DNA of 64,000 nt, from positions 2,100,660 to 2,164,659 of the forward strand of contig NZ_LT745763.1 in assembly GCF_900166595.1 (NCBI RefSeq), written 5' to 3'. Position 1 is the first letter of the stretch. Every line of letters starts with the position of its first letter. A program made the translations under genes and the position numbers. The DNA is from Virgibacillus dokdonensis (GTDB lineage: Bacteria; Bacillota; Bacilli; Bacillales; Amphibacillaceae). The notes beneath the pieces are model-generated. The model did no database searches and was not told the DNA's origin. It worked only from the letters and a program-made list of their open reading frames with translations. Below are positions 1 to 64,000 of this stretch, piece after piece.

Positions 1-2
1 AT

Positions 3-317
3 CCTGGCAAGTATGAGAATACAGCCCATACCATTACCGGGTCAGAATCACTTGATTATTACCAAATAGCCGATATTCTTACAAAGGTTACTGGAAGCAA
101 AATTACTTATGCAAAACCAGGTTTTTTGCGATACAGAAATTATTATCTAAAAAAAAGAAGGCTGAATAAATCTTATGTAAATGTCACAGTTGCGCTATAT
201 TTCATGACTCGATTAGGTACAGCAAAACATATCACCACCGATTTCACCAAATTAACTGGGAAGCAACCGTGTACGTTTGAAGATTTTTCAAGAAAACATA
301 TCAAGTGCTTTAAATAA
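3..317 (+). CDS. NmrA-like NAD(P)-binding protein, C-terminal part (cut by window edge)
   Basis: The reading frame is open from the first bases of the window, so the start lies upstream. The visible 104 residues match the C-terminal half of NmrA/atypical short-chain dehydrogenase proteins. The stretch ITGSESLDYYQIADILTKVTG, then SKITYAKPG, is the usual sequence where these proteins describe the substrate pocket, and the end (TGKQPCTFEDFSRKHI) is the conserved last helix. The NAD(P)-binding Rossmann half is outside the window. Substrate and role cannot be read from this part. No partner gene follows within 370 bases. Family call fairly sure, function unknown. Confidence 0.6.
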   Translation, partial: PGKYENTAHTITGSESLDYYQIADILTKVTGSKITYAKPGFLRYRNYYLKKRRLNKSYVNVTVALYFMTRLGTAKHITTDFTKLTGKQPCTFEDFSRKHIKCFK

Positions 318-687
318 ACGAAGAGGGTTAAAAGATAACTTGAAAGAACTGAGTGTGCGGGACACTCAATTAAAGGGGGATGACAAAGCTATCATCATGA
401 TGACATTAAAAACGGTATGATAATTTCAAACAAACGTTTGATTAAATTATTAGCACACTTGTTTTAATGCTGTTTTTCAGCAATATTCGGCAAGTAAAGG
501 AGAGTACATTAAGAAAACTGTAATTATGTGCGGTTGCCCGGGAAATATTTTATTTAGTGAATTGATTGAGCATCAAATTAATGAATGATGTTTTTCGTTT
601 ATTTGATTACAGCTGAGCCTACACTATTTTTATAACTTAACGTACACTATTGATAGGTGATTTACTTAAAGAAAGGAGTATGATCAT
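318..687. other. Intergenic region with small inverted repeats
   Basis: No gene recognised in these 370 bases. There is a 7-bp stem hairpin (TGAGTGT/ACACTCA, 350-368) and a perfect palindrome CAAACGTTTG at 431-440 inside a longer A/T-rich near-dyad, which could be a repressor site. The last 60 bases should hold the promoter of the following gene. Confidence 0.35.
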
Positions 688-1245
688 ATGGTATTTTCGC
701 CAAATCAATCGGCTAATTTCCCATTTCATATGCAGCAAGGTCCTCCTATGAGACCAAATATGCGAGCCTTTACCCCTCAACAAAGTTTTTCTCGCGCACC
801 ATTTCCATCTGGTCCTTTCTCTGGGGGGCTTCTGCCAGGGGGACAATCATTTCCTAAAGGAGGGAAATTACAAAACTTATTGAGCCTTTTTCAACCACAA
901 GCCGGTGTAAATAATGTTGGTGGTGGATTTTTAAGCAAAGGGGTTGGTGGCTTAAGTGGCGCACTGGATAATGTTCAGCAAGTATTAAATGTTGTACAAA
1001 ACGCAGCTCCTATTGTGCAAGAATACGGACCAATGGTAAAGAATCTGCCTAGGATGTATCGGATGATGAAAGCTTTTAATTCATTTAATGATGAAGATAT
1101 AGAAGATACAGAGAAAGGCAATACGGAAGCACCTTCTGATGATGATTTATTAAATACAAGTACTGTTCAAGCAGAAGATTCAGCAGGGAAGCAAGAAGAG
1201 GATAATCAACAGATTGGAAAGTCTGTACCAAAGTTATTTATTTAA
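688..1245 (+). CDS. yqfQ: YqfQ/VrrA-like protein
   Basis: A 185-residue protein with a proline-, glycine-, phenylalanine- and methionine-rich N-terminus (MQQGPPMRPNMR, GPFSGGLLPGG), a central region ending in VQEYGPMVKNLPRMYRMMKAF, and an acidic low-complexity tail. This layout is that of the YqfQ-like family (VrrA in the Bacillus cereus group), whose function is not known. The central KNLPRMYRM segment is the conserved part; the ends vary. No signal peptide or membrane span is obvious. The start ATG has AAAGGAG about 10 bases upstream. It stands alone between two intergenic spaces. Family call by motif recognition only. Confidence 0.65.
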   Translation: MVFSPNQSANFPFHMQQGPPMRPNMRAFTPQQSFSRAPFPSGPFSGGLLPGGQSFPKGGKLQNLLSLFQPQAGVNNVGGGFLSKGVGGLSGALDNVQQVLNVVQNAAPIVQEYGPMVKNLPRMYRMMKAFNSFNDEDIEDTEKGNTEAPSDDDLLNTSTVQAEDSAGKQEEDNQQIGKSVPKLFI

Positions 1246-1321
1246 TTTAAATGCTCCTAACTTGATTTTTTCTTCTATAAAGTGAAGAATAGAAGAAAAT
1301 GCGTCTAAGAAGGGGATGAAA

Positions 1322-2296
1322 ATGATGAATGCTACAGCTACAGTAAAAGAATATGCAACCTTTGCTGGAGGATGTTTTTGGTGTATGGTAGAGCCGTTTG
1401 ATCAACGTCCTGGAATTATCCGAATTACAGCTGGATATACAGGAGGGTCTGTGGAGAACCCAACGTATGAAGAAGTATGTTCTAATGCAACAGGACATGT
1501 GGAGGCAGTTCAAATTGAATTTAATCCAAGTATTATTAGCTATAAAAAGTTATTGGATACATTCTGGAAACAGATAGATCCAACAGACCCTCATGGTCAA
1601 TTTAATGACCGTGGTGAGTCTTATACAACGGTGATATTCTATCATACAGACCAGCAAAGACGAGAAGCAGAAGCTTCCAAAAAGGAACTAGAAGCTAGTG
1701 AAAAATTTGCTAAACCAATTGCGACTAAAATTGTCCCTGCCAAAACCTTTTATCCTGCAGAAAAACACCATCAGGATTATTATAAGAAGCAAGGCTTTCA
1801 TTATCGTCTATACAAAAAGGGTTCAGGTAGAGAGGATTTTATTAAGAAGCATTGGAAAAACAGATACGATCAAAATGAACTAAAACAAAAGCTTACACCT
1901 ATACAATATCATGTGACCCAAGAAAATGGCACAGAACCACCATTTCAAAATGAATATTGGGATAAACAAGAAGAAGGGATTTATGTAGATATCGTTTCTG
2001 GTGAACCATTATTCTCATCTAAGGATAAGTATGATGCTGGTTGCGGTTGGCCAAGTTTTACTAAGCCTATAGACCGTTACCACATTGCAGAGAAAACGGA
2101 CATATCGCACGGAATGATACGTACAGAAATCCGCAGTAAGGAGGCAGACTCGCATTTGGGACATGTATTTGAAGATGGTCCCAAAGATCAAGGAGGCCTT
2201 CGTTATTGTATGAATTCTGCTGCTATGCGCTTTATCCCAAAAGATAAGTTGGTCGAAGAAGGCTATGGAGAATATGTAACCTTATTCACTGATTGA
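1322..2296 (+). CDS. msrAB: Bifunctional peptide-methionine sulfoxide reductase MsrA/MsrB
   Basis: Reduces both S- and R-methionine sulfoxide in oxidised proteins in the cytoplasm. The N-terminal domain (about residues 10-165) has the MsrA active-site motif GCFWC and the [11 protein letters not shown] block. The C-terminal domain (about 190-320) has MsrB signatures CGWPSF, the metal-independent fold core, and the catalytic [12 protein letters not shown]. subtilis has separate MsrA and MsrB proteins; a fusion of about 320 residues is common in other Firmicutes. An upstream in-frame ATG at 1316 abuts the AAGAAGGGG ribosome site, so ATG 1322 (6 bases away) or 1325 is the better start. No partner gene follows in tight spacing, though a small gene starts 41 bases later. 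Confidence 0.95.
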
Positions 2297-2337
2297 GTTA
2301 ACTACAATAATATTATGTAAACAAAAGGAGTAAAAAA

Positions 2338-2544
2338 ATGATTCATTTAAATTGGGAAAACCAAAAATCGATTAAGCAATTAAAATGTGTTCATGCAAAT
2401 GCAAAAAAGTTTGTAGTGAATAACAAATTAACACCTGGAAAGATATATGATGTAAAAAATGAAACAGATGAGTTTTATTTTATTATTGATAACAGTAAAC
2501 GCATCGGCGGATTTCGAAAAGAATATTTTGAAGAAGTAAATTAA
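2338..2544 (+). CDS. Conserved small protein, possibly DUF6501
   Basis: A 68-residue cytoplasmic protein with no membrane span or signal. It has an AAAAGGAG ribosome site 7 bases before the ATG and good codon use. The sequence, with KCVHANAKKF, LTPGKIYDVKNETDEFYFIIDNS and GGFRKEYF, looks like a small beta-rich (SH3-like) fold and resembles the Bacillaceae proteins grouped as DUF6501; I am only moderately sure of that name. No function is known. It lies 41 bases after msrAB on the same strand and may share its transcript, ending at the hairpin at 2622-2671. Confidence 0.6.
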   Translation: MIHLNWENQKSIKQLKCVHANAKKFVVNNKLTPGKIYDVKNETDEFYFIIDNSKRIGGFRKEYFEEVN

Positions 2545-2621
2545 CAAGAAAAGTTTATAAAATGACTAGTTACTCGTAGTGACTTTTTGCTAAAGTAAAC
2601 CAACGCTTGTTGACAACTAGC

Positions 2622-2671
2622 AAAAAATAACCACAAAAACAAACTAGTTAAGTTATGAGTGGTTATTTTTT
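2622..2671. terminator. Hairpin terminator (A/T-flanked, bidirectional)
   Basis: Perfect 13-bp inverted repeat, AAAAAATAACCAC at 2622-2634 and its complement at 2659-2671, with the stem running directly into a T-run. It closes the msrAB/small-gene unit. Confidence 0.7.
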
Positions 2672-2844
2672 GAGTTAGAAACCACAGCATTACTAATTAA
2701 TGTTTGAAATTCCCAGTATTGAATTACTTCACTTACGATATTGCTTTCATTTTTTATAGCAAATGCGTTATAATAATTAGTACAATAATAAATAACTACA
2801 TAATAACATTCGTCTTAATGGATTCAAGAAGGAGGAGAGCCGTT

Positions 2845-3084
2845 TTGGCTTTTGTAATTACATCACCATGTAAAGAAGAAAAATCGGGAGAATGTGTGGA
2901 AGTATGCCCTGTTGATTGTATAGAAGAAGGAAAAGATATGTTTTATATTGACCCTGATATATGTATAGATTGCGGTGCATGTGAAGCTGTATGCCCTGTA
3001 GAAGCAATTTATATGGAGGATGAAGTTCCTGAAGAGGAAACAGAATATATAGCTTTAAATCGCAAGTTTTTTGAAGAACAATAA
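2845..3084 (+). CDS. fer: Bacterial ferredoxin (two Fe-S clusters)
   Basis: Low-potential electron carrier of 79 residues. It has two cysteine groups: C-x7-C-x3-C-P with a further Cys at the end of PVDC, and the 4Fe-4S motif C-x2-C-x2-C-x3-C-P (CIDCGACEAVCP). The first group is like that of 7Fe (3Fe-4S plus 4Fe-4S) ferredoxins; the tail is acidic. The frame is open far upstream, but the start is TTG at 2845: AAGGAGG lies just before it and the protein then begins MAFVITSPC, as in Bacillaceae ferredoxins. B. subtilis Fer serves partners such as cytochrome P450 BioI and fatty-acid desaturase; the partner here is unknown. Monocistronic, with a terminator right after. Confidence 0.92.
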   Translation: MAFVITSPCKEEKSGECVEVCPVDCIEEGKDMFYIDPDICIDCGACEAVCPVEAIYMEDEVPEEETEYIALNRKFFEEQ

Positions 3085-3090
3085 ATGAAT

Positions 3091-3124
3091 AATAAGCAAG
3101 CTGTAATCATTCAGCTTGCTTATT
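3091..3124 (+). terminator. Terminator of the ferredoxin gene
   Basis: Perfect 13-bp stem (AATAAGCAAGCTG and complement, 3091-3103/3112-3124), loop of 8, starting 6 bases after the ferredoxin stop codon. Confidence 0.8.
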
Positions 3125-3258
3125 TGTATCTAAATAGCACGTAAACTCTTCATTTTGTTACAATTTGTTTTAAAGACTTAAACTCACATTTCTTTAAATT
3201 TTGTTAATTAAGTCTTGGCCAATTAGCAAAGCTTCTACAAAAATGAAATGCACTACGT

Positions 3259-3528
3259 TTATTTGACAGAAAAAGTTGAATAACCAGCTTCATTATAAAG
3301 TAATTTTTGATCAATATGAGTTACTTTAATAAAGGGATTCAATCCGTTTATTAAAGCGCCCATAAACTTTCTTATATGAGCTTCATTGCCTTCAGCTTCT
3401 AATTCAACCGTGCCATCCTCCTTATTTTTCACCCATCCGTGAACATCTAATTCAAGAGCTTTCTGTTTAGCAGAATAGCGAAAACCCACGCCTTGCACTC
3501 TTCCATGAAAAATCGCATGTATACGCAT
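3259..3528 (-). CDS. acyP: Acylphosphatase
   Basis: Hydrolyses acyl phosphates such as acetyl phosphate or carbamoyl phosphate in the cytoplasm. At 89 residues it has the family length. The phosphate-binding loop GRVQGVGFRY carries the catalytic Arg, and the catalytic Asn is in GWVKNKEDGTVE. A longer frame begins with GTG at 3537, but that GTG is part of the GAGGTGAT ribosome site. ATG 3528 (protein MRIHAIF) is therefore the start. No neighbour on the same strand is close enough to form an operon. Confidence 0.93.
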   Translation of the reverse strand: MRIHAIFHGRVQGVGFRYSAKQKALELDVHGWVKNKEDGTVELEAEGNEAHIRKFMGALINGLNPFIKVTHIDQKLLYNEAGYSTFSVK

Positions 3529-3793
3529 ACTTATCACCTCAGTTACAATTATCCCTTTATACTAAAGTTTAAACATATTTTTCGATTAAAACCTAATTTT
3601 CATGTTCATACTAGTTAGTACATTTGGAATAGATATGACTTCAGCTTGGATTTTTTCTGTGTCTTATCTAATCCCATATAGAAAACATTATTAAACAAGA
3701 GAAGCAAAGTAGCGCACTCAGTAATGCCCCATTTTAATGCACTTTTTGAACAACCTCGATAAATAAAATAAAAAATGTTGAAAGGGAGTGAAG

Positions 3794-5341
3794 ATGATGG
3801 TTGATAACCACTTGCCGAATCACTCACAATCATTTTGGCGTGAAACATCTACAATACCTAAATATCCATCCTTAGATACCTCCATTCAAACAGAAGTTGG
3901 GATCGTTGGAGGAGGAATAACCGGAATTACAACAGCATATTTATTATCTAAAAAAAATGTAAAAGTTACATTAATTGATGCGAATCCAATTTTAAAAGGA
4001 ACAACGGGTCATACAACAGCTAAAATTACTGCACAACATGGTCTGATTTATGATGAGCTTATACAGCACTTTGGTATAGAACAAGCTACTCTTTATTATA
4101 AAGCTATGGATGAGGCTAAGCAATTAATTGAAAACAATATAAATGATCTACAAATAGATTGCGATTTTTGCCATGAAGATGCTTTTCTTTACACCAATCT
4201 AGATTCTTGGAAGCGTGATTTAGAAAAAGAAAAGGATGCCTATGACCAAATTGGTATTGAGAGTGAAATAACAAAGGATACCCCCCTAAAATTTCCGATG
4301 AAATTAGCTTTACAAATGAAGAATCAAGCTCTATTTCATCCGTTAAAGTACTTAAGCGAATTACTAAAAGAAAGTATAAGGAATGGGTTAACGGTCTATG
4401 AAAATACAGTAGCTGTAGATATTGAAAGTGATCGCTCAAACCCCTCCATTATAACGAAAGATGGTCATCGTATAAAGTGTGATTATATTATTGCTGCATC
4501 TCATTTTCCTTTTTATGATCGAGACAGCTTTTATTTTACTAGAATGTACGCAGAACGTGCTTATGTGCTGGCGATGCAATCTAAGGAAAAGTATCCTGGT
4601 GGAATGTACATTAATGCAGAATCACCAACAAGATCTGTTCGCACTACAACATGGAAGGGAAGAGATTTATGGTTAATAAGTGGGGAAAATCACAAAGCTG
4701 GCCAAGGTAAACCTATGCACGAACATTTTAAAGCATTACAATCATTTACGAATGAAAACTTTGAAGTAGCATCATATGATTTTCGCTGGTCAGCGCAGGA
4801 TTTAACAACATTGGATAAAGTTCCTTATATTGGTCGTATAAAAAGTTCAACACCTAACATACTCGTTGCGACAGGGTACCGTAAGTGGGGAATGACGAAC
4901 GGCACCGCTGCTGCAAATATGCTAACAAAGATCATTGTTAACAAAGCAAGTGAGTATACGAAACTTTTTGATCCGGCCCGATTTAAAGCAGATCCCACGA
5001 TAAAAAAGTTTGTGAAAACGAATACAGATACAGCTAAGCAGATGGTGAAAGGAAAATTAGATAATACGAATAACCATTTGGATATTAATCAATTGCAAGC
5101 AGATCAAGCAACCGTTACACGAATTAATGGAAATCGAGCTGGTGTCTATAAAGACAAGAAAAACCAAATATATATTGTTGATACAACATGTACACACTTA
5201 AAATGTGAAGTCGAATGGAATTCCGGAGAACGCAGTTGGGATTGTCCGTGTCATGGTTCAAGATTTTCATATACAGGCGAAGTTTTGAATGGACCTGCGA
5301 ACAAACCTTTAAAACATATCGATCCAAATAAATTAAAGTGA
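3794..5341 (+). CDS. FAD-dependent oxidoreductase with C-terminal Rieske 2Fe-2S domain (YhfW-like)
   Basis: About 515 residues in two parts. Residues 35-400 form a DAO/GlpD-type flavin oxidoreductase with the dinucleotide motif GIVGGGITGITTAYLL and the late FAD motif (PNILVATGYRKWGMTNG). Residues 420-515 form a Rieske domain with CTH and CPCH ligand pairs, followed by GSRFSYTGEVLNGPA. The layout is that of B. subtilis YhfW, whose substrate is not known. The first possible start, GTG 3788, overlaps the AAAGGGAGTG ribosome site; ATG 3794 or 3797 fits better. It stands alone and is closed by a 20-bp hairpin. Family certain, reaction unknown. Confidence 0.9.
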   Translation: MMVDNHLPNHSQSFWRETSTIPKYPSLDTSIQTEVGIVGGGITGITTAYLLSKKNVKVTLIDANPILKGTTGHTTAKITAQHGLIYDELIQHFGIEQATLYYKAMDEAKQLIENNINDLQIDCDFCHEDAFLYTNLDSWKRDLEKEKDAYDQIGIESEITKDTPLKFPMKLALQMKNQALFHPLKYLSELLKESIRNGLTVYENTVAVDIESDRSNPSIITKDGHRIKCDYIIAASHFPFYDRDSFYFTRMYAERAYVLAMQSKEKYPGGMYINAESPTRSVRTTTWKGRDLWLISGENHKAGQGKPMHEHFKALQSFTNENFEVASYDFRWSAQDLTTLDKVPYIGRIKSSTPNILVATGYRKWGMTNGTAAANMLTKIIVNKASEYTKLFDPARFKADPTIKKFVKTNTDTAKQMVKGKLDNTNNHLDINQLQADQATVTRINGNRAGVYKDKKNQIYIVDTTCTHLKCEVEWNSGERSWDCPCHGSRFSYTGEVLNGPANKPLKHIDPNKLK

Positions 5342-5342
5342 A

Positions 5343-5391
5343 GAATAAAAATTACTATGAGATTTAATAGCTCATAGTAATTTTTATTCTT
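5343..5391. terminator. Long perfect hairpin terminator
   Basis: Perfect 20-bp inverted repeat (arms 5343-5362 and 5372-5391, loop of 9) with A/T-rich ends, directly after the oxidoreductase stop. It can act in both directions. Confidence 0.8.
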
Positions 5392-5400
5392 GTCTCAATA

Positions 5401-5661
5401 TCAAGAGAATACTTTAAAATTGAGATAAAAATAACTGTTTTCCCAGTAACTTCCGATAATATATATTATGTAAACCAGTATTTTAAAAAGCACTATAATT
5501 GCTTCTTCCCCTCGCTGGTTTATTTTTTCTATTTGGGAAACTTCCCAATTCCCCTTATGTAAACGAAACACATCTATAGCGACTGATTTGCCTACACCTG
5601 CTCTCCGAAACTTTTCATAATCAGAAATTGAAAAATAGGATTTAGTTTCTGTTCTATCAAT
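5401..5661 (-). pseudogene. Possible gene relic, small membrane protein
   Basis: A frame of 86 codons without a usable start at its beginning. It runs from a stop at 5662-5664 to TGA at 5401-5403. The translation looks protein-like, with FSISDYEKFRRAG, then AIDVFRLHKGNW, then a hydrophobic stretch FKILVYIIYIIGSYW. The first plausible internal start (GTG) would leave only about 45 residues and has no good ribosome site. I do not recognise the family. It could be the 3' end of a decayed gene. The rest of 5342-5905 holds nothing else I can support. Confidence 0.3.
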
Positions 5662-5905
5662 TTAATTAAGACAAATCCAATGACACATTTTTTGCTTTTT
5701 AATATGCCACACTTAATTGGAAAATAAATCTGCTGATCCCATTGTCGTTTTATTTGAAGAAAAAGTGTATCAATTTATTAATTGAAAACTGTACCATCCC
5801 AATTTAGCGGTCACAAACATATAACTTTCTGTAAATGTTGATGCAAATAGAATATAGAATTTAGAGTTAATAATTATAATAAGACCTTTAAGTGCAAATT
5901 ACCGC

Positions 5906-6103
5906 TTATGTTCCTATAATAAGCAGAATATATATAAATGCAAAAGTAAACGTTGCGGTCATCGTAATTACATCCATTGCTTTTTCAATCTTAGTGAGCC
6001 TTCTTTGTTTTTTAAGCAATTTGAGTTGGCGATAATACATAATACTTGATATAAATATTAACATAAATGCTAACGCTTTTAAATTTTCTAGAAAGATAAG
6101 CAA
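5906..6103 (-). CDS. Small two-span membrane protein, unknown
   Basis: 65 residues. A hydrophobic segment (about 8-24) is followed by a basic loop (QLKLLKKQRRLTKIEKAM) and a second hydrophobic segment (about 45-63). This predicts a hairpin in the membrane with the loop in the cytoplasm by the positive-inside rule. The start is TTG, with GAAGG about 9 bases upstream. It is downstream of the signalling cassette but separated from it by the hairpin at 6139-6171, so it is probably transcribed alone. No family recognised; it may still be a chance frame. Confidence 0.4.
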   Translation of the reverse strand: MLIFLENLKALAFMLIFISSIMYYRQLKLLKKQRRLTKIEKAMDVITMTATFTFAFIYILLIIGT

Positions 6104-6138
6104 ATAATCAGCCTTCTACTCTAATTATTGATAAAAAA

Positions 6139-6171
6139 CACAGAAGTCTTCTAAAATAGAAGACTTCTGTG
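6139..6171. terminator. Hairpin terminator
   Basis: Perfect 14-bp inverted repeat CACAGAAGTCTTCT (6139-6152) and complement (6158-6171), loop of 5. It lies downstream of the peptide gene and upstream of the small membrane gene on the minus strand. Confidence 0.65.
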
Positions 6172-6284
6172 ACAATTGGGGTGCGTGAAAAATTAAAAAT
6201 AAATTTGCATACATAAATGTATAATGATCTTTTCTTCAAAAAAGGAGCATTTTTAAATTTTAATAGAAAATAACCTTTATTTTA

Positions 6285-6425
6285 TTAAGACTTTTCAACT
6301 TCAATTGGGTTTAATGTAGGATTAGGTTGAAGTGTTGCTGTCTGATCATATTGAACATTTAAAAATACCAAACCACCTATAAGAAATGTACCACAAACTA
6401 ATAATTTTAAGACTGTTTTTTTCAC
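6285..6425 (-). CDS. Exported signalling-peptide precursor (NprX/PapR/Phr-like)
   Basis: A 46-residue peptide with a positively charged start (MKKTVLK), a hydrophobic core (LLVCGTFLIGGLVFL) and a short polar tail ending QPNPTLNPIEVEKS. The start is GTG with a strong AGGAGGAGAAGG ribosome site. The gene begins 15 bases after the stop codon of an HTH-TPR regulator on the same strand. In the RNPP family (Rap, NprR, PlcR) the gene for the cognate pheromone lies exactly there: a 40-50 residue precursor is exported by Sec, trimmed, and its C-terminal 5-8 residues re-enter the cell to bind the TPR domain. Length, layout and position all fit. The mature sequence is not known; the C-terminal tail is the likely source. 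Too short for usual gene callers. Confidence 0.75.
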   Translation of the reverse strand: MKKTVLKLLVCGTFLIGGLVFLNVQYDQTATLQPNPTLNPIEVEKS

Positions 6426-6440
6426 TTTCCTTCTCCTCCT

Positions 6441-7718
6441 TTATAAATTAAATAATTTCTCATAACTGCTATTAGCTAATTTATAATATTGTAAAGATGT
6501 TTTATACTTACCACTTTTCTCTAAATGGTTACCTAACATTTTTGCATAAAAAGCTAAATACTCATAATTTCTTTTTTTCTCTAGGTAAGGTATAAAATCA
6601 TTAGCTAATACAGATATAAATTGTTTAGTTTCTCCATTTAATAAATGTGTATATACTTTGATAACATAGTCGTGTAAATCATCAGTATATTCGTTATAAT
6701 CATTAATATATGTTTTCAAAACTAATGTTGTTTGATCCAAATAGTTCTTGGCTTTTTTATAATCCCCAACTAAATAAAACTCTTGAATTAATCGAATTAG
6801 GGATACTAATTTAGTTTTTTCTTTAAAGTTATTATTTTGTATTGCAATTAGATAATGTTCGATTGCTTTTTCTGAATTTCCAGTTATTGAATGCAGGTAA
6901 CCCAGATTGTAATGTGCTAGATGAACTACATCTTCATTGTTTTTTAATTCTCCCAATTGTAATGCCAAGTTATAATTTTTGGTAGCCTTATCTAAATTCT
7001 TAATTCTATGGTGCGCAATCCCCAATAGGATATGGCATTGAGCACAGCGAATAAAATTGTAGTTTTTTTGAAAAATTCCCATTGCCTTTTTTGCATATTC
7101 AATACTCTCAAGATCATTCCATAATTTACTATGTTCTATAGATATGATATATTGCAGATCTGCTGTTTCATGTTCTTGAATATTTGCAAAACTGATAGTT
7201 TCTTCTGCTAATTTATAATGTTGTATAGCTTGATGGTGGTACGTTTTAAATGAGTAATAGTTTCCTTGAAATTTATGCCAATAATATTTATGTATAGGGT
7301 TAAATGAACTTGCCATCTCATGGAGTTCGTTAATTTTACATAATGCTTTTTTAAGATCCCGCATAATACAGTAATAACGAATTTTATGAATCTCAAACAT
7401 GAGTGTCTGATCATTAATACTTCGGCCCAGCAACTGCTGCAATTCTTCATATATTTCTGATATTTTCTGTTTATCGAATCGGTCATAAAGCATTCCGTAC
7501 CACTCTTGACATTTTTCTTCAATTTCTACATCTAGCTTTTCCGTAAGCTCAATCTCTAATCGGTTACAAAGCAATTGAATAATTTCAGGACTAGCTTTTG
7601 TCTTCTTATTTTCTATTTTTGATAAGTAGGATAATGAAACAATGCCTTCTGACAATTCCTCTTGTGTCATATTGCGCTTGGTTCGCTGTAATTTGATAAT
7701 AGAACCTATATCTATCAA
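6441..7718 (-). CDS. RNPP-type HTH-TPR transcriptional regulator
   Basis: 425 residues. The N-terminal helix-turn-helix (about 5-60: IIKLQRTKRNMTQEELSEG, YLSKIENKK) is of the XRE/HTH_3 class. It is followed by about nine TPR-like helix pairs over residues 70-420, for example IHKYYWHKFQGNYY, AQCHILLGIAHHRIKNLDKA and HYNLGYLHSITGNSEKAIEHY. The length and design match NprR and PlcR-group pheromone receptors; NprR is about 423 residues. The frame extends to TTG 7733, but AGGTGAT sits between, so TTG 7718 (MIDIGSI) is preferred. The adjacent peptide gene supports a quorum-sensing receptor role. Target genes are not evident here. Confidence 0.85.
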   Translation of the reverse strand: MIDIGSIIKLQRTKRNMTQEELSEGIVSLSYLSKIENKKTKASPEIIQLLCNRLEIELTEKLDVEIEEKCQEWYGMLYDRFDKQKISEIYEELQQLLGRSINDQTLMFEIHKIRYYCIMRDLKKALCKINELHEMASSFNPIHKYYWHKFQGNYYSFKTYHHQAIQHYKLAEETISFANIQEHETADLQYIISIEHSKLWNDLESIEYAKKAMGIFQKNYNFIRCAQCHILLGIAHHRIKNLDKATKNYNLALQLGELKNNEDVVHLAHYNLGYLHSITGNSEKAIEHYLIAIQNNNFKEKTKLVSLIRLIQEFYLVGDYKKAKNYLDQTTLVLKTYINDYNEYTDDLHDYVIKVYTHLLNGETKQFISVLANDFIPYLEKKRNYEYLAFYAKMLGNHLEKSGKYKTSLQYYKLANSSYEKLFNL

Positions 7719-8069
7719 TTTATCACCTACCAATCTCCCATTAATCTGTTATGTATCTAGTATAATTGTAACATAAATCCCAAAAATGCCTATTGGGAAA
7801 ATAATTAGATTTTTTAACTAATTTCATAACGAATTGCTATGATTAATTAATTAGTTTTCCTCATATAGGAAAATTGCGGTAATGAATCCTTTTTATACCT
7901 AAAACAAGAAAAAGCATGTTTAAGTTACAACTTTAAAAATAATTCAAGATAAAAATATGTTAAATAAACCTGCACCAGTGATAGATCTGATTATTTTGAT
8001 TGTTTTTCTGTCTTTTAACCAACAAGAACCTTTCTTTATAAGCTTTATTATTTGCTGTTAATGAAAAAA
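7719..8069. other. Upstream region of the HTH-TPR regulator
   Basis: About 350 bases without a gene. It holds a near-dyad with arms TTTTCC and GGAAAA at about 7855-7873. A related TTGGGAAAAT element lies near 7790. These could be a regulator binding site for the peptide-responsive protein, but this is inference. Nothing else is recognised. Confidence 0.3.
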
Positions 8070-8567
8070 CTACTCATCATAAAACAATACTTCTCGTCGA
8101 ATCCCTTCTTGTTTGAACCCTAGTTTTTCATACGATTTCCTTGCTCTTGTATTAAAGTCAAAGACCTCTAATTCTATTCGATGTAAATTTAATTGTTCAA
8201 ATCCATAGTTTATTAATTGTTCCATTGCTTCTGTCCCATATCCATTACCCCAATATGCTTTGTTAAATATAGCAATTCGTACGGAAGCATGTCTATTTTG
8301 CCAGTCAATATCACTCATTGCTATATCGCCAATGCATAGATCATTCTCTTGTAGACAAATTAACAGATCCATTCTAGTCTGATCATTAGCAGCAGAGGTA
8401 ATAAACTGTTCTACACCTTTAAGACTAAATTTAGCTTGTGTTCCTGTAAACCGTCTTTCTTCATGATCCCAAAGATTTGCATACAACATGGGGACGTCTT
8501 CGTCTTCATCTTCAATCGGACGAAGATATATACGCCTTCCTTCTATAAATTTTATTGGCATTTCCAT
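8070..8567 (-). CDS. GNAT family N-acetyltransferase (RimJ/RimL type)
   Basis: 165 residues. It opens with the RimJ/RimL-type strand (GRRIYLRPIEDEDED) and has the acetyl-CoA binding loop in AIFNKAYWGNGYGTEAMEQLI. It ends with NTRARKSYEKLGFKQEGIRRE, which is typical of acetyltransferases acting on protein N-termini or small amines. The substrate cannot be told. The start ATG has AAGGGGTG 5 bases upstream. A single gene, with no close neighbour in the same orientation. Confidence 0.88.
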   Translation of the reverse strand: MEMPIKFIEGRRIYLRPIEDEDEDVPMLYANLWDHEERRFTGTQAKFSLKGVEQFITSAANDQTRMDLLICLQENDLCIGDIAMSDIDWQNRHASVRIAIFNKAYWGNGYGTEAMEQLINYGFEQLNLHRIELEVFDFNTRARKSYEKLGFKQEGIRREVLFYDE

Positions 8568-8683
8568 GTATTCACCCCTTCTCTTTTATCTTAGAAATAA
8601 ATGCTTTACTGTTTTGTCTAAATGTAAAATTATTTTTTTATCTTTATGAAACAGTTCCTACTTTCACTCAAAAACACTAAAAA

Positions 8684-9085
8684 TTACTGTTCCTGCGAAC
8701 AATAGGTATTCCAATCTCCAGATTTAATATACATTTCACACATAGATTGATTTTTTCCTTCTATATACACAAATGCGTCCAATTCCCCCTGCTTTGTAAA
8801 GACAGTTTGTATCATGCGTTCATACAAGTTATCATTTGCTTCACAGCTTGTATATCCTTCCAGTTCATCTAAAAGATGTAATCCAGCTTTATCAACTTGG
8901 TACAGCTCACCATACACTGCATCCAATTTATCGATCTTATGTAAGACGGGATAGCCTCTTTTCGTATCAAACAGTGTCCCTTTTACCCAACAATACTCTG
9001 AAATACAAATTGCTCCGCTTAATACATGATGGTTAGCTTGATTTTTTCGTAATGTACCATAACAAAATACGTAATAAGTTGTCAT
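8684..9085 (-). CDS. Gamma-glutamylcyclotransferase-family protein
   Basis: 133 residues with the family N-terminus YYVFCYGTLRKNQANHHVL (the YGTL substrate loop), a VKGTLFDTKRGYPVL segment and the YGELYQVD strand. Enzymes of this fold release 5-oxoproline from gamma-glutamyl amines or act as gamma-glutamylamine cyclotransferases; many bacterial members are uncharacterised. The frame is open to 9157, but ATG 9085 has AAAGGGAG just upstream and starts the conserved domain at residue 2, so that start is chosen. The bases beyond it lead to a Fur-like site and an insertion sequence. Confidence 0.85.
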   Translation of the reverse strand: MTTYYVFCYGTLRKNQANHHVLSGAICISEYCWVKGTLFDTKRGYPVLHKIDKLDAVYGELYQVDKAGLHLLDELEGYTSCEANDNLYERMIQTVFTKQGELDAFVYIEGKNQSMCEMYIKSGDWNTYCSQEQ

Positions 9086-9231
9086 TACATTCTCCCTTTT
9101 ATACAAATTATACCAAAATAATTTTGTAATGTTGTGGTAATTAAGTCTTAACTGCACAAATTTTTAAATTTTTCTTAAAGTAAACCAGATATGTTTAGTG
9201 TAGTAAATAAATCGATTTCAAACAAATGAAA

Positions 9232-9246
9232 TGATAATCATTATGA
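9232..9246 (+). promoter_or_regulatory. Fur-type operator
   Basis: TGATAATCATTATGA differs from the 7-1-7 Fur consensus TGATAATNATTATCA at one base. No iron gene follows: only a short frame (about 20 codons, from TTG near 9265) before the insertion sequence. The gene it once served may have been lost. Confidence 0.55.
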
Positions 9247-9426
9247 TACATATAGGAGTGCTATTGAAGTGCGTATTTTCAATAATAAAAGCTGTAAGCC
9301 ACCATAATCTTTTTATTTTTAAAGAATAAAACAATATGTACTGAAAAAAAGAGGTTGACTCAATAGAAAATAGCCCACAGCTTCATGATCTGCGCCCTGT
9401 CAAGTAGACAGTTAAAAAATAAAAAA

Positions 9427-10344
9427 TTATGCCACAGCCTGGCGCCGGTATTCTAATGGTGCTAGGCTGTTTAATCTCTTTTGGTATCGTTCCTCATTAT
9501 AAAATGTAATATACTTATCAATATCTTTTTCTAGCTCCTCAAAGTTCTTGTAATTCTTTAAGTCATAGATTTCACATTTAAAATGACCAAAGAAGCTTTC
9601 AATTGGTGCGTTATCAATACAATTACCTACACGTGACATACTGCGTTTCATCCCAGCTTCTGCCGTAAGATAACGATATTCCTTTGATGTGTATTGTGAA
9701 CCACGATCGCTGTGAATTAAAGGGGCTGCATCGGGATTTGCCTTTATAGCTTCTTTTAGCGTGTTCATAACCAAAGGATTGTCATTATAGCGCCCAACCT
9801 GATAGGCGACAATCGAACCGTCATAAAGATCTTTAATAGCACTTAAATAAGCCTTGTTACCAAAGCCATACGTCAGATGCGTAATATCCGTTACCCACTT
9901 CTCATTCGGATTCTCCGCAGTAAATTCACGATTCAAAATGTTTTCTTCAATATTGATATAGCTTGTCTTTGTGGAATAGCCATTCGAGCGACGAATATGC
10001 GATTTTAAGCCCATTTGAATCATTAAGCGTCTAATTCTTTTCTCGTCATATTGTTTCTTATATTTGCGATTGATCACCATAGTTATTCGACGATAGCCGA
10101 AGTTACCGTTATACTTTCTGAATTCCTCTTTCACTTTTTTCATGAGCCACTCATTTTCCCTTTGTCCTTCTGTAGGTTCATGTTTCAACCATTTATAGTA
10201 TCCAGATCGGGATACATCTAAAATTTCACAGAGTAATAGAATGGGTATTGTTGTCTCCTTGTGATAGTCATGAATCGCTTGAAATTTAGCTAGATGTTTA
10301 CCTAGTCGCGCTGTCCCATCCCCCTTTCGATTTCCTTCAACTTT
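9427..10344 (-). CDS. IS3-family transposase OrfB (expressed as OrfAB by -1 frameshift)
   Basis: Integrase-core protein with the rve/DDE signature. The visible order is WVTDITHL (first D), then IHSDRGSQYTSKEY (second D), then NAPIESFFGHFK (catalytic E). The HTH_21 region GNFGYRRITMVI precedes it. The frame has a TTG near 10188, but it is open up to the slip site A-AAA-AAG at 10341-10347 inside orfA. This is the normal IS3 arrangement: a -1 shift makes the active OrfAB transposase. No internal stops or missing catalytic residues, so the element may be active. Confidence 0.88.
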   Translation of the reverse strand, partial: KVEGNRKGDGTARLGKHLAKFQAIHDYHKETTIPILLLCEILDVSRSGYYKWLKHEPTEGQRENEWLMKKVKEEFRKYNGNFGYRRITMVINRKYKKQYDEKRIRRLMIQMGLKSHIRRSNGYSTKTSYINIEENILNREFTAENPNEKWVTDITHLTYGFGNKAYLSAIKDLYDGSIVAYQVGRYNDNPLVMNTLKEAIKANPDAAPLIHSDRGSQYTSKEYRYLTAEAGMKRSMSRVGNCIDNAPIESFFGHFKCEIYDLKNYKNFEELEKDIDKYITFYNEERYQKRLNSLAPLEYRRQAVA

Positions 10345-10997
10345 TTTAATAAGCCATTCTCCGCCTCTAAATACTGATTACGGTGTTCCAATTCTTTAAT
10401 ACGAAGTTGTAATTTCTCCTCTTCGGTAAAGCTAGCCTTTGTTTCTAGTGTTTTTCCACGACGATCCTGAAGACCCTGTTTCCCATCTTTTTCATATTTA
10501 CGCAGCCAGCTATATACTTGTTGATAAGAAACGTTATACTTTTTAGCCGCCTCATGATAATTGTGCTCGTTCGCAATCGTATATTGCACAATTTCAATGC
10601 GTTCTTGAAGTGTGGTTTTACGCCCTTTTGTCATGGTTTCTCTTCCTTTACTAGTAGATTTTATCTCTTTCCCACTAGTATACTGGTTTATCCATTGACG
10701 TAAAACCGAATTAGATGAAATATTAAACTTCTCACAAGTCATTCTCAGACTGCCTTCTCCATTTAGATAAAATTCAACAGCTTCCCTTTTCAGTTCGCCG
10801 GAATACTTCTTCCATGTCCTCGCTTCCTTTAAACCATCCACCCCATCTGCTTCGTATTTACGCACCCATGAGTTAATCGTAGTACGGTCAACAGCGTATT
10901 CTTTAGCAATCGTACTGACAGACGCCATCCCCTCAATCACACGTAATACCGCCTCGATTCTTTCATCTAACGTATGTTTACTTCTTCTTTTAGACAT
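10302..10997 (-). CDS. IS3-family transposase OrfA with three HTH units
   Basis: 231 residues, longer than the usual OrfA of about 100-170. Three helix-turn-helix units can be seen at about residues 8-55 (STIAKEYAVDRTTINSWVRKYEADG), 65-110 (CEKFNISSNSVLRQWINQY) and 125-175 (AAKKYNVSYQQVYSWLRKYEKDG). A leucine-rich coiled coil (LRIKELEHRNQYLEAENGLLKKL) follows. The first and third share the phrase SWxRKYExDGxxGL, so a domain duplication is likely. The frame extends to TTG 11012; ATG 10997 starts MSKRRSKHT and is preferred. The last codons overlap orfB across the slip site. Confidence 0.85.
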   Translation of the reverse strand: MSKRRSKHTLDERIEAVLRVIEGMASVSTIAKEYAVDRTTINSWVRKYEADGVDGLKEARTWKKYSGELKREAVEFYLNGEGSLRMTCEKFNISSNSVLRQWINQYTSGKEIKSTSKGRETMTKGRKTTLQERIEIVQYTIANEHNYHEAAKKYNVSYQQVYSWLRKYEKDGKQGLQDRRGKTLETKASFTEEEKLQLRIKELEHRNQYLEAENGLLKKLKEIERGMGQRD

Positions 10998-11124
10998 AGA
11001 AAATGCCCCCAATATCGTAGTAAAGAGTTTTTATTATTTCTCTGTCTACCATATTGGGAGCATATCATCATATTGAACGAGGGCTATTTTCTAACTATTG
11101 CTTTTTTGATAGTATGAAACGTTA

Positions 11125-11643
11125 CTATAATTTGTTTAAATAGTCACGTTGGAAGATACACATACGTAACACATCGTGATACCTTCCATTTACAAAAAAT
11201 TCTTCTTTTAAATCCGCTTCTACATAAAATCCTAGCTTTTTATAAATATGAATAGCTTTTTCATTTTGTTTATCAACAATGAGATATAATTTATGCAAGT
11301 TTAATGTTGAAAATGCATAGTCCATTGCTAATTGAGCAGCTGGAAGAGCGTAGCCATTACCTTGATGTTTTGGAGAAATTATAATTTCAAACTCTGCGTT
11401 TCTATGAACAAGATAATCAATATAAGCAATATCTACTAAGCCGATTCTTTCTCCTTTACTTTCTACTATAAACCTCCGTAAATGCTCATCCTGTGCATGT
11501 TTTTCATACATTTCCTTTAATCTTGCAAACGAGTAGTATGGTTCTTCAAACCAATAAGACATAATAATTGGGTCGTTTACCAATTCATGAATAAATGGTA
11601 AATCCTCTTCCTCTAAAGGCCGTAATCGTAAATCATGTTCCAC
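11125..11643 (-). CDS. speG: Spermidine N1-acetyltransferase
   Basis: Acetylates spermidine or spermine with acetyl-CoA and so lowers polyamine levels. The sequence follows Escherichia coli SpeG closely: DLRLRPLEEEDL, MSYWFEEPYYSFARL, RRFIVESKGERIGLV, AEFEIIISPKHQGNGYA, LNLHKLYLIVDKQNEKAIH and LRMCIFQRDYL. The expected length is about 173-186 residues; the GTG at 11643 gives 172 and has GGAGG 11 bases upstream. A TTG further out (11682) lacks support. It lies next to the IS3 element but is complete. No polyamine genes are adjacent. Confidence 0.9.
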   Translation of the reverse strand: MEHDLRLRPLEEEDLPFIHELVNDPIIMSYWFEEPYYSFARLKEMYEKHAQDEHLRRFIVESKGERIGLVDIAYIDYLVHRNAEFEIIISPKHQGNGYALPAAQLAMDYAFSTLNLHKLYLIVDKQNEKAIHIYKKLGFYVEADLKEEFFVNGRYHDVLRMCIFQRDYLNKL

Positions 11644-11877
11644 TTTTCTATATACCTCCACAATTAATTTAAATAACGACAAATTCTTTCAATAATTCTC
11701 TCCATCTAATTATATATGTTTACCTATAGAAAGAAAAAGATACTGCATTTCTACTTATTTATAAATAGCATTTTTCCAGGTTTGAAAGGCTTCTTCAACT
11801 AGTTGCAAAATGATTGTACAGCATCATCGTTGCTACATTTGATTATCCTCAGTATTTCAGAAATACTCTCCTGATCA

Positions 11878-12738
11878 TTATTTTAATCGTCCTTTTGCAA
11901 GAACAATAGGTTTTATGTCACTCATTGTAGCTTTGTATAACATGATATTTCCTGTTTGTTGTCTTCCATCGTTAATGGCTTCAGCATCAAAATTTTTATC
12001 TAATGCGATCGTCCATACAGCTTGATTCTCTTTCATTAGAACAATAGCAAGCGTCCCGTATTGAATAGTCTCCTCCCAACTAAATGTCTCTGAAGTGCCG
12101 TTTGTTATAACGGTAATTCCTTCTGGATGATTGATCACCTCAACTCCATCACCACGCCATTCACCAGACGTAACCGCTCCAACTTCATAATAAGATGTCC
12201 CATCCCCACGATCTCCATAGGTAGCTATAAATTGCTGTAAATTGTCATCTGAGGTTTTGTAAGTAACTGCCGCTATATCATTTGCTAACCACTTTATCTT
12301 GGGTGAACTTTTCAAGTCTTCTGGAAGCGTTTGGTGAGGCATTGCCAAAATGCCGAATCTTGAACGATAATATGTAGCTGTTTGCGTGTTTGTCTGCTTT
12401 TTTATAACTAATACTTCTTTAAAATTAGGTGAAATGCTAATGATATTTCTTACTTGCTGATTAGTTGAAACAAGCATCCAAGTATTTACAATTGCAAATA
12501 ACCCTAAGCAAACAACGACAAAAAGCCTCCACATCTTTGACAGACCTAGCAAAAACAAAAGCGCTAACGATAAAAAAACAGCAAAGCTTATATTAAAAAA
12601 ATAAAATAGACGATTATCAGTATATTCTACCTGAGGATAAATAGTAGGAAGAAATAAAAAAACAATCTGGCCACAAAATATCAGACCCGCTAATAGAAAC
12701 AGCAGCCAACCTGCTATACGTAATTTACTCTGTTTCAA
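11878..12738 (-). CDS. Membrane protein of unknown function, paired with Asp-box protein
   Basis: About 286 residues. Three hydrophobic segments at roughly 6-30, 45-65 and 70-95 are followed by a long soluble C-terminal part (about 190 residues) with few helices predicted by eye. That places a large domain at the outer face or in the cytoplasm. No known motif recognised. The preferred start is TTG 12738, which has GGAGGTGG 6 bases upstream and overlaps the end of the upstream gene by 14 bases. The two are therefore translationally coupled and very probably work together. No regulator or enzyme nearby suggests a substrate. Confidence 0.6.
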   Translation of the reverse strand: MKQSKLRIAGWLLFLLAGLIFCGQIVFLFLPTIYPQVEYTDNRLFYFFNISFAVFLSLALLFLLGLSKMWRLFVVVCLGLFAIVNTWMLVSTNQQVRNIISISPNFKEVLVIKKQTNTQTATYYRSRFGILAMPHQTLPEDLKSSPKIKWLANDIAAVTYKTSDDNLQQFIATYGDRGDGTSYYEVGAVTSGEWRGDGVEVINHPEGITVITNGTSETFSWEETIQYGTLAIVLMKENQAVWTIALDKNFDAEAINDGRQQTGNIMLYKATMSDIKPIVLAKGRLK

Positions 12739-13648
12739 CAGGATCCACCTCCGATACAAACTCCCATGTTTCTCCGCCGTCCATTGACTTAAACTTACCT
12801 TTTACATTTCCACCTTTATAATCCCCATTTGGCCCTTGCCTAACTAGCATAGTTAGTTCATTACCATTTTTTTCAGGAGTTTCAGCAATTACAAAATGAA
12901 GTGTGTATGTATCTGGCACATAAACTTTTGCTTGTTTCCATGTTTGCCCAGCATCCTTCGTCACATAAAGCTGCGGCTCTTGAGGGTTAATAGTACCATA
13001 AGACAAAAAGCCAGTCCGTTCATCAACAAAGCCCCCATCTGCAATTAACCTTGAAATATTAGGACTTGATGTTTTTTTCCAGCTTTTACCGCCGTCAAAA
13101 GTAAGATGGACACTGGAATATTCCTGAGACATAGTTCGATTACCTGAAAGAATGGCATAACCAAAATCATCATTCAAAAATGCTATTTTCCGAAATCGAA
13201 TAACTCCATAATTATCAACAATAATTGATGTGTTCCATGATTCCCCTTTGTTTAAGGAGTATGTTATTGCGACGTCCTTGTCTCCTTTCGGATGCAAAAA
13301 TACCGTTCTCTCCTTAGTAAGTATGTAACTTTGCGGAATCAGTTCATCCTTCCTTCCATTGTAATCTCCAGCAAACAAAAGATCTCTTTCTATCGGAACA
13401 CGGATCCAATTCTCCCCTTTGTTATAGGTTATAAACAGTTTTTCATTGTCAATAGCATGATCGACAACCTGATCTGTGACTAATGAATCCGTTATATTAT
13501 CATTTTCATGAGGATCACCTCCTTCTGAATGATCTGTTTCATCAGTATCCATCATTAAAGTGGTTTGATTACTTTGCTGATAAATAATTGTAGCAATAAT
13601 TAAACCGACCAACATAAGAGCGGACAAACTGGTCAAAAACGCTTTCAT
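12725..13648 (-). CDS. Membrane-anchored beta-propeller protein with Asp-box (BNR/Ycf48-like) repeats
   Basis: 307 residues. Residues 1-24 form an uncleaved membrane anchor (MKAFLTSLSALMLVGLIIAT). An Asp/His/Glu-rich linker (DTDETDHSEGGDPHEND) follows, then a domain with at least five Asp-box-like repeats: NKGENWIRV, NKGESWNTS, DGGKSWKKT, DAGQTWKQA and DGGETWEFV. The repeat S/T-x-D-x-G-x-T-W is typical of sialidase-like and Ycf48-type propellers, which bind proteins or glycans. No catalytic residues can be assigned, so a binding role outside the membrane is more likely than an enzyme. ATG has AAAGGAGG upstream. It overlaps the next gene. Confidence 0.7.
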   Translation of the reverse strand: MKAFLTSLSALMLVGLIIATIIYQQSNQTTLMMDTDETDHSEGGDPHENDNITDSLVTDQVVDHAIDNEKLFITYNKGENWIRVPIERDLLFAGDYNGRKDELIPQSYILTKERTVFLHPKGDKDVAITYSLNKGESWNTSIIVDNYGVIRFRKIAFLNDDFGYAILSGNRTMSQEYSSVHLTFDGGKSWKKTSSPNISRLIADGGFVDERTGFLSYGTINPQEPQLYVTKDAGQTWKQAKVYVPDTYTLHFVIAETPEKNGNELTMLVRQGPNGDYKGGNVKGKFKSMDGGETWEFVSEVDPVETE

Positions 13649-13785
13649 GAGGATTACCTCCTTTCTTAAAAGTAAGTTTATGCTCTAAATAACGAAAAAG
13701 TTCATCCCAAATTGCTAGCAATAACATATTATAGACATTTCCATATACAAAACTGCTACCCCTATTAATCTAGTATTATAAAAGC

Positions 13786-14448
13786 TTAAAAATAGAATAG
13801 CGTTATACCTATGGCAATAATCATAATATCGGCACATACATGGATGATCCACGAAAACCAAATTGTCTGGTTTCTCTCATTTACCTTATGAAAAACTATG
13901 GCGATCCCCCAAAGTCCTACAAAACAAGTGATAATTAAACTAGGGCTAAACCATAAGGCAATCATGGGTATATGGTAAGTTGCAAATAGCAAAGGGCTAA
14001 AAAAGTATCCGATTTTCCTGGGTAATTGAAAGAAAATAAACCCGCGAAAGAAGTACTCCTCTAACAAAGAATTAATAAAAGTAATATAGATGCCAACGAA
14101 AATAAACCCCGTGGCGCTTATACCTAATCTTCCAGTTATATCTCGCTTGATTTGGCTAACTGAGAAATAAGGAGATAGAAACAAATAAGCAGCTAAAACG
14201 ACGGAGGCAGATAATGCTCCAAGAAAAAGTAAGAGTAACCGATCTCTTCGGTTCATTTTATCTAAAGTTAGAACATCTCTAAAGCGAAAATCGCCAAATA
14301 GACGAGCGTATAACCACATTCCAAGAAAAAACAACGTCATTTTGCTTAATGATTTAACAACATAATTAACATCCATTCCATGCTCCACAAAGGCAAGTAA
14401 GGCACATATTAGACTAGAAACACTGATAATATAAGCTGACTTTTTCAT
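13786..14448 (-). CDS. CPBP family intramembrane metalloprotease
   Basis: 220 residues, with about seven hydrophobic segments. The conserved CPBP (CAAX prenyl protease 2/ABI) motifs are present: EEYFFRGFIF (the E-E-x-x-x-R motif, around residue 120) and a following His in FATYHIPM. The last motif is weaker. Such proteins are membrane proteases or scaffold proteins, often linked to peptide immunity. No bacteriocin gene was seen nearby. ATG has GAGGAG 6 bases upstream. Single gene. Confidence 0.85.
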   Translation of the reverse strand: MKKSAYIISVSSLICALLAFVEHGMDVNYVVKSLSKMTLFFLGMWLYARLFGDFRFRDVLTLDKMNRRDRLLLLFLGALSASVVLAAYLFLSPYFSVSQIKRDITGRLGISATGFIFVGIYITFINSLLEEYFFRGFIFFQLPRKIGYFFSPLLFATYHIPMIALWFSPSLIITCFVGLWGIAIVFHKVNERNQTIWFSWIIHVCADIMIIAIGITLFYF

Positions 14449-14555
14449 TGAAGTTCTCCTCAGAAGTATTTGTGCAAAAGGATTTCACTTCTTTTATTTA
14501 TTGAAGCTATTATAAGTAATGAAAATACAAAACGATTATCCTAGTTATGCTTATT

Positions 14556-14607
14556 TTAACATATAAAAGCCAACGATGACGAAGCTTCGTTGGCTTTTAT
14601 ATGTTAA
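14556..14607. terminator. Perfect 21-bp hairpin terminator
   Basis: Perfect inverted repeat (arms 14556-14576 and 14587-14607, loop of 10) with A/T tails on both sides. It lies between the cysteine synthase gene and the CPBP gene and can end transcription from the cysteine synthase unit on the minus strand. Confidence 0.8.
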
Positions 14608-14782
14608 TAATGCATAGATACGTGTAGTTATACCTTAGCTCTATTTTCCAATGAAAGATGAAGAAAAAGTTTGCTTATCGTTAAAAAAGCACCATGTCGG
14701 AAGTATTTATTTTGGTTATAGCAAAACCTTAACATCTTTATGAGAAATAGCGTCAGCGATGATACATAAAAGGATACCAATT

Positions 14783-15703
14783 TTATTCCGCAAATAAATT
14801 CATGCTTAAATAGCGTTCTCCAGAATCCGGAGCAATACAAACAACTTTCTTTCCTTTTCCAAGACGCTTAGCTGTTTGGATAGCTGCATATACCGCAGCA
14901 GCACCTGATAGACCAATAAAAATGCCTTCTTTTTGTCCAAGTTCTTTAAACAATTGAACTGCATCATCATCTGCAATTTGCATAATTTCATCGTAAATAG
15001 ACGTATTTAAAATCTCTGGTATAAAACCAGGGCTTGTGCCGACAAGCTTATGCTTACCAGGCTTTCCTCCTGATAAAACAGGAGATCCTTTTGGTTCTAC
15101 TACAGCGATATGGATGTGTGGAAGCTTTTCTTTTAATACTTCACCTGTACCAGTTACTGTTCCTCCAGTTCCTGCAGTACATACAAAAGCATCTAGCTCA
15201 CCTTCCATTTGCTCAAGTATTTCCAAAGCCGTTGTTGTTTTGTGAATATCCGGATTGGCCATATTTTCAAATTGTTGTGGAATAAAACTTCCAGGATGTT
15301 CTTTTTGTAACTCCAACGCTTTGTTTATTGCACCAGGCATCTTTTCTTCACTAGGCGTTAAAACAACTTCTGCACCATAAGCTTTAAGAATATTCCTTCG
15401 TTCAGCAGTACTATTATCGGGCATGACAATGATCGTTTTATACCCTTTTGCCGCCGCACTCATTGCTAATCCAATGCCAGTGTTTCCACTCGTAGGTTCA
15501 ATAATAGTATCACCTGGTTTCAATAATCCTTTTTCCTCCGCTACTTTAATCATATTATACGCGGCTCTATCTTTTACACTTCTACTGGGATTATACATCT
15601 CTAGTTTCACATATACGTCTGCAGCATGGTCAGGAACAAGTTTGTTTAATTTCAACATTGGCGTGTTTCCAATTAATTGACTAATATTTTCTACTACACG
15701 CAT
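14783..15703 (-). CDS. Cysteine synthase family protein (PLP-dependent)
   Basis: 306 residues, usual for O-acetylserine sulfhydrylases. Makes cysteine from O-acetylserine and sulfide, or a related beta-replacement. The PLP lysine is in PSRSVKDRAAYNMI, the substrate loop is TSGNTGIGLAMSA, and the glycine-rich phosphate loop is GTAGTGGTVTGTGEVL. Housekeeping CysK usually has PGGSVKDR; the PSRSVKDR form and the start RVVENISQLIGNTPMLKL recall B. subtilis YtkP. The frame is open to 15727, but ATG 15703 follows GGAGG by 8 bases. It is 29 bases after a PH-domain gene on the same strand. Confidence 0.9.
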   Translation of the reverse strand: MRVVENISQLIGNTPMLKLNKLVPDHAADVYVKLEMYNPSRSVKDRAAYNMIKVAEEKGLLKPGDTIIEPTSGNTGIGLAMSAAAKGYKTIIVMPDNSTAERRNILKAYGAEVVLTPSEEKMPGAINKALELQKEHPGSFIPQQFENMANPDIHKTTTALEILEQMEGELDAFVCTAGTGGTVTGTGEVLKEKLPHIHIAVVEPKGSPVLSGGKPGKHKLVGTSPGFIPEILNTSIYDEIMQIADDDAVQLFKELGQKEGIFIGLSGAAAVYAAIQTAKRLGKGKKVVCIAPDSGERYLSMNLFAE

Positions 15704-15732
15704 TTCCCCATCCTCCTTGTTAAACAAGTACT

Positions 15733-16158
15733 TTAAGAAAGTGATTGTTTCAACGACTTTTCCATTTTTATATGCGGGTTTATAGCAATAAGTGCTTGTA
15801 AAAATTGTTGTTTGTCTAGCGGTGATATACTTGTTACGTTAAATTTTCCACAATGCAATACAATTCGGTCAAGTGATAAAGCTGGCGCAGCAGCTAAAGG
15901 ATTTTTTTTCGCTTGAAAAACGACTTCAATCTCTTTTATATTTATCGTTTGACGAACAGGCCCATAGCGAATTTTAAGTTTTTCACCAATAATCCGATAA
16001 TCCGTGGCAAACCAAAACCATAATAAGAACACAATTAAAGGAAGGATTAGTAAAATAGACAACCCGTTTCCTGTAATTATCGGTATAAAAAATCCTATTA
16101 TAGAAATCCCCCATAAGAGAACAGTAATCCATTGATCCTTCTTGGAAGGAAACACCAT
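15733..16158 (-). CDS. PH-domain membrane protein (YyaB-like)
   Basis: 141 residues: two hydrophobic segments at about 8-25 and 28-48, then a bacterial PH-like domain (RIIGEKLKIRYGPVRQTINIKEIEVVFQAKKNP ... PLDKQQFLQALIAINPHI). In this family the short N-terminal membrane part anchors a cytoplasmic beta domain of unknown partner. The start ATG at 16158 has AGGAGG 7 bases upstream; an upstream ATG at 16188 has none. It is the first gene of a likely two-gene unit with the cysteine synthase, which may be chance. Confidence 0.75.
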   Translation of the reverse strand: MVFPSKKDQWITVLLWGISIIGFFIPIITGNGLSILLILPLIVFLLWFWFATDYRIIGEKLKIRYGPVRQTINIKEIEVVFQAKKNPLAAAPALSLDRIVLHCGKFNVTSISPLDKQQFLQALIAINPHIKMEKSLKQSLS

Positions 16159-16397
16159 ATATTTTCCTCCTGTATGTTTTTTATTCATTATAAAGGGAAT
16201 ACAACCTTTTTTCCAACTATACCTATTGGATTAACGTATGTACAGAATCGGCTTCGTCCCTTATAGAGAGTTTAAAGCAATACAGAAGTGTTCGATTTAA
16301 TGACACTTTCATTTTATATTGAATAAACACGCAACAATAAAAGATCCCAATTCCTTTGTCAAACTTAAGAAATCGGGATATTACTTTATAAAGAAAA

Positions 16398-16954
16398 TCA
16401 CCTATATAAATGATGTGTTGGATGAAACAAATCTTCCTCTGTTTTTCTTACAATGGAAAAGTTTTCAACATTGTAATGTCCATGCAGAGTATTATTATGA
16501 TGCTGGATAATTTGCTCTGCATGTAAAATATCGCTTCCTGTTGTAGAATGTCCATCACCTACTAATGTAACATCTAACCCATTAATCGTAGCTGTTCTGA
16601 CTGCGCTATCAATACAATGCTGGGTCGTACACCCCATCATAACTACATGTTCAATTTCTTCAGATTTAAAGTAATTTAAAAGTCCAGTTCCATAGAAAGA
16701 ATTTGTTGCGGTTTTATCAAAGAATGTTGTATTTTTAGGTATATGGATTTCCTCATGCACTTGAAAACCCTTCCCTTTGCCTTCTGCAACATCTAAATCC
16801 CTAACAAAGACAACAGAAATATTTAATTTACTTGATTTTTCAATGAACTATTGATATTTCTAATTAATTCCTCTTTTAAAAAAACGGCTCCATATTCTTT
16901 GTTTCCCTCTATTAGCTCTTGTTGTGCATCAATGATTAATAAAATTTGTTTCAA
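16398..16954 (-). pseudogene. Isochorismatase-family hydrolase, frameshifted
   Basis: Two frames together give a complete cysteine hydrolase of about 185 residues. The first starts at TTG 16954 (RBS GAAAGGGGGG) and has the catalytic Asp in ILLIIDAQQELIEG; it stops at about 16829. The second continues without overlap loss (KLNISVVFVRDLDVAEGKG, then the VVMMGCTTQHCIDSAVRTA active-site cysteine region). A single base missing in an A-run near 16838-16845 explains the break. The family includes nicotinamidase-like and isochorismatase enzymes. If the shift is a sequencing error in a homopolymer, the gene is intact. Confidence 0.75.
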
Positions 16955-17376
16955 ATAATGCCCCCCTTTCTTATTTTAGCAAACGATATCTTAAAGAAAC
17001 ATGTCCCTAGCTTCGTATTCGCTACGTCAATATTTACATGGTTAATTATACTATCTACCTCCTTAAATCAACTATTTGACAATATATTGAAGATTGAATT
17101 TTTATGATAGTTTAAATGTTACCATAATTAGGTGTTAAAGAACATTTTTTATAGTATGTGTTATGTTACTTTTATCTTTTTTAATGAGGCACAAATGAAG
17201 AAAGGAATTTCAATATTCTATCATAAAGCTAATAATTCTTCCCAACCATTCATAGGTCACTAACAAAACTATTTCACTTGCTAGTCTATATTATTAAGAA
17301 GAAAGTCTCTTTTCGAAAAAAGTTTAAACAGTAGCTAAGTTAACACATATGGAACGCGTACTTGTTTTTTTAAATA
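16955..17376. other. Intergenic region, no gene seen
   Basis: About 420 bases, A/T-rich, between the isochorismatase relic and fetB. It holds the presumed promoter of the relic and the 3' region of fetB. I see no reading frame, RNA fold or repeat worth naming. Confidence 0.4.
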
Positions 17377-18171
17377 CTAGTCATCAGAAAATTTCAATTG
17401 TGCACGATGGTTAAAGAACGCTTTGTATGTTAAATGGAGAAAAATTACAACAGTAATTGAAACAGTTCCTGCTACACCAAGCATAATTGCAATCTGATAC
17501 TTCACAGCACTGACAGGTGATGCTCCAGCAATAATTTGTCCTGTCATCATACCAGGTAAGAATACAATTCCCATACCGACCATTGAATTAATAGTTGGAA
17601 GCAGTGCAGAATCAAAAGCTTCATTAATAATCGAATTGGATGCTTCTTTTGGCGTTCCACCTAACATTAAAGCTGCTTCTACTTTTTCTTTTTGTTCTCT
17701 CATACCAATAAGTAATTGGTTTACACCTAAAGTAATACCAGTCATCGCATTACCGATGATCATGCCACCAATCGGAATAAATAACTGTGGATCATACCAA
17801 GGATCTAATTGAAGAACAACGAATAAAAAATAAGCCATACTCACAGATATGCCTAATACCATAGCTAACGCAATCGTCTTTTTAACAGATATATGAATGG
17901 CTACGGTTGCACGTTTATACACATTATAGATAGCAAATCCAAGCATAAATAAAACAATGACTGAAGTGATCGCTGGATGCGGATTTTCAAACACAATCAT
18001 TAATAAATAACCAACTAAAACCAATTGCACTGTCATCCGTACTGTGGAAATAACAATTAATTTTTGCCTCGGGATACCTTTCACACGAACAATAACCCAT
18101 AAAATAACAATAAAAACATATGCGAATAGTAATTGCCAAAAAGTTAAATCAATAGAACTTGGCTCGCTCAC
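17377..18171 (-). CDS. fetB: FetB-type ABC transporter permease (UPF0014)
   Basis: 264 residues with about seven membrane segments. The UPF0014 signatures are MIIGNAMTGITLGVNQLLIG, EAALMLGGTPKEA and VFLPGMMTGQIIAGASP. E. coli FetAB exports iron and raises resistance to hydrogen peroxide; the B. subtilis homologues are YjkA/YjkB. The start is GTG, with AAAGGGGA about 7 bases before it. It follows the ATPase gene by 50 bases, the order expected for a two-gene transporter. The substrate iron is taken from the family, not from this sequence. Confidence 0.9.
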   Translation of the reverse strand: MSEPSSIDLTFWQLLFAYVFIVILWVIVRVKGIPRQKLIVISTVRMTVQLVLVGYLLMIVFENPHPAITSVIVLFMLGFAIYNVYKRATVAIHISVKKTIALAMVLGISVSMAYFLFVVLQLDPWYDPQLFIPIGGMIIGNAMTGITLGVNQLLIGMREQKEKVEAALMLGGTPKEASNSIINEAFDSALLPTINSMVGMGIVFLPGMMTGQIIAGASPVSAVKYQIAIMLGVAGTVSITVVIFLHLTYKAFFNHRAQLKFSDD

Positions 18172-18221
18172 TTTGTATTCCCCTTTCCATACAAGTCTGT
18201 ATAATTCATATAGCTTAACTG

Positions 18222-18854
18222 TTAGGAGACATTTTTACTATAATGATCCATTGCAATGGTCACATCTGCTACACGCCTCGCTAACTCAAGATCATGCGTA
18301 ATCATAATTAAAGATTTGTTTTTTGTTTTAATAGGTTCGATAAACGCATCAATAACCTTATCTGCCGTATCGCTATCCAATGCAGAGGAAGGCTCATCTA
18401 AAAGAAAAACATCTGCTTGTAGTAACATAGCTCTTGCTAATGCAAGCCGTTGTTTTTCGCCACCTGATAAATCTTCAGCAGGAGCGTCTAATGGTTTATG
18501 TAAAAAAACCTTTTCTAAAGTCTCTTTAAGTTTTAACTCATTTACTACATCTATACCAGATAATTTCTGTCCAATTTTTAAGTTGTCTTCTACGGAGCCT
18601 GGAAATATGACTGGAGTTTGTGGAACCATAGTTATCGATCTCCTAAGCTCGATCGGATTCATTTTCTGCATGTTTTCTCCTTGATAGAAAATAGTCCCTT
18701 CGTCAGGCGAATCCAAATGATTTAACAATCGTAAAAAAGTCGATTTCCCACTTCCGCTCTTTCCAACGATACAAACAATTTGTTGGGCAGGGATTTCTAG
18801 TTTGTTTATTTCAATAATCCCCTTCACTTTTATATTTTCCGCTCGAAACAATGC
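18222..18854 (-). CDS. fetA: FetA-type ABC transporter ATP-binding protein
   Basis: 210 residues, a minimal ABC ATPase. Walker A is GKSGSGKST, the Q-loop is VPQTPVIFP, the signature is LSGGEKQR, and Walker B is DVFLLDEPSSALD with the H-loop in ITHDLE. The frame opens at GTG 18872, but ATG 18854 (MALFRAEN) has GAGGTTG upstream and matches the usual start. Works with the following permease FetB to export a metal, probably iron, out of the cytoplasm. Its promoter region (18855-19150) holds nothing recognised. Confidence 0.9.
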   Translation of the reverse strand, partial: ALFRAENIKVKGIIEINKLEIPAQQIVCIVGKSGSGKSTFLRLLNHLDSPDEGTIFYQGENMQKMNPIELRRSITMVPQTPVIFPGSVEDNLKIGQKLSGIDVVNELKLKETLEKVFLHKPLDAPAEDLSGGEKQRLALARAMLLQADVFLLDEPSSALDSDTADKVIDAFIEPIKTKNKSLIMITHDLELARRVADVTIAMDHYSKNVS

Positions 18855-19150
18855 CATTTTTATCAACCTCACGATGTAATTTTGCTCGTATACTACATAT
18901 TTTCACTTATTACTACTGTGTTACTCATTGAACAATATAGTCCATATAACATTCCACTTACTAACTATAAATTATTTTGTTAGCTTAACCAAATAAATTG
19001 ATTTCATGACAGTAAAAAACAGGCTGGACATACGTGCAAACGATTGCTTTCTTTTCGAAGTAGTGACTGTTTTTAGTATTTGGATCTAAATCATCGTGCT
19101 TGTATCCGTAATAAGGAATGAAACAGAAGGATTGCAGAGAGGCATCCCCC

Positions 19151-19185
19151 ATACCCCTCATAGGTATATGGGATACCCCCCTATA
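19151..19185. promoter_or_regulatory. CsoR/CstR-type operator
   Basis: ATACCCCTCATAGGTAT (19151-19167) has ATACC and GGTAT arms around a GC-rich centre, the pattern of CsoR-family operators; a second partial copy ATACCCCCCTATA follows at 19173-19185. No csoR, copZA or cst gene is next to it, so the target is unclear. The sequence 18985-19212 has no convincing gene. Confidence 0.4.
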
Positions 19186-19206
19186 AACACCTTTATTACA
19201 TGACAG

Positions 19207-19246
19207 AAACACAAAAACTTGGCTTCATCGCCAAGTTTTTGTGTTT
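19207..19246. terminator. Hairpin terminator after the exonuclease gene
   Basis: Perfect 17-bp stem (19207-19223 and 19230-19246, loop of 6), with runs of A and T at both ends. It closes dynA-ypcP on the minus strand, about 100 bases after the stop. Confidence 0.75.
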
Positions 19247-19350
19247 TGAGACAACAGGAGAGGTCATGTAGTTAGTTAATTCTCTTTCGACCAATCATCT
19301 CCAGTTATCTCATTTAAATAATAGGATCGAAATTACCAGTATAAAGTAGT

Positions 19351-20214
19351 CTATACAAGCTTATCTAAATACTTCCATTCTAGAGATTCGAAGGTGCCAA
19401 TTATTCGTTCACGATCATAATTCCATAATGCTCGGTCTAGTTCACACGTAATGGGAACATTGCACTTTATTTCAGCAAGGCTTCTTGATAAGAGCAACAT
19501 ATCCATATTTGTTTTTATTTTTGTTTGTACACCTTTTGGCAATGTATTTATATTTGCAATTAATGCATCAATAGATCCATGTTCTTGAATTAATTTCAAC
19601 GCTGTTTTTTCACCGATGCCTTTAACACCTGGGTAGTTATCAGAAGGGTCTCCCATTAATCCTTTTAAATCAATTATCTGTTTCGGTTGAATACCTTTTT
19701 TCTCATAGAAATTATGTTGATGAAATAAATCGTAATTTCCCTGTCCTTTTTTCATAATTGCCACGCGGATACCATCATCCACTAATTGTAAAATATCTTG
19801 ATCACCTGTAAGAATAGTTACTTCGTGATCTTTCGCATATATCTTAGCTAGGGTTCCAATACAATCATCTGCTTCATAATTTTCTAAACCAATATTTGGC
19901 ATATTAAAACGATCTACCACTTGTTTTGCTAAGTCAAATTGCGGTATTAATTCAACTGGTGGTTTATCCCGGTTCGCTTTATAATCAGCGTACATTTCCG
20001 TTCTAAAAGTTTTGCTCCCCATATCCCAACAGCAGATAACATGCGTAGGTTCAAATGTGTGCACAGCGTCTAAAAAATAGCGCAAAAACTGATAAACCCC
20101 ATTTGTTGGCATCCCTTCACTTGTCTTCATGAAATTACCACGGAAAGCTGTGGCAAAGAAACCTCGAAATAATAGCGCCATGCCGTCAACTAGCATTATT
20201 TGATGTTTATTCAA
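19351..20214 (-). CDS. ypcP: 5'-3' exonuclease (YpcP, DNA polymerase I-like N-domain)
   Basis: 287 residues, the stand-alone equivalent of the DNA polymerase I 5'-nuclease. It removes RNA primers and flaps. Metal-binding acidic residues are seen in MLVDGMALLFR, CCWDMGSKTFR, YEADDCIGTLA and LTGDQDILQLV; the helix-hairpin-helix is GDPSDNYPGVKGIGEKTALKL. B. subtilis YpcP has this same size. The start is TTG 20214 with AAGAAGGA upstream. It follows dynA by 16 bases and is in one transcript with it, as YpcP follows DynA in Bacillus. Confidence 0.92.
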   Translation of the reverse strand: MNKHQIMLVDGMALLFRGFFATAFRGNFMKTSEGMPTNGVYQFLRYFLDAVHTFEPTHVICCWDMGSKTFRTEMYADYKANRDKPPVELIPQFDLAKQVVDRFNMPNIGLENYEADDCIGTLAKIYAKDHEVTILTGDQDILQLVDDGIRVAIMKKGQGNYDLFHQHNFYEKKGIQPKQIIDLKGLMGDPSDNYPGVKGIGEKTALKLIQEHGSIDALIANINTLPKGVQTKIKTNMDMLLLSRSLAEIKCNVPITCELDRALWNYDRERIIGTFESLEWKYLDKLV

Positions 20215-20230
20215 AGTAAAATCCTTCTTT

Positions 20231-23200
20231 CTATTTGTGATCTGCTAAAATAGCAGATATATGATCATGTTTGTATAATAACTCTTGCAACGAAACGTTT
20301 GATGACATCATCTCTTCATAACTTTCCATATGTTTTTGGAGTTGATTAGCCATAGTCTGTTTTAACTCCTCTATAATTGCTGTCCACTCTTCCTCATAAA
20401 AAGCGGCCATCATTTGTTCCTTCTCATCCATAGATTGTTTCGTTACTGGTTTAAGTAATTCAAAGATAGTCTCTTTCATTTGTTCCTTCTCATTTTTAGC
20501 AAAGAAAGCTTTTGTGTGTTTATATGATTGAACAATTTGAGCAAAAGCTTGCAAATTAACATTTTTTAAAGGCTCGATAAAATCAGGTGAAGCAATTTTC
20601 TTTCTGTCTATTTCTGCAAGCAAAAATGAATGATCGATTTTTTGACTCTGTTTCTCTACGGATCGGTACACTTCTAGCATTTTATCATTCATAAATGCCT
20701 CTAAACGTAACGATACAGCTTGTAACTCTCGAAGCAATTCAGTTTGACAGTAATCAACCAAGTTTTGTAGACAAATCCAAACCTGTTGCCGCCCTTCTTT
20801 ACCGGATTCCGTAATTGTTGCTGGATTGAATGTTTCTTTAAATATATCATGGAAGCGAATGGAAAATCGCTCCAAAACATAATATATTTGTTTTTCCACT
20901 TTTTGTTTCACTTGATTTATTTCTATTGTACCTTTCATACGATCAATGATCTGTTCTATTTGCTGGCGTTTTTGTTCAATGGCGTTTTTGAACGCCTCTT
21001 TTTCTTGTTGATCCAATTTTTGTGATGCTATAAATTGTTGAAGTTGTTGCTCTATACGTTCCACATCTCGGTAAGCTGCAGCTACAGCCAATTTCGTTAA
21101 ACCGTGATGGATAAATGGATAAAAATCGTCTTCAAACTTACTCATAAGCTCATCAGGACGATGATTCATTTGCTTTTCCGTTAATGCTTTCCTACTAGAG
21201 ACAGGATACAAGCGAGGAAAACGAATCCCTAATTGCGTTAGCTGTTCTTTTACATATGTGGAAACTAACGATAATTCCGCTTTGTCTTTTGCTAGATCGG
21301 CTGCATTAACGACAAAAAACATTTTATCTAATTCAAAAGCATCCTTTACTCTACCTAATTGCATAAGAAAATCTTTATCAGTTCGATTCAGTGCATGATT
21401 ATAATAGGTTACATAAAGAATTGCATCTGCATGTTTAATATAATTAAAGGCAACATTTGTATGTCTGGCATGAACAGAATCTGCTCCAGGTGTATCAACA
21501 AGGCTGATTCCTTGTCTAGTTAATTCACAATCGTAAAAAAGATCAATCGTGTCAACAAAACAAGCTTTTGTCTCATCTGCCACATAGCTAGGAAATGCTT
21601 CTATAGATAAAATAATTTCTTCACCTAAGTCATCCTTTATGGAATCGAAACCACTTAAAAGAGCCTGCAAAAATGATTGATACGTGTTTTCTAAGTCTGG
21701 GTGATGATGAAGTTGTTCCCTAGTAATCCAAGTAATCAATTCTTCTAGTTCATTTGCAACTGGTGAAAATTTTTTTGTCATCGACGTTATTTCTTTCACT
21801 AATTCTTGTTTTGTTTTTAATTGTACCAATAGCGTCCCATGCTGATTTTTATCTGTCACTGGGTGTATTCGATTGACAGTAGCAGTGGTTGGATTTGGTG
21901 ACACAGGTAAAACAGCTTCTCCCATGAGTGCGTTCGCAAATGAAGATTTTCCAGCACTAAAAGCGCCAAATAAAGCAATCGTGTATGTGCGATGTTGTAA
22001 TCGTTGTTGTTTACGAGATAAATCTTCTATAAGTGATTGAAAGCCTGGTAAGTTTTTAACAGTATCTATGGTCTGTTCAATAGCCTTTATAGCCCTATCC
22101 ACTGGTTGGTTTTTTTCTGTTAATTCAGTTGTTGTTTGACTCGATTTAGTTAGTAGCTTGTCAGGGATGTTTTCCCGCTTAAATAGTGCTGGCTCACTTG
22201 CAAATTTTATACGTTTTTTTTGTTTTGATACATGTTCTTCTATTTCTACAATTGTCATTTTCACAGTAGCAGACTCATGATAACGAGCCTGTCTAACCAT
22301 CGTTTGCTTTTGTTCTAATTCATCTACTAATGCATAATAATGGTTTAATTTTTCTTGAATATAATTGATTTCTGTTAATTGTTGCTTCAATCGTGAACGC
22401 TCAGGAACCACCTCAGCTTGAAAAGCTTGCTCAATTTGGTTCCATAAAGTATGTGCTAATTGTTTTGCTCGCTTCTTTATTTCATGCGCCACATCATTGG
22501 TATAATGAAGGATCACATCACCATTAAGTGTCGCTCCTTGTTTCATCGTTCTTATAAGGTCTTCTTCCTTAACAGCAATCGTAAAGTGGTGTAAATCATG
22601 TTGAACTTGTCCATCATCCACTTTATACGCTTTTATCAATTGGAGCCATTTGTCTCGAAGTTTCCATTGTAATCCAGCCTCTACATTCTGCTGTAAATCA
22701 GATACAAATTCAGTTAATCGTTTTTTTCTCTCTTCCTCTGTTTTCTTTTTCGCCCCAATAAAACCAACTTTAAAATCGCTTTGTTGAGATTCTAAAAAAG
22801 AAGTAGCTTTATCTCTTAGTGTTGCTGGCATTAAATAAGCATTCTTTACCGTTTCTTGTAAAATGCTATAAAAATCTGCTTTAAAATCAGCTTCCCTCTG
22901 TTCAAGTGCTGATAACGCATCTACTATGATTGATTTTTTTGCAAGCTTTTCCTGTTGCTCACTCGTAACATAGTCGTTTTCCAATGCTTCTTCATATTGT
23001 TCTTGAAGAAAATCAACATGTTGTGTAATGATGTCATCTATATGGTGTTTACGATCTAATAACGCTTGTTTACGACTAGTCAACAATTCTTGTATGGCCT
23101 TTTGAAGCTCGGTAAATTGGTTATGCTTCGACTCCGGTTCATATAAGGAAGTGTAAAAGATTTTTTCTGGTTTAATTTCCCATAGATCAAAAGTTTGCTT

Positions 23201-23854
23201 AATACTCTCTTTAAAACTAGCAAATGTTAATTCCGACTCCTTATGTTTATCAATCTGATTAATGATGATGTAAAACGGAATATTCTTTTGTTGAACATCA
23301 AGCATAAATTGTAAATTTACTTCTGATTGCACATGATTATAGTCCATCACATAAAACAATGCATCCATTAGATGGAGGGAACCCTCTGTCATTAATCGAT
23401 CTGCATCGTCTGCAGCATCAATACCAGGCGTATCAATAAATGCAGAATTTGAAGGAAGCAATTGTTCAGATGTACTAATTTCAATCTTTTGGATATTATC
23501 CTTATCCATGGAATATTGTTTTAAAACTTCCAAATTAAACGGTTCTTTATATTCTTCTGGATCACTATGTTTAAAATAAACCCTAACGCTGCCCTTGCCA
23601 GATGTGATTTTAACAATGTTTGCACTTGTTGGAATTGGGCTGTTAGGTAAAATATCTTGCCCAAGCAAAGCATTAATCATCGATGATTTTCCAGCAGAAA
23701 AATGCCCAGCAAAACAGATCGTGAGTTCCTGTTTCTTATATTTATCGTAGAGCTCAATTAATTTCTCTGTGCGCATATCATCTCCGTTTTCACGTACTTG
23801 TTCATATACAGAAGCTAGTTGATATACGAAACGTGGCGCGGCTTCTTTCTCCAT
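20231..23854 (-). CDS. dynA: Dynamin-family GTPase with two GTPase modules
   Basis: About 1207 residues, the size of B. subtilis DynA (YpbR, 1193). Two complete dynamin units lie in tandem. The first G1 motif GHFSAGKSSM is near residue 50 with FIDTPGIDAADD; the second, GAFSAGKSSFANAL, is near residue 630 with LVDTPGADSVH and FVVNAADLAKDK. Coiled-coil helical stretches rich in Gln, Lys and Glu connect them. DynA fuses and protects membranes under phage or pore stress and acts at division sites. The frame extends to ATG 23869, but ATG 23854 follows GGGGGAG by 7 bases. ypcP follows by 16 bases. Confidence 0.93.
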   Translation of the reverse strand: MEKEAAPRFVYQLASVYEQVRENGDDMRTEKLIELYDKYKKQELTICFAGHFSAGKSSMINALLGQDILPNSPIPTSANIVKITSGKGSVRVYFKHSDPEEYKEPFNLEVLKQYSMDKDNIQKIEISTSEQLLPSNSAFIDTPGIDAADDADRLMTEGSLHLMDALFYVMDYNHVQSEVNLQFMLDVQQKNIPFYIIINQIDKHKESELTFASFKESIKQTFDLWEIKPEKIFYTSLYEPESKHNQFTELQKAIQELLTSRKQALLDRKHHIDDIITQHVDFLQEQYEEALENDYVTSEQQEKLAKKSIIVDALSALEQREADFKADFYSILQETVKNAYLMPATLRDKATSFLESQQSDFKVGFIGAKKKTEEERKKRLTEFVSDLQQNVEAGLQWKLRDKWLQLIKAYKVDDGQVQHDLHHFTIAVKEEDLIRTMKQGATLNGDVILHYTNDVAHEIKKRAKQLAHTLWNQIEQAFQAEVVPERSRLKQQLTEINYIQEKLNHYYALVDELEQKQTMVRQARYHESATVKMTIVEIEEHVSKQKKRIKFASEPALFKRENIPDKLLTKSSQTTTELTEKNQPVDRAIKAIEQTIDTVKNLPGFQSLIEDLSRKQQRLQHRTYTIALFGAFSAGKSSFANALMGEAVLPVSPNPTTATVNRIHPVTDKNQHGTLLVQLKTKQELVKEITSMTKKFSPVANELEELITWITREQLHHHPDLENTYQSFLQALLSGFDSIKDDLGEEIILSIEAFPSYVADETKACFVDTIDLFYDCELTRQGISLVDTPGADSVHARHTNVAFNYIKHADAILYVTYYNHALNRTDKDFLMQLGRVKDAFELDKMFFVVNAADLAKDKAELSLVSTYVKEQLTQLGIRFPRLYPVSSRKALTEKQMNHRPDELMSKFEDDFYPFIHHGLTKLAVAAAYRDVERIEQQLQQFIASQKLDQQEKEAFKNAIEQKRQQIEQIIDRMKGTIEINQVKQKVEKQIYYVLERFSIRFHDIFKETFNPATITESGKEGRQQVWICLQNLVDYCQTELLRELQAVSLRLEAFMNDKMLEVYRSVEKQSQKIDHSFLLAEIDRKKIASPDFIEPLKNVNLQAFAQIVQSYKHTKAFFAKNEKEQMKETIFELLKPVTKQSMDEKEQMMAAFYEEEWTAIIEELKQTMANQLQKHMESYEEMMSSNVSLQELLYKHDHISAILADHK

Positions 23855-23980
23855 GATGATCTCCCCCATAGTTCTCTCGCATCCCCTTATCCGATTTACT
23901 AGCGTCTATTATACGAGATATGTAACTCTATTTCTACTTAAAATCATTTTAGTTTACATAATAAAATTATTGTATACTAA

Positions 23981-24020
23981 AATGAACGCTCGCTATTTAT
24001 GGATTAGCTGAGCGTTCATT
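23981..24020 (-). terminator. Terminator of the acyl-CoA operon
   Basis: 10-bp stem AATGAACGCT (23981-23990) and complement (24011-24020), A/T-flanked, 14 bases after the last gene's stop on the minus strand. Confidence 0.65.
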
Positions 24021-24033
24021 ATATTTAAATTCT

Positions 24034-25563
24034 CTATACCGGATATACACCATGTTTTCTTTCCGTAAATGTTACATTTTTTGATTCATAGATAGAAAAG
24101 CGTGTCTTTAATTCTTCTCGCAACTTCTCTGGATCAATAATTGCATCAATTACCATTTCTGAAGCTAAGCGGTAAATATCAATATTCTCCTTATACTCTG
24201 CCTGCTTTTCTTTAATAAAGGCCGGTCGCTCATCTTCCGGTAATTCCTGAACCTTATTCGCATATACGGCATTCACTGCTGCTTCAGGTCCCATAACAGC
24301 AATTTGAGCAGTAGGTAAGGCTAAACAGCAATCTGGTTCAAAAGCTGGTCCTGCCATAGCATATAATCCAGCTCCGTATGCTTTCCGCACGATAACAGAG
24401 ATCTTAGGAACCGTCGCTTCACTCATTGTCGCGAGCATCTTTGCTCCGTGACGAATGATGCCAGCGCGTTCCACTTTTGTCCCAATCATAAATCCAGGTA
24501 CATCTACTAAGAATAACAGTGGGATATTAAATGCATCACAGAGTTGCATAAATTTGGCTGCCTTATCCGCTGAGTCCGGAAATAAGACACCGCCTTTCAT
24601 CCTTGGCTGATTGGCAATAATACCAATAGACCGTCCGTCTATTCTTGCTAGACCCGTAATTAGTTCAGGCGCAAACTTCTTCTTTATCTCACAAAAGCTA
24701 TCTTCATCTATAATTTGATCAATAAGATCATACATGTTAAAAGCAGCATTTTGATTCTCTGGAATTAAGTCAGAAATAGTTGTTTTCAGTTGTTTTGTTG
24801 CTTTTGCTTCTTCTATGTTTGGTTTCTTCCTAAAATTGGCTGGAAAATAACTTAAGTAAGTTTGCGTGTATGCAATGGCTTCTTGCTCAGACTTTGCTAA
24901 CACATCACCAACCCCCGAAACAGAGCAGTGCATATTAGCTCCACCCATTTCTTCTAAACTAACTTGCTCGCCAATAACCTTTTCTGCCATTCGTGGTGAA
25001 CCTAAATACATAGAAGCGTTCCCATCAACCATAACGACAATATCACAAAAAGCAGGGATATAAGCGCCTCCTGCTGCAGAAGGGCCAAACAATAGACATA
25101 CTTGCGGCACGCGACCTGATAATTTTATCTGGTTATGAAATATTCGTCCGGCACCTCTTCTTCCAGGAAACATCTCTACTTGATCTGTAATTCTCGCACC
25201 AGCAGAATCTACTAGATAAATCATGGGAATTTCCAGTGATAAAGCAGTTTCTTGAATTCGAATGATTTTTTCCACGGTACGCTTTCCCCATGAGCCAGCT
25301 TTGACCGTAGAATCATTTGCCATGATACAAACGGATTGGCCGTTTATTTTCCCAATCCCTGTAACCACACCATCAGATGGTAGTGCACCATCCATGCAAT
25401 TTGCAAAAAAAGCATCTTCTATATTTAAATCTTCATCTAATAACCTTTTTAACCGTTTACGTACAAACAACTTACCTTGTTCCTCATTTTTACGATGATA
25501 TTTTTCTTGTCCACCACTCTTAATAGTAGCTACTTTTTCATCATATATATTCTTATGAGTCAT
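24034..25563 (-). CDS. yngE: Acyl-CoA carboxylase, carboxyltransferase subunit (YngE-like)
   Basis: 509 residues with the two crotonase-type halves of a biotin-dependent carboxyltransferase (propionyl-CoA or methylcrotonyl-CoA carboxylase beta). Signatures: LVDSAGARITDQVEMFPG, FGPSAAGGAYIPAFCD, and LVDVPGFMIGTKVERAGIIRHGAKM. It moves a carboxyl group from biotin on the carrier at 26398 to the acyl-CoA. B. subtilis YngE has the same place in the yng operon. The start ATG has GGGAGG upstream. In leucine breakdown it would carboxylate 3-methylcrotonyl-CoA; the exact substrate is not shown here. Last gene of the operon. Confidence 0.92.
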   Translation of the reverse strand: MTHKNIYDEKVATIKSGGQEKYHRKNEEQGKLFVRKRLKRLLDEDLNIEDAFFANCMDGALPSDGVVTGIGKINGQSVCIMANDSTVKAGSWGKRTVEKIIRIQETALSLEIPMIYLVDSAGARITDQVEMFPGRRGAGRIFHNQIKLSGRVPQVCLLFGPSAAGGAYIPAFCDIVVMVDGNASMYLGSPRMAEKVIGEQVSLEEMGGANMHCSVSGVGDVLAKSEQEAIAYTQTYLSYFPANFRKKPNIEEAKATKQLKTTISDLIPENQNAAFNMYDLIDQIIDEDSFCEIKKKFAPELITGLARIDGRSIGIIANQPRMKGGVLFPDSADKAAKFMQLCDAFNIPLLFLVDVPGFMIGTKVERAGIIRHGAKMLATMSEATVPKISVIVRKAYGAGLYAMAGPAFEPDCCLALPTAQIAVMGPEAAVNAVYANKVQELPEDERPAFIKEKQAEYKENIDIYRLASEMVIDAIIDPEKLREELKTRFSIYESKNVTFTERKHGVYPV

Positions 25564-25580
25564 CGTATTTAGCCTCCCAT

Positions 25581-26360
25581 TTAGTTCCCCTCATATTTCG
25601 GTAGTCTTTTCTCACGAAAGGCGTGTAACCCTTCCATTCGATCTTTCGTTGGAATTGTTTGCTGATAGGCTAATCTTTCAATAAGCAAACCTGTTTTTAA
25701 ATCGGTTTCTGCACCTTTATTTATAGCTGTTTTAGCCTGTCTAAGGGCAACGGGTCCATTCCTTGAAATAGTTGTTGCAAGTTTATTAGCCTCTGTCATT
25801 AAATCACTTTCTAATACGATTTCCTCTATTAACCCGATTCGATAAGCTTCTTCCGCATCGATGCGTTTCGCTCCAAAAATCAATCGTTTCGCTTGCCCCA
25901 TTCCTATCAATCGCGGTAGACGCTGTGTACCGCCTGCTCCTGGTATAATAGCGAGCGAAGTTTCTGTAAGCCCCATTTGCACATGGTCCGCAGCAATACG
26001 AATATCACATGCTAATGCTAATTCTAATCCACCACCAAATGCTACCCCATTCATTGCAGCAATAACTGGTATAGACAATTCTTCTATTCTATTTATTGTT
26101 TCACTAATACTAGCAACAGCAGCTATTACTTCTTGATCATTCATATTCGCACGCTCTTTTAAATCTGCTCCTGCACAAAATGCTTTCCCACCATTCCCAG
26201 TAATAATGGCACATCGAACAGTATGGTCTTGTTCAATGATATGGAGCGTTGTTTGTAGTTCTTTGAGTAATGGCTGTGATAGCGCATTTGCAGCTTCTGG
26301 CCGATTTATTTTTATTACAGCAATGGATGCTTCCTTTTTTAATTCAATATTTTGATCCAC
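25581..26360 (-). CDS. yngF: Enoyl-CoA hydratase (YngF-like)
   Basis: 259 residues, crotonase fold. The oxyanion-hole strands are AIITGNGGKAFCAGADLKE and AMNGVAFGGGLELALACDIRIA, with the catalytic-loop region ETSLAIIPGAGGTQRLPR. Adds water to an enoyl-CoA; in the leucine route it would act on 3-methylglutaconyl-CoA. The start is GTG 26360, after GAAGGAGG. It lies 17 bases upstream of yngE. In B. subtilis an HMG-CoA lyase gene (yngG) lies between this gene and the biotin carrier gene; here only 37 bases separate them. Confidence 0.92.
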   Translation of the reverse strand: MDQNIELKKEASIAVIKINRPEAANALSQPLLKELQTTLHIIEQDHTVRCAIITGNGGKAFCAGADLKERANMNDQEVIAAVASISETINRIEELSIPVIAAMNGVAFGGGLELALACDIRIAADHVQMGLTETSLAIIPGAGGTQRLPRLIGMGQAKRLIFGAKRIDAEEAYRIGLIEEIVLESDLMTEANKLATTISRNGPVALRQAKTAINKGAETDLKTGLLIERLAYQQTIPTKDRMEGLHAFREKRLPKYEGN

Positions 26361-26397
26361 AAGTATCCTCCTTCATGGAAAAGTTAGCATCATTCCA

Positions 26398-26607
26398 TTA
26401 TTCAATGATAGCAATAACATCTCCTTCATTCACAAAATCCCCCTCATTTACTTTTAACGCTTTTACTACTCCAGACTGTTCAGCTGTAATAGGTATTTCC
26501 ATCTTCATAGATTCCAAGATAACAACATCTTGACCTTCCTCTATTGTTTGCCCTTGTTCTACCGTTATCTTCCAAACACTTCCTGCCATCGTTGCTTTTA
26601 CTTCCAT
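26398..26607 (-). CDS. yngHB: Biotin/lipoyl attachment carrier protein (YngHB-like)
   Basis: 69 residues, a complete short biotinyl domain. The modified lysine is in ILESMKMEIPI, with the hinge MAGSVWKITVEQGQTI before it and VNEGDFVNEGDVIAII after. A biotin ligase attaches biotin to that Lys; the carrier then shuttles CO2 between the biotin carboxylase (next gene upstream) and the carboxyltransferase. B. subtilis has the same separate short carrier. ATG with AGGGAGG about 9 bases upstream. Confidence 0.93.
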   Translation of the reverse strand: MEVKATMAGSVWKITVEQGQTIEEGQDVVILESMKMEIPITAEQSGVVKALKVNEGDFVNEGDVIAIIE

Positions 26608-26680
26608 TTTCTTTTCCTCCCTAATAATAAAACGGCTATTTGGTTTATATCTATACTAAGTAATACGAAGGTAGATTACA

Positions 26681-28018
26681 TTATTTGTAATATAATTCTA
26701 GGTAATTCGTGGTCGTATTTCCAGCTTTAAATTGTTCGTGCTCTATTACATGCAACAACATTGAAATATTTGTTTTTATTCCTGTAACCTTATATTGCCC
26801 TAGTGCTTCTTTTAATAAAGCAATAGTTTCATCCCGTGTTTTCCCGTGAACGATTAATTTTGCAATCATTGGATCATAAAATGGGGTTACATCATAATTC
26901 GTACCTACAGCGATTTCATTACGAATGCCGTCCCCTTTCGGAGGTTGAAATATATCAATATGCCCAGGTGATGGAAAAAATGTGCTCGGATCTTCCGCAT
27001 ATATCCGAGTTTCAATTGCATGGCCTTGGATGGATAATTCTTGTTGCGTTAAGTTCAACCGTTTGCCGCTAGCGATTTCTAATTGCTTTTCAACAATGTC
27101 TATTCCTGTTATTTCTTCTGTAATGGGATGTTCTACTTGAATACGTGTATTCATTTCTAAAAAATAGTAGTTCTCCTCTTCATCCACTAAAAATTCAATT
27201 GTACCAGCATTCGTATAGTGAAGAGCCTTCGTTGCTTGAACTGCTTTTTCACCCATTTCTAGCCTAGTTGCTTCGGATATAAATGGAGACGGAGCTTCTT
27301 CAATCACCTTTTGATTTCTCCGTTGAATAGAGCATTCGCGCTCAAATAAATGTATGGTATTTCCATAAGTGTCAGCTAGTACTTGCACTTCGATATGACG
27401 GGCATTATCTATTTTTTTTTCAATAAACATTGCTCCATCACCAAATAAGCTTTGGGCTCGTTTCGCATTGTTCGTAAATGCTTCTGCCAACTCAGCTTCT
27501 TTATACACTACTTGCATACCAACCCCACCTCCTCCAGCAGAAGCCTTTACCATCACCGGGTAACTAATTTGATTAGCGTGTAAAAGAGCATCTTCCACTG
27601 TAACAATGGCGTCTTCTGTTCCAGGAACAATTGGAACTCCCGCTTCCTTCATCGCGCTTCTAGCTTCAATCTTATTACCCATTTTTTGAATAACCTGACT
27701 TCTAGGCCCAACGAAGATAAATCCAGCTTGTTCACATTGCTTAGCAAAGCCAGCATTTTCACTTAAAAATCCATAACCTGGATGTATAGCATCTGCTTTT
27801 GCTTCCTTCGCTATCGCAATGACTTTTTCAGCATTTAAATAACTTTCCTGTACACGTGGCGGGCCAATTAAATAACTTTCATCTGCCATTTTTACATGAG
27901 GTGCGTGTTTATCAGCTTCGGAATAAACACTTACCGTTTGAATATTTAATTTTTTGCATGTGCGGATAATCCGTACCGCAATTTCTCCTCTGTTAGCAAT
28001 AACAAGTTTATTTATCAT
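26681..28018 (-). CDS. yngHA: Biotin carboxylase subunit (YngH-like)
   Basis: 446 residues, AccC type. Visible parts: MINKLVIANRGEIAVRIIRTCK (N-domain), the ATP-grasp glycine loop VMVKASAGGGGVGM, FIEKKIDNARHIEVQVLAD, HLFERECSIQRRNQKVIEE, and FLEMNTRIQVEHPITEEITG with the bicarbonate/biotin Arg. It carboxylates biotin with ATP and bicarbonate. ATG 28018 has AGGGGGCAG upstream; a TTG at 28036 overlaps the previous gene and is less likely. It lies between the acyl-CoA ligase gene and the carrier gene. Confidence 0.93.
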   Translation of the reverse strand: MINKLVIANRGEIAVRIIRTCKKLNIQTVSVYSEADKHAPHVKMADESYLIGPPRVQESYLNAEKVIAIAKEAKADAIHPGYGFLSENAGFAKQCEQAGFIFVGPRSQVIQKMGNKIEARSAMKEAGVPIVPGTEDAIVTVEDALLHANQISYPVMVKASAGGGGVGMQVVYKEAELAEAFTNNAKRAQSLFGDGAMFIEKKIDNARHIEVQVLADTYGNTIHLFERECSIQRRNQKVIEEAPSPFISEATRLEMGEKAVQATKALHYTNAGTIEFLVDEEENYYFLEMNTRIQVEHPITEEITGIDIVEKQLEIASGKRLNLTQQELSIQGHAIETRIYAEDPSTFFPSPGHIDIFQPPKGDGIRNEIAVGTNYDVTPFYDPMIAKLIVHGKTRDETIALLKEALGQYKVTGIKTNISMLLHVIEHEQFKAGNTTTNYLELYYK

Positions 28019-28028
28019 GATCTGCCCC

Positions 28029-29663
28029 CTATTCAACTAACTTTTGCATCGCCATTTCTTTCAAGCGGTATTTTTGAATCTTTCCACTTGCCGTCATCGG
28101 ATACTCATCCACAAAAGCAATATACTTTGGTATTTTATGCCATGATATATTCCCTTCACAAAAAATGCGTATATCGGCTTCAGAAATAGTACTCTCTTTT
28201 TTGGGAATAATCCATGCCATTATCTCTTCGCCATATTTTTCGTCAGGGACACCAACAATTTGCACATCAAGTATATCTGAATGCTGATATAAAAATTCTT
28301 CAATTTCTCGTGGATAAATATTTTCCCCTCCACGGATAATCATATCTTTCATTCTTCCCGTTATTTCTAAATAACCATCTTCTCGAAGCAAAGCTAAATC
28401 TCCAGTGTGTAGCCAACCTTCCTCATCTATTGCCTGCTTAGTAGCTTCGGGATTGTTATAATATCCCTTCATCACATGATAACCTCTTGTCAACAATTCT
28501 CCAGGAACTCCACGTTTTTGTTCTTTATTTGTTCCTGGAATGACGATTTTTATTTCAACATTAGGATGAGGCATCCCGACCGTGCTCACTCGTAACTCTA
28601 TAGCGTCATCTGTCTTCGTTTGTGTAATTACAGGTGAAGCTTCGGTTTGCCCATATGCGATTGTTATTTCATCTGCGCCCATTCTTTCCATTACTTTCGT
28701 CATAACTTCCATTGGACAAGGCGACCCTGACATGATCCCTGTTCTTAAACTAGACAAATCATACCGTTCGAAATTAGGGTGATTCAGTTCAGCAATAAAC
28801 ATCGTTGGCACACCATGTAAAGCGGTGCATCTTTCTTGAGAAACTGTCTTTAGTACTTTTTCTGGGTCAAATTTCTCTACTAAAACCATTGTAGCTCCTT
28901 TGGAAACGGCAGCTAAGACTCCTAGAACACAACCAAAACAGTGAAAAAAGGGGACGGGGATACATAACCGATCTGATTCAGTCAACTTCATACAATCAGC
29001 AATTTGCTTCCCATTATTAACAATATTATAATGTGTCAGCATCACACCTTTGGGAAATCCAGTTGTTCCAGAAGTATATTGCATATTAATAACGTCATGC
29101 ATTGCTAAACTTGCTTTTCGTTCCGTTAGGTCTTGTTCTGCTATGCCTTTTCCTGCATGCATGATATCGATCCATTTATACGCAAAAGCATAATCCGTTT
29201 CACTTAAAACGATAATGTTTTTTAGTTTTGGTAAAACTTTTGATTTTATGTTCCCTGGTGTCGCGTTATCCAGTTCTGGACAAATATTTCTTAAAACTTC
29301 CAAATAAGACGTCCCTTTATAATTTTCAGCCATAATTAAAGTAGAAGCCTCGGATTGTTTTAATAAATATTCTAGCTCATTAGCTTGGTAGTTCGTATTT
29401 ACGGTTACTAATACAGCCCCTATTTTAGCGGTTGAAAATTGGGTCGTTAGCCATTCAGGTTTATTGTCCGACCAAATTGCCACATGGTCTCCCTTACTTA
29501 TTCCTAAAGCCATTAAACCTTTGGCTGCTTCATTTACCTCCTTATTAAATTCCTCATATGTTTTTCTAAGGTTTAATTCTGGGTAGATAATTGCTTCATG
29601 ATTCGGAAAATATTTTACTTGTTTCTCTAAAAGTTCCCCAACAGTTTCATGTAAAAGCGTCAT
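28029..29663 (-). CDS. yngI: Acyl-CoA synthetase, AMP-forming (YngI-like)
   Basis: 544 residues of the ANL adenylating family. The motifs are MQYTSGTTGFPKGVMLTHYN (A3), AYGQTEASP (A5), GWLHTGDLA (A7), ITGRMKDMIIRGGENIYP and the lysine TASGKIQKYRL. It activates a carboxylic acid (probably short or branched) to its CoA ester via an adenylate. B. subtilis YngI is the counterpart. ATG 29663 with AAAGGGGGAT upstream. Translation is coupled closely to the genes around it (22 bases after the dehydrogenase). Confidence 0.92.
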   Translation of the reverse strand: MTLLHETVGELLEKQVKYFPNHEAIIYPELNLRKTYEEFNKEVNEAAKGLMALGISKGDHVAIWSDNKPEWLTTQFSTAKIGAVLVTVNTNYQANELEYLLKQSEASTLIMAENYKGTSYLEVLRNICPELDNATPGNIKSKVLPKLKNIIVLSETDYAFAYKWIDIMHAGKGIAEQDLTERKASLAMHDVINMQYTSGTTGFPKGVMLTHYNIVNNGKQIADCMKLTESDRLCIPVPFFHCFGCVLGVLAAVSKGATMVLVEKFDPEKVLKTVSQERCTALHGVPTMFIAELNHPNFERYDLSSLRTGIMSGSPCPMEVMTKVMERMGADEITIAYGQTEASPVITQTKTDDAIELRVSTVGMPHPNVEIKIVIPGTNKEQKRGVPGELLTRGYHVMKGYYNNPEATKQAIDEEGWLHTGDLALLREDGYLEITGRMKDMIIRGGENIYPREIEEFLYQHSDILDVQIVGVPDEKYGEEIMAWIIPKKESTISEADIRIFCEGNISWHKIPKYIAFVDEYPMTASGKIQKYRLKEMAMQKLVE

Positions 29664-29684
29664 GAATATCCCCCTTTTGATCCA

Positions 29685-30827
29685 TTAACAACCTAAGTGT
29701 CTAGCAATAACTAAGCGTTGAATTTCTGAAGTACCCTCTCCGATTTCAAGTAATTTCGCATCGCGCAAATAGCGTTCTACTTCATATTCACGCATATATC
29801 CATAACCGCCATGAATCTGAATCGCTTGATTCGCTGAACGAAAAGCAGTTTCAGTAGCATATAACTTTGCATAAGTAGCTTCTTTCCCAAATGCTTTGTC
29901 TTTATCTTTTAACCAGGCAGCTTTATGTACCATATTTCTAGCTAACTCCACTTCCATTGCCATATCAGCTAACTTAAATTGAATCGCCTGAAAATCGGAT
30001 ATAGATTTACCAAATTGTTTTCGTTCTTTTGCATAGGTTAGCGCTTTCTCCAATGAGGCTTGAGCAATCCCTACACCGAGAGCAGCTATAGATATGCGGC
30101 CACCATCTAAAGTATATAGGAATTGTTTAAATCCTTTTTTTGGATTCCCTAATAGATTTTCTGTAGGAACGCGTACATTATCCAATAAAACTTCAGATGT
30201 ATCTGATCCACGAACACCCATTTTGTCATAACTGCTTGTAATCGTGAGCCCTTCTGTATGCGTAGGAACAATAATAGCAGAAATAATATTTTTCCCTCGA
30301 TCATCTTTTCCTGTTACAGCGGTTACAATAATCGTTTTAGCGTAGCTTGCGTTTGTAATATAACATTTTTCTCCATTTATAACATATTCGTCACCTTCCA
30401 CTACTGCTGTCGTCTTTGTTCCCCCAGCATCTGACCCAGCATTTGGTTCGGTTAAGCCAAACGCCCCTAATGTACTACCTTCAGCAAGTGGGACTAAATA
30501 TTGTTGTTTTTGTGCTTCTGTTCCAAAATAATAAATCGGACTAGCACCTAATGAAACAGCTGCTGCATAACTTAAGCCTGTGCTTCCACAAACGCGGCCA
30601 ATTTCCTCCACTGCTAAAGCATATGAAATTGTATCTCCCCCAGAACCACCATATTTTTCAGGAAATGGGATCCCTAACAATCCCAGCTCACCTATTTGTT
30701 TAAAAATATCAATTGGAAAAGAAGCTGTTTTATCAATTTCAATTGCTCGTGGTTTGATGACAGATTCAGCAAAATCCCGCACCATATTTTTCACCATTGT
30801 TTGTTCTTCGGTAAACGAAAAATTCAT
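29685..30827 (-). CDS. yngJ: Acyl-CoA dehydrogenase (YngJ-like)
   Basis: 380 residues, FAD enzyme that puts a 2,3-double bond into an acyl-CoA. Motifs: the FAD-binding [27 protein letters not shown], and the catalytic glutamate region [14 protein letters not shown] near the C-terminus, with QIHGGYGYM. Together with the carboxylase this suggests an isovaleryl-CoA dehydrogenase-like role, but short-chain butyryl-CoA activity is equally possible. The frame opens far upstream (30878) because it overlaps an operator; ATG 30827 (MNFSFTEEQ) has AAAGGGGG at 7 bases. Confidence 0.92.
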
Positions 30828-30849
30828 GAGCATCCCCCTTTGTTGGACT

Positions 30850-30867
30850 AGACCGACTGGTTGGTCT
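30850..30867. promoter_or_regulatory. TetR-type operator between regulator and acyl-CoA genes
   Basis: AGACCGACTGGTTGGTCT is an imperfect dyad with arms AGACC/GGTCT. It lies between the stop of the TetR-type gene and the start of the dehydrogenase gene, where a repressor of this operon would bind. Supported by position and symmetry only. Confidence 0.5.
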
Positions 30868-30883
30868 GTATTTGGCATTTCTT

Positions 30884-31513
30884 TTATCGAGAAGTGTCGG
30901 AACCATAACGTCCTCTTTTTTCCTCACCTAATTCAATCTCTTTTGGTATGATAGATTGTAAAATAAGATCAATAAATATGTCGCTAATTTCATCAATTGT
31001 ATTCTTCCCCGTAGGCTGATACCACTTATACGTCCAATTCACCATCCCTAAAATGGCCATTCCTGCTATTTCAACAGGTAAATCATCACGAAATTCTCCA
31101 TCTGCTTGACCTTCAGCAATTGTATCAAAAATCAACTGTTTAAACTGGTCTCTTTTTTGTTTAATTAAAGATTCATATTCTGGCTTCAAATAGATACTTT
31201 CCTGATAAAAAACGGAAATATGCGGTTTATAAATATCAAATACTTTCACAAAATCCTTAATAATCGCTTGCAGCTTATCTGTTGGAGAAGTATGACTGCT
31301 ATTTGCAGCTTCCGCTTTTTCCAATACATAGCTAATAAATATATCATGAATGACGTAAAGCAATTCTTCCTTAGAAGTAAAATGATGATAAAAGCCGCCT
31401 TTAGACGTTTCTACATCCTTAACAATTTCATTTACCGTTACACCATGAAACCCTTTCTTTTCAAATAACAGTAATGAAGTTTGAATAATCTTTTCTCGTA
31501 AATCCGTCCTTAT
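30884..31513 (-). CDS. TetR/AcrR family regulator of the acyl-CoA operon
   Basis: About 209 residues. The N-terminal HTH is complete: [49 protein letters not shown]. The C-terminal ligand domain is helical, like FadR (YsiA)-type regulators. No ATG, GTG or TTG is in frame in front of the HTH; a stop is found at 31541-31543. The ribosome site AAGGAGG (about 31514-31521) precedes only ATA (31513), AGG and ACG codons. Either a rare start (ATA or ACG) is used, or the start codon has been changed. Upstream of the yngJ-yngE genes and likely their repressor. Confidence 0.75.
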
Positions 31514-31526
31514 CCCTCCTTCCTTT

Positions 31527-31540
31527 TGTATACGTTTACA
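31527..31540. promoter_or_regulatory. cre-like (CcpA) site
   Basis: TGTATACGTTTACA matches the cre consensus TGWAANCGNTNWCA in all but one base. It lies just upstream of the regulator's ribosome site, where catabolite repression of this fatty-acyl operon would act. Confidence 0.45.
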
Positions 31541-31682
31541 TTATCATAGTTAGCTGAAAATTTAAAGTGTTTATACGAATCAAATATAATTTGACAACAA
31601 ATCAACAATGAGGAAATCATGGAATTGAAACAATATAAGCATTTTATAAGTAATACAAACACCCTGAATTTAAGTTATTTAA

Positions 31683-31719
31683 AAACCGAACCAGCATTTA
31701 CGATCTACTGGTTCGGTTT
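31683..31719 (-). terminator. Terminator of parE-parC
   Basis: Perfect 12-bp stem (AAACCGAACCAG at 31683-31694; complement at 31708-31719) about 37 bases after the parC stop, with A-rich side giving a T-run on the minus strand. Confidence 0.75.
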
Positions 31720-31755
31720 AGCTGTTATGTTCAAAAGAAAATAAATGATGTACGA

Positions 31756-34209
31756 TTAAGTTTCCGATGAATTTGCAAATGGCTGCTCATATTGGACTTG
31801 TTTCCATGCCTCGATAATTTCTCCATGAATATCAGCATCTATAATAAATGATCCGTTACTGTACCGATCACTATTGGATAGTTCTAATGGGAATACGTGA
31901 TGTACTTCTTCATCTTTTGTTTTAAATTGAATTGTATCTTGTTCGTTAACGAGAAAGAAGCCTCGTATTCGATGTGGTTTACTTTTCAGTTCACGAAGCA
32001 TTTGTAAACCTCTTTTAGCTCGACTTGTTTTCTCAAACATATTTAACTTCATCCGCTTGCAAGCGCCGCGCTGCGTTAAAACAACTAAAGAAGGCTCTGA
32101 TAAATCATCAAATATTTGACCACTAACTACATGTTCATCATTTTTTAACTGCATTGCTTTTACTCCAGCAGCACGTTGGCCAACAACTGAAATTTCGGAT
32201 TCGTGATACCATAATCCATATCCTTTGTCTGAAGCAACAAATACATCTTGATTTCCATCTGTTAAATGGACATTAATTACTTCGTCACCATCTTTCAAGT
32301 TAAGTGCAATCAATGGCTTTGCATATCTTTGTGCTTCATAAAGATGGAATTGGCTTCTTTTGACCATACCATTTTTGGTAAAAAACAATAAATAGCAACC
32401 TTCATGAAATTGACGTATAGGTAAACATTCAATTACTTTTTCTTCTTTTTCTAAGGTTACGATATTAGATAAATGCTGTCCAATATCTTTCCAGCGAATA
32501 TCCGGTAACTCATGTACAGGTAAATAAATATACCTACCTTTATTTGTGAACAAGAGAACTTTATCCGTTGTATTTAGTTCTATCAAGCGAATTAGATGAT
32601 CTTCTTCTTTCATAGCGAAATCTTCCCCGTTGGAAGCACTATAAGAACGTAAACTCGTCCGTTTTATATAACCATCTCTCGTCACTGACAATAGTACATC
32701 TTCACTTGCAACCATCACTTCAATATCAATTTTCAGTTCTTCAATCTCAGCCTCAATAACTGTTAAACGTGGCGTCGCATATGTCTTTTTTATTTTCCTT
32801 AAGTCTTTTTTAATTGTTTTTAAAAGTTCCTTTTCACTGCCTAAAATAAGCTCCAATTCCTTAATTCGTTCTTGTAAAGCATTTGCCTCTTGCTCTAATG
32901 AAGTAATATCTGTATTTGTTAATCTATATAACTGCAAAGTAACAATGGCTTCAGCTTGTGCTTCTGTAAAGGAATAGGTCGCGATAAGGCGTTGCTTTGC
33001 ATCCTGTTTATCTTTGGATGAACGGATCGTTTGAATTATTTCATCAAGAATAGAGATAGCTTTAATCAAACCTTCAACGATATGAGCACGATCTTTCGCT
33101 TTTTTTAGATCAAAAGCTGTTTGCCTCGTTACGACTTCTTTTTGATGGGCAATATACGACTCTAATAATTGGTTTAACGATAATTGTTTAGGTGTTTTAT
33201 CTTGTATAGCAACCATATTAAAATGATAGGTTACTTGTAAGTCTGTATTTTTAAATAAATAATTTAAAACACCTTCTGCATTTACGTCTTTTTTTAATTC
33301 AATGACAATTCGTAATCCTGTACGATCTGTCTCATCGCGAACTTCAGCAATCCCTTCTACTTTTCGGTCAATGCGCAATTCATCCATTTTCTTAACCATA
33401 TTCGCTTTATTGACTTCATAAGGGATTTCATCAATAATAATCTGTTCACGGTTTCCCCGTAGGCTTTCAATGCTTGTTTTCCCACGAACTACAATTCTTC
33501 CGCGACCTGTTTCATACGCTTTTTTTATTCCATCAAAACCTTGGATAATCCCTCCGGTAGGAAAATCAGGCCCTTTTATAACCTTCATTAATTCTTCCGT
33601 AGTAACAGTAGGCTTATCAATTTTAAGAATAACGGCATCTAACACCTCTGCTAAATTATGCGGTGGTATATCTGTTGCATATCCAGCAGAAATTCCAGTT
33701 GACCCATTTACGAGCAAATTAGGAAACTTTGCTGGTAAAACAACGGGCTCTGTATCGGTATCATCAAAATTAGAAATAAAATCAACGGTATCTTTATCAA
33801 TATCTCTCAGTAGCTCAGAAGCGATGCTAGACAATCTAGCTTCCGTATAACGCATGGCAGCAGGTGGATCGCCATCAATACTTCCATTATTTCCATGCAT
33901 TTCAACTAAAACGTTTCTTACTTTCCAATCTTGACTAAGTCGAACCATAGCCTCATAAACCGAGGAATCGCCATGTGGATGATAATTACCGATTACTGTA
34001 CCTACTGTTTTTGCCGATTTTCGAAAATTTTTATCATGTGTATTTTTTTCTTCATGCATAGCGTAAAGGATTCTACGTTGTACTGGTTTTAAACCATCTC
34101 TAGCATCAGGTAACGCTCTATCCTGAATAATATATTTACTATACCTTCCAAATCGATCGCCTATTACTTCTTCTAAGGGAAGGTCTAAAAATGTTCCTGG
34201 TTGAGTCAA
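31756..34209 (-). CDS. parC: DNA topoisomerase IV subunit A
   Basis: 817 residues. Decatenates replicated chromosomes with ParE. The catalytic Tyr is in [11 protein letters not shown] near residue 120. The quinolone-resistance region [19 protein letters not shown] keeps the Ser and Glu of sensitive enzymes. A helical tower and C-terminal beta-propeller blades follow ([24 protein letters not shown]). Start TTG 34209 with AAGGAGG upstream. It follows parE by 19 bases as in all Bacillaceae. Longer than GyrA motifs would not fit: the propeller lacks a clear GyrA-box, so this is ParC. Confidence 0.96.
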
Positions 34210-34228
34210 ACCGAGCCCTCCTTAAAAT

Positions 34229-36187
34229 TTATTCATCTGTATAAATTTTATCATTTTCTAAAATATTGGAATCCTCATCCAAACCGAATTCAACATTGCC
34301 TTCAATCCATTTTCTTCGTGGTTCTACTTTATCCCCCATCAATGTTGTTACTCTACGTTCAGCACGTGCTAAATCATCAATAGTAACACGAATTAACGTT
34401 CGGGATTCAGGGTTCATGGTTGTCTCCCAAAGTTGATCTGCATTCATTTCTCCTAAACCTTTATAGCGTTGTAATGAATAGCCATTTTTAAATTCTTGAG
34501 CGACTCGTTTCATTTCTTGTTCATCCCACGCATAGGCTACTTGTCTCTTTTTTCCTTTCCCTTTAGCAATTTGATATAAAGGGGGAAGTGCAATATAGAC
34601 TTTTCCAGCTTCTACAAGCGGGCGCATATAGCGGTAAAAAAATGTGAGCAATAAAACTTGAATATGTGCTCCATCCGTGTCTGCGTCAGTCATGATAATA
34701 ACTTTATCATATTGAACATCCTCTAAATCGAAGTCACCGCCTACACCAGCACCAATTGTATGGATAATCGTTGAGATTTCTTCATTCTTAAAAACATCTT
34801 CCAGTTTAGCTTTTTCTGTATTAATTACTTTCCCCCGTAATGGAAGTACTGCTTGAAACTTGCGGTCTCTTCCTTGCTTGGCAGAGCCTCCTGCTGAATC
34901 TCCCTCTACAAGGTATAATTCATTTCGTTTTGCATTTTTTGATTGAGCAGGAGTAAGCTTTCCGCTAAGCAGGGTTTCTCTCTTTTTTCGCTTTTTTCCT
35001 GTTCTTGCTTCTTCCCTTGCTTTTCGAGCTGCCTCTCTCGCTTCCTTTGCTTTTATCGCTTTTTTAATCAGCAAATTGGCGATATCTGGGTTTTCTTCAA
35101 GGAAAAAAGTCAATTTTCCAGAAACAACGGCATCTACTACAGATCTTGCTTCAGGAGTACCTAATTTCCCTTTCGTCTGACCTTCAAATTGTAATTTATC
35201 TTCAGGCACACGTACCGAGACGATGGATGTAAATCCTTCACGTATATCTGTACCTTCTAAATTTTTATCTTTTTCTTTTAACAGTTCTGTCCGCTTTGCA
35301 TAATCGTTAAACGTTCTTGTAATTGCCGTTCGAGCCCCAGATTCATGCGTCCCACCATCTTTCGTACGAACATGATTAACAAACGAAAGCATACTCTCTG
35401 CAAAGCCATCATTAAACTGAAACGCAAAATCAACCTCAATACCTTGTTGTTCACCTTCAAAAGCTACAACCGGATGAAGTGTATCCTTTTCCTCATTTAA
35501 ATAATTTACAAACGCTTTTAAGCCATCTGGAAATTGGTATTTCTCTACTTGATGATATCTTACATCATGTAATTCAATAGTTAGACCTTTTAATAAAAAG
35601 GCTGCTTCTCGTAATCGCTCTGATAGTGTCTCAAAATCATAAACTGTAGAAGTAAAAATAGTAGGGTCAGGTTTAAAATGAATGGTCGAACCAGTTAACT
35701 TCGTCGTTCCTTTTTTCTCCAACGTTCCAACACGTTTACCTCCATTTTCAAATCGCTGAAAATATTTATGCCCATCTCGATGAATCGTTACTTCAAGCCA
35801 TTCTGACAAAGCATTTACTACTGAAGCACCAACTCCATGTAAACCCCCACTGGTTTTATAACCGCCTTGCCCGAATTTACCTCCTGCATGTAAAATCGTA
35901 AAAATAACTTCAGGAGTTGGTTTTCCTGAACGATGCATGCCTGTAGGTATTCCTCGTCCATAATCTGTTACGGAAATGCTATTATCCTTATGTATCATTA
36001 CTTTAATGACATCGCCAAATCCAGCCAAGGCCTCATCTACCGCATTATCTACTATTTCAAATACAAGATGATGCAATCCTCGAAGATCTGTACTTCCAAT
36101 ATACATTCCAGGTCGTTTTCGTACAGCCTCAAGGCCTTCTAGCACTTGAATCGAGTCATCACTATATGAATTAGCTTGTTTTGTCAC
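34229..36187 (-). CDS. parE: DNA topoisomerase IV subunit B
   Basis: 652 residues. It has a GHKL ATPase domain (FEIVDNAVDEALAGFG; YGRGIPTGMH; GGLHGVGASVVNALS), a transducer domain and a TOPRIM domain (LVEGDSAGGSAKQGRDR, PLRGKVINTEKA, IIMTDADTDGAHI). It powers strand passage with ATP. The start is GTG 36187, with AAAGGAG 7 bases upstream. First gene of the parEC operon. A LexA-type box 38 bases upstream suggests SOS control, as reported for this operon in B. subtilis. Confidence 0.96.
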   Translation of the reverse strand: MTKQANSYSDDSIQVLEGLEAVRKRPGMYIGSTDLRGLHHLVFEIVDNAVDEALAGFGDVIKVMIHKDNSISVTDYGRGIPTGMHRSGKPTPEVIFTILHAGGKFGQGGYKTSGGLHGVGASVVNALSEWLEVTIHRDGHKYFQRFENGGKRVGTLEKKGTTKLTGSTIHFKPDPTIFTSTVYDFETLSERLREAAFLLKGLTIELHDVRYHQVEKYQFPDGLKAFVNYLNEEKDTLHPVVAFEGEQQGIEVDFAFQFNDGFAESMLSFVNHVRTKDGGTHESGARTAITRTFNDYAKRTELLKEKDKNLEGTDIREGFTSIVSVRVPEDKLQFEGQTKGKLGTPEARSVVDAVVSGKLTFFLEENPDIANLLIKKAIKAKEAREAARKAREEARTGKKRKKRETLLSGKLTPAQSKNAKRNELYLVEGDSAGGSAKQGRDRKFQAVLPLRGKVINTEKAKLEDVFKNEEISTIIHTIGAGVGGDFDLEDVQYDKVIIMTDADTDGAHIQVLLLTFFYRYMRPLVEAGKVYIALPPLYQIAKGKGKKRQVAYAWDEQEMKRVAQEFKNGYSLQRYKGLGEMNADQLWETTMNPESRTLIRVTIDDLARAERRVTTLMGDKVEPRRKWIEGNVEFGLDEDSNILENDKIYTDE

Positions 36188-36225
36188 GCCGTACCTGCTC
36201 CTTTCATTTCTGTATGTACTATATT

Positions 36226-36239
36226 AGAACGAACGTTTG
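36226..36239 (-). promoter_or_regulatory. LexA (SOS) box upstream of parE
   Basis: AGAACGAACGTTTG fits the Gram-positive LexA consensus CGAACRNRYGTTYC/G at most positions. It lies 39 bases before the parE start. B. subtilis parEC is known as part of the LexA regulon. Confidence 0.65.
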
Positions 36240-36734
36240 CATATGTAAAGAAGAAAGAAGTTACTTCGCTGGTAAATAGTCTTTTCATACTATATTATAA
36301 ATAGCACACTTCTATTGTAATTAGAGAAAAGAGTTAGAAATAACATTTCAATTTGAACATATCTATAAATTTATTACTCCATAATAAAAGTTGGGAAAAC
36401 TACTCTTATTTTAATGTAACGGTTAATTCGTTGCTATGAAGCATTCATGATTTTAACTGCCTTCCATCTTCCTATTTTAAGCCCCGTTACTTATTATACT
36501 ATAGAGACAAGTTGCTCATATTGCAAGAATGACTCTCATTTAAACATGCTAAATCGCTGTCCCTTTCAATCATTGACGAGGTTTTTGTCCCACTCGTTAA
36601 TATAAAATTAAGTATATATTAAAATGCTATGGAGAGAGATTATTCCCCTTATTCTTCCTTCGCTTATAAGTTGTACGATCATCTTTAGAGAACAAAGTCT
36701 TTTTGCCCTTAGTAAAAAAAGACTTTACACAAAC

Positions 36735-36764
36735 AAAAGGATGACATGTTGTTGTCACCCTTTT
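36735..36764 (-). terminator. Terminator after yneT
   Basis: 12-bp stem AAAAGGATGACA (36735-36746) and TGTCACCCTTTT (36753-36764), one G-T pair, placed 10 bases after the stop codon. Confidence 0.75.
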
Positions 36765-36774
36765 ATTCTACCTA

Positions 36775-37191
36775 TTATTTCACCAACACAGCATGGACTA
36801 CTTTAATACATAAGTCCATAATAACAGTAAAGCCATGACGCTTTAAGTAATGATATGCTTCTTCATTAACAATACCTTGTTGAGCCCAAAAAACCCTACA
36901 ACTTGTTTTTACAGCTTGTTCTGCAATTTCAGGTAAAAATTCTGGTTTGCGAAACACATTAATAATATCTATTGAATCAGGTACTTCTGACAACGACGTA
37001 TAGGCTTTTTCCCCAAGAACTTCCTCTACAGTGGGGTTTACAGGAATGATTTTATACCCTTCTTGTTGCATAATCTTAGCAATTTGGTAAGATGTTCGTT
37101 CTGGATTATTGGATAATCCAACAACGGCAATTGTTTTAGCGGTAGCTAGAATCTGCTTCAGTTCTTCATTTGTTGGGTTTTCCCAAGTCAT
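36775..37191 (-). CDS. yneT: CoA-binding protein (YneT family)
   Basis: 138 residues. The CoA-binding (Rossmann-like) fold is seen in TIAVVGLSNNPERTSYQIAKIMQQEGYKIIPVNPTVEEVLG, DIINVFRKPEFLPEIAEQAV and the tail VIMDLCIKVVHAV. It is the same size as B. subtilis YneT and sits between parE and plsY as there. No catalytic activity is known. ATG with GAAGGAGG 7 bases upstream. Confidence 0.9.
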   Translation of the reverse strand: MTWENPTNEELKQILATAKTIAVVGLSNNPERTSYQIAKIMQQEGYKIIPVNPTVEEVLGEKAYTSLSEVPDSIDIINVFRKPEFLPEIAEQAVKTSCRVFWAQQGIVNEEAYHYLKRHGFTVIMDLCIKVVHAVLVK

Positions 37192-37346
37192 ATAATGACC
37201 TCCTTCATTTTATCCCAAAAATAAGTTGCTATAAGATTCCTGCTGAGACGAGAAATGAAGAGGTAACAGCACCTAAATGGTCTTCTTTGTAAGCATTCTT
37301 TAAGTCACACCTTAGTGATGCAGACAATTAGGCGAGAGGCTTCCCG

Positions 37347-38870
37347 TTATTGTAATAATCCCTGATCTGTTAAAAAATCTTTAGCAACTTTTTCAGGTGA
37401 CTGATCTTCATAGTCCACTAGATAATTCATTTCCCTCATTTGTTGATCCGTTATTTTACCTCCAAGCTGATTTAAAACTTGCTCTAGTCCAGGTTGTTTT
37501 TCTAAAGTATCGTTACGTAAAAGAGGTGCACCTTGATAAGGAGGAAATAAATTTTTCGTATCTTCTAAAGCAACTAAACCAAGCTCTTCCATGTAACTAT
37601 CTGTTGCATATGCATCAATGAGATCAACTTCACCCGATGTTAATGCTTCCTGTCGCAAACCAGGATCCATTGTGTTAACATCTGCAATGTCCAGCTCATA
37701 AACATCCTGCATTCCAACATATCCATCGTATCTGTCCTTAAATTCCAATGTAAATCCTGCAATCAACTGTTCTTCTACTTGTTTAATGTCTTCCATTGTT
37801 TGCAAGTTATATTGATCAGCTATTTCTTTTGTCGTTGCAACGGTGTACGTATTATTATAATCCATCGGCTGTAAATATGCCATATCAAATGCCTCTTCCA
37901 TTCCATCTTTGGCTTGTTGATACACTTCTAGTTCATTTTGGCTAGTTGTCTCTTCCTCTAAATGAGTAACAATGGCTGTTCCTGTAAATTCAGGATAAAC
38001 ATCAATACTTCCTTGTTCCAATGCCTCAAACACAAATGCTGTTTTTCCAAGATTTGGCTTTAGGGTAACGTTTAAATCCATTCCCTCTTCTATTAAGAGC
38101 TTGTACATATTCATTAAAATAGTGGGCTCAGCCCCTAATTTCCCACCGATCACGATGTCTTCCTTTTCTTCCGTTTCGATAACGAATGGAGCGATAACAA
38201 TACATATAGCAAGTAGTAACATAACTAACAGCGTTTTAATGCCTGCTTTCTTAGAAACTCGTTCAAACCACCGTAAAATGACATCGAGTGCAATTGCAAG
38301 TAAAGCGGCAGGTATAGCTCCTAATAAAATTAAATTAACATCAGCTCCACGGTCTAAGCCTAATAGAATAATTTCTCCTAAACCGCCAGCTCCAATTAAA
38401 GCGGCTAATGTAGTTGTTCCAACAATTAAAACCATAGATGTCCGAACTCCTGCCATTAATACTGGCATCGCAATAGGTAGTTCAACTTTTATTAACCGCT
38501 TATAAGAATTCATCCCCATGCCAGTTGCTGCTTCAATATAAGCTTGCTCTACTTCTTTAATCCCAGTATAACTATTTCGTAAAATTGGCAGTAAACCGTA
38601 AGCAGTTAAAGCGATAACAGCTGGTAGCGTTCCAATACCGAAAAAAGGAATTAAAAATGCTAACACCGCTAAACTTGGAATAGTCTGTAAAATAGCTGTA
38701 AGACCTATGACCGGTTCAGCTATTTTAGGAAATCTTGTTAACAAGAGCCCTAAAGGAACGGCAATTAAAATAGCAATAATTAAAGAAATAAGTGATATTT
38801 GCAAATGCTCCCAAATAGTTTCAGCAAGCATTCCTTGTCGGTTTTGAAATGCGTTTATAAACTCATTCAT
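37347..38870 (-). CDS. Osmolyte ABC transporter, fused permease and substrate-binding protein (OpuC/BusB-type)
   Basis: About 507 residues. The N-terminal part (1-210) is a membrane permease with the loop EAATGMGMNSYKRLIKVELPIAMPVLMAG. The C-terminal part (245-507) is a substrate-binding domain of the QAT family: VIGGKLGAEPTILMNMYKLL, YPEFTGTAIVTHL, ALTSGEVDLIDAYATDSYMEELGL, and the ending YLVDYEDQSPEKVAKDFL. This fused form differs from OpuC of B. subtilis, which has separate proteins. It takes up betaine-, choline- or carnitine-like osmolytes. Starts at ATG 38870; overlaps the ATPase gene by 8 bases (ATGAATGA), a translationally coupled pair. Confidence 0.9.
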   Translation of the reverse strand: MNEFINAFQNRQGMLAETIWEHLQISLISLIIAILIAVPLGLLLTRFPKIAEPVIGLTAILQTIPSLAVLAFLIPFFGIGTLPAVIALTAYGLLPILRNSYTGIKEVEQAYIEAATGMGMNSYKRLIKVELPIAMPVLMAGVRTSMVLIVGTTTLAALIGAGGLGEIILLGLDRGADVNLILLGAIPAALLAIALDVILRWFERVSKKAGIKTLLVMLLLAICIVIAPFVIETEEKEDIVIGGKLGAEPTILMNMYKLLIEEGMDLNVTLKPNLGKTAFVFEALEQGSIDVYPEFTGTAIVTHLEEETTSQNELEVYQQAKDGMEEAFDMAYLQPMDYNNTYTVATTKEIADQYNLQTMEDIKQVEEQLIAGFTLEFKDRYDGYVGMQDVYELDIADVNTMDPGLRQEALTSGEVDLIDAYATDSYMEELGLVALEDTKNLFPPYQGAPLLRNDTLEKQPGLEQVLNQLGGKITDQQMREMNYLVDYEDQSPEKVAKDFLTDQGLLQ

Positions 38871-39930
38871 CTTCTGATCCCCCTGCAAACAGGGACTGAT
38901 CTTTTAAATACGCAACCATATCTCTAAATTGAAACACTCCAACAAGTTTATTTTCTTTTACTATTGGGAAGAAATCTTGGTCTACTTCTTCTGTCATATG
39001 GACCACCTCTGATAAAGGAAGATTATGTTGTAGTTGTATGCCTTCCATCGTCCTACCTTGTTTCACCATACCAACATAATTATTATTTTCATCCTCTATT
39101 ATATATAGTAGGTTAGGATCATATTCTCCTTGTTTCAAAGCAGTTCGGCTTAATATATGTTTTCTTGCAGAAGAAGCAATTGTTTCCACAGGTGTCTCCC
39201 AAGGTGACTGACTTTTACCAGTGAATTCTTTTACAAATGTAGTTTTCGGGTGACGTACGAGATTGTCTGGTGTATCAAACTGTACAATTTCCCCTTCATT
39301 CATTAAACAAACACGATCCCCTAATGCCATTGCTTCTTTTATATCATGGGTAACAAACAAAATGGTTTTTTTCACTTCTTGTTGTAATCTTTGGATATCT
39401 GTTTGCAATTGCTGCCTACTGATCGGATCTAAGGCACTAAATGGCTCATCCATCAATATAATATCCGGATCACCTGCCAAAGCACGAATAACTCCAATAC
39501 GCTGTTGCTGACCACCAGAAAGTTCGACTGGCAGTTTTTTCTTATACATGGATGGATCAAGACCGACCATCTCTAATAGTTCCTTAGATCGATTTCGAAT
39601 TCGTCGTCGATCCCATTTTTTTAATTCAGGAACAACTGCGATATTTTCTTCTATGGTCATATGAGGAAATAAAGCTATTTCTTGTAGTACGTAACCAATA
39701 TTCCACCGTAACTGGTCAATTGGAAATGCCCTAATATTTTCTCCTTTTATGTAAATGTCACCTGAAGTTGGTTCCATTAGTCGATTAACCATTTTAATTG
39801 TTGTTGTTTTACCACAACCACTTGGGCCAATTAAAGTAATAAATTCTCCTTTTTCGACTTGAAAAGAAATATCTTTTACAGCTTCTGTTCCATCTGGATA
39901 TGTTTTGTAAACTTGGTTAAATTCAATCAT
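38863..39930 (-). CDS. Osmolyte ABC transporter ATP-binding protein (OpuCA-type)
   Basis: 355 residues. ABC ATPase with Walker A GPSGCGKTTT, signature LSGGQQQRIG, Walker B ILMDEPFSALDP and H-loop LFVTHDIKEAM. The C-terminal part (about 240-355) carries two CBS-like motifs (YDPNLLYIIEDENNNYVGMVKQG and DFFPIVKENKLVGVF), which in OpuC-type ATPases sense ionic strength. ATG 39930 has GGAGG 8 bases upstream. First gene of a two-gene operon. Confidence 0.92.
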   Translation of the reverse strand: MIEFNQVYKTYPDGTEAVKDISFQVEKGEFITLIGPSGCGKTTTIKMVNRLMEPTSGDIYIKGENIRAFPIDQLRWNIGYVLQEIALFPHMTIEENIAVVPELKKWDRRRIRNRSKELLEMVGLDPSMYKKKLPVELSGGQQQRIGVIRALAGDPDIILMDEPFSALDPISRQQLQTDIQRLQQEVKKTILFVTHDIKEAMALGDRVCLMNEGEIVQFDTPDNLVRHPKTTFVKEFTGKSQSPWETPVETIASSARKHILSRTALKQGEYDPNLLYIIEDENNNYVGMVKQGRTMEGIQLQHNLPLSEVVHMTEEVDQDFFPIVKENKLVGVFQFRDMVAYLKDQSLFAGGSEDE

Positions 39931-40511
39931 AAAACAAGCCTCCATATATATAATAACTGTGATCTACGTTCAGTTAGAAGGGTTCCTCTTTCTTAGCTGG
40001 ATTTTTCGTTTAGCTAGTTATAACCTGTCTAGTTGTCTACTGGTTATAATTATTGTAGTATGAATGCTGTCATCTTTTAAAGCGAGCCTCAAACACAAAC
40101 AATACCATATAGCAGTATACAATCATATGATTGTTTAAATAAAAATTTCAATGCTTATGTAATACCCCTTATACAAAACGAAGAAACCTAGTATATGAAT
40201 TAACTGTTCTTAATTTCTAAACTTCATGCTAAAATAAAGAACAGCACTAATAAATTTTGCAAGTTTGCATGGTATTCATCATAACCACTATAATATACTT
40301 CGTTGTAATAATTGTAGTGCGGTAAAATCTTCAATTTATTTAGTAGTCCAAGGATATGTCCTAAGGGCTCTAAACGAACATGGAATTTAGGTGCTGTTAT
40401 CTCCACTCATACTTGTTTAGCCGTATCTTCTGAGTTTTGAAGTTGGGAGTCTTGCAGCACCCTATATCTGGAATAATTAACATCATATACGGAAAGTAGG
40501 GGAAATAAAAT
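39931..40511. other. Divergent promoter region between the osmolyte transporter and plsY
   Basis: About 580 bases. It must hold the promoter of the transporter on the minus strand and plsY on the plus strand. No convincing reading frame was found; a 60-codon frame at 40224-40406 has no ribosome site or recognisable family. Confidence 0.5.
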
Positions 40512-41093
40512 ATGGAATTTATTCTGTTTGCTTTTATAGCCTATTTACTTGGTTCAATCCCTTCAGCGCTTATTGTTGGTAAGGTTGGATATAACAAAGA
40601 TGTACGGCAGCATGGAAGCGGAAATTTAGGGGCAACTAACACCTTTCGTGTATTAGGTATAAAAGCTGGAATCATTGTAACTTTAGCTGACATTTTAAAA
40701 GGGACTGCAGCAACACTCATCCCCCTAATATTTGACGCTGATGTACACAGACTTATTATTGGACTGTTCGCCGTTATTGGTCACACATACCCGATTTTTG
40801 CTAAAATGAAAGGTGGAAAAGCGGTTGCAACGTCTGCAGGAATCATTTTAGGTATTAATCCACTATTATTTTTATTGATGATATCAACTTTCATTATTAG
40901 CTTGTATATTTCTAAATATGTGTCGCTTTCCTCCATTATTACTGGAGTCATAACAGTTATTCTTTCTTTTGTTTTTCAAAATACAGGATTAATTATCGTT
41001 ACGTCACTATTAACTATTTTCGTGATATATAGACATCGGGAAAATTTAAAGCGAATAAAGAACAAAACAGAGCCAAAAATTACGTGGATGTAG
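40512..41093 (+). CDS. plsY: Glycerol-3-phosphate acyltransferase PlsY
   Basis: 193 residues with five membrane segments. The conserved loops are [30 protein letters not shown] and [13 protein letters not shown]. It puts an acyl group from acyl phosphate on glycerol 3-phosphate, the first step of membrane phospholipid synthesis. The order with yneT and parE on its far side follows B. subtilis, but a transporter is inserted between them here. ATG with TAGGGGAA upstream. Confidence 0.96.
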
Positions 41094-41305
41094 CTACATA
41101 ACATGATTATCTAATGCACTATACTTTGTTACAATTCATAACGAGAAAACTATAGCTAGAACTTGAAAAAATAACGTTTCTTTGTAGTTACTTTGAAAAA
41201 TGCATTTTATTTTGTTTAAAAGACTTTAGCATGTCATTACTGTTTATGCAAAAGTTATCGTTTTTTGTCATAGAGTATTTTTGTGAAACTTTTCAAAATA
41301 GATGG

Positions 41306-41338
41306 TGCCCTTGCTTTATTGAGACATAAAGGAGGGCA
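41306..41338 (+). terminator. Possible terminator hairpin downstream of plsY
   Basis: TGCCCT..CTTTAT at 41306-41319 pairs with ATAAAG..AGGGCA at 41326-41338, about 215 bases after plsY; the following T-rich stretch is weak. Could also be a regulatory fold ahead of folE2. Confidence 0.4.
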
Positions 41339-41401
41339 TTTACTTACTTTTAATTAAACTTGTTGCAGCAAAAAAACTCTTAATAAGAAATAGAACCTAA
41401 A

Positions 41402-41422
41402 AATTGATTATCATTACGTCGT
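41402..41422 (+). promoter_or_regulatory. Possible Zur box upstream of folE2
   Basis: A 21-base element with a right arm ATTACG and a left arm matching 6 of 10 bases of the Bacillus Zur site (arms ATCGTAAT and ATTACGAT). It lies about 40 bases before the folE2 start. In B. subtilis folE2 is derepressed by zinc limitation through Zur, so position and gene agree; the sequence match is only moderate. Confidence 0.4.
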
Positions 41423-41458
41423 AACGTATACTTTAACAATATAGAGAAAGGGGGCAAT

Positions 41459-42394
41459 ATGATGAAACATCAAGCAAAGGCTTTTCCAGTAAAACAATTA
41501 CCTTCTAAAGAAAAGCGCCATCAACTATTTGGTTCTGTAAAACCTGCCCCAAAAACAAAACCTGTTGATAAAATGCATATGGCGGATTTACAGAATACAA
41601 AAAAAGATTTTTTATTTGATCTAGATGCGGTTGGGGTTACAAAGGTAAAACACCCTATTTTGATATATAGTTTCATGCCACCGTACACACAAACAAGTGT
41701 CGCAGAATTCACATTCACTTCCAGCTTAAAACAAACGAACAAAGGCACAAACATGAGTCGCTTTATTGAACAACTAGCAAGTTACCAAAAAAATGGGTTC
41801 TCTACGGACCTAGAATTATTAAAGAAGTTCACAAAAGATATGGCCAAAAGAGTTGAACAACAAGATGCAACAATAGAAGTAAGCTTCCCTTGGTTTTTTG
41901 AAAGACAAGCCCCTGACACAAGTCTTATTGGCTTAAATCACGCTAATGCTAGTATTAAAATGGAATACCATGAAACAAAAGGATTCCATATTCAATTATC
42001 TTTAGGTGTATCCATTACTACACTATGCCCTTGCTCTAAAGAAATAAGTGAATATAGCGCTCATAATCAGCGTGGTAATGTTACAATGGAAATAAGAGTT
42101 AGTGATGATTATCAAGAAGAAGATCTTGATTGGAAAAAAGTCTTGCTTGAAGCAGCAGAAAGTAACGCAAGCGCTCGATTACATCCTATCTTAAAACGAA
42201 CGGATGAAAAATTTGTTACAGAACAAGCATATGAAAATCCGCGTTTTGTCGAAGATATGGTTCGTTTAATAGCTGCTGATTTATATGAAACGCCATTTAT
42301 TGAAAAGTTTAAAGTAACTTGCCAAAATGAAGAATCTATTCATATGCACGATGCGATTGCTGAAATCACTTATGATAAGACCAAGGGTATTTGA
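41459..42394 (+). CDS. folE2: GTP cyclohydrolase FolE2 (type IB)
   Basis: 311 residues. Makes dihydroneopterin triphosphate from GTP for folate; the IB enzyme replaces or backs up FolE when zinc is low. The motif CPCSKEISEYSAHNQRGNVTM carries the catalytic Cys and His, and FMPPYTQTSVAEF, SFPWFFERQAPDTSL and HMHDAIAEI are typical. Two ATG codons follow AAAGGGGG: 41459 (4 bases) and 41462 (7 bases); the second is equally good. B. subtilis has a homologue (YciA) in a zinc-controlled operon. Followed by yidD after a 17-base gap. Confidence 0.93.
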   Translation: MMKHQAKAFPVKQLPSKEKRHQLFGSVKPAPKTKPVDKMHMADLQNTKKDFLFDLDAVGVTKVKHPILIYSFMPPYTQTSVAEFTFTSSLKQTNKGTNMSRFIEQLASYQKNGFSTDLELLKKFTKDMAKRVEQQDATIEVSFPWFFERQAPDTSLIGLNHANASIKMEYHETKGFHIQLSLGVSITTLCPCSKEISEYSAHNQRGNVTMEIRVSDDYQEEDLDWKKVLLEAAESNASARLHPILKRTDEKFVTEQAYENPRFVEDMVRLIAADLYETPFIEKFKVTCQNEESIHMHDAIAEITYDKTKGI

Positions 42395-42411
42395 GATAAA
42401 GAAGGGTTATT

Positions 42412-42636
42412 ATGAAGTATATCTTTATCGGTTTGATAAAATTTTACCGTACTGCTATCAGTCCTTTTAAACCGCCGAGTTGCCGATTTTTCCCTACTTG
42501 CTCTGAATATGGACTCGAAGCCTACAAACGATTTGGTGTTGTTAAAGGTACCTATCTAACAGTAAAGCGAATTAGCAAATGTCACCCTTTTCATCCAGGT
42601 GGCATTGATCTGGTACCTGAAAAGAACAAGAAATGA
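42412..42636 (+). CDS. yidD: Membrane protein insertion efficiency factor YidD
   Basis: 74 residues. The conserved core [32 protein letters not shown] and [14 protein letters not shown] identify the YidD family, with three Cys. It helps membrane insertion of proteins alongside YidC/Oxa1. ATG 42412 with AGAAGGG upstream. Here it sits after folE2 and before the yneR-like gene, probably in one transcript. Confidence 0.94.
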
Positions 42637-42651
42637 AAAGGAGCTGTCACC

Positions 42652-42951
42652 ATGGATATACAGATAAGTAAAGAAGCAGCGAAATGGTATAAGCATGAGT
42701 TAGATTTAGAAAACAATGACAATTACATTCGCTTTTTTGTCAGATATGGAGGATTTGGAGGTAATATTCCAGGTTTTTCACTAGGTGTAAGTAAGGATGC
42801 ACCTGAGGAGGTACATGCTGCTAAAGAAATAGACAACATTACTTTTTATGTCGAAGAAAAAGATGCATGGTACTTTGAAGATAATGATTTAAAAATTAAG
42901 TTTAGCAGAAAAAAACAAGAACCAGAAATTTCTTATGAAAAAAGAGCTTAG
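42652..42951 (+). CDS. yneR: HesB-like protein YneR
   Basis: 99 residues, HesB/IscA-like fold (HesB_like) as in B. subtilis YneR; the sequence IRFFVRYGGFGGNIPGFSLGVS is the recognisable core. The three cysteines needed for iron-sulfur scaffolds are missing, so a direct Fe-S role is doubtful. ATG 42652 with AAAAGGAG upstream. The stop codon region lies in a terminator hairpin (42936-42970). Confidence 0.9.
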   Translation: MDIQISKEAAKWYKHELDLENNDNYIRFFVRYGGFGGNIPGFSLGVSKDAPEEVHAAKEIDNITFYVEEKDAWYFEDNDLKIKFSRKKQEPEISYEKRA

Positions 42952-42970
42952 ATTATAAGCTCTTTTTTCA
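42936..42970 (+). terminator. Terminator overlapping the end of yneR
   Basis: Perfect 15-bp inverted repeat (42936-42950 and 42956-42970) with T-run, starting inside the last codons of yneR. Confidence 0.8.
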
Positions 42971-43062
42971 TACTTTAAAGGAAAACAGAAAGTACACTTA
43001 TTTCCAATTTTTTAACATGTGAGTGTTGAAGACTTTCTATGCAATTGTAGCTGTTTTAAGAA

Positions 43063-43365
43063 CTATAGTAATTGGAATCGTTCTATTTGGTCCCACTCGT
43101 CTTCTTTTTCCAATATGTATTTTTGCTTTTCTCCAAATAAATCAAAGTGCGGAAAATCAGCCTTTTGATCAATCCACTCTGGCTGTAAATTGTACTTCTT
43201 TCCCCAAGCAATTAATTTTTGTATATCTTTGCAACCTGCTTTCGTTACTGTTGTACATTTGGGAAAACGATGATCCAACCAAAAATGGGTTAAAAAAGCA
43301 ATTTCTCCTGCCCTTACTTTTTGCTTCCAATACTTTAATTCTTGACGACTAATGCCGAATGCCAC
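43063..43365 (-). CDS. yneQ: Conserved hypothetical protein YneQ
   Basis: 100 residues. The sequence GISRQELKYWKQKVRAGEIAFLTHFWLDHRFPKC and later GCKDIQKLIAWGKKYNLQPEWI is shared by the YneQ family found beside yneP in Bacillus. No function is known; there are no membrane spans. Start GTG 43365 has AAAGGAG. Overlaps the preceding yneP by 17 bases, so translational coupling is likely. Confidence 0.88.
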   Translation of the reverse strand: MAFGISRQELKYWKQKVRAGEIAFLTHFWLDHRFPKCTTVTKAGCKDIQKLIAWGKKYNLQPEWIDQKADFPHFDLFGEKQKYILEKEDEWDQIERFQLL

Positions 43366-43792
43366 TTTCTTTTTCTCCTTTTAATTGACTTTTATATGCT
43401 TGATGCCAGGTTGGAAAGGTCTTCTTCAGCGATAGCGGACGAAACGTGTGCTTATTCACAATAACATGTTCCGTTGTCCCACTAACAGCAACTTTCTCTT
43501 GCCCATTCAATATATAATAACCGTAGACTGTACGTATGCCATTATAAGATTCTAGCCACGTTTCAACAGTTACTTGTTCCCCGTAACGAATTGGGTGTTT
43601 AAATTGAATGTTTGCGTTAGTGACAGGCGAAACGATTTGATGTGCTTCCATTTCTGTATATTTTAACCCTAATGATTCAATAAATTTCGTTCTTCCAATT
43701 TCAAACCACACTAAATAATTAGCATGATATACAACTCCCATCTGATCTGTTTCTTGATAACGTACTGCGATTGGTGTTTTTATACTTGACAA
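43349..43792 (-). CDS. yneP: Acyl-CoA thioesterase YneP (YbgC/4HBT fold)
   Basis: 147 residues, single hotdog domain. The catalytic Asp-Tyr region YQETDQMGVVYHANYLVWFEIGRTKFIESLG is complete. Such proteins cleave short acyl-CoA or acyl-ACP thioesters. The start TTG 43792 follows AGGAGG by 9 bases. Operon with yneQ as in B. subtilis. Confidence 0.92.
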   Translation of the reverse strand: MSSIKTPIAVRYQETDQMGVVYHANYLVWFEIGRTKFIESLGLKYTEMEAHQIVSPVTNANIQFKHPIRYGEQVTVETWLESYNGIRTVYGYYILNGQEKVAVSGTTEHVIVNKHTFRPLSLKKTFPTWHQAYKSQLKGEKESGIRH

Positions 43793-44057
43793 TGAAGGAT
43801 TCCTCCTATTAAAAACTATTTCTTTATATAGCTTAACATATTTTCAAGAATCCTTCTTCTAGCAAGTTTTAACGTATGTAACAAAGCTTAATATCAAGGA
43901 CACTCGTTTAGAATCAATCTACTTAGTATTCTATAAAGTGAATTTGCCACCTTCCATTCTTCACGCATTATCTCATAGGATAAGTGTATTAGCTGAAGAT
44001 ACCATTTAAACTTGTTATCTTAAAGTGGGAGCCTTACAACGTCTTACATTCGAGGTA

Positions 44058-44095
44058 TTCCCCCCAAATACAACAATTTGTACTTGGGAGGGGAA
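44058..44095. terminator. Hairpin after tlp
   Basis: Imperfect stem of about 15 bp: left arm 44058-44073 (TTCCCCCCAAATACAA), right arm 44078-44095. It starts about 10 bases past the tlp stop. The T-run is weak. Confidence 0.5.
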
Positions 44096-44105
44096 GAAAG
44101 TAACA

Positions 44106-44330
44106 TTAATTTTGGTCTTTATATTCATCTTTAATTTCTTGGCGCATACCTTCAATCGCTTGTTCTCTTCGCTTATTCTTTTCTTGAATAGCTTCTTTCT
44201 CCTTACCAGAAGAATATTGCATGGTCTCATGTGATTTTTCAATATTTTGTATCGTATCTTGGACCATATCTTGCAGTTTTTCTACATTGTCACTTCGATC
44301 ATCAGGTTTAGGACGATATTGATCTGACAT
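44106..44330 (-). CDS. tlp: Small acid-soluble spore protein Tlp
   Basis: 74 residues, highly charged. The recognisable pattern is KPDDRSDNVEKLQDMVQDTIQNIEKSHETM. Tlp accumulates in the forespore; expression in B. subtilis is from a forespore sigma factor. It shows that the organism makes endospores. ATG with GGGGGCAGAG upstream. Neighbours yneP and yneN-like are as in B. subtilis, but the sspN gene between them is not found here. Confidence 0.95.
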   Translation of the reverse strand: MSDQYRPKPDDRSDNVEKLQDMVQDTIQNIEKSHETMQYSSGKEKEAIQEKNKRREQAIEGMRQEIKDEYKDQN

Positions 44331-44419
44331 ATCTCTGCCCCCTTTTCTATTTAATATTTCCGTTCGTTTATAGTTTGCCTAGTTAAAATAGATCTATACC
44401 ATTCTTCCATTTATTTTAA

Positions 44420-44462
44420 AAAAAGTCACGTAACCATTTAAAAAGTGGTTACGTGACTTTTT
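44420..44462. terminator. Terminator of the FbpB-like gene
   Basis: Perfect 17-bp inverted repeat (44420-44436 and 44446-44462, loop of 9), overlapping the stop codon region of the FbpB-like gene. Confidence 0.8.
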
Positions 44463-44601
44463 ATGCATTCTTTTGTTGAATATGCTTATGTTTTGCTTCT
44501 ATTTTTTCTTCGATTTTTTCCATCAAACGTTGATCTTCTAAGATAGATTGGCGATTTTTCTGCAACAAATCATTAAATGTTCGGTTTTTTTTAAGAGAAA
44601 T
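44461..44601 (-). CDS. FbpB-family small basic protein, probable ATT start
   Basis: 46 residues if it begins at ATT 44601: xSLKKNRTFNDLLQKNRQ then ILEDQRLMEKIEEKIE. This is the FbpB-type small basic protein pattern (in B. subtilis FbpB acts with the small RNA FsrA in iron sparing). An excellent site, AAAGGAGGAGATCCCC, stands 8 bases before ATT. ATGs further upstream (44655, 44646) would put that site inside the coding region. Family usual N-terminus MSLRK supports ATT as the start. Function in this species unknown. Confidence 0.65.
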   Translation of the reverse strand: MSLKKNRTFNDLLQKNRQSILEDQRLMEKIEEKIEAKHKHIQQKNA

Positions 44602-44703
44602 GGGGATCTCCTCCTTTTTAAAACAGGTTACCCATTTCAGAATCATTGTATACACCGAATTACTATTTTTATTACAGCAATATATAGACGGGAATAAACA
44701 TAT

Positions 44704-44731
44704 GAAGTACAGGCAATTTCCCCCTGTACTT
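44704..44731 (-). terminator. Terminator after the thioredoxin-like gene
   Basis: 9-bp stem AAGTACAGG (44705-44713) and complement (44723-44731), 5 bases from the stop codon of the thioredoxin-like gene. Confidence 0.6.
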
Positions 44732-44735
44732 GGGC

Positions 44736-45317
44736 CTACATATCTGCTACCGTTTTTTTCATAAATTGATAATCCATTGGTCCTGGATGTATTTTGGCAA
44801 TCTTTCCTTCCTGATCAATAAAATAAGTGGTTGGTACAGCTACAACCTTATAGGCACTTCTAACTTCCGCTTTTTCATCTAGAGGAATTGGGTATGTATA
44901 GTCATATTTCTCAATATAAGCCGCGACATCTTCCTTTTTGCTTTCACTCTTTGTTAAATTGATAGCTACTACCTCTACTTCATCTTTAAAATGATCATAA
45001 AACTCTTGCATGGCGGGCATTTCCTTACGACAAGGAGGACACCATGTTGCCCAAAAATTTAGTATTACCTTTTTCCCTTGTAATTCTGAGAGTTGTAATT
45101 TCTTTTCACCCAATGTATTTAGTGAAAAATCTGGAGCAGTCTCGCCGACGTCAAGTGGATTTTTGACCGAAGAAATCATTCCACCTTCTGTATCTCCAGT
45201 TACGTTGTATGCATTTTCTTTTGTTGTTTCCGATTCTTTCTTTTGCTGTACGTAATTAAATAACACACCGCCAGCTAAGGCAATAATGATTGAAATTCCT
45301 ACTATCCTCTTTAACAT
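44736..45317 (-). CDS. yneN: Membrane-anchored thiol-disulfide oxidoreductase (ResA/YneN-like)
   Basis: 193 residues. N-terminal anchor (RIVGISIIIALAGGVLFNYV) then an AhpC/TSA-type thioredoxin domain with VGETAPDFSLNTLGE, NFWATWCPPCRKEMPAMQEF (CPPC active site) and VPTTYFIDQEGKI with the cis-Pro. Acts outside the membrane, reducing disulfides, perhaps of cytochrome c or spore proteins. B. subtilis has YneN between citB and sspN-tlp, as here. ATG 45317 with AAGGGGAA; a longer frame from 45359 has no site. Confidence 0.9.
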   Translation of the reverse strand: MLKRIVGISIIIALAGGVLFNYVQQKKESETTKENAYNVTGDTEGGMISSVKNPLDVGETAPDFSLNTLGEKKLQLSELQGKKVILNFWATWCPPCRKEMPAMQEFYDHFKDEVEVVAINLTKSESKKEDVAAYIEKYDYTYPIPLDEKAEVRSAYKVVAVPTTYFIDQEGKIAKIHPGPMDYQFMKKTVADM

Positions 45318-45854
45318 AAAAATTTCCCCTTGTCCTTTTTCATATTCATTATCTATCACCGGCTATATGTATCGTTTACCAATAACTATTATTTAATAAA
45401 AATCTTAAATAATTGTATAGTCAACTAAAACCCATTTTAACATCTTTAGAATATAAAGACACGTGATATTTTTATACTACAGGAAAAACGAGAAATATTA
45501 TGAACGAATCAACTAAAGATAAAGAAATCATGCCACAAAAACAGATGATGATATCGTAGGGCGATTCGTGAAGTCACTTAGTTGCTGGGCGATGGAGCCC
45601 GACATGGCTGTTCAGTTATTTCCTTATCTACTAGCACCTCACTTTATAATTTTATATGAAAAAACAACTCTTTTTACACTTATCTAATTCATTTATTTTA
45701 GACAGTATTTTAAGAAACTAAACATTTTAAAGCAAAAGTTTTTTCATGATAGATGGTGGCTCGCACTCTTGGCGAGCCATGGTTGTTTCTTACCTTATTA
45801 AAAAAGATCTCTGCCAATAAATAGGCAGAGATCTCAATCTCCTCTTGTTCTTTG
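45318..45854. other. Intergenic region between thioredoxin-like gene and aconitase
   Basis: About 540 bases. Contains a GC-rich hairpin TGGCTCGC/GCGAGCCA (45757-45779) and the aconitase terminator (45805-45834). A short frame of 19 codons near 45500 is not convincing. No sspN or sspO gene found. Confidence 0.5.
45805..45834 (-). terminator. Terminator of aconitase gene
   Basis: Perfect 11-bp stem AGATCTCTGCC (45805-45815) and complement (45824-45834) with a T-run on the minus strand. Confidence 0.8.
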
Positions 45855-48569
45855 TTAAATAACGCTTAGCTTGCTACGTAACACCATTTGCAAAATACCA
45901 CCGTGTCTATAATAATCAATTTCTACATCACTGTCAAAGCGAGCAATAGCTTCAAATTCTACTTGTTTACCAGATTCATCAACTGCTGTTACTTTAACCA
46001 AATCATGAGGTTTTACGCTTTCATCTACTGCCACATGATAGGTTTCCTTTCCAGTTAAGCCAAATTTATCAGCGTTTTCTCCTTGCTTAAATTGTAAAGG
46101 AAGAACTCCCATCATAACCAAGTTTGACCGATGGATGCGCTCAAAGCTTTCAGCAATAACTGTTTTGATTCCTAATAAATTTGTTCCTTTTGCAGCCCAA
46201 TCTCTAGAAGAGCCCATTCCATAGTCTTTACCTGCAATCACCATAAGACCAGTATCTTCTTCTTGATACTTCATGGCAGCATCATAGATTGGCACAACTT
46301 CTTCTGTTGGCCAGTATGTTGTAAATCCACCTTCTGTTCCTGGTGCAATTAAGTTACGGATTCGAATATTTGCAAAGGTACCACGCATCATCACTTCATG
46401 ATTTCCACGACGTGAACCATATGAGTTGAAATTACGAGGTGACACACCTTTATCCTGCAAATATTTTCCTGCCGGCATATCTTTTGCAATTGCTCCAGCT
46501 GGTGAAATATGATCTGTTGTAACAGAATCACCAAACTTCCCAACAACTCGCAAATTCTGTAAAGGCTCTACAGTACCTGGTTCTTTCGATAACCCTTCAA
46601 AAAATGGAGGATTTTGAATATACGTAGACTCACTATCCCACTCAAACAGTGGTTCATCTGTAGTATCAATTTGATTCCAACGCTCATTGGAACTAAATAC
46701 ATCTTCGTACTCTTTGCGGAAAATTTCTGGTTGGACAACTGCTTCTACTTGTTTTTTAATATCTTCCATAGAAGGCCAAATGTCACTCATGTATACTGGA
46801 TTTCCGTCTTTATCTGTTCCTAATGCATCTTTTTTCAAATCAATATCAACTGTACCTGCAAGTGCATAAGCAACAACCAATGGTGGTGAAGCTAAATAGT
46901 TAGCTTTTACCAACGGATGGATACGTCCTTCGAAGTTACGGTTTCCAGATAACACAGAAGCTACGGTCAAATCGTTTTCAATAATTGCTTGTTCGATTTC
47001 TTCACGTAGAGGCCCTGAGTTACCAATACAAGTAGTACAACCATACCCAACTAAGTTAAAACCTAGTTTATCCAAGTATGGAGTTAGACCTGCATCTTCC
47101 AAATACCGTGTAACTACTTTTGATCCAGGTGCAAGCGAAGTTTTTACATACTCCGGAACTTCTAAACCTTTTTCCACAGCATTTTTCGCAAGCAACCCTG
47201 CCCCTAACATTACATAAGGATTTGACGTATTCGTGCAAGATGTAATTGCTGCAATTGCAAGCGCACCTGTTTTCATTACAGAAGATTTTCCATTAGGGTG
47301 TTCGACAACAGCTTTTTTATCAAATTCAGATTTATCTAATCCAAAACCTTGATTTCCAGCTGGTGCTGTTATTGCTTTATTAAACTCTTTTTTCATATTA
47401 GATAAAGAAATGAGATCTTGCGGACGTTTCGGCCCGGATAGATTTGGTTCTAATTTGGATAAATTAATTTCTACAATTTCTGTATAATTTGGATCTTCTT
47501 GATCTGGTGAATACCAGAGGTTATTTAATTTACAGTATTTTTCTACAAGATCAATCTGTTCTTGAGTCCTACCTGTTAATTTTAAATAGTTTAATGATTC
47601 TTCATCAACTGGGAAGAACCCGCAAGTAGCACCATATTCTGGCGCCATGTTTGAGATCGTTGCTCGGTCAGCTAATGGCATATCTTTTAGACCTGGACCA
47701 AAATATTCTACAAATTTACCTACCACATTTTTTTCACGTAACACTTGTGTAACTTTTAATGCTAAATCAGTCGCTGTAGTGCCATTTGGAAAACTACCTG
47801 TAAATTTCACACCAATTACATCAGGTGCAGGAAAGTACGAAGGTTGCCCAAGCATACCTGCTTCTGCTTCAATACCTCCCACGCCCCATCCTAATACTCC
47901 TAGACCATTTATCATCGTAGTATGTGAATCAGTACCTACTAATGTATCAGGAAACGCCTCATATTCGCCATTTTCATTTTCTATACCATGAACGACATTA
48001 GCTATATATTCCAAGTTCACTTGGTGAACAATCCCGGTTGCAGGTGGAACTGCACGGTAATTATTAAATGCTTTTTGTGCCCAGTTTAAAAATTCATAAC
48101 GCTCTGCATTTCGTTCAAATTCCAATTCCATATTAGCTTTTAGTGCATTTGCAGTACCATATTGATCTACTTGTACAGAGTGATCAATAACTAAGTCTAC
48201 AGGTACTTCAGGATTGATTTCTCCAGGCTCTCCTCCCATATCTACCATAGCCTTTCTTAGTGAAGCAAGATCGACTACGGCTGGGACACCAGTGAAGTCT
48301 TGCAAAATAACACGGGATGGTTTGAAAGGCACATCTACTCCTACGCCCTCTTTTGTCCCCCATTTTGCTAATCTTTCTACATGTTCGTCTTTAATTTGAT
48401 GCCCATCATGTTGACGAATTAAAGATTCTAACAGCACACGTATTGAAAAAGGTAATCGTGCTACTTTTCCAAAACCAGCTTCTTCTAAAGCTTTTAGTTC
48501 ATAATAATTGTACGTTTTGTCATTGAGTTTAAATTGCTTTTTTGCATTTAATGTATTGCTCTTCCCCAT
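45855..48569 (-). CDS. citB: Aconitate hydratase A (aconitase)
   Basis: 904 residues. Converts citrate to isocitrate; also an RNA-binding regulator in B. subtilis when iron is low. The iron-sulfur ligands are in [17 protein letters not shown] and [41 protein letters not shown] and [17 protein letters not shown] are other family blocks. ATG 48569 with GAAGGAAGGGG upstream. Monocistronic. The spore genes sspO/sspP that flank citB in B. subtilis are absent. Confidence 0.97.
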
Positions 48570-48730
48570 GTGTGTACCCCTTCCTTCTTCATGCTCGCCG
48601 TATCAAAATACAGCGTTTGTTATTACATCTACAATATAAAACCTTTCACTGTCTCTATCTTATAAGAAAAACCAACTTAAAACAAACCATTCAACCCTCT
48701 TAAGCTTATAGTAAAAAATTATGCATATCG

Positions 48731-48745
48731 ATAAGAAAAACTTAT
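48731..48745 (-). promoter_or_regulatory. CcpC-type operator upstream of aconitase
   Basis: ATAAGAAAAACTTAT fits the dyad ATAA-N7-TTAT bound by the citrate-responsive repressor CcpC. A half site ATAAG occurs at 48662-48666, closer to the gene, as in B. subtilis citB. About 165 bases upstream of the start codon. Confidence 0.5.
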
Positions 48746-48824
48746 ATAAAATAATATTATTCCAATCACTTGTTTATACGATCACTTCTATGCTTTCAAT
48801 TTTTATACTCTGACTTATTTAAAA

Positions 48825-49943
48825 TCATGCTGGTATTGGGAAAATAATCCTGAATGTGCTACCAATCTGTTCATTTGCTTTTACCTCTAAAAACGCTTGA
48901 TGTCTTTCTAAAATTTGTTTTGTAATCATAAGTCCCAGTCCTGTACCACTTTGTTTTGTAGTGAAAAAAGGCTCACCTAATTTATGTATTATTTCTTGCG
49001 GTATTCCAGGTCCTTCATCAATAATGCACACATCTACATGAGAGTCGGAAGAACTAGTTACGATTCGAATACTTCCTCCCTGTTCCATAGCCTCAATAGC
49101 ATTTTTAATTAAGTTAATTAATACTTGTTTAATCTGTGAACGATCACAGTAAATTTTATCTTTTTCTGAGCCACCGTATTCAATAAAGATTCCTTTCATT
49201 TTTGCTTGAGGCCCAAGCAATACAATTACATCACGAATCATTGAATCAATTGATTCTAATTTCTTCGTTTCAGTTAATGGCTTAGAAATAAATAACAACT
49301 CTGAGGTGATCGTTTCCATTTTCTCTATTTCTTCTATCATAATATTGTAATATTCTTCTTTCCGTACACCCGCTTGCAGTAACTGCAAGAAACCTTTTAA
49401 AGATGTTAGAGGGTTACGAATCTCGTGAGCAACACCTGCAGCTAATTGACCAGCTACAGACATTTTCTCTGATTGAATCATTATTTCTTCTACTTCTTTC
49501 TTATCTCGCTTATCTGCTATAATGGAAAGATAGTAAGTTCTGCCTGTATCTTTTTCTTTCATTTTAGTCAGTGTACAAGATGACCAAATGGCTTCTCCAG
49601 CACTATTTAAAACATTCAGTTGATAAAAACGCTTTAGCGCTGGAGAACGGTCACAATTTTCTTTAATATAGTCAATATCTTCTGTAGATACAAATGTATA
49701 CCATGGTTTTCCGATTAATTGGGATGGATGATAGCCAAGAATACGCTCGACAGATTTGGAAGTATAGACAAACAAACCGTCCTCATTCAAAACGGAAATA
49801 ATATCATGGCAATTTTCTTCTATCCAAGTGAGCATAGATGTCGATAGAGACGACAATTGAGGATTATCCCTTTGCATCTGTTCCAGTTCAGCTAAATGAA
49901 TAGTTTCATCGGTATTTCCTATCTCTTTTTCGTACCTCATCAT
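48825..49943 (-). CDS. PAS-domain sensor histidine kinase (sporulation-kinase type)
   Basis: 372 residues. A PAS domain (about 40-150: ISVLNEDGLFVYTSKSVERILGYHPSQLIGKPWYTFV), then the HisKA helix with phosphoacceptor His in GVAHEIRNPLTSLKGFLQLL, and an ATPase with N-box (LINLIKNAIEAM), G1 (DEGPGIP) and G2 (GTGLGL). No membrane segment is seen, so it is cytoplasmic, like the KinA/KinE-type kinases that feed the Spo0 phosphorelay. There is no response regulator next to it, which supports an orphan sporulation kinase. ATG 49943 follows GAAGGGGG. Role is inferred. Confidence 0.85.
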   Translation of the reverse strand: MMRYEKEIGNTDETIHLAELEQMQRDNPQLSSLSTSMLTWIEENCHDIISVLNEDGLFVYTSKSVERILGYHPSQLIGKPWYTFVSTEDIDYIKENCDRSPALKRFYQLNVLNSAGEAIWSSCTLTKMKEKDTGRTYYLSIIADKRDKKEVEEIMIQSEKMSVAGQLAAGVAHEIRNPLTSLKGFLQLLQAGVRKEEYYNIMIEEIEKMETITSELLFISKPLTETKKLESIDSMIRDVIVLLGPQAKMKGIFIEYGGSEKDKIYCDRSQIKQVLINLIKNAIEAMEQGGSIRIVTSSSDSHVDVCIIDEGPGIPQEIIHKLGEPFFTTKQSGTGLGLMITKQILERHQAFLEVKANEQIGSTFRIIFPIPA

Positions 49944-50181
49944 ATTTCCCCCTTCTTTTGCAAATATCAACAATTCCTTTCTGTTACATAATTATATGAC
50001 TTCAATTTTAATAGTATGACGCTTGTTTCCATATATTTTTCAGCTTATAATGAAATTGACCGTGTATTTAAACATCCAATTATTAGTAATATTACTATAA
50101 GTGAATGAAAAAATAAATTAAATAGTTAAATATTTTGTCAAATTCTTGCGAAATTTTGGAAAAAAGAAGGGGAGGAGGAGT

Positions 50182-50658
50182 ATGATGTCGGTTTTTGTTG
50201 ATTACTTAATTATTTTTTGGGGTTTTTTTATGATTGCAATTATGGCTATTGGCGGTTACTTCATGTTTCGTAAATTTCTTAAACGATTGCCAAAGGAAGA
50301 TGGAAAATCGACAATGGACTGGGAAACTTATTTTGTAAATAAAACAAAACATATGTGGGATGATGAAGAAAAGCAACTTTTAGAAGAGTTGGTTTCTCCT
50401 GTTCCTGAACTATTCCGTGATGTTGCAAGACATAAGATTATCGGGAAAGTTGGAGAAGTTGCCTTAGCAAAAAGCAGACAAAAAATTACACAAGATGTAT
50501 TAATTGAAGGGTATATAATTGCTACCCCCAAACGTGATCATAAATTTTTACGAAAAAAATTAGCTGAAAAACAAATTGATACTGCACCTTATGAACATTT
50601 CTTTCAACAATCCAATAATGATTACAATTCGGATTGGAAGAAAAAACATCAATTATAA
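50182..50658 (+). CDS. yneK: DUF2621 family protein (YneK)
   Basis: 158 residues. A single N-terminal membrane span (YLIIFWGFFMIAIMAIGGYFMF), then a cytoplasmic domain with DWETYFVNKTKHMWDDEEKQLLEELVSPVPELFRDVARHKIIGKV. The family is found in spore-formers; function unknown. GGGGAGGAGG stands before ATG 50182 (and ATG 50185). Frame begins at TTG 50146 but that is less likely. Runs in the opposite direction to the kinase. Confidence 0.85.
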   Translation: MMSVFVDYLIIFWGFFMIAIMAIGGYFMFRKFLKRLPKEDGKSTMDWETYFVNKTKHMWDDEEKQLLEELVSPVPELFRDVARHKIIGKVGEVALAKSRQKITQDVLIEGYIIATPKRDHKFLRKKLAEKQIDTAPYEHFFQQSNNDYNSDWKKKHQL

Positions 50659-50728
50659 CCATATAAATTTATCTTAATGGTTTTGAAATAAATCTATCAT
50701 AATACTATCCATAAATCTCTTATAATGG

Positions 50729-50772
50729 AAAAAACCGACTTATCCTTCAATAAAGAGGAAGATCGGTTTTTT
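50729..50772 (+). terminator. Terminator after yneK
   Basis: Stem AAAAAACCGA (50729-50738) with complement (50763-50772), extended by a CTT..AAG inner helix, T-run. Confidence 0.7.
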
Positions 50773-50917
50773 ACACTGGAAAATATAGAATTTCAGGGTT
50801 TATAGTATAAGAAAAACTAGAGCTATCGTCATAAGGCTTTGGCAATAGCCAAGTCTTTCTAAAATTTATTTGAAATTAAATTAGTTAAGTGAAAATAACG
50901 GCTATAGTGATCTGTGA

Positions 50918-51406
50918 TTAAAAATTATTTAATTTAGTTTTTAATTCCTTAGCCAACTGTAAATATTTATAAAGCATCGCTATGCGCCAAGTAAAAATCA
51001 TCCCAAAAGCTAATAGGAAAAACATACCACTAGTTTCACCAAGAGATATATGACTTCCTATAGCAAGCTTAACAACAATACGGAATAACAATAGACTAAA
51101 TAGTATAAAAGCAAATGCTTTAGACGGAATTAAATAAATCGCTTGATTCCGAATTTGAAACTTGGATGTCTTAATTAAAAAGAAGGAGCATAATACACCT
51201 ACACTAAAAGCTTCTAAAACTTGATACCAACTAATTTGAAACATAGGAAACAAAAACATTAGCGCTCCAGTACTCATAAAAAGTGGTGGTAGAATGATTT
51301 TCTTAACAGAAGCCGGCCTTTTTGCTGCTTTTAATCGAAGAAAAATCATAGAAGTTGCCATTATAGCTGCCCCAACTGTACTTGCAATAAACCAAAACAT
51401 GTGCAA
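50918..51406 (-). CDS. ccdC: CcdC-like membrane protein
   Basis: 162 residues with about five membrane segments. Family features include MIFLRLKAAKRPASVKKIILPPLFMSTGA and the cytoplasmic IYLIPSKAFAFILF. In B. subtilis CcdC (YneJ) lies next to CcdA and YneI; CcdC is not needed for cytochrome c, so its role is unclear. TTG 51406 has GGGAG 8 bases before it; ATG 51424 and ATG 51400 are alternatives. Confidence 0.85.
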   Translation of the reverse strand: MHMFWFIASTVGAAIMATSMIFLRLKAAKRPASVKKIILPPLFMSTGALMFLFPMFQISWYQVLEAFSVGVLCSFFLIKTSKFQIRNQAIYLIPSKAFAFILFSLLLFRIVVKLAIGSHISLGETSGMFFLLAFGMIFTWRIAMLYKYLQLAKELKTKLNNF

Positions 51407-51537
51407 TTCACTTTCTCCCATCATAACCTAAATAATTTACTTGTTTACGTGTGACATGGAGAGGAAAAGTAATAGACGAATAAACAAAGCGTCATTTGGA
51501 AATTATTTAATAATTAAGAAACAAGTGTCACGTGGTG

Positions 51538-51909
51538 TTAATACGTTTTTAAATGTATTACACGCTCAATGGTATCGTGGACTCGATTATCGTCAAATGG
51601 CTTAACAATGAAATCCTTTGCCCCAAGCTCTATCGCTTCAAAAACTACCTTTTGTTGCCCCATTGCCGAACACATAATTACGGAAGCTTTAGGATCTAAT
51701 TCAATAATCTTTTTCATAGCTTCAATACCGTTCATTACAGGCATTGTTATATCCATAATTACAATATCTGGCTCCAATTCTTGATATAGTCGCACAGCTT
51801 CTTTGCCGTTTTCTGCTTCTCCAACAATTTCATGATTTTTCTTTTTTAGAATCGAAGCGAGTGCAGCCCGCAAAAAATTAGCGTCATCGACTACAAGTAT
51901 TTTTGCCAT
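51538..51909 (-). CDS. yneI: CheY-like response regulator (YneI, CcdB)
   Basis: 123 residues, a receiver domain alone. Phosphoacceptor Asp in PDIVIMDITMPVMNG, acidic pair in LVVDDANF, Thr/Ser in VIMCSAMG and Lys in FIVKPFDD. It has no output domain, so it likely works by protein contact. ATG 51909 has AGGGGG 9 bases upstream. The B. subtilis gene lies in the ccdA-yneI-ccdC cluster. Here a MrpB-like gene is inserted before it. Confidence 0.92.
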   Translation of the reverse strand: MAKILVVDDANFLRAALASILKKKNHEIVGEAENGKEAVRLYQELEPDIVIMDITMPVMNGIEAMKKIIELDPKASVIMCSAMGQQKVVFEAIELGAKDFIVKPFDDNRVHDTIERVIHLKTY

Positions 51910-51926
51910 GCCACATTTCCCCCTCA

Positions 51927-52355
51927 CTACTCCGTATCATTAGCAATTGATAAAATAATTGTCATCATTACACCTACAACTGTTAAGTATACACCCAAAT
52001 CAAATATCATGGCTGTAGCTAACTCAATTTCACCAAATATAGGAAAGTGAAAATAACCATAGGTTTGGGATAAAAAAGGCTGTTGAAAAAGAAAAGAACC
52101 AATACCTGTGCCAACAGCGATTGCTAAGCCAGCAGGAATTAATTTCACATAATTAATTGGTAACACCTTTCTTACTTCTTTAAACCCGTAGGACATATTC
52201 ATTAAAAGAATAGCACCAGCAGTCATAAGGCCTCCAACAAATCCACCACCAGGAGAATTGTGTCCAGCCAATAACAAATACACTGCAAAACCCAGTAGAA
52301 TAAAGGCAATTAAAGATGCAGTGGTTCGTAAAATAAGATCATTCGTTTTGTACAT
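51927..52355 (-). CDS. MrpB/MnhB-like Na+/H+ antiporter subunit (isolated)
   Basis: 142 residues with about four membrane segments. The MnhB domain signature is LLAGHNSPGGGFVGGLMTAGAILLM; the second half (IFDLGVYLTVVGVMMTIILSI) completes it. In Mrp antiporters this subunit is one of six or seven; here no mrpA, C, D, E, F or G is nearby. The gene lies between ccdA and yneI, an insertion compared with B. subtilis. Its stop is 18 bases before the yneI start. ATG 52355 with AAAGGGGCAA. Confidence 0.85.
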   Translation of the reverse strand: MYKTNDLILRTTASLIAFILLGFAVYLLLAGHNSPGGGFVGGLMTAGAILLMNMSYGFKEVRKVLPINYVKLIPAGLAIAVGTGIGSFLFQQPFLSQTYGYFHFPIFGEIELATAMIFDLGVYLTVVGVMMTIILSIANDTE

Positions 52356-52419
52356 TTGTATTGCCCCTTTATATAGCAGTTATAGTTTTTATTGTAATAT
52401 ATCACAAGTTAAAAATCCA

Positions 52420-53124
52420 TTAGAAGCCATAAAAACCAAATAATCCTGCTAGATATGAAGTTAGCGCGGTCATCCAATCAAAAAACAAAGCGATCCCCAT
52501 AAAAATCATGACATAGCCACCAATTTTAACAAGTTTTAAGCTGTGCTTTTTTATCCATTTTAATTTACCAATAAAAAATGATAGTACGAAGAAAGGTACT
52601 GAAAAACCAAGTATGTATCCAATCATCATCATCATGCCGGTATTAGGCTCTGTGGCAGCTAATGATAATACGATCCCTAAAATCGGGCCAGTACATGGCG
52701 TCCATCCTAAGGAAAATGCTAGACCGATAATAAATGTGCCAATAAATCCTGCAGGGCGATTTTTAAAATTTATTTTTCGATCTTTCATTAAAAAATCAAA
52801 ATTTAGTATACCAACGATAACTAAACCAAAAAACACGATCACTATAGCACCAATTTGCCGAATTATATCTTGGTACAAAAGCAAAAATTCCGATATACCT
52901 GAACTTACAAATCCCATCATAATAAATACGGCAGAAAATCCTAACAAGAAGAACACCGTATGAAATATGCTTTTTGCATTCATCATTTTATTGTCCTCAG
53001 CTAACTCATTTACGCTCATACCTGTAATATAGGATAAAAATGCTGGATATAAAGGTAATACACACGGGGATATAAAGGAGAGAAAACCTGCTCCAAAAGC
53101 TATGAATATATTTATTTCCGACAA
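52420..53124 (-). CDS. ccdA: Cytochrome c biogenesis protein CcdA
   Basis: 234 residues, six membrane segments. It carries electrons from thioredoxin across the membrane to reduce apocytochrome c and spore maturation proteins. The two reactive cysteines are in FISPCVLPLYPAFLSYITG and SLGWTPCTGPILG. TTG 53124 follows GAGGAGGT by 6 bases; the frame is open further upstream (53190) without a site. Operon with the MrpB-like gene and perhaps yneI. Confidence 0.93.
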   Translation of the reverse strand: MSEINIFIAFGAGFLSFISPCVLPLYPAFLSYITGMSVNELAEDNKMMNAKSIFHTVFFLLGFSAVFIMMGFVSSGISEFLLLYQDIIRQIGAIVIVFFGLVIVGILNFDFLMKDRKINFKNRPAGFIGTFIIGLAFSLGWTPCTGPILGIVLSLAATEPNTGMMMMIGYILGFSVPFFVLSFFIGKLKWIKKHSLKLVKIGGYVMIFMGIALFFDWMTALTSYLAGLFGFYGF

Positions 53125-53559
53125 AGGTATACCTCCTCTATTACTAATCAATGTGTCTATTGTATCAAACTGGCAATTGATGTCTAGCAAACATTTTTGA
53201 CAATTAAGTGAAAACGTTTAAAAACCATAATTATTCATGAAATTTTAACCAATCTTCTATGAGCTTATAGATTACTCAATCACCTGTATTACTTAATTAT
53301 TAAATTATATAGACTCATCAGAAAGAATTTAGCAGAAGAGAGGATGCTAATGATATCAATGCATAATGAACATATTGTGCTTTAAATGGCACCGTTTTGT
53401 ATCGCTTAAAAACCTTTTATCATCCTTCTAATAAAAACTTCAATGAAACTAATCATTTGTTTAAACGTATTTTATATAGGGTAATTTCTCATAAATAAAC
53501 TTGAACACTAAGAACGCAATTTATTAATATAATATAATGCAAAGAGTCAGAGAGGAGTT
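53125..53559. other. Region upstream of ccdA
   Basis: About 430 bases. It has a probable minus-strand promoter (TAGACA and TACAAT, spacer 16) near 53156-53185 and the cre-like site at 53209-53222. No gene seen in the remaining bases. Confidence 0.4.
53209..53222. promoter_or_regulatory. cre-like (CcpA) site upstream of ccdA
   Basis: TGAAAACGTTTAAA matches the cre consensus at all but one fixed base. It lies about 85 bases upstream of the ccdA start. Catabolite control of ccdA is not known to me, so treat as possible. Confidence 0.35.
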
Positions 53560-53769
53560 ATGAAAAATTTATTTTATTTGTTGATTTTTGCTATAGTTGT
53601 TCAATTTATATTCTCCATCACTTAGAAATTACGAGGAGATATATTAGAAAACTTAAAGTACTTAAAAAAGAAACAATGGTTCCTAGATTATCTTAACCAA
53701 GAAAACTATTATGTTCACAACAAAAGAGTCCGTAAAACAATTGCTAATTTTAAAACAAAGAAACTTTAA
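53560..53769 (+). pseudogene. Small membrane-protein gene with in-frame TAG
   Basis: ATG 53560 with AGAGGAG before it begins a membrane segment (MKNLFYLLIFAIVVQFIFS). After 21 codons a TAG (53623-53625) interrupts. The same frame then runs on for 47 codons (KLRGDILENLKYLKKK, then QWFLDYLNQENYYV) to TAA at 53769. This is coding-like: charged and helical. The simplest reading is a nonsense mutation in a 69-residue gene; two separate tiny genes are less likely. Family unknown. Confidence 0.4.
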
Positions 53770-54059
53770 AGGAAATCCTATTTAATTAAGTGTCAAAATA
53801 AACTTCACAAAGTTTAGCTCGGTGAGTCCCGCAACTCAATACGAACTTAAAGAAGCTCTGTAAAATGGACTGGTATGATGTTCACGTCGTCTTCCCTTGT
53901 TAAAAGCTCGTTTTTCATAAAATATCACTTTTTCTTAGGTAGCAGAGGAAAATATACTCGCTTTTCGAACGCCCGATCCTCCTCTTAAAGCTCGCTGTGC
54001 GATCTCGGTCGCTCGTTTTTCCACAGGAGTCTAGCAATATTTCCCCTGCAATGAGTATC

Positions 54060-54340
54060 TCAAAATAGAACCTTTTTCACCTCTTGCTGCCATAAAATTT
54101 CATGCTTCAAACGTTCAAAGTTTCTTGTGCCAAGTGAATCTCGCTTTAAAATCTTTACTGTATTGTTGATGCCTTTGGTATAACGGAGCCATGAAAGATT
54201 GTAAGATCTCTTGTTCCCAACGTAAAAACGTTTTTCTTACGTGGTGAAATGCCTATTCATCCATATTGGAAACACGCATCCATTCCAACATTCCTCCAAT
54301 TTCTTCTCATCACTTGTTTTTATCCATTTATCTATTTTCC
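54060..54340 (-). pseudogene. Relic of ISL3-family transposase C-terminus
   Basis: Out-of-frame pieces give the ISL3 (IS204/IS1001-type) end. KIDKWIKTSDEKKLEE (about 54335-54285) is followed by FHHVRKTFLRWEQEILQSF and SWLRYTKGINNTVKILKRDSL, then GTRNFERLKHEILW. The last part matches the strongly conserved C-terminal region of that family. At least two frameshifts and a stop (in MDE*AFHH) break it. Bases 53770-54059 and 54341-54634 hold no other gene that I can recognise. Confidence 0.7.
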
Positions 54341-54634
54341 CAACCTAAAGTAATTCTGCTACTTTTACTTTAGGATAACAAAGAGAGGGAGAATAAGTGT
54401 ATTTTTTGCACACTGTAGGAACTCCATTGCGTTTCAATAGAGGACACTACTACATTTAGTAAAGAGTCATATTAAAAAACCACCTTTTCTGCTTAATTTT
54501 TCACAGAAATAAGTGGTTTTAAGGAATTTTAACCCAAAATAATACTAAAAGTGCTAATAAAATTAATCAAACACACTTTTTGATAATGAATAACAACGTC
54601 TAAAACCGCTAGAACCCTTGGTATATCAACGTTT

Positions 54635-54856
54635 TTATTTCCCGGACTGATTGTTCATTGCACGCATCATTTGATTAATTTTCTTTTGGGAAGGTTTTTG
54701 ACCCATTTGCATCATTAATGTTCGTAACATTTGCTCATTAATCGGTGGATTCTTTTTCATGTAATTCATCATATATTTTCTTGCAAGAAAGAATCCAAGA
54801 GCAACACCAATAATTAACGCTGCTACAGCGATTAATACGACCCATATTGTGTCCAT
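54635..54856 (-). CDS. yneF: YneF family small membrane protein (UPF0154)
   Basis: 73 residues: N-terminal span ([21 protein letters not shown]) then [28 protein letters not shown]. Family members are conserved in Firmicutes; function not known. GAAGGAGG before ATG 54856. Neighbours sirA and tkt as in B. subtilis. Confidence 0.93.
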
Positions 54857-54908
54857 GTAAAGCTTTCCTCCTTCGTGTTGTCTCTTAAAACAGTATAGTA
54901 AATTAATA

Positions 54909-55361
54909 CTAGGAATACATTGCCTCATTATGTTCTGGTTGACTGTATTCCAAAATTGGTGTTATCCAACCAAAGTTTTGTACATTATCGCCAACGACAA
55001 AAAGCATTGGTTGATAACTACGTAATATTGGAAATAGCATTTCCTCAGCAATTTCTAACGTTTCACAATGAAATTTTAATTGTTTTTCACCAATATGTAA
55101 AGAAATGCATGCCTTCTTATTATATATACTAACCTTATGCTTGTCTATATTTACAAATAAATTAGCAGAATTAAAACGTTGAATTGTTAGCAAAATTCCT
55201 TTATAACAAATAGGGTACGTAATGTAATCAAATTGTCTGCGCAAAACAGAACGATTAGGTTGAGATTTCATTTCCATAAAAAACCGATATAATAAGCTAC
55301 TTTTATGGAAATAATTCTTAGCTACTTCCTCAGTTAAGTGGTATATAGAATACATGTGCAT
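54909..55361 (-). CDS. sirA: SirA-like sporulation inhibitor of replication (YneE)
   Basis: 150 residues. Shares the SirA features: [26 protein letters not shown] at the start, FDYITYPI, and ending GWITPILEY. In B. subtilis SirA binds domain I of DnaA during sporulation and blocks re-initiation. It lies between yneF and tkt, the sirA position. Sequence identity with B. subtilis is weak by eye, so call rests partly on position. ATG 55361 or 55355. Confidence 0.7.
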
Positions 55362-55542
55362 AGGTATAATCTCTCCGATCTTCCTACTATCATGCAGGAT
55401 TTTATTAGATACACCTATTATACGTGTTTCAAATTAAAAATACTGTCAGGTTTTAAAGAAAATTACCACTTCTTTTGTCTGTCTTTGGCGATCACTATAA
55501 TATATTCGATTTAGATAAATAAAATTATTTACTAGAGTAAAA

Positions 55543-57208
55543 AAAGAGGCTGTTGCACAATCAGGTAATTGATTGTGTAACAGCTTTTTTGTGTATACAC
55601 AAAAAAACAGACCACAAAGGGTCTGCTCTCATGTATTATTGATTTATGACAAATAAAAGAATAATACAAACCCAGTATACGCAAACTGCAGCAAATTATC
55701 AATTATATTTACCGATGGATGTAGAAGAAATGATTCCTATGGATGATTCGGTCCGGCTCCACTGCCTCTTATGTGAAAGGATGGATTATAGAGAACTACT
55801 ACAGGCATACGCTTCCAAAGGGAGAAAACCAGCAGTCGATCCAGTCATTCTATTTAAGGTCATTACCTACGCAGCCTCGCAAAAAATCTACTCTTCCCGA
55901 GGGATAGAAAAAGCATGTCGTCGGGATATCAATTTCCGTTGGCTTCTTCAAGGGTATGGCAGCTCCTGATCATTCTACTATCAGTCGTTTCAAGCAAAAA
56001 TATCTGACCGATACGGTGATGGAACAGCTCTTCTTTCAACAAGTCGTGTGGCTTTATCAACAAGAAGCGATTACCGGTGAAACCATCTATATCGATGGCA
56101 CCAAAATCGAAGCGTATGCCAACCGGTATTCTTTCGTATGGAAAAAGGCAATCACCAAACATGAAGCCAAGATGTATACCAAATGGCAAGCCCTGCTGGA
56201 ACAGATCAATACAACATACTGTCAGATTTTCACTAGTCCTTACGAGACTTTTTTAGAAGATTTGAAAAAAGTGCTTGTTTTCCTAGAGAAAGTAAAAGCG
56301 AAAGAAAACATCACGTTCGTTTATGGAAAAGGGAAAAGAAAAACGGTCCTTCAACGTTATCATGAACAAGTAAAGGAAATGCTTCAACGTAAAGAACACT
56401 ACGATACTTCCAATCAGATTATGGGAGAGAAACGAAACAGTTATTCTAAAATAGACCATAATGCCACGTTTATGCGAATGAAATTAAAGAAGCAAAAACA
56501 GACGGCCTATATCAAGCCGCAAAATCATGAACGCAAGAAAAAAGCTTCTTTCAAAAAGAACATCAGACACCGAGAAAACATGGCTTATGATAAAAGCACA
56601 GATACCTATACCTGTGCCAATAACCAGCAGCTGCATGCCATTAGAAACTACACGCGAACCTCGCAGACTGGCTATCAATCTCAGGTAACCGTCTACGAAT
56701 GTGAAGATTGTACAGGTTGTCCGCTCAAAGAAAAATGTACAAAAGCGAAAGGGAATCGCCAACTGCATGTAGCCAAGGAATTTCTGGCATACCGGGAAAC
56801 AGCGCAAGAAAATATTCTAACAGAAACAGGCACACTGTACCGTATGAATCGTTCCATTCAAGTGGAAGGGACGTTCGGCGTACTGAAGGAAGATTATCAT
56901 TTGAAGAAATTTCGTACGCGAGGAATAGGTAATGTACGAAACGAACTTTTAATCCTGGCATTTGGTTATAACCTCAATAAAATACATACGAAAATTCAAG
57001 CTAATCGCCTAAACCTCTATTATCATCCATTAAAGACAGCTTAAAAAAATAAAAAAAGGCGAGGCTTATTTAAGTGCGTCAAAAACCGATTAAATTTCCT
57101 TTTATCACCATAAATAAAATAATGCATCTTAAAACGAGCAATCTCATATATAAAAAGGAGCTGTCAGCAAATGCATATTATGCATTTTGCGACAGCTCCT
57201 TTTTTTAT
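55543..57208 (+). mobile_element. IS1182-family insertion sequence
   Basis: About 1.66 kb. Each end is itself a hairpin: left arm at 55543-55590 (GAGGCTGTTGCACAATCA with its own complement) and right arm at 57152-57208 (GGAGCTGTC..). The two ends share GCTGT-GCA-AAT as inverted repeat. The transposase has a frameshift, so the copy is probably inactive. It separates sirA from tkt. Right-end hairpin probably also ends tkt transcription. Confidence 0.75.
55646..57044 (+). pseudogene. IS1182-family transposase, frameshifted
   Basis: Two overlapping frames: 55646-55969 (MTNKRIIQTQYTQTAANYQLYLP, then RRDINFRWLLQG) and 55956-57044 (MAAPDHSTISRF, then the DDE core with YIDGTKIEAYANRYSFVWKKA and a CTGCPLKEKC cysteine pair). 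One extra T after CAAGGG near 55953 shifts the frame. Without it they form one protein of about 466 residues, usual for IS1182. Could also be a programmed shift, but no slippery heptamer stands there. Confidence 0.85.
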
Positions 57209-57213
57209 TTTAT

Positions 57214-59220
57214 TTAATCAACAAATGATTCTACATGCTTAACTACATTTTCCACGGTAAATCCATATTCTTTCATTACTTTCTCCCCATTTGCAGAGGC
57301 TCCAAAAGTATCAATACCAATAATTTTCCCGTGTTCACCTACATATCTTTCCCAACCAAATGGAGACGCCATTTCAATAGCTATCCGATTCTTGACAGTT
57401 TGAGGTAGAATTTGTTCCTGGTAGTTTTTATCCTGTGCTTTAAAACGATCCCAAGATGGCATACTTACTACACGAGCTTCTATACCTTTTTCTTTCAGTT
57501 CAGCTTGGGCACGAATCGCTAATTGTACTTCCGACCCGGTTGCCAGAAGGATTACATCAGGCGTTTCTTTATTTGCTTCACTAATAATATAAGCACCTTT
57601 TTTAACACCCTCATACGCATGTTCTTTCGTACCAGAAAGTGTAGGTAAATTTTGCCTGCTTAACACAAGTGCTGTCGGTGTATCTGTAGATTCTAAAGCT
57701 AATCGCCAAGCTGCTTGTGTTTCGTTTGCATCAGCTGGTCGGATAAGCGATAATCCAGGCATTGCTCGTAGTGAAGCAAGCTGTTCAATAGGTTCATGCG
57801 TTGGACCATCTTCCCCTACCGCAATAGAATCATGTGTAAACACGTAAGTAACAGGTGTATTCATAATTGATGCAAGACGGATGGAAGGTCGCAAATAGTC
57901 ACTAAACACAAAGAAAGTACCGGCGAATACATTTAATCCACCGTGTAATGCCATACCATTTAAAGCTGCGCCCATCGCATGCTCTCGTACACCAAACCAA
58001 ATATTTCTACCAGCATAGTTTTTACGAGAAAAATCATCTTCCCCGTTCATGGTAGTTTTATTTGAGCCAGCTAAATCAGCACTACCACCAAAGAAGTTTG
58101 GAACGGTTTTAGCAATAGCGTTCAATACTTTTCCAGAAGATGCCCTTGTAGCTAGTGTATCTTGTTCTGGTTCAAAAACTGGAAGATCTTTGTCCCAATC
58201 AGCAGGAAGTTCACCGTTGAGAGCAAGCTCAAACTGCTTAGCTAATTCTGGGTACCTCTCTTTATACATTGCTAGATGTTGATTCCAGTTTTCCTCTTCT
58301 TCAACACCTCTTTTAACTATTTTTTGGTTGAAATCTTCATATACTTCTTCGGGCACATAGAAATCTTCTTCATGTGTCCATTTATAAAATTCCTTTGTCA
58401 GTTTCACTTCATCTTCACCTAATGGAGCGCCATGTGAAGCTGACGAAGCAGATTTATTTGGAGACCCATACCCAATGATGGTTTTCACTTCAATTAAAGT
58501 TGGTTGTTTTTGATTTTCTTGCGCTGCTTTAATAGCTTGTCTAATTTCATTGACATCATTACCATCTTTGACAGTTAATACTTGCCAACCGTACGATGCA
58601 AAACGTTTTTCAATATCTTCAGAGAAAGATTTATTTAAATCTCCATCTAAAGAAATATCATTAGAATCATAAAGTGCTATCAATTTACTTAATCCCAGAT
58701 GTCCTGCTAAAGACGCCGCCTCATGAGAGATACCTTCCATTAGATCGCCATCGCTCACTATTGCATATGTAAAGTGGTCTACAACCGCAATATTTTCTTG
58801 ATTATATTTAGCAGCCAAATGTGCTTCTGCCATTGCCATACCGACAGCCATACCAATACCTTGTCCTAAAGGTCCAGTAGTTGCTTCTACTCCATCCGTA
58901 TGATGAACTTCAGGATGTCCAGGAGTCTTAGATCCCCACTGTCGAAAGGATTTTAAATCATCCATAGATACTTGATAACCTGATAAATGTAGTAAACTGT
59001 ATAATAACATAGACCCATGGCCTGCCGATAAAATAAATCGATCACGATTAAACCATTTTGAATTTTTAGGATTATGGTTCATAAATTCGGTCCATAACGT
59101 ATAAGCCATTGGCGCTGCCCCCATTGGTAGACCTGGGTGCCCAGAATTTGCATGTTCAATAGCGTCAATAGACAATGTACGGATTGTATTAATAGATTGT
59201 TGCTCAATTGTATTTGCCAT
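57214..59220 (-). CDS. tkt: Transketolase
   Basis: 668 residues. Non-oxidative pentose phosphate enzyme with thiamine diphosphate. TPP/metal motif [25 protein letters not shown], catalytic loop [11 protein letters not shown], and [27 protein letters not shown]. The open frame starts at 59259, but ATG 59220 (MANTIEQQ) after AAAGGAG is the family start. The preceding gene is ynzC as in B. subtilis. Confidence 0.96.
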
Positions 59221-59320
59221 TTCAGTGTAAACTCCTTTCATAATTATGCCTATATTCATTCTATAATGAAACCTACTTTGCTACAAGTGAAATCATGCAC
59301 TTATAACAAAATAGGTATTG

Positions 59321-59554
59321 CTACTTCTTGTTATGCTTTTTTTGTAAATCTTTTACTTTTTTCGGTGTTACATCATTTCCCTCTGGATCAACTACTTTCA
59401 TTGTTTTAAACTGATTTTTAAAAGATTTTCTTACACTCTGTAAGTATTCCTGGCGTAATTTTTTTTGTTCGTTTTGTTCAGAAATAGTTAGTCCGTCCAC
59501 TTTGGATTTTCTTGCAAGCTCATTAATACGTTCGATCTTACCTTTTGAGAGCAT
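59321..59554 (-). CDS. ynzC: DUF896 family protein (YnzC)
   Basis: 77 residues, short helical protein: ERINELARKSKVDGLT then EQKKLRQEYLQSVRKSF. In B. subtilis YnzC lies in the SOS-controlled yneA-yneB-ynzC operon; function unknown. ATG 59554 with GGGAGGG upstream. Confidence 0.93.
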   Translation of the reverse strand: MLSKGKIERINELARKSKVDGLTISEQNEQKKLRQEYLQSVRKSFKNQFKTMKVVDPEGNDVTPKKVKDLQKKHNKK

Positions 59555-59742
59555 CCATCTACCCTCCCTCATGCGTATATTTTTATTCTGTTAAATCATA
59601 AGTTTTCGGTGACAAAATTGCACTCTCTTTCATTGTACAATAGATGTCATTGATATAAAACAGGTGTGCTTATCAACATGATTCCTTTACAGTACCATAT
59701 AAAAAAGAGAAGGGCAAAGAACTTGTCCTCCTGAGAATACCT

Positions 59743-60502
<760 letters not shown>

Positions 60503-60526
60503 CTAATAGCCCTCCTTATACAATAT

Positions 60527-60540
60527 AGAACTTTTGTTCG
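60527..60540. promoter_or_regulatory. LexA box (proximal to the yneA-position gene)
   Basis: AGAACTTTTGTTCG (complement CGAACAAAAGTTCT) matches the Gram-positive LexA consensus in all but one end base. Just downstream of the minus-strand -10. Confidence 0.75.
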
Positions 60541-60552
60541 CTTTCTACCCCT

Positions 60553-60580
60553 ATTATAACCGAACGCGTGACCTTGTCAA
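60553..60580 (-). promoter_or_regulatory. Sigma-A promoter of the yneA-position operon
   Basis: TTGACA (complement at 60575-60580) and TATAAT (complement at 60553-60558) with a 16-bp spacer. A degraded LexA-like element CGAACGCGTG occurs in the spacer (60561-60570). Lies between two good LexA boxes. Confidence 0.75.
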
Positions 60581-60588
60581 GTGTTTTT

Positions 60589-60602
60589 CGAACGAATGTT
60601 TG
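60589..60602. promoter_or_regulatory. LexA box (distal, near lexA)
   Basis: CGAACGAATGTTTG fits the consensus CGAACRNRYGTTYC/G. It lies upstream of the -35 of the yneA-position gene and about 63 bases before lexA, so it can control both. Confidence 0.8.
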
Positions 60603-60664
60603 CGCGAAGTTTTATCTAATGGTAAACTAAGGTTAATTAATATTATGCGCGAGGTGATAGATTC

Positions 60665-61288
60665 ATGACTAAACTTTCCAAAAGGCAACAAATGATATTA
60701 GACTATATAAAAGATGAAGTAATGCAAAAAGGGTATCCACCATCTGTAAGAGAAATTGCCAAGGCTGTGGGTTTAGCGTCTAGCTCGACTGTTCACGGGC
60801 ATTTAGCTAGAATTGAAGACAAAGGCTATATTAGACGTGACCCTACAAAGCCAAGAGCAATTGAGATCTTACATTTGGAAGAAGAGAATCCTATTCCAAA
60901 AGAAGAAGCACTTTATGCGCCTGTTATCGGGAAAGTAACAGCAGGCTTGCCCATAACAGCTGTAGAAAATATTGAAGAATATATTCCGCTTCCTGCAAAT
61001 ACGGCTAATCCTGATGATAGTCTATTTGTTTTAGTAATTGAAGGAGAGAGTATGATTGAAGCTGGAATTTTAGATGGAGATATGGTAATCGTTAAACAGC
61101 AAAACACAGCACAAAATAGCGAAATTGTTGTTGCAATGACAGCAGATAATGAAGCAACCGTAAAACGTTTTTTTAAAGAAAAAGATCATATACGATTACA
61201 ACCAGAAAATGCAACCATGGAGCCGCTTATATACGATAATGTAACCATTTTAGGGAAGGTTATTGGATTGTATCGACATATACACTAA
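60665..61288 (+). CDS. lexA: LexA repressor
   Basis: 207 residues. Repressor of the SOS genes; RecA-stimulated self-cleavage after DNA damage. The wHTH is seen in [48 protein letters not shown]. The cleavage site Ala-Gly is in GKVTAGLPI, with catalytic Ser in [12 protein letters not shown] and Lys in [11 protein letters not shown] 60665 with GAGGTGAT upstream. Divergent from the yneA-yneB operon. Confidence 0.97.
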
Positions 61289-61312
61289 AAAACTGCCAGT
61301 TGGCAGTTTTTT
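61287..61312 (+). terminator. Terminator of lexA
   Basis: Perfect stem AAAAAACTGCCA (61287-61298) and TGGCAGTTTTTT (61301-61312) with a T-run, beginning inside the stop codon. Confidence 0.85.
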
Positions 61313-61368
61313 TTGTGTATAAATATTGGGTTACTATGAATTTTGTTTTGTCATCATTCCCCCGTATA

Positions 61369-62174
61369 TTAGACAGGACAATAAATATGCACATAGTAAA
61401 CGGGGCTCTTTTCCTTAATTTGTGATAGATAAAACAATGAATAGCAGTATTCTTCTAGACGCAACTGATGTGTAATGGCATGTTCCTTTGCTTCATTCAA
61501 TATTTCTTGCATCTTTCTCATATCAGAAAAAGGATTCCCGACAAAATTATAACGAAGTGCTGTTGGAAAACTAATTTTTTTGATATCTTGATCGATACTA
61601 GAAATAATGTTAGAGCAATATACTTCTCCTTTTTTAGGATGATGAAAATCTCTTAAGTTGTTTTGATAAACAATCATCGAAGTCTTATTCCAAAAAACAT
61701 CTTCTTGGGAGTCATACAGATTGGATTCATTAATATTGAAGCCTTTATCATCAGCTGTAAAGTTAAATCCATCACAGGTAAATATATAATTATCCTTAAC
61801 CACTTCCCACATATTTGGTTTTGTTTGAAAAGAGGCTAGCCTTCTATTTAACTCTTGTAAAAAATAGATTTTTTTATCTAATAACTCTCTCTCTAGCAAT
61901 AATGTCTCTAAATAACTCTCGTTAAATTTCGATACATCTGTCAAATCTTTATAATCAAGCCAGTTCTTAATTGTTTTTAAAGGTACACCTAATTCACGCA
62001 ACCAAGTGTTACATTACTAAACTTCAAAGCGTCATTCAAAGAATAATACCTATATTTATTATCTTTAACAACAGAAGGAGTAACTAAATTCTCTTTATCG
62101 TAATAGCGCACTGTATCACTAGACACTCCATGAAATTTGGCTATGTCTCCTGTTTTAAAATATTTCTCAGCCAT
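61369..62174 (-). pseudogene. MerR-family regulator, frameshifted
   Basis: Two frames make one protein of about 268 residues. The first (62174-61989) is a MerR wHTH: MAEKYFKTGDIAKFHGVSSDTVRYYDKENLVTPSVVKDNKYRYYSLNDALKFSNV. The second, overlapping frame (62001-61369) goes on with LRELGVPLKTIKNWLDYKDLTD, a coiled-coil helix and a C-terminal domain resembling a multidrug effector domain. A one-base shift near 62000-62010 disrupts the join. The neighbour at 62449 has a MerR-type promoter, so this was very likely its activator. A sequencing error remains possible. Confidence 0.75.
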
Positions 62175-62331
62175 ATGTTAAAATCTCCTTTGTTTTGTCT
62201 TTAAAAGCGACTAGCATAAGGTACCTCTACTATCTGTAGATGTTATCTAACATACTACAGAATACGTTACAATTCTAAATTTATCAACAGACGAAACGCT
62301 ACTTAACAAGACAAAAAAGAAGAAGAAATTG

Positions 62332-62363
62332 AAAAAGACCTGTAATGAACACAAGTCTTTTAC
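62332..62363 (-). terminator. Possible terminator after the oxidoreductase gene
   Basis: Imperfect hairpin of AAAAGAC/GTCTTTT arms about 90-115 bases past the stop codon. T-run on the minus strand. Weak. Confidence 0.4.
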
Positions 62364-62448
62364 TCTAGTAATATAAAAGGTGCCTGCTTGAATTCGTTTA
62401 TTCAAGACTTGAGGATAACATATGGTATTAAAAACACTTTTATTTTAA

Positions 62449-63789
62449 TTATTCAACAGCTGCGTTGCTTAATTGTGTCAGAATTTCACTATAAGACGGA
62501 TATGGATGAATTGTATCCTTTAGTTTATGGAAGGGAATATGGAATGTTTTCATAAGTTGCAATTCGCCCAATAACTCACAGGCTCTTTCCCCTAAAATAC
62601 TTGCTCCAATTATAAATCCATCTTGATCACAAATTATTTTGGCTTCTCCGGTTGTCTTTTGATCAACAACAGCCCTATCTAATTCAGAATAGCTTACTGT
62701 ATAAACATTAAACTTGTCTTGAAATTTCTCCCTTGCTTCATTTTCAGTCATCCCTGTTCTAGCCAGTTCTGGATGTGTGAAGGTGCACCAAGCTGGGTGT
62801 TGCTCTATTGGGGTATGCATTTCTAAAAATGCATGTCGCATTGCCTGTTTAGCTTGAAATCCAGCCATATGAGAAAATAAATAAGGACCAACCACATCTC
62901 CTACAGCATAAATGTTGCGAACTGAAGTTTCATTATATTCATTAACTTCAATGCCCTTGTTAGTATAGCGAATCCCCAGATCATCTAAACCAATTTTTTC
63001 TATATTCGGCTTTCTACCTAAGGCAAACAATATCTGTTCTGCTTCAATATGTTCAAGTACATCGTTCCTATCTATAGTTAGGGTTGTAGTACAATTTGCT
63101 TGTTTTACTTCAAGCGCCTTCGCGGATGTATACAGTTGCACCCCTTCCTCTTCCAACGTACCCTGGAGCTGTTGTGCTAAGCCTTTTTCCTCTCTAAATA
63201 AAATACGGTCAGCCATTTCAACTAGTTTTACTTGCACTCCTAAACGTTGAAAAGCTTGCGTTAATTCAACACCAATAGGGCCACCCCCTACAACGATTAG
63301 ATTGTTTGGTAAATCTTCAAGTTGAAAGACGTTCTCATTTGTTAAATAGTTAACCTGATTAATTCCTTTAATAGAAGGAATAAGAGCTCTTGATCCAGTG
63401 GCAATAACTATTTTTTCAGCAGTAATGGTTTCATGAGCTACACGTATGCTGTGTTGATCGTTAATTTTCGCATCACCTTGAATATATTCAATACCTGCAG
63501 CTTGTAATTGCTCTACTGCCTCCGCTTGATGCGCTTTTTCTATTAATTGACGAACTTTACTCATTATTTGCTTCCCGTCTACTTCAATGTTGGCATATTT
63601 TTTCGCCGCATGAATTTCATCAGCAAGTTGAATAAGTGCTTTACTTGGAATACAACCCGCCCAAGTACATTCTCCACCTGGCTTATATTTGTCAACTAAT
63701 ACAACTTTTTTTCCCATACTAATTGCTTCCATAGCGGTGTTTAGACCACCTGCTCCTGCACCAATTATTGCTACATCATATGTGAACAT
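62449..63789 (-). CDS. Pyridine nucleotide-disulfide oxidoreductase (dihydrolipoyl dehydrogenase/MerA-like)
   Basis: 446 residues. FAD motif VAIIGAGAGGLNTA, redox disulfide GGECTWAGCIPSKAL (C-x4-C), NAD(P) motif LIVVGGGPIGVELTQAF, and second FAD motif IYAVGDVVG. The C-terminal dimer domain carries the active-site base in TIHPYPSYSEIL. The class covers lipoamide dehydrogenase, mercuric reductase and related enzymes; it lacks the C-terminal Cys pair of MerA and E2-partner genes are not adjacent, so the electron acceptor is unknown. ATG with AAAGGAG about 10 bases before. Expressed from a MerR-type promoter (63829-63859). Confidence 0.9.
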   Translation of the reverse strand: MFTYDVAIIGAGAGGLNTAMEAISMGKKVVLVDKYKPGGECTWAGCIPSKALIQLADEIHAAKKYANIEVDGKQIMSKVRQLIEKAHQAEAVEQLQAAGIEYIQGDAKINDQHSIRVAHETITAEKIVIATGSRALIPSIKGINQVNYLTNENVFQLEDLPNNLIVVGGGPIGVELTQAFQRLGVQVKLVEMADRILFREEKGLAQQLQGTLEEEGVQLYTSAKALEVKQANCTTTLTIDRNDVLEHIEAEQILFALGRKPNIEKIGLDDLGIRYTNKGIEVNEYNETSVRNIYAVGDVVGPYLFSHMAGFQAKQAMRHAFLEMHTPIEQHPAWCTFTHPELARTGMTENEAREKFQDKFNVYTVSYSELDRAVVDQKTTGEAKIICDQDGFIIGASILGERACELLGELQLMKTFHIPFHKLKDTIHPYPSYSEILTQLSNAAVE

Positions 63790-63828
63790 TGTACAACTAC
63801 TCCTTTATCTATAGTTACTATGTTTGTA

Positions 63829-63859
63829 AGTATAAACTATGGAACGATTCCAGAGTCAA
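63829..63859 (-). promoter_or_regulatory. MerR-type promoter with 19-bp spacer
   Basis: Minus-strand -35 TTGACT (63854-63859) and -10 TATACT (63829-63834) separated by 19 bp. The spacer carries a dyad CTATGGAA-CGA-TTCCAGAG (63837-63855). Overlong spacer plus dyad between -35 and -10 is the mark of MerR activators. 40 bases upstream of the oxidoreductase start. Confidence 0.75.
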
Positions 63860-64000
63860 TACGTATTGCCATACTCCGGCTTACAAAACTGGATACACAG
63901 AAATCTGTAGTTCACTCGAATCTGGTTTCTTGCGTTATATTTAGGTTTTACTTTGTATGGAAATCACAAGGATCATCCGAAGTGTAGTAGCATATTTTTC

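Follow-up and report, generated by a model that had tools for sequence, protein, structure and literature searches.

A probable quorum-sensing pair in Virgibacillus dokdonensis: an NprR-like receptor, its exported-type propeptide and a predicted two-site operator

The window analyzed here, a stretch of 64,000 nucleotides from the Virgibacillus dokdonensis genome, encodes on its minus strand an HTH-TPR receptor of 425 residues followed by a 46-residue peptide with an exported-type N terminus. With a probability of roughly 0.8, the two genes form an NprR-like, nine-TPR quorum-sensing pair of the RRNPPA group, in which the peptide would be exported, trimmed, re-imported and bound by the receptor, which would then activate its own operon. 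The layout of the pair and its conservation, the architecture of its operator, the covariation between receptor and peptide, and the duplication of the pair are observed directly. Systems of this kind are already known; the additions are the pair, its code, its operator and a possible regulon.

Classification of the receptor

The receptor gene (6441..7718, minus strand, stop codon included) starts with TTG. Its product matches HTH_3 at residues 8-60 (E = 9.8e-12) as well as TPR repeats. RRNPPA receptors have been delimited as TPR proteins of 250-500 residues with an adjacent propeptide of 10-100 residues (PMC10075063), and the window receptor lies within this size range, with TPR_1 and TPR_12 matches and a predicted model to account for its repeats. 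Pfam matches and model together place nine TPR hairpins behind the N-terminal HTH, a trait of the NprR subfamily; NprR is described as having 18 helices in 9 TPRs (PMC4970707). Judged by sequence and predicted model, the receptor belongs with the nine-TPR members of RRNPPA (Rap/NprR) and, like NprR, carries an HTH.

In profile searches NprR is the best natural match, but in fold comparison Rap chains score equally well or higher. The receptor is 18% identical to NprR, and only one of the five peptide-contact residues of Bacillus thuringiensis NprR (R126, Y165, W167, H201 and R343) is kept, as R120, itself present in just 22 of 82 alignment rows; the other four are replaced by T159, H161, K198 and T345. 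Because these residues are mostly not kept, we call the receptor NprR-like rather than NprR. Contact residues belong to one receptor and would change along with its peptide. The absence of a DNA-binding domain, typical of Rap proteins, is contradicted by the HTH_3 match. The phage-borne character of AimR is likewise not seen, 55 of 65 named receptors in our tree being located at a chromosomal camS/gatC site. A phage origin of the pair was considered and dropped, one viral-contig scan having returned no relative of the receptor.

The similarity to Rap bears on an alternative in which the pair is the same but the receptor acts mainly like Rap, blocking Spo0F or another response regulator, and uses its HTH for autoregulation only. 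Rap structures indeed match as well as or better than NprR, both functions coexist in NprR according to PMC4970707, and two of the four Spo0F-binding residues of NprR (D107, Y118, E188 and Y223) have equivalents in the window, namely E182 (E or D in 76 of 82 rows) and Y220 (82 of 82). However, D107 and Y118, also needed for Spo0F inhibition, are replaced by I101 and K112, the latter in 69 of 82 rows, in an alignment that is unsure at 18% identity, and the composite operator described below also precedes other genes in relatives. We regard a mainly Rap-like role as unlikely, although it is the strongest of the rivals considered.

The propeptide gene and its conservation

The peptide gene (6285..6425, minus strand, stop codon included), an ORF satisfying a fixed small-ORF rule, starts with GTG. 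The N terminus of the propeptide is basic and is followed by a hydrophobic stretch under a Kyte-Doolittle rule, features that would suit Sec-type export. The 15-nt gap between receptor stop and peptide start (6426..6440, minus strand) contains a strong AGGAGG-type ribosome-binding site, both genes share one reading frame, and an intrinsic-terminator-like hairpin of 15 pairs with a T run (6139..6171, minus strand) probably ends the receptor-peptide unit. The gene arrangement given in the initial annotation, a 425-residue receptor, 15 nt and a 46-residue peptide ORF with a strong ribosome site, is thereby confirmed. Past the terminator there is a 65-residue membrane-type ORF (5906-6103, minus strand); the same frame is not open in the homologous V. 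chiguensis DNA.

No match to the 46-residue peptide was found in Pfam, NCBIfam or PHROGs. It had been described as unannotated and below normal gene-calling size, which does not hold: the protein database already contains the peptide (P0001, a cluster of two to which the window's own seems to belong) as well as a Virgibacillus peptide of 93% identity (P0002), for which NCBI gives the name 'hypothetical protein' and UniRef 'Phr family secreted Rap phosphatase i...'. Nor has the system gone unnoticed in the genus. Besides this Phr-type peptide name, receptors of this kind are named NprR or NprA in some sources, and Virgibacillus is listed with NprR in PMC9765709, as a count in a table and, in the part of that paper available, without a description of this pair. 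No other paper containing both 'NprR' and 'Virgibacillus' was found in the literature searched.

To see whether the layout exceeds chance, we kept 80 related receptor loci out of 321 confirmed ones and applied the small-ORF rule, which requires 33-120 residues, a ribosome site, K/R near the N terminus, a hydrophobic stretch and a start between -60 and +150 of the receptor stop. A small secreted-type ORF lies 3' of the receptor in 68 of the 80 loci, whereas among the other stop-to-stop frames of at least 120 codons in the same loci such an ORF lies at 4 of 373 ends; this control counts shadow frames, so that not all of its frames are genes. The idea of an RNPP-type receptor with a cognate exported-type peptide is thus supported by layout and conservation, the signalling role itself being proposed. 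The initial annotation had suggested this comparison of relatives and had named a lack of conservation of the small gene, or a tail varying with a disrupted frame, as evidence against the pair; the small gene turns out to be conserved and the tail retains a conserved core. In one V. chiguensis copy (L037:978-1318, minus strand) the receptor is followed by two tandem peptide genes with near-identical starts and C-terminal parts and different middles.

The 12 loci without a peptide ORF comprise one broken receptor (L078), four Aquibacillus, six members of the Oceanobacillus oncorhynchi/sojae group and one Parageobacillus. Closer inspection of these loci revealed no ORF combining a ribosome site, a basic N terminus and the core, and three of them (L137, L146 and L149) have short hydrophobic frames only. 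Ten of the receptors that are peptide-less by the rule (L130-L132, L137, L138, L141, L142 and L145-L147; Aquibacillus and the O. oncorhynchi/sojae group) stand behind camS at the ancestral site. Possibly, such receptors listen to other signals; a survey has called receptors without a pheromone gene possible 'eavesdroppers' (PMC9765709).

The mature signal

Tails of 68 of 69 propeptides (67 named ones and that of the window) could be aligned on a proline; L077 has no such anchor. The resulting consensus is E/D-x-[E/H/Q]-P-x-[I/V]-[F/L]-S. Information content drops beyond core position +4/+5, and later residues vary. Nine of the 68 propeptides (L110, L115, L121, L122, L129, L134, L135, L139 and L143) contain tandem core copies, up to six, with the core lying within the repeated unit, and three stop exactly at core position +3 (LDLQPGAF, YEAEPRVL and KDAEPSIF). 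Since both the repeat propeptides and the three core-terminal ones point to it, the signal is probably the internal core [E/H/Q]-P-x-[I/V]-[F/L], which by sequence alignment corresponds in the window to TLQPNPT (peptide residues 31-37; 6315..6335, minus strand, coordinates derived by hand from the ORF); the covariation described below was also used for this prediction. TLQPNPT is identical in the window and V. chiguensis, where flanking and last residues differ. P-D-I-V of the NprX pheromone SKPDIVG fits the family core P-x-[I/V]-[F/L], the window's own core being P-N-P-T. Tandem pheromone copies have been reported before, in 17 of 17 oversized NprR propeptides (PMC9765709), and as such are not new; what is new is their use to place the core here. 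Among the matches listed in a literature search on EPSIF, the papers were unrelated.

The initial annotation had placed the signal in the C-terminal tail, within its last 5-8 residues, which is the general rule among RRNPP propeptides (PMC10075063). This is probably wrong and we give it little credence, because the core lies inside the tail and conservation falls past core position +4/+5, the repeated unit contains the core, three propeptides terminate at it, and the peptides of the window and of V. chiguensis agree in the core but not in their last residues. Moreover, NprX propeptides are named in PMC10075063 as an exception to the C-terminal rule.

Covariation between receptor and peptide

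Four pheromone positions were each compared with the variable receptor columns. For position -1, immediately before the proline, the top columns are 202, 198 and 197, and the codons for K198 to D202 occupy 7113..7127 (minus strand, coordinates derived by hand). Position 198 aligns with NprR H201, the NprR-NprX contact site, where H201 is reported to stack on the lysine at -1 of NprX (PMC4970707). E at -1 is paired with K198 in 48 of 48 cases, Q with K198 and D202 in 6 of 6 (Terribacillus and Virgibacillus), and other residues with K198 in only 3 of 14, the three (L113, L118 and L119) having H at -1. The pattern recurs in a test set of 33 further non-redundant receptors, each <95% identical to every named one (25 with a peptide, 24 with an anchor): E goes with K198 in 16 of 17, Q with K198 and D202 in 3 of 3, and other residues with K198 in 0 of 4. 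These receptors are 60-92% identical to their nearest training receptor and are not fully independent.

A shuffle at the level of clusters (300 rounds, 30 clusters formed at 70% identity) ranked columns 200, 202, 197 and 198 second, third, fifth and eleventh of 389; column 367 came first and column 383 also above 198, neither with a known reason. The pooled Fisher value of 2e-13 for the association at -1 ignores relatedness and is not a probability. Covariation at pheromone positions +1, +2 and +3 is confounded with the Virgibacillus clade and was set aside. An AlphaFold fold of a fused receptor-peptide read-through chain, with 21 read-through relatives in the alignment, gave a peptide pLDDT <50 and neither supports nor refutes docking.

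Promoter and operator

The receptor promoter has a conserved order of elements on the minus strand: a dyad, TTTTCCT-N5-AGGAAAA (7855..7873), predicted to be the distal operator from its recurrence upstream of related receptors; TTTCCCAA (7793..7800), 56 or 66 bp further on at the expected -35 position, the predicted proximal operator; and an extended -10-like box, TACAAT (7765..7770), 30 nt from the start of TTTCCCAA. The dyad, already pointed out in the initial annotation, is real and belongs to this conserved promoter. With at most one mismatch to TTTCCT-N3-7-AGGAAA allowed, the 260 bp before each receptor (20.8 kb in all) contain 67 dyads, spread over 55 of 80 loci; the remaining 559.6 kb of the loci contain 42. 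The 25 loci without an upstream dyad at this threshold include the peptide-bearing L133-L135 (Heyndrickxia and Weizmannia). Peptide-less clades have none at this threshold, except L141 and the broken L078, and six genomes of the O. oncorhynchi group (G123, G124, G131, G132, G134 and G136) match a looser composite pattern before the receptor.

Downstream of the dyad in receptor promoters stands TTTCYCAA. In the 55 of 81 promoters (window counted) that have both, with at most one mismatch in the dyad, the two centres lie 55.5-57 bp apart in 43 promoters and 65.5-66.5 bp apart in 12, and never at a distance between 57 and 65.5 bp; the loci are related and the spacings therefore not independent events. 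At two mismatches, 62 promoters have a dyad, two of them outside both spacing groups (49.5 and 54 bp). Ten base pairs are about one helical turn. Among 72 promoters having both elements, the -10-like box follows the start of TTTCYC at 30 nt in 62, 31 nt in nine and 36 nt in one. Two sites on one helix face would suit a tetramer with two DNA-binding sites, as reported for NprR-NprX (PMC4970707). Because the proximal site occupies the -35 position, we infer activation. An operator or box for NprR was not found in the available part of PMC4970707, nor a description of the present operator in the literature searched.

Genome context and duplication

A CamS-cluster ORF lies upstream in 68 of 80 named loci and a GatC-cluster ORF downstream in 58; P5C-dehydrogenase (upstream, 35 of 80) and PutP (downstream, 33 of 80) clusters are optional neighbours, one representative of each of the four clusters having been identified. 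The camS/gatC location is the ancestral site of the pair, and the window copy is a displaced duplicate elsewhere. That the ancestral copy often sits between P5C dehydrogenase and PutP could mean that the pair controls proline uptake or catabolism. This is improbable, however: both neighbours are missing in many relatives in which the pair is still at the camS/gatC site, the stretch from the peptide gene to putP shows no operator enrichment, with 2 dyads in 19.85 kb, and neither gene adjoins the window copy.

A tree of 76 receptors comprised the window receptor, 65 named ones and 10 others. Here the window receptor falls in a clade of 15 (support 97/92) beside ancestral-site copies from the same species group. 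Five named copies in this clade and three of the window genome lie away from the camS site, a count excluding seven (G002 and G004). The window genome has four full receptors and one truncated. The four are 71-84% identical pairwise in the HTH (residues 1-62) and 46-63% in the rest, and SLSYLSKIEN is common to all; the four full pairs have the same composite operator, a near-identical recognition helix and different peptides. No shared target genes stood out among the neighbours of displaced copies.

Displaced duplicates do decay, as seen in the truncated receptor of the window genome (G000:C15:3220255), a copy split in two in G004 and one interrupted by an internal stop in G007, and the window copy might itself be a decaying duplicate without function. 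We consider this very improbable, since the window copy retains the full receptor, operator, ribosome sites, peptide frame and core, and its orthologue in V. chiguensis, the nearest named relative, is 96% identical, the sole length change in the peptide of the latter being a whole codon.

Upstream of the GNAT and GGACT genes preceding the window receptor are transposase-like ORFs, of IS3 type by eye (9427-11012, minus strand); the V. chiguensis orthologue has other genes there, and the GGACT region is represented by a 138-bp piece only. Virgibacillus-type receptors, one of them at the camS site, occur in an assembly titled Roseburia sp. 1XD42-34 (NZ_QWLJ01; L072, L076 and L078), a name that is probably wrong.

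A candidate regulon in relatives

As a search pattern for the regulon, the dyad alone is unspecific, with 143 forward-strand matches against 124 for the reversed control (at most two mismatches); TTTCCCAATATGAATT alone gave 82 against 49 forward and 78 against 50 reverse (at most three mismatches). We scanned 156 family genomes with the composite pattern TTTCYY-N5-RRRAAA-N38-62-TTTCYCAA, which yielded 101 matches against 31 for the reversed pattern. Fifty-nine of the 101 are at receptors and 42 elsewhere, the latter set being only about 11 above control. In the window genome there are four matches (control 1), all before its four full receptors, and no target with the composite pattern was found beyond these.

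Receptor-like spans (68-70 or 78-80 nt) occur in 17 of the 42 non-receptor matches, the other 25 having other spans. Matches outside ORFs of at least 100 residues number 11 of 17 in the former and 3 of 25 in the latter (Fisher p = 0.0007), and 6 and 1 of these, respectively, have a -10-like box (p = 0.012). L331-L338, which make up eight of the 11, were selected on their good half-sites and their span ahead of the span control. By the rule, the box is absent from L331 and L335, and also from L342-L344.

The genes behind these eight sites can be assigned tentatively. L331 precedes a 40-residue ORF resembling, by eye, a class III lanthipeptide precursor, with a LanKC-type synthetase (500 bits, below the NCBIfam cut-off of 575). 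L332, from V. chiguensis, stands before genes for three proteins: one PqqD-like, one a lasso B2 protein scoring above cut-off, and one a cyclase of the asparagine-synthase type that at 210 bits stays below its cut-off of 525; this cyclase has no close match in the window genome, the best being 21% identical. A secreted matrixin-type protease follows L333, secreted-type proteins without assignment L334, and a small exported-type peptide, an NHL protein and an MFS transporter L335. L336 is associated with a small ORF with a weak squalene-hopene-cyclase match, and L337 and L338, from two genomes of the Terribacillus group, with a Rap-type protein and a Phr-like peptide. Tentatively, the non-receptor genes bearing the operator (lasso peptide, class III lanthipeptide, protease and rap-phr) may represent a regulon in relatives. 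Its interest lies in the kind of genes: exported peptides, a protease and rap-phr.

The truncated remnant in the window genome (L048:3-1100, minus strand), which has the HTH part only and a one-mismatch dyad, adjoins a gene for a YcaO/SagD-type thiazole/oxazole peptide maturase. A displaced V. chiguensis copy (L074:53-2053, minus strand) adjoins an SdpB-family gene (60 bits, below cut-off), preceded by two small genes that by eye are SdpA-like and exported, without a family match and with no matching operator seen before them.

Discussion

The preferred reading, a quorum-sensing pair, can be put as a sequence of steps in which export, processing, import, binding, tetramer formation and activation are inferred from the features above. 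The signal-like N terminus would direct the 46-residue propeptide out of the cell; cuts on either side would leave a short peptide from its interior, around TLQPNPT, to be re-imported. Inside the cell, the concave TPR surface of the receptor may take up the peptide so that the pre-proline residue (Q here, E in most relatives) comes near K198/D202. The peptide-bound receptor, probably a tetramer as in NprR, would bridge the dyad and the proximal TTTCCCAA, operator sites separated by some five or six helical turns, take the place of a -35 element and activate its own receptor-peptide operon in a positive feedback.

Among known systems, NprR-NprX of the Bacillus cereus group (RRNPPA nine-TPR clan B) is similar in its HTH and 18 TPR helices, its downstream propeptide, a pheromone located away from the propeptide C terminus and fitting the family core, and the tetramer-interface residues Y223/F225, which are kept here. 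The two differ in that NprR H201 is K198 here, the pheromone lysine of NprX is E/Q, identity is 18%, and several paralogues per genome occur, with an ancestral site by camS and gatC. Rap-Phr of Bacillus shares the TPR fold and propeptide layout, whereas Rap has no DNA-binding domain and the present receptor has an HTH and a conserved operator. PlcR-PapR, AimR-AimP and AloR-AloP likewise consist of an HTH-TPR receptor with an adjacent propeptide, as reported in part in PMC12700828; PlcR, however, has five TPRs according to the same source, and AimR structures are found at lower Z, about 19-20, in the fold comparison of the receptor. RRNPP_detector uses the same two-gene receptor/propeptide signature and has linked RiPP clusters to candidate quorum-sensing systems, reporting 21 new candidate subfamilies and 196 biosynthetic clusters adjacent to such a system (PMC10075063). 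There the link is adjacency, whereas here it is a shared operator at a distance.

A wider and more speculative reading, which we put at somewhat less than even odds, is that the duplicated pairs form a polyglot switchboard. They would combine one recognition helix and a helically phased two-site operator with private peptide words, so that several signals feed one regulon and each other's promoters. In relatives, exoproduct genes (lasso peptide, class III lanthipeptide, secreted metalloprotease and rap-phr) may further have adopted the operator as a plug-in quorum promoter for public goods, with no adjacency needed.

For the pair itself, a generic 'HTH-TPR regulator plus hypothetical peptide' is turned into testable predictions of a pheromone word, the residues that read it and an operator. 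In a recent study, dormancy is the main association of nine-TPR folds, and biosynthetic clusters are associated with five-TPR ones (PMC12700828). Should the operator prediction be true, RiPP clusters under quorum control could be found even where no quorum-sensing gene is adjacent, and exoproduct control in halophilic Bacillaceae would be linked to a receptor family with nine TPRs.
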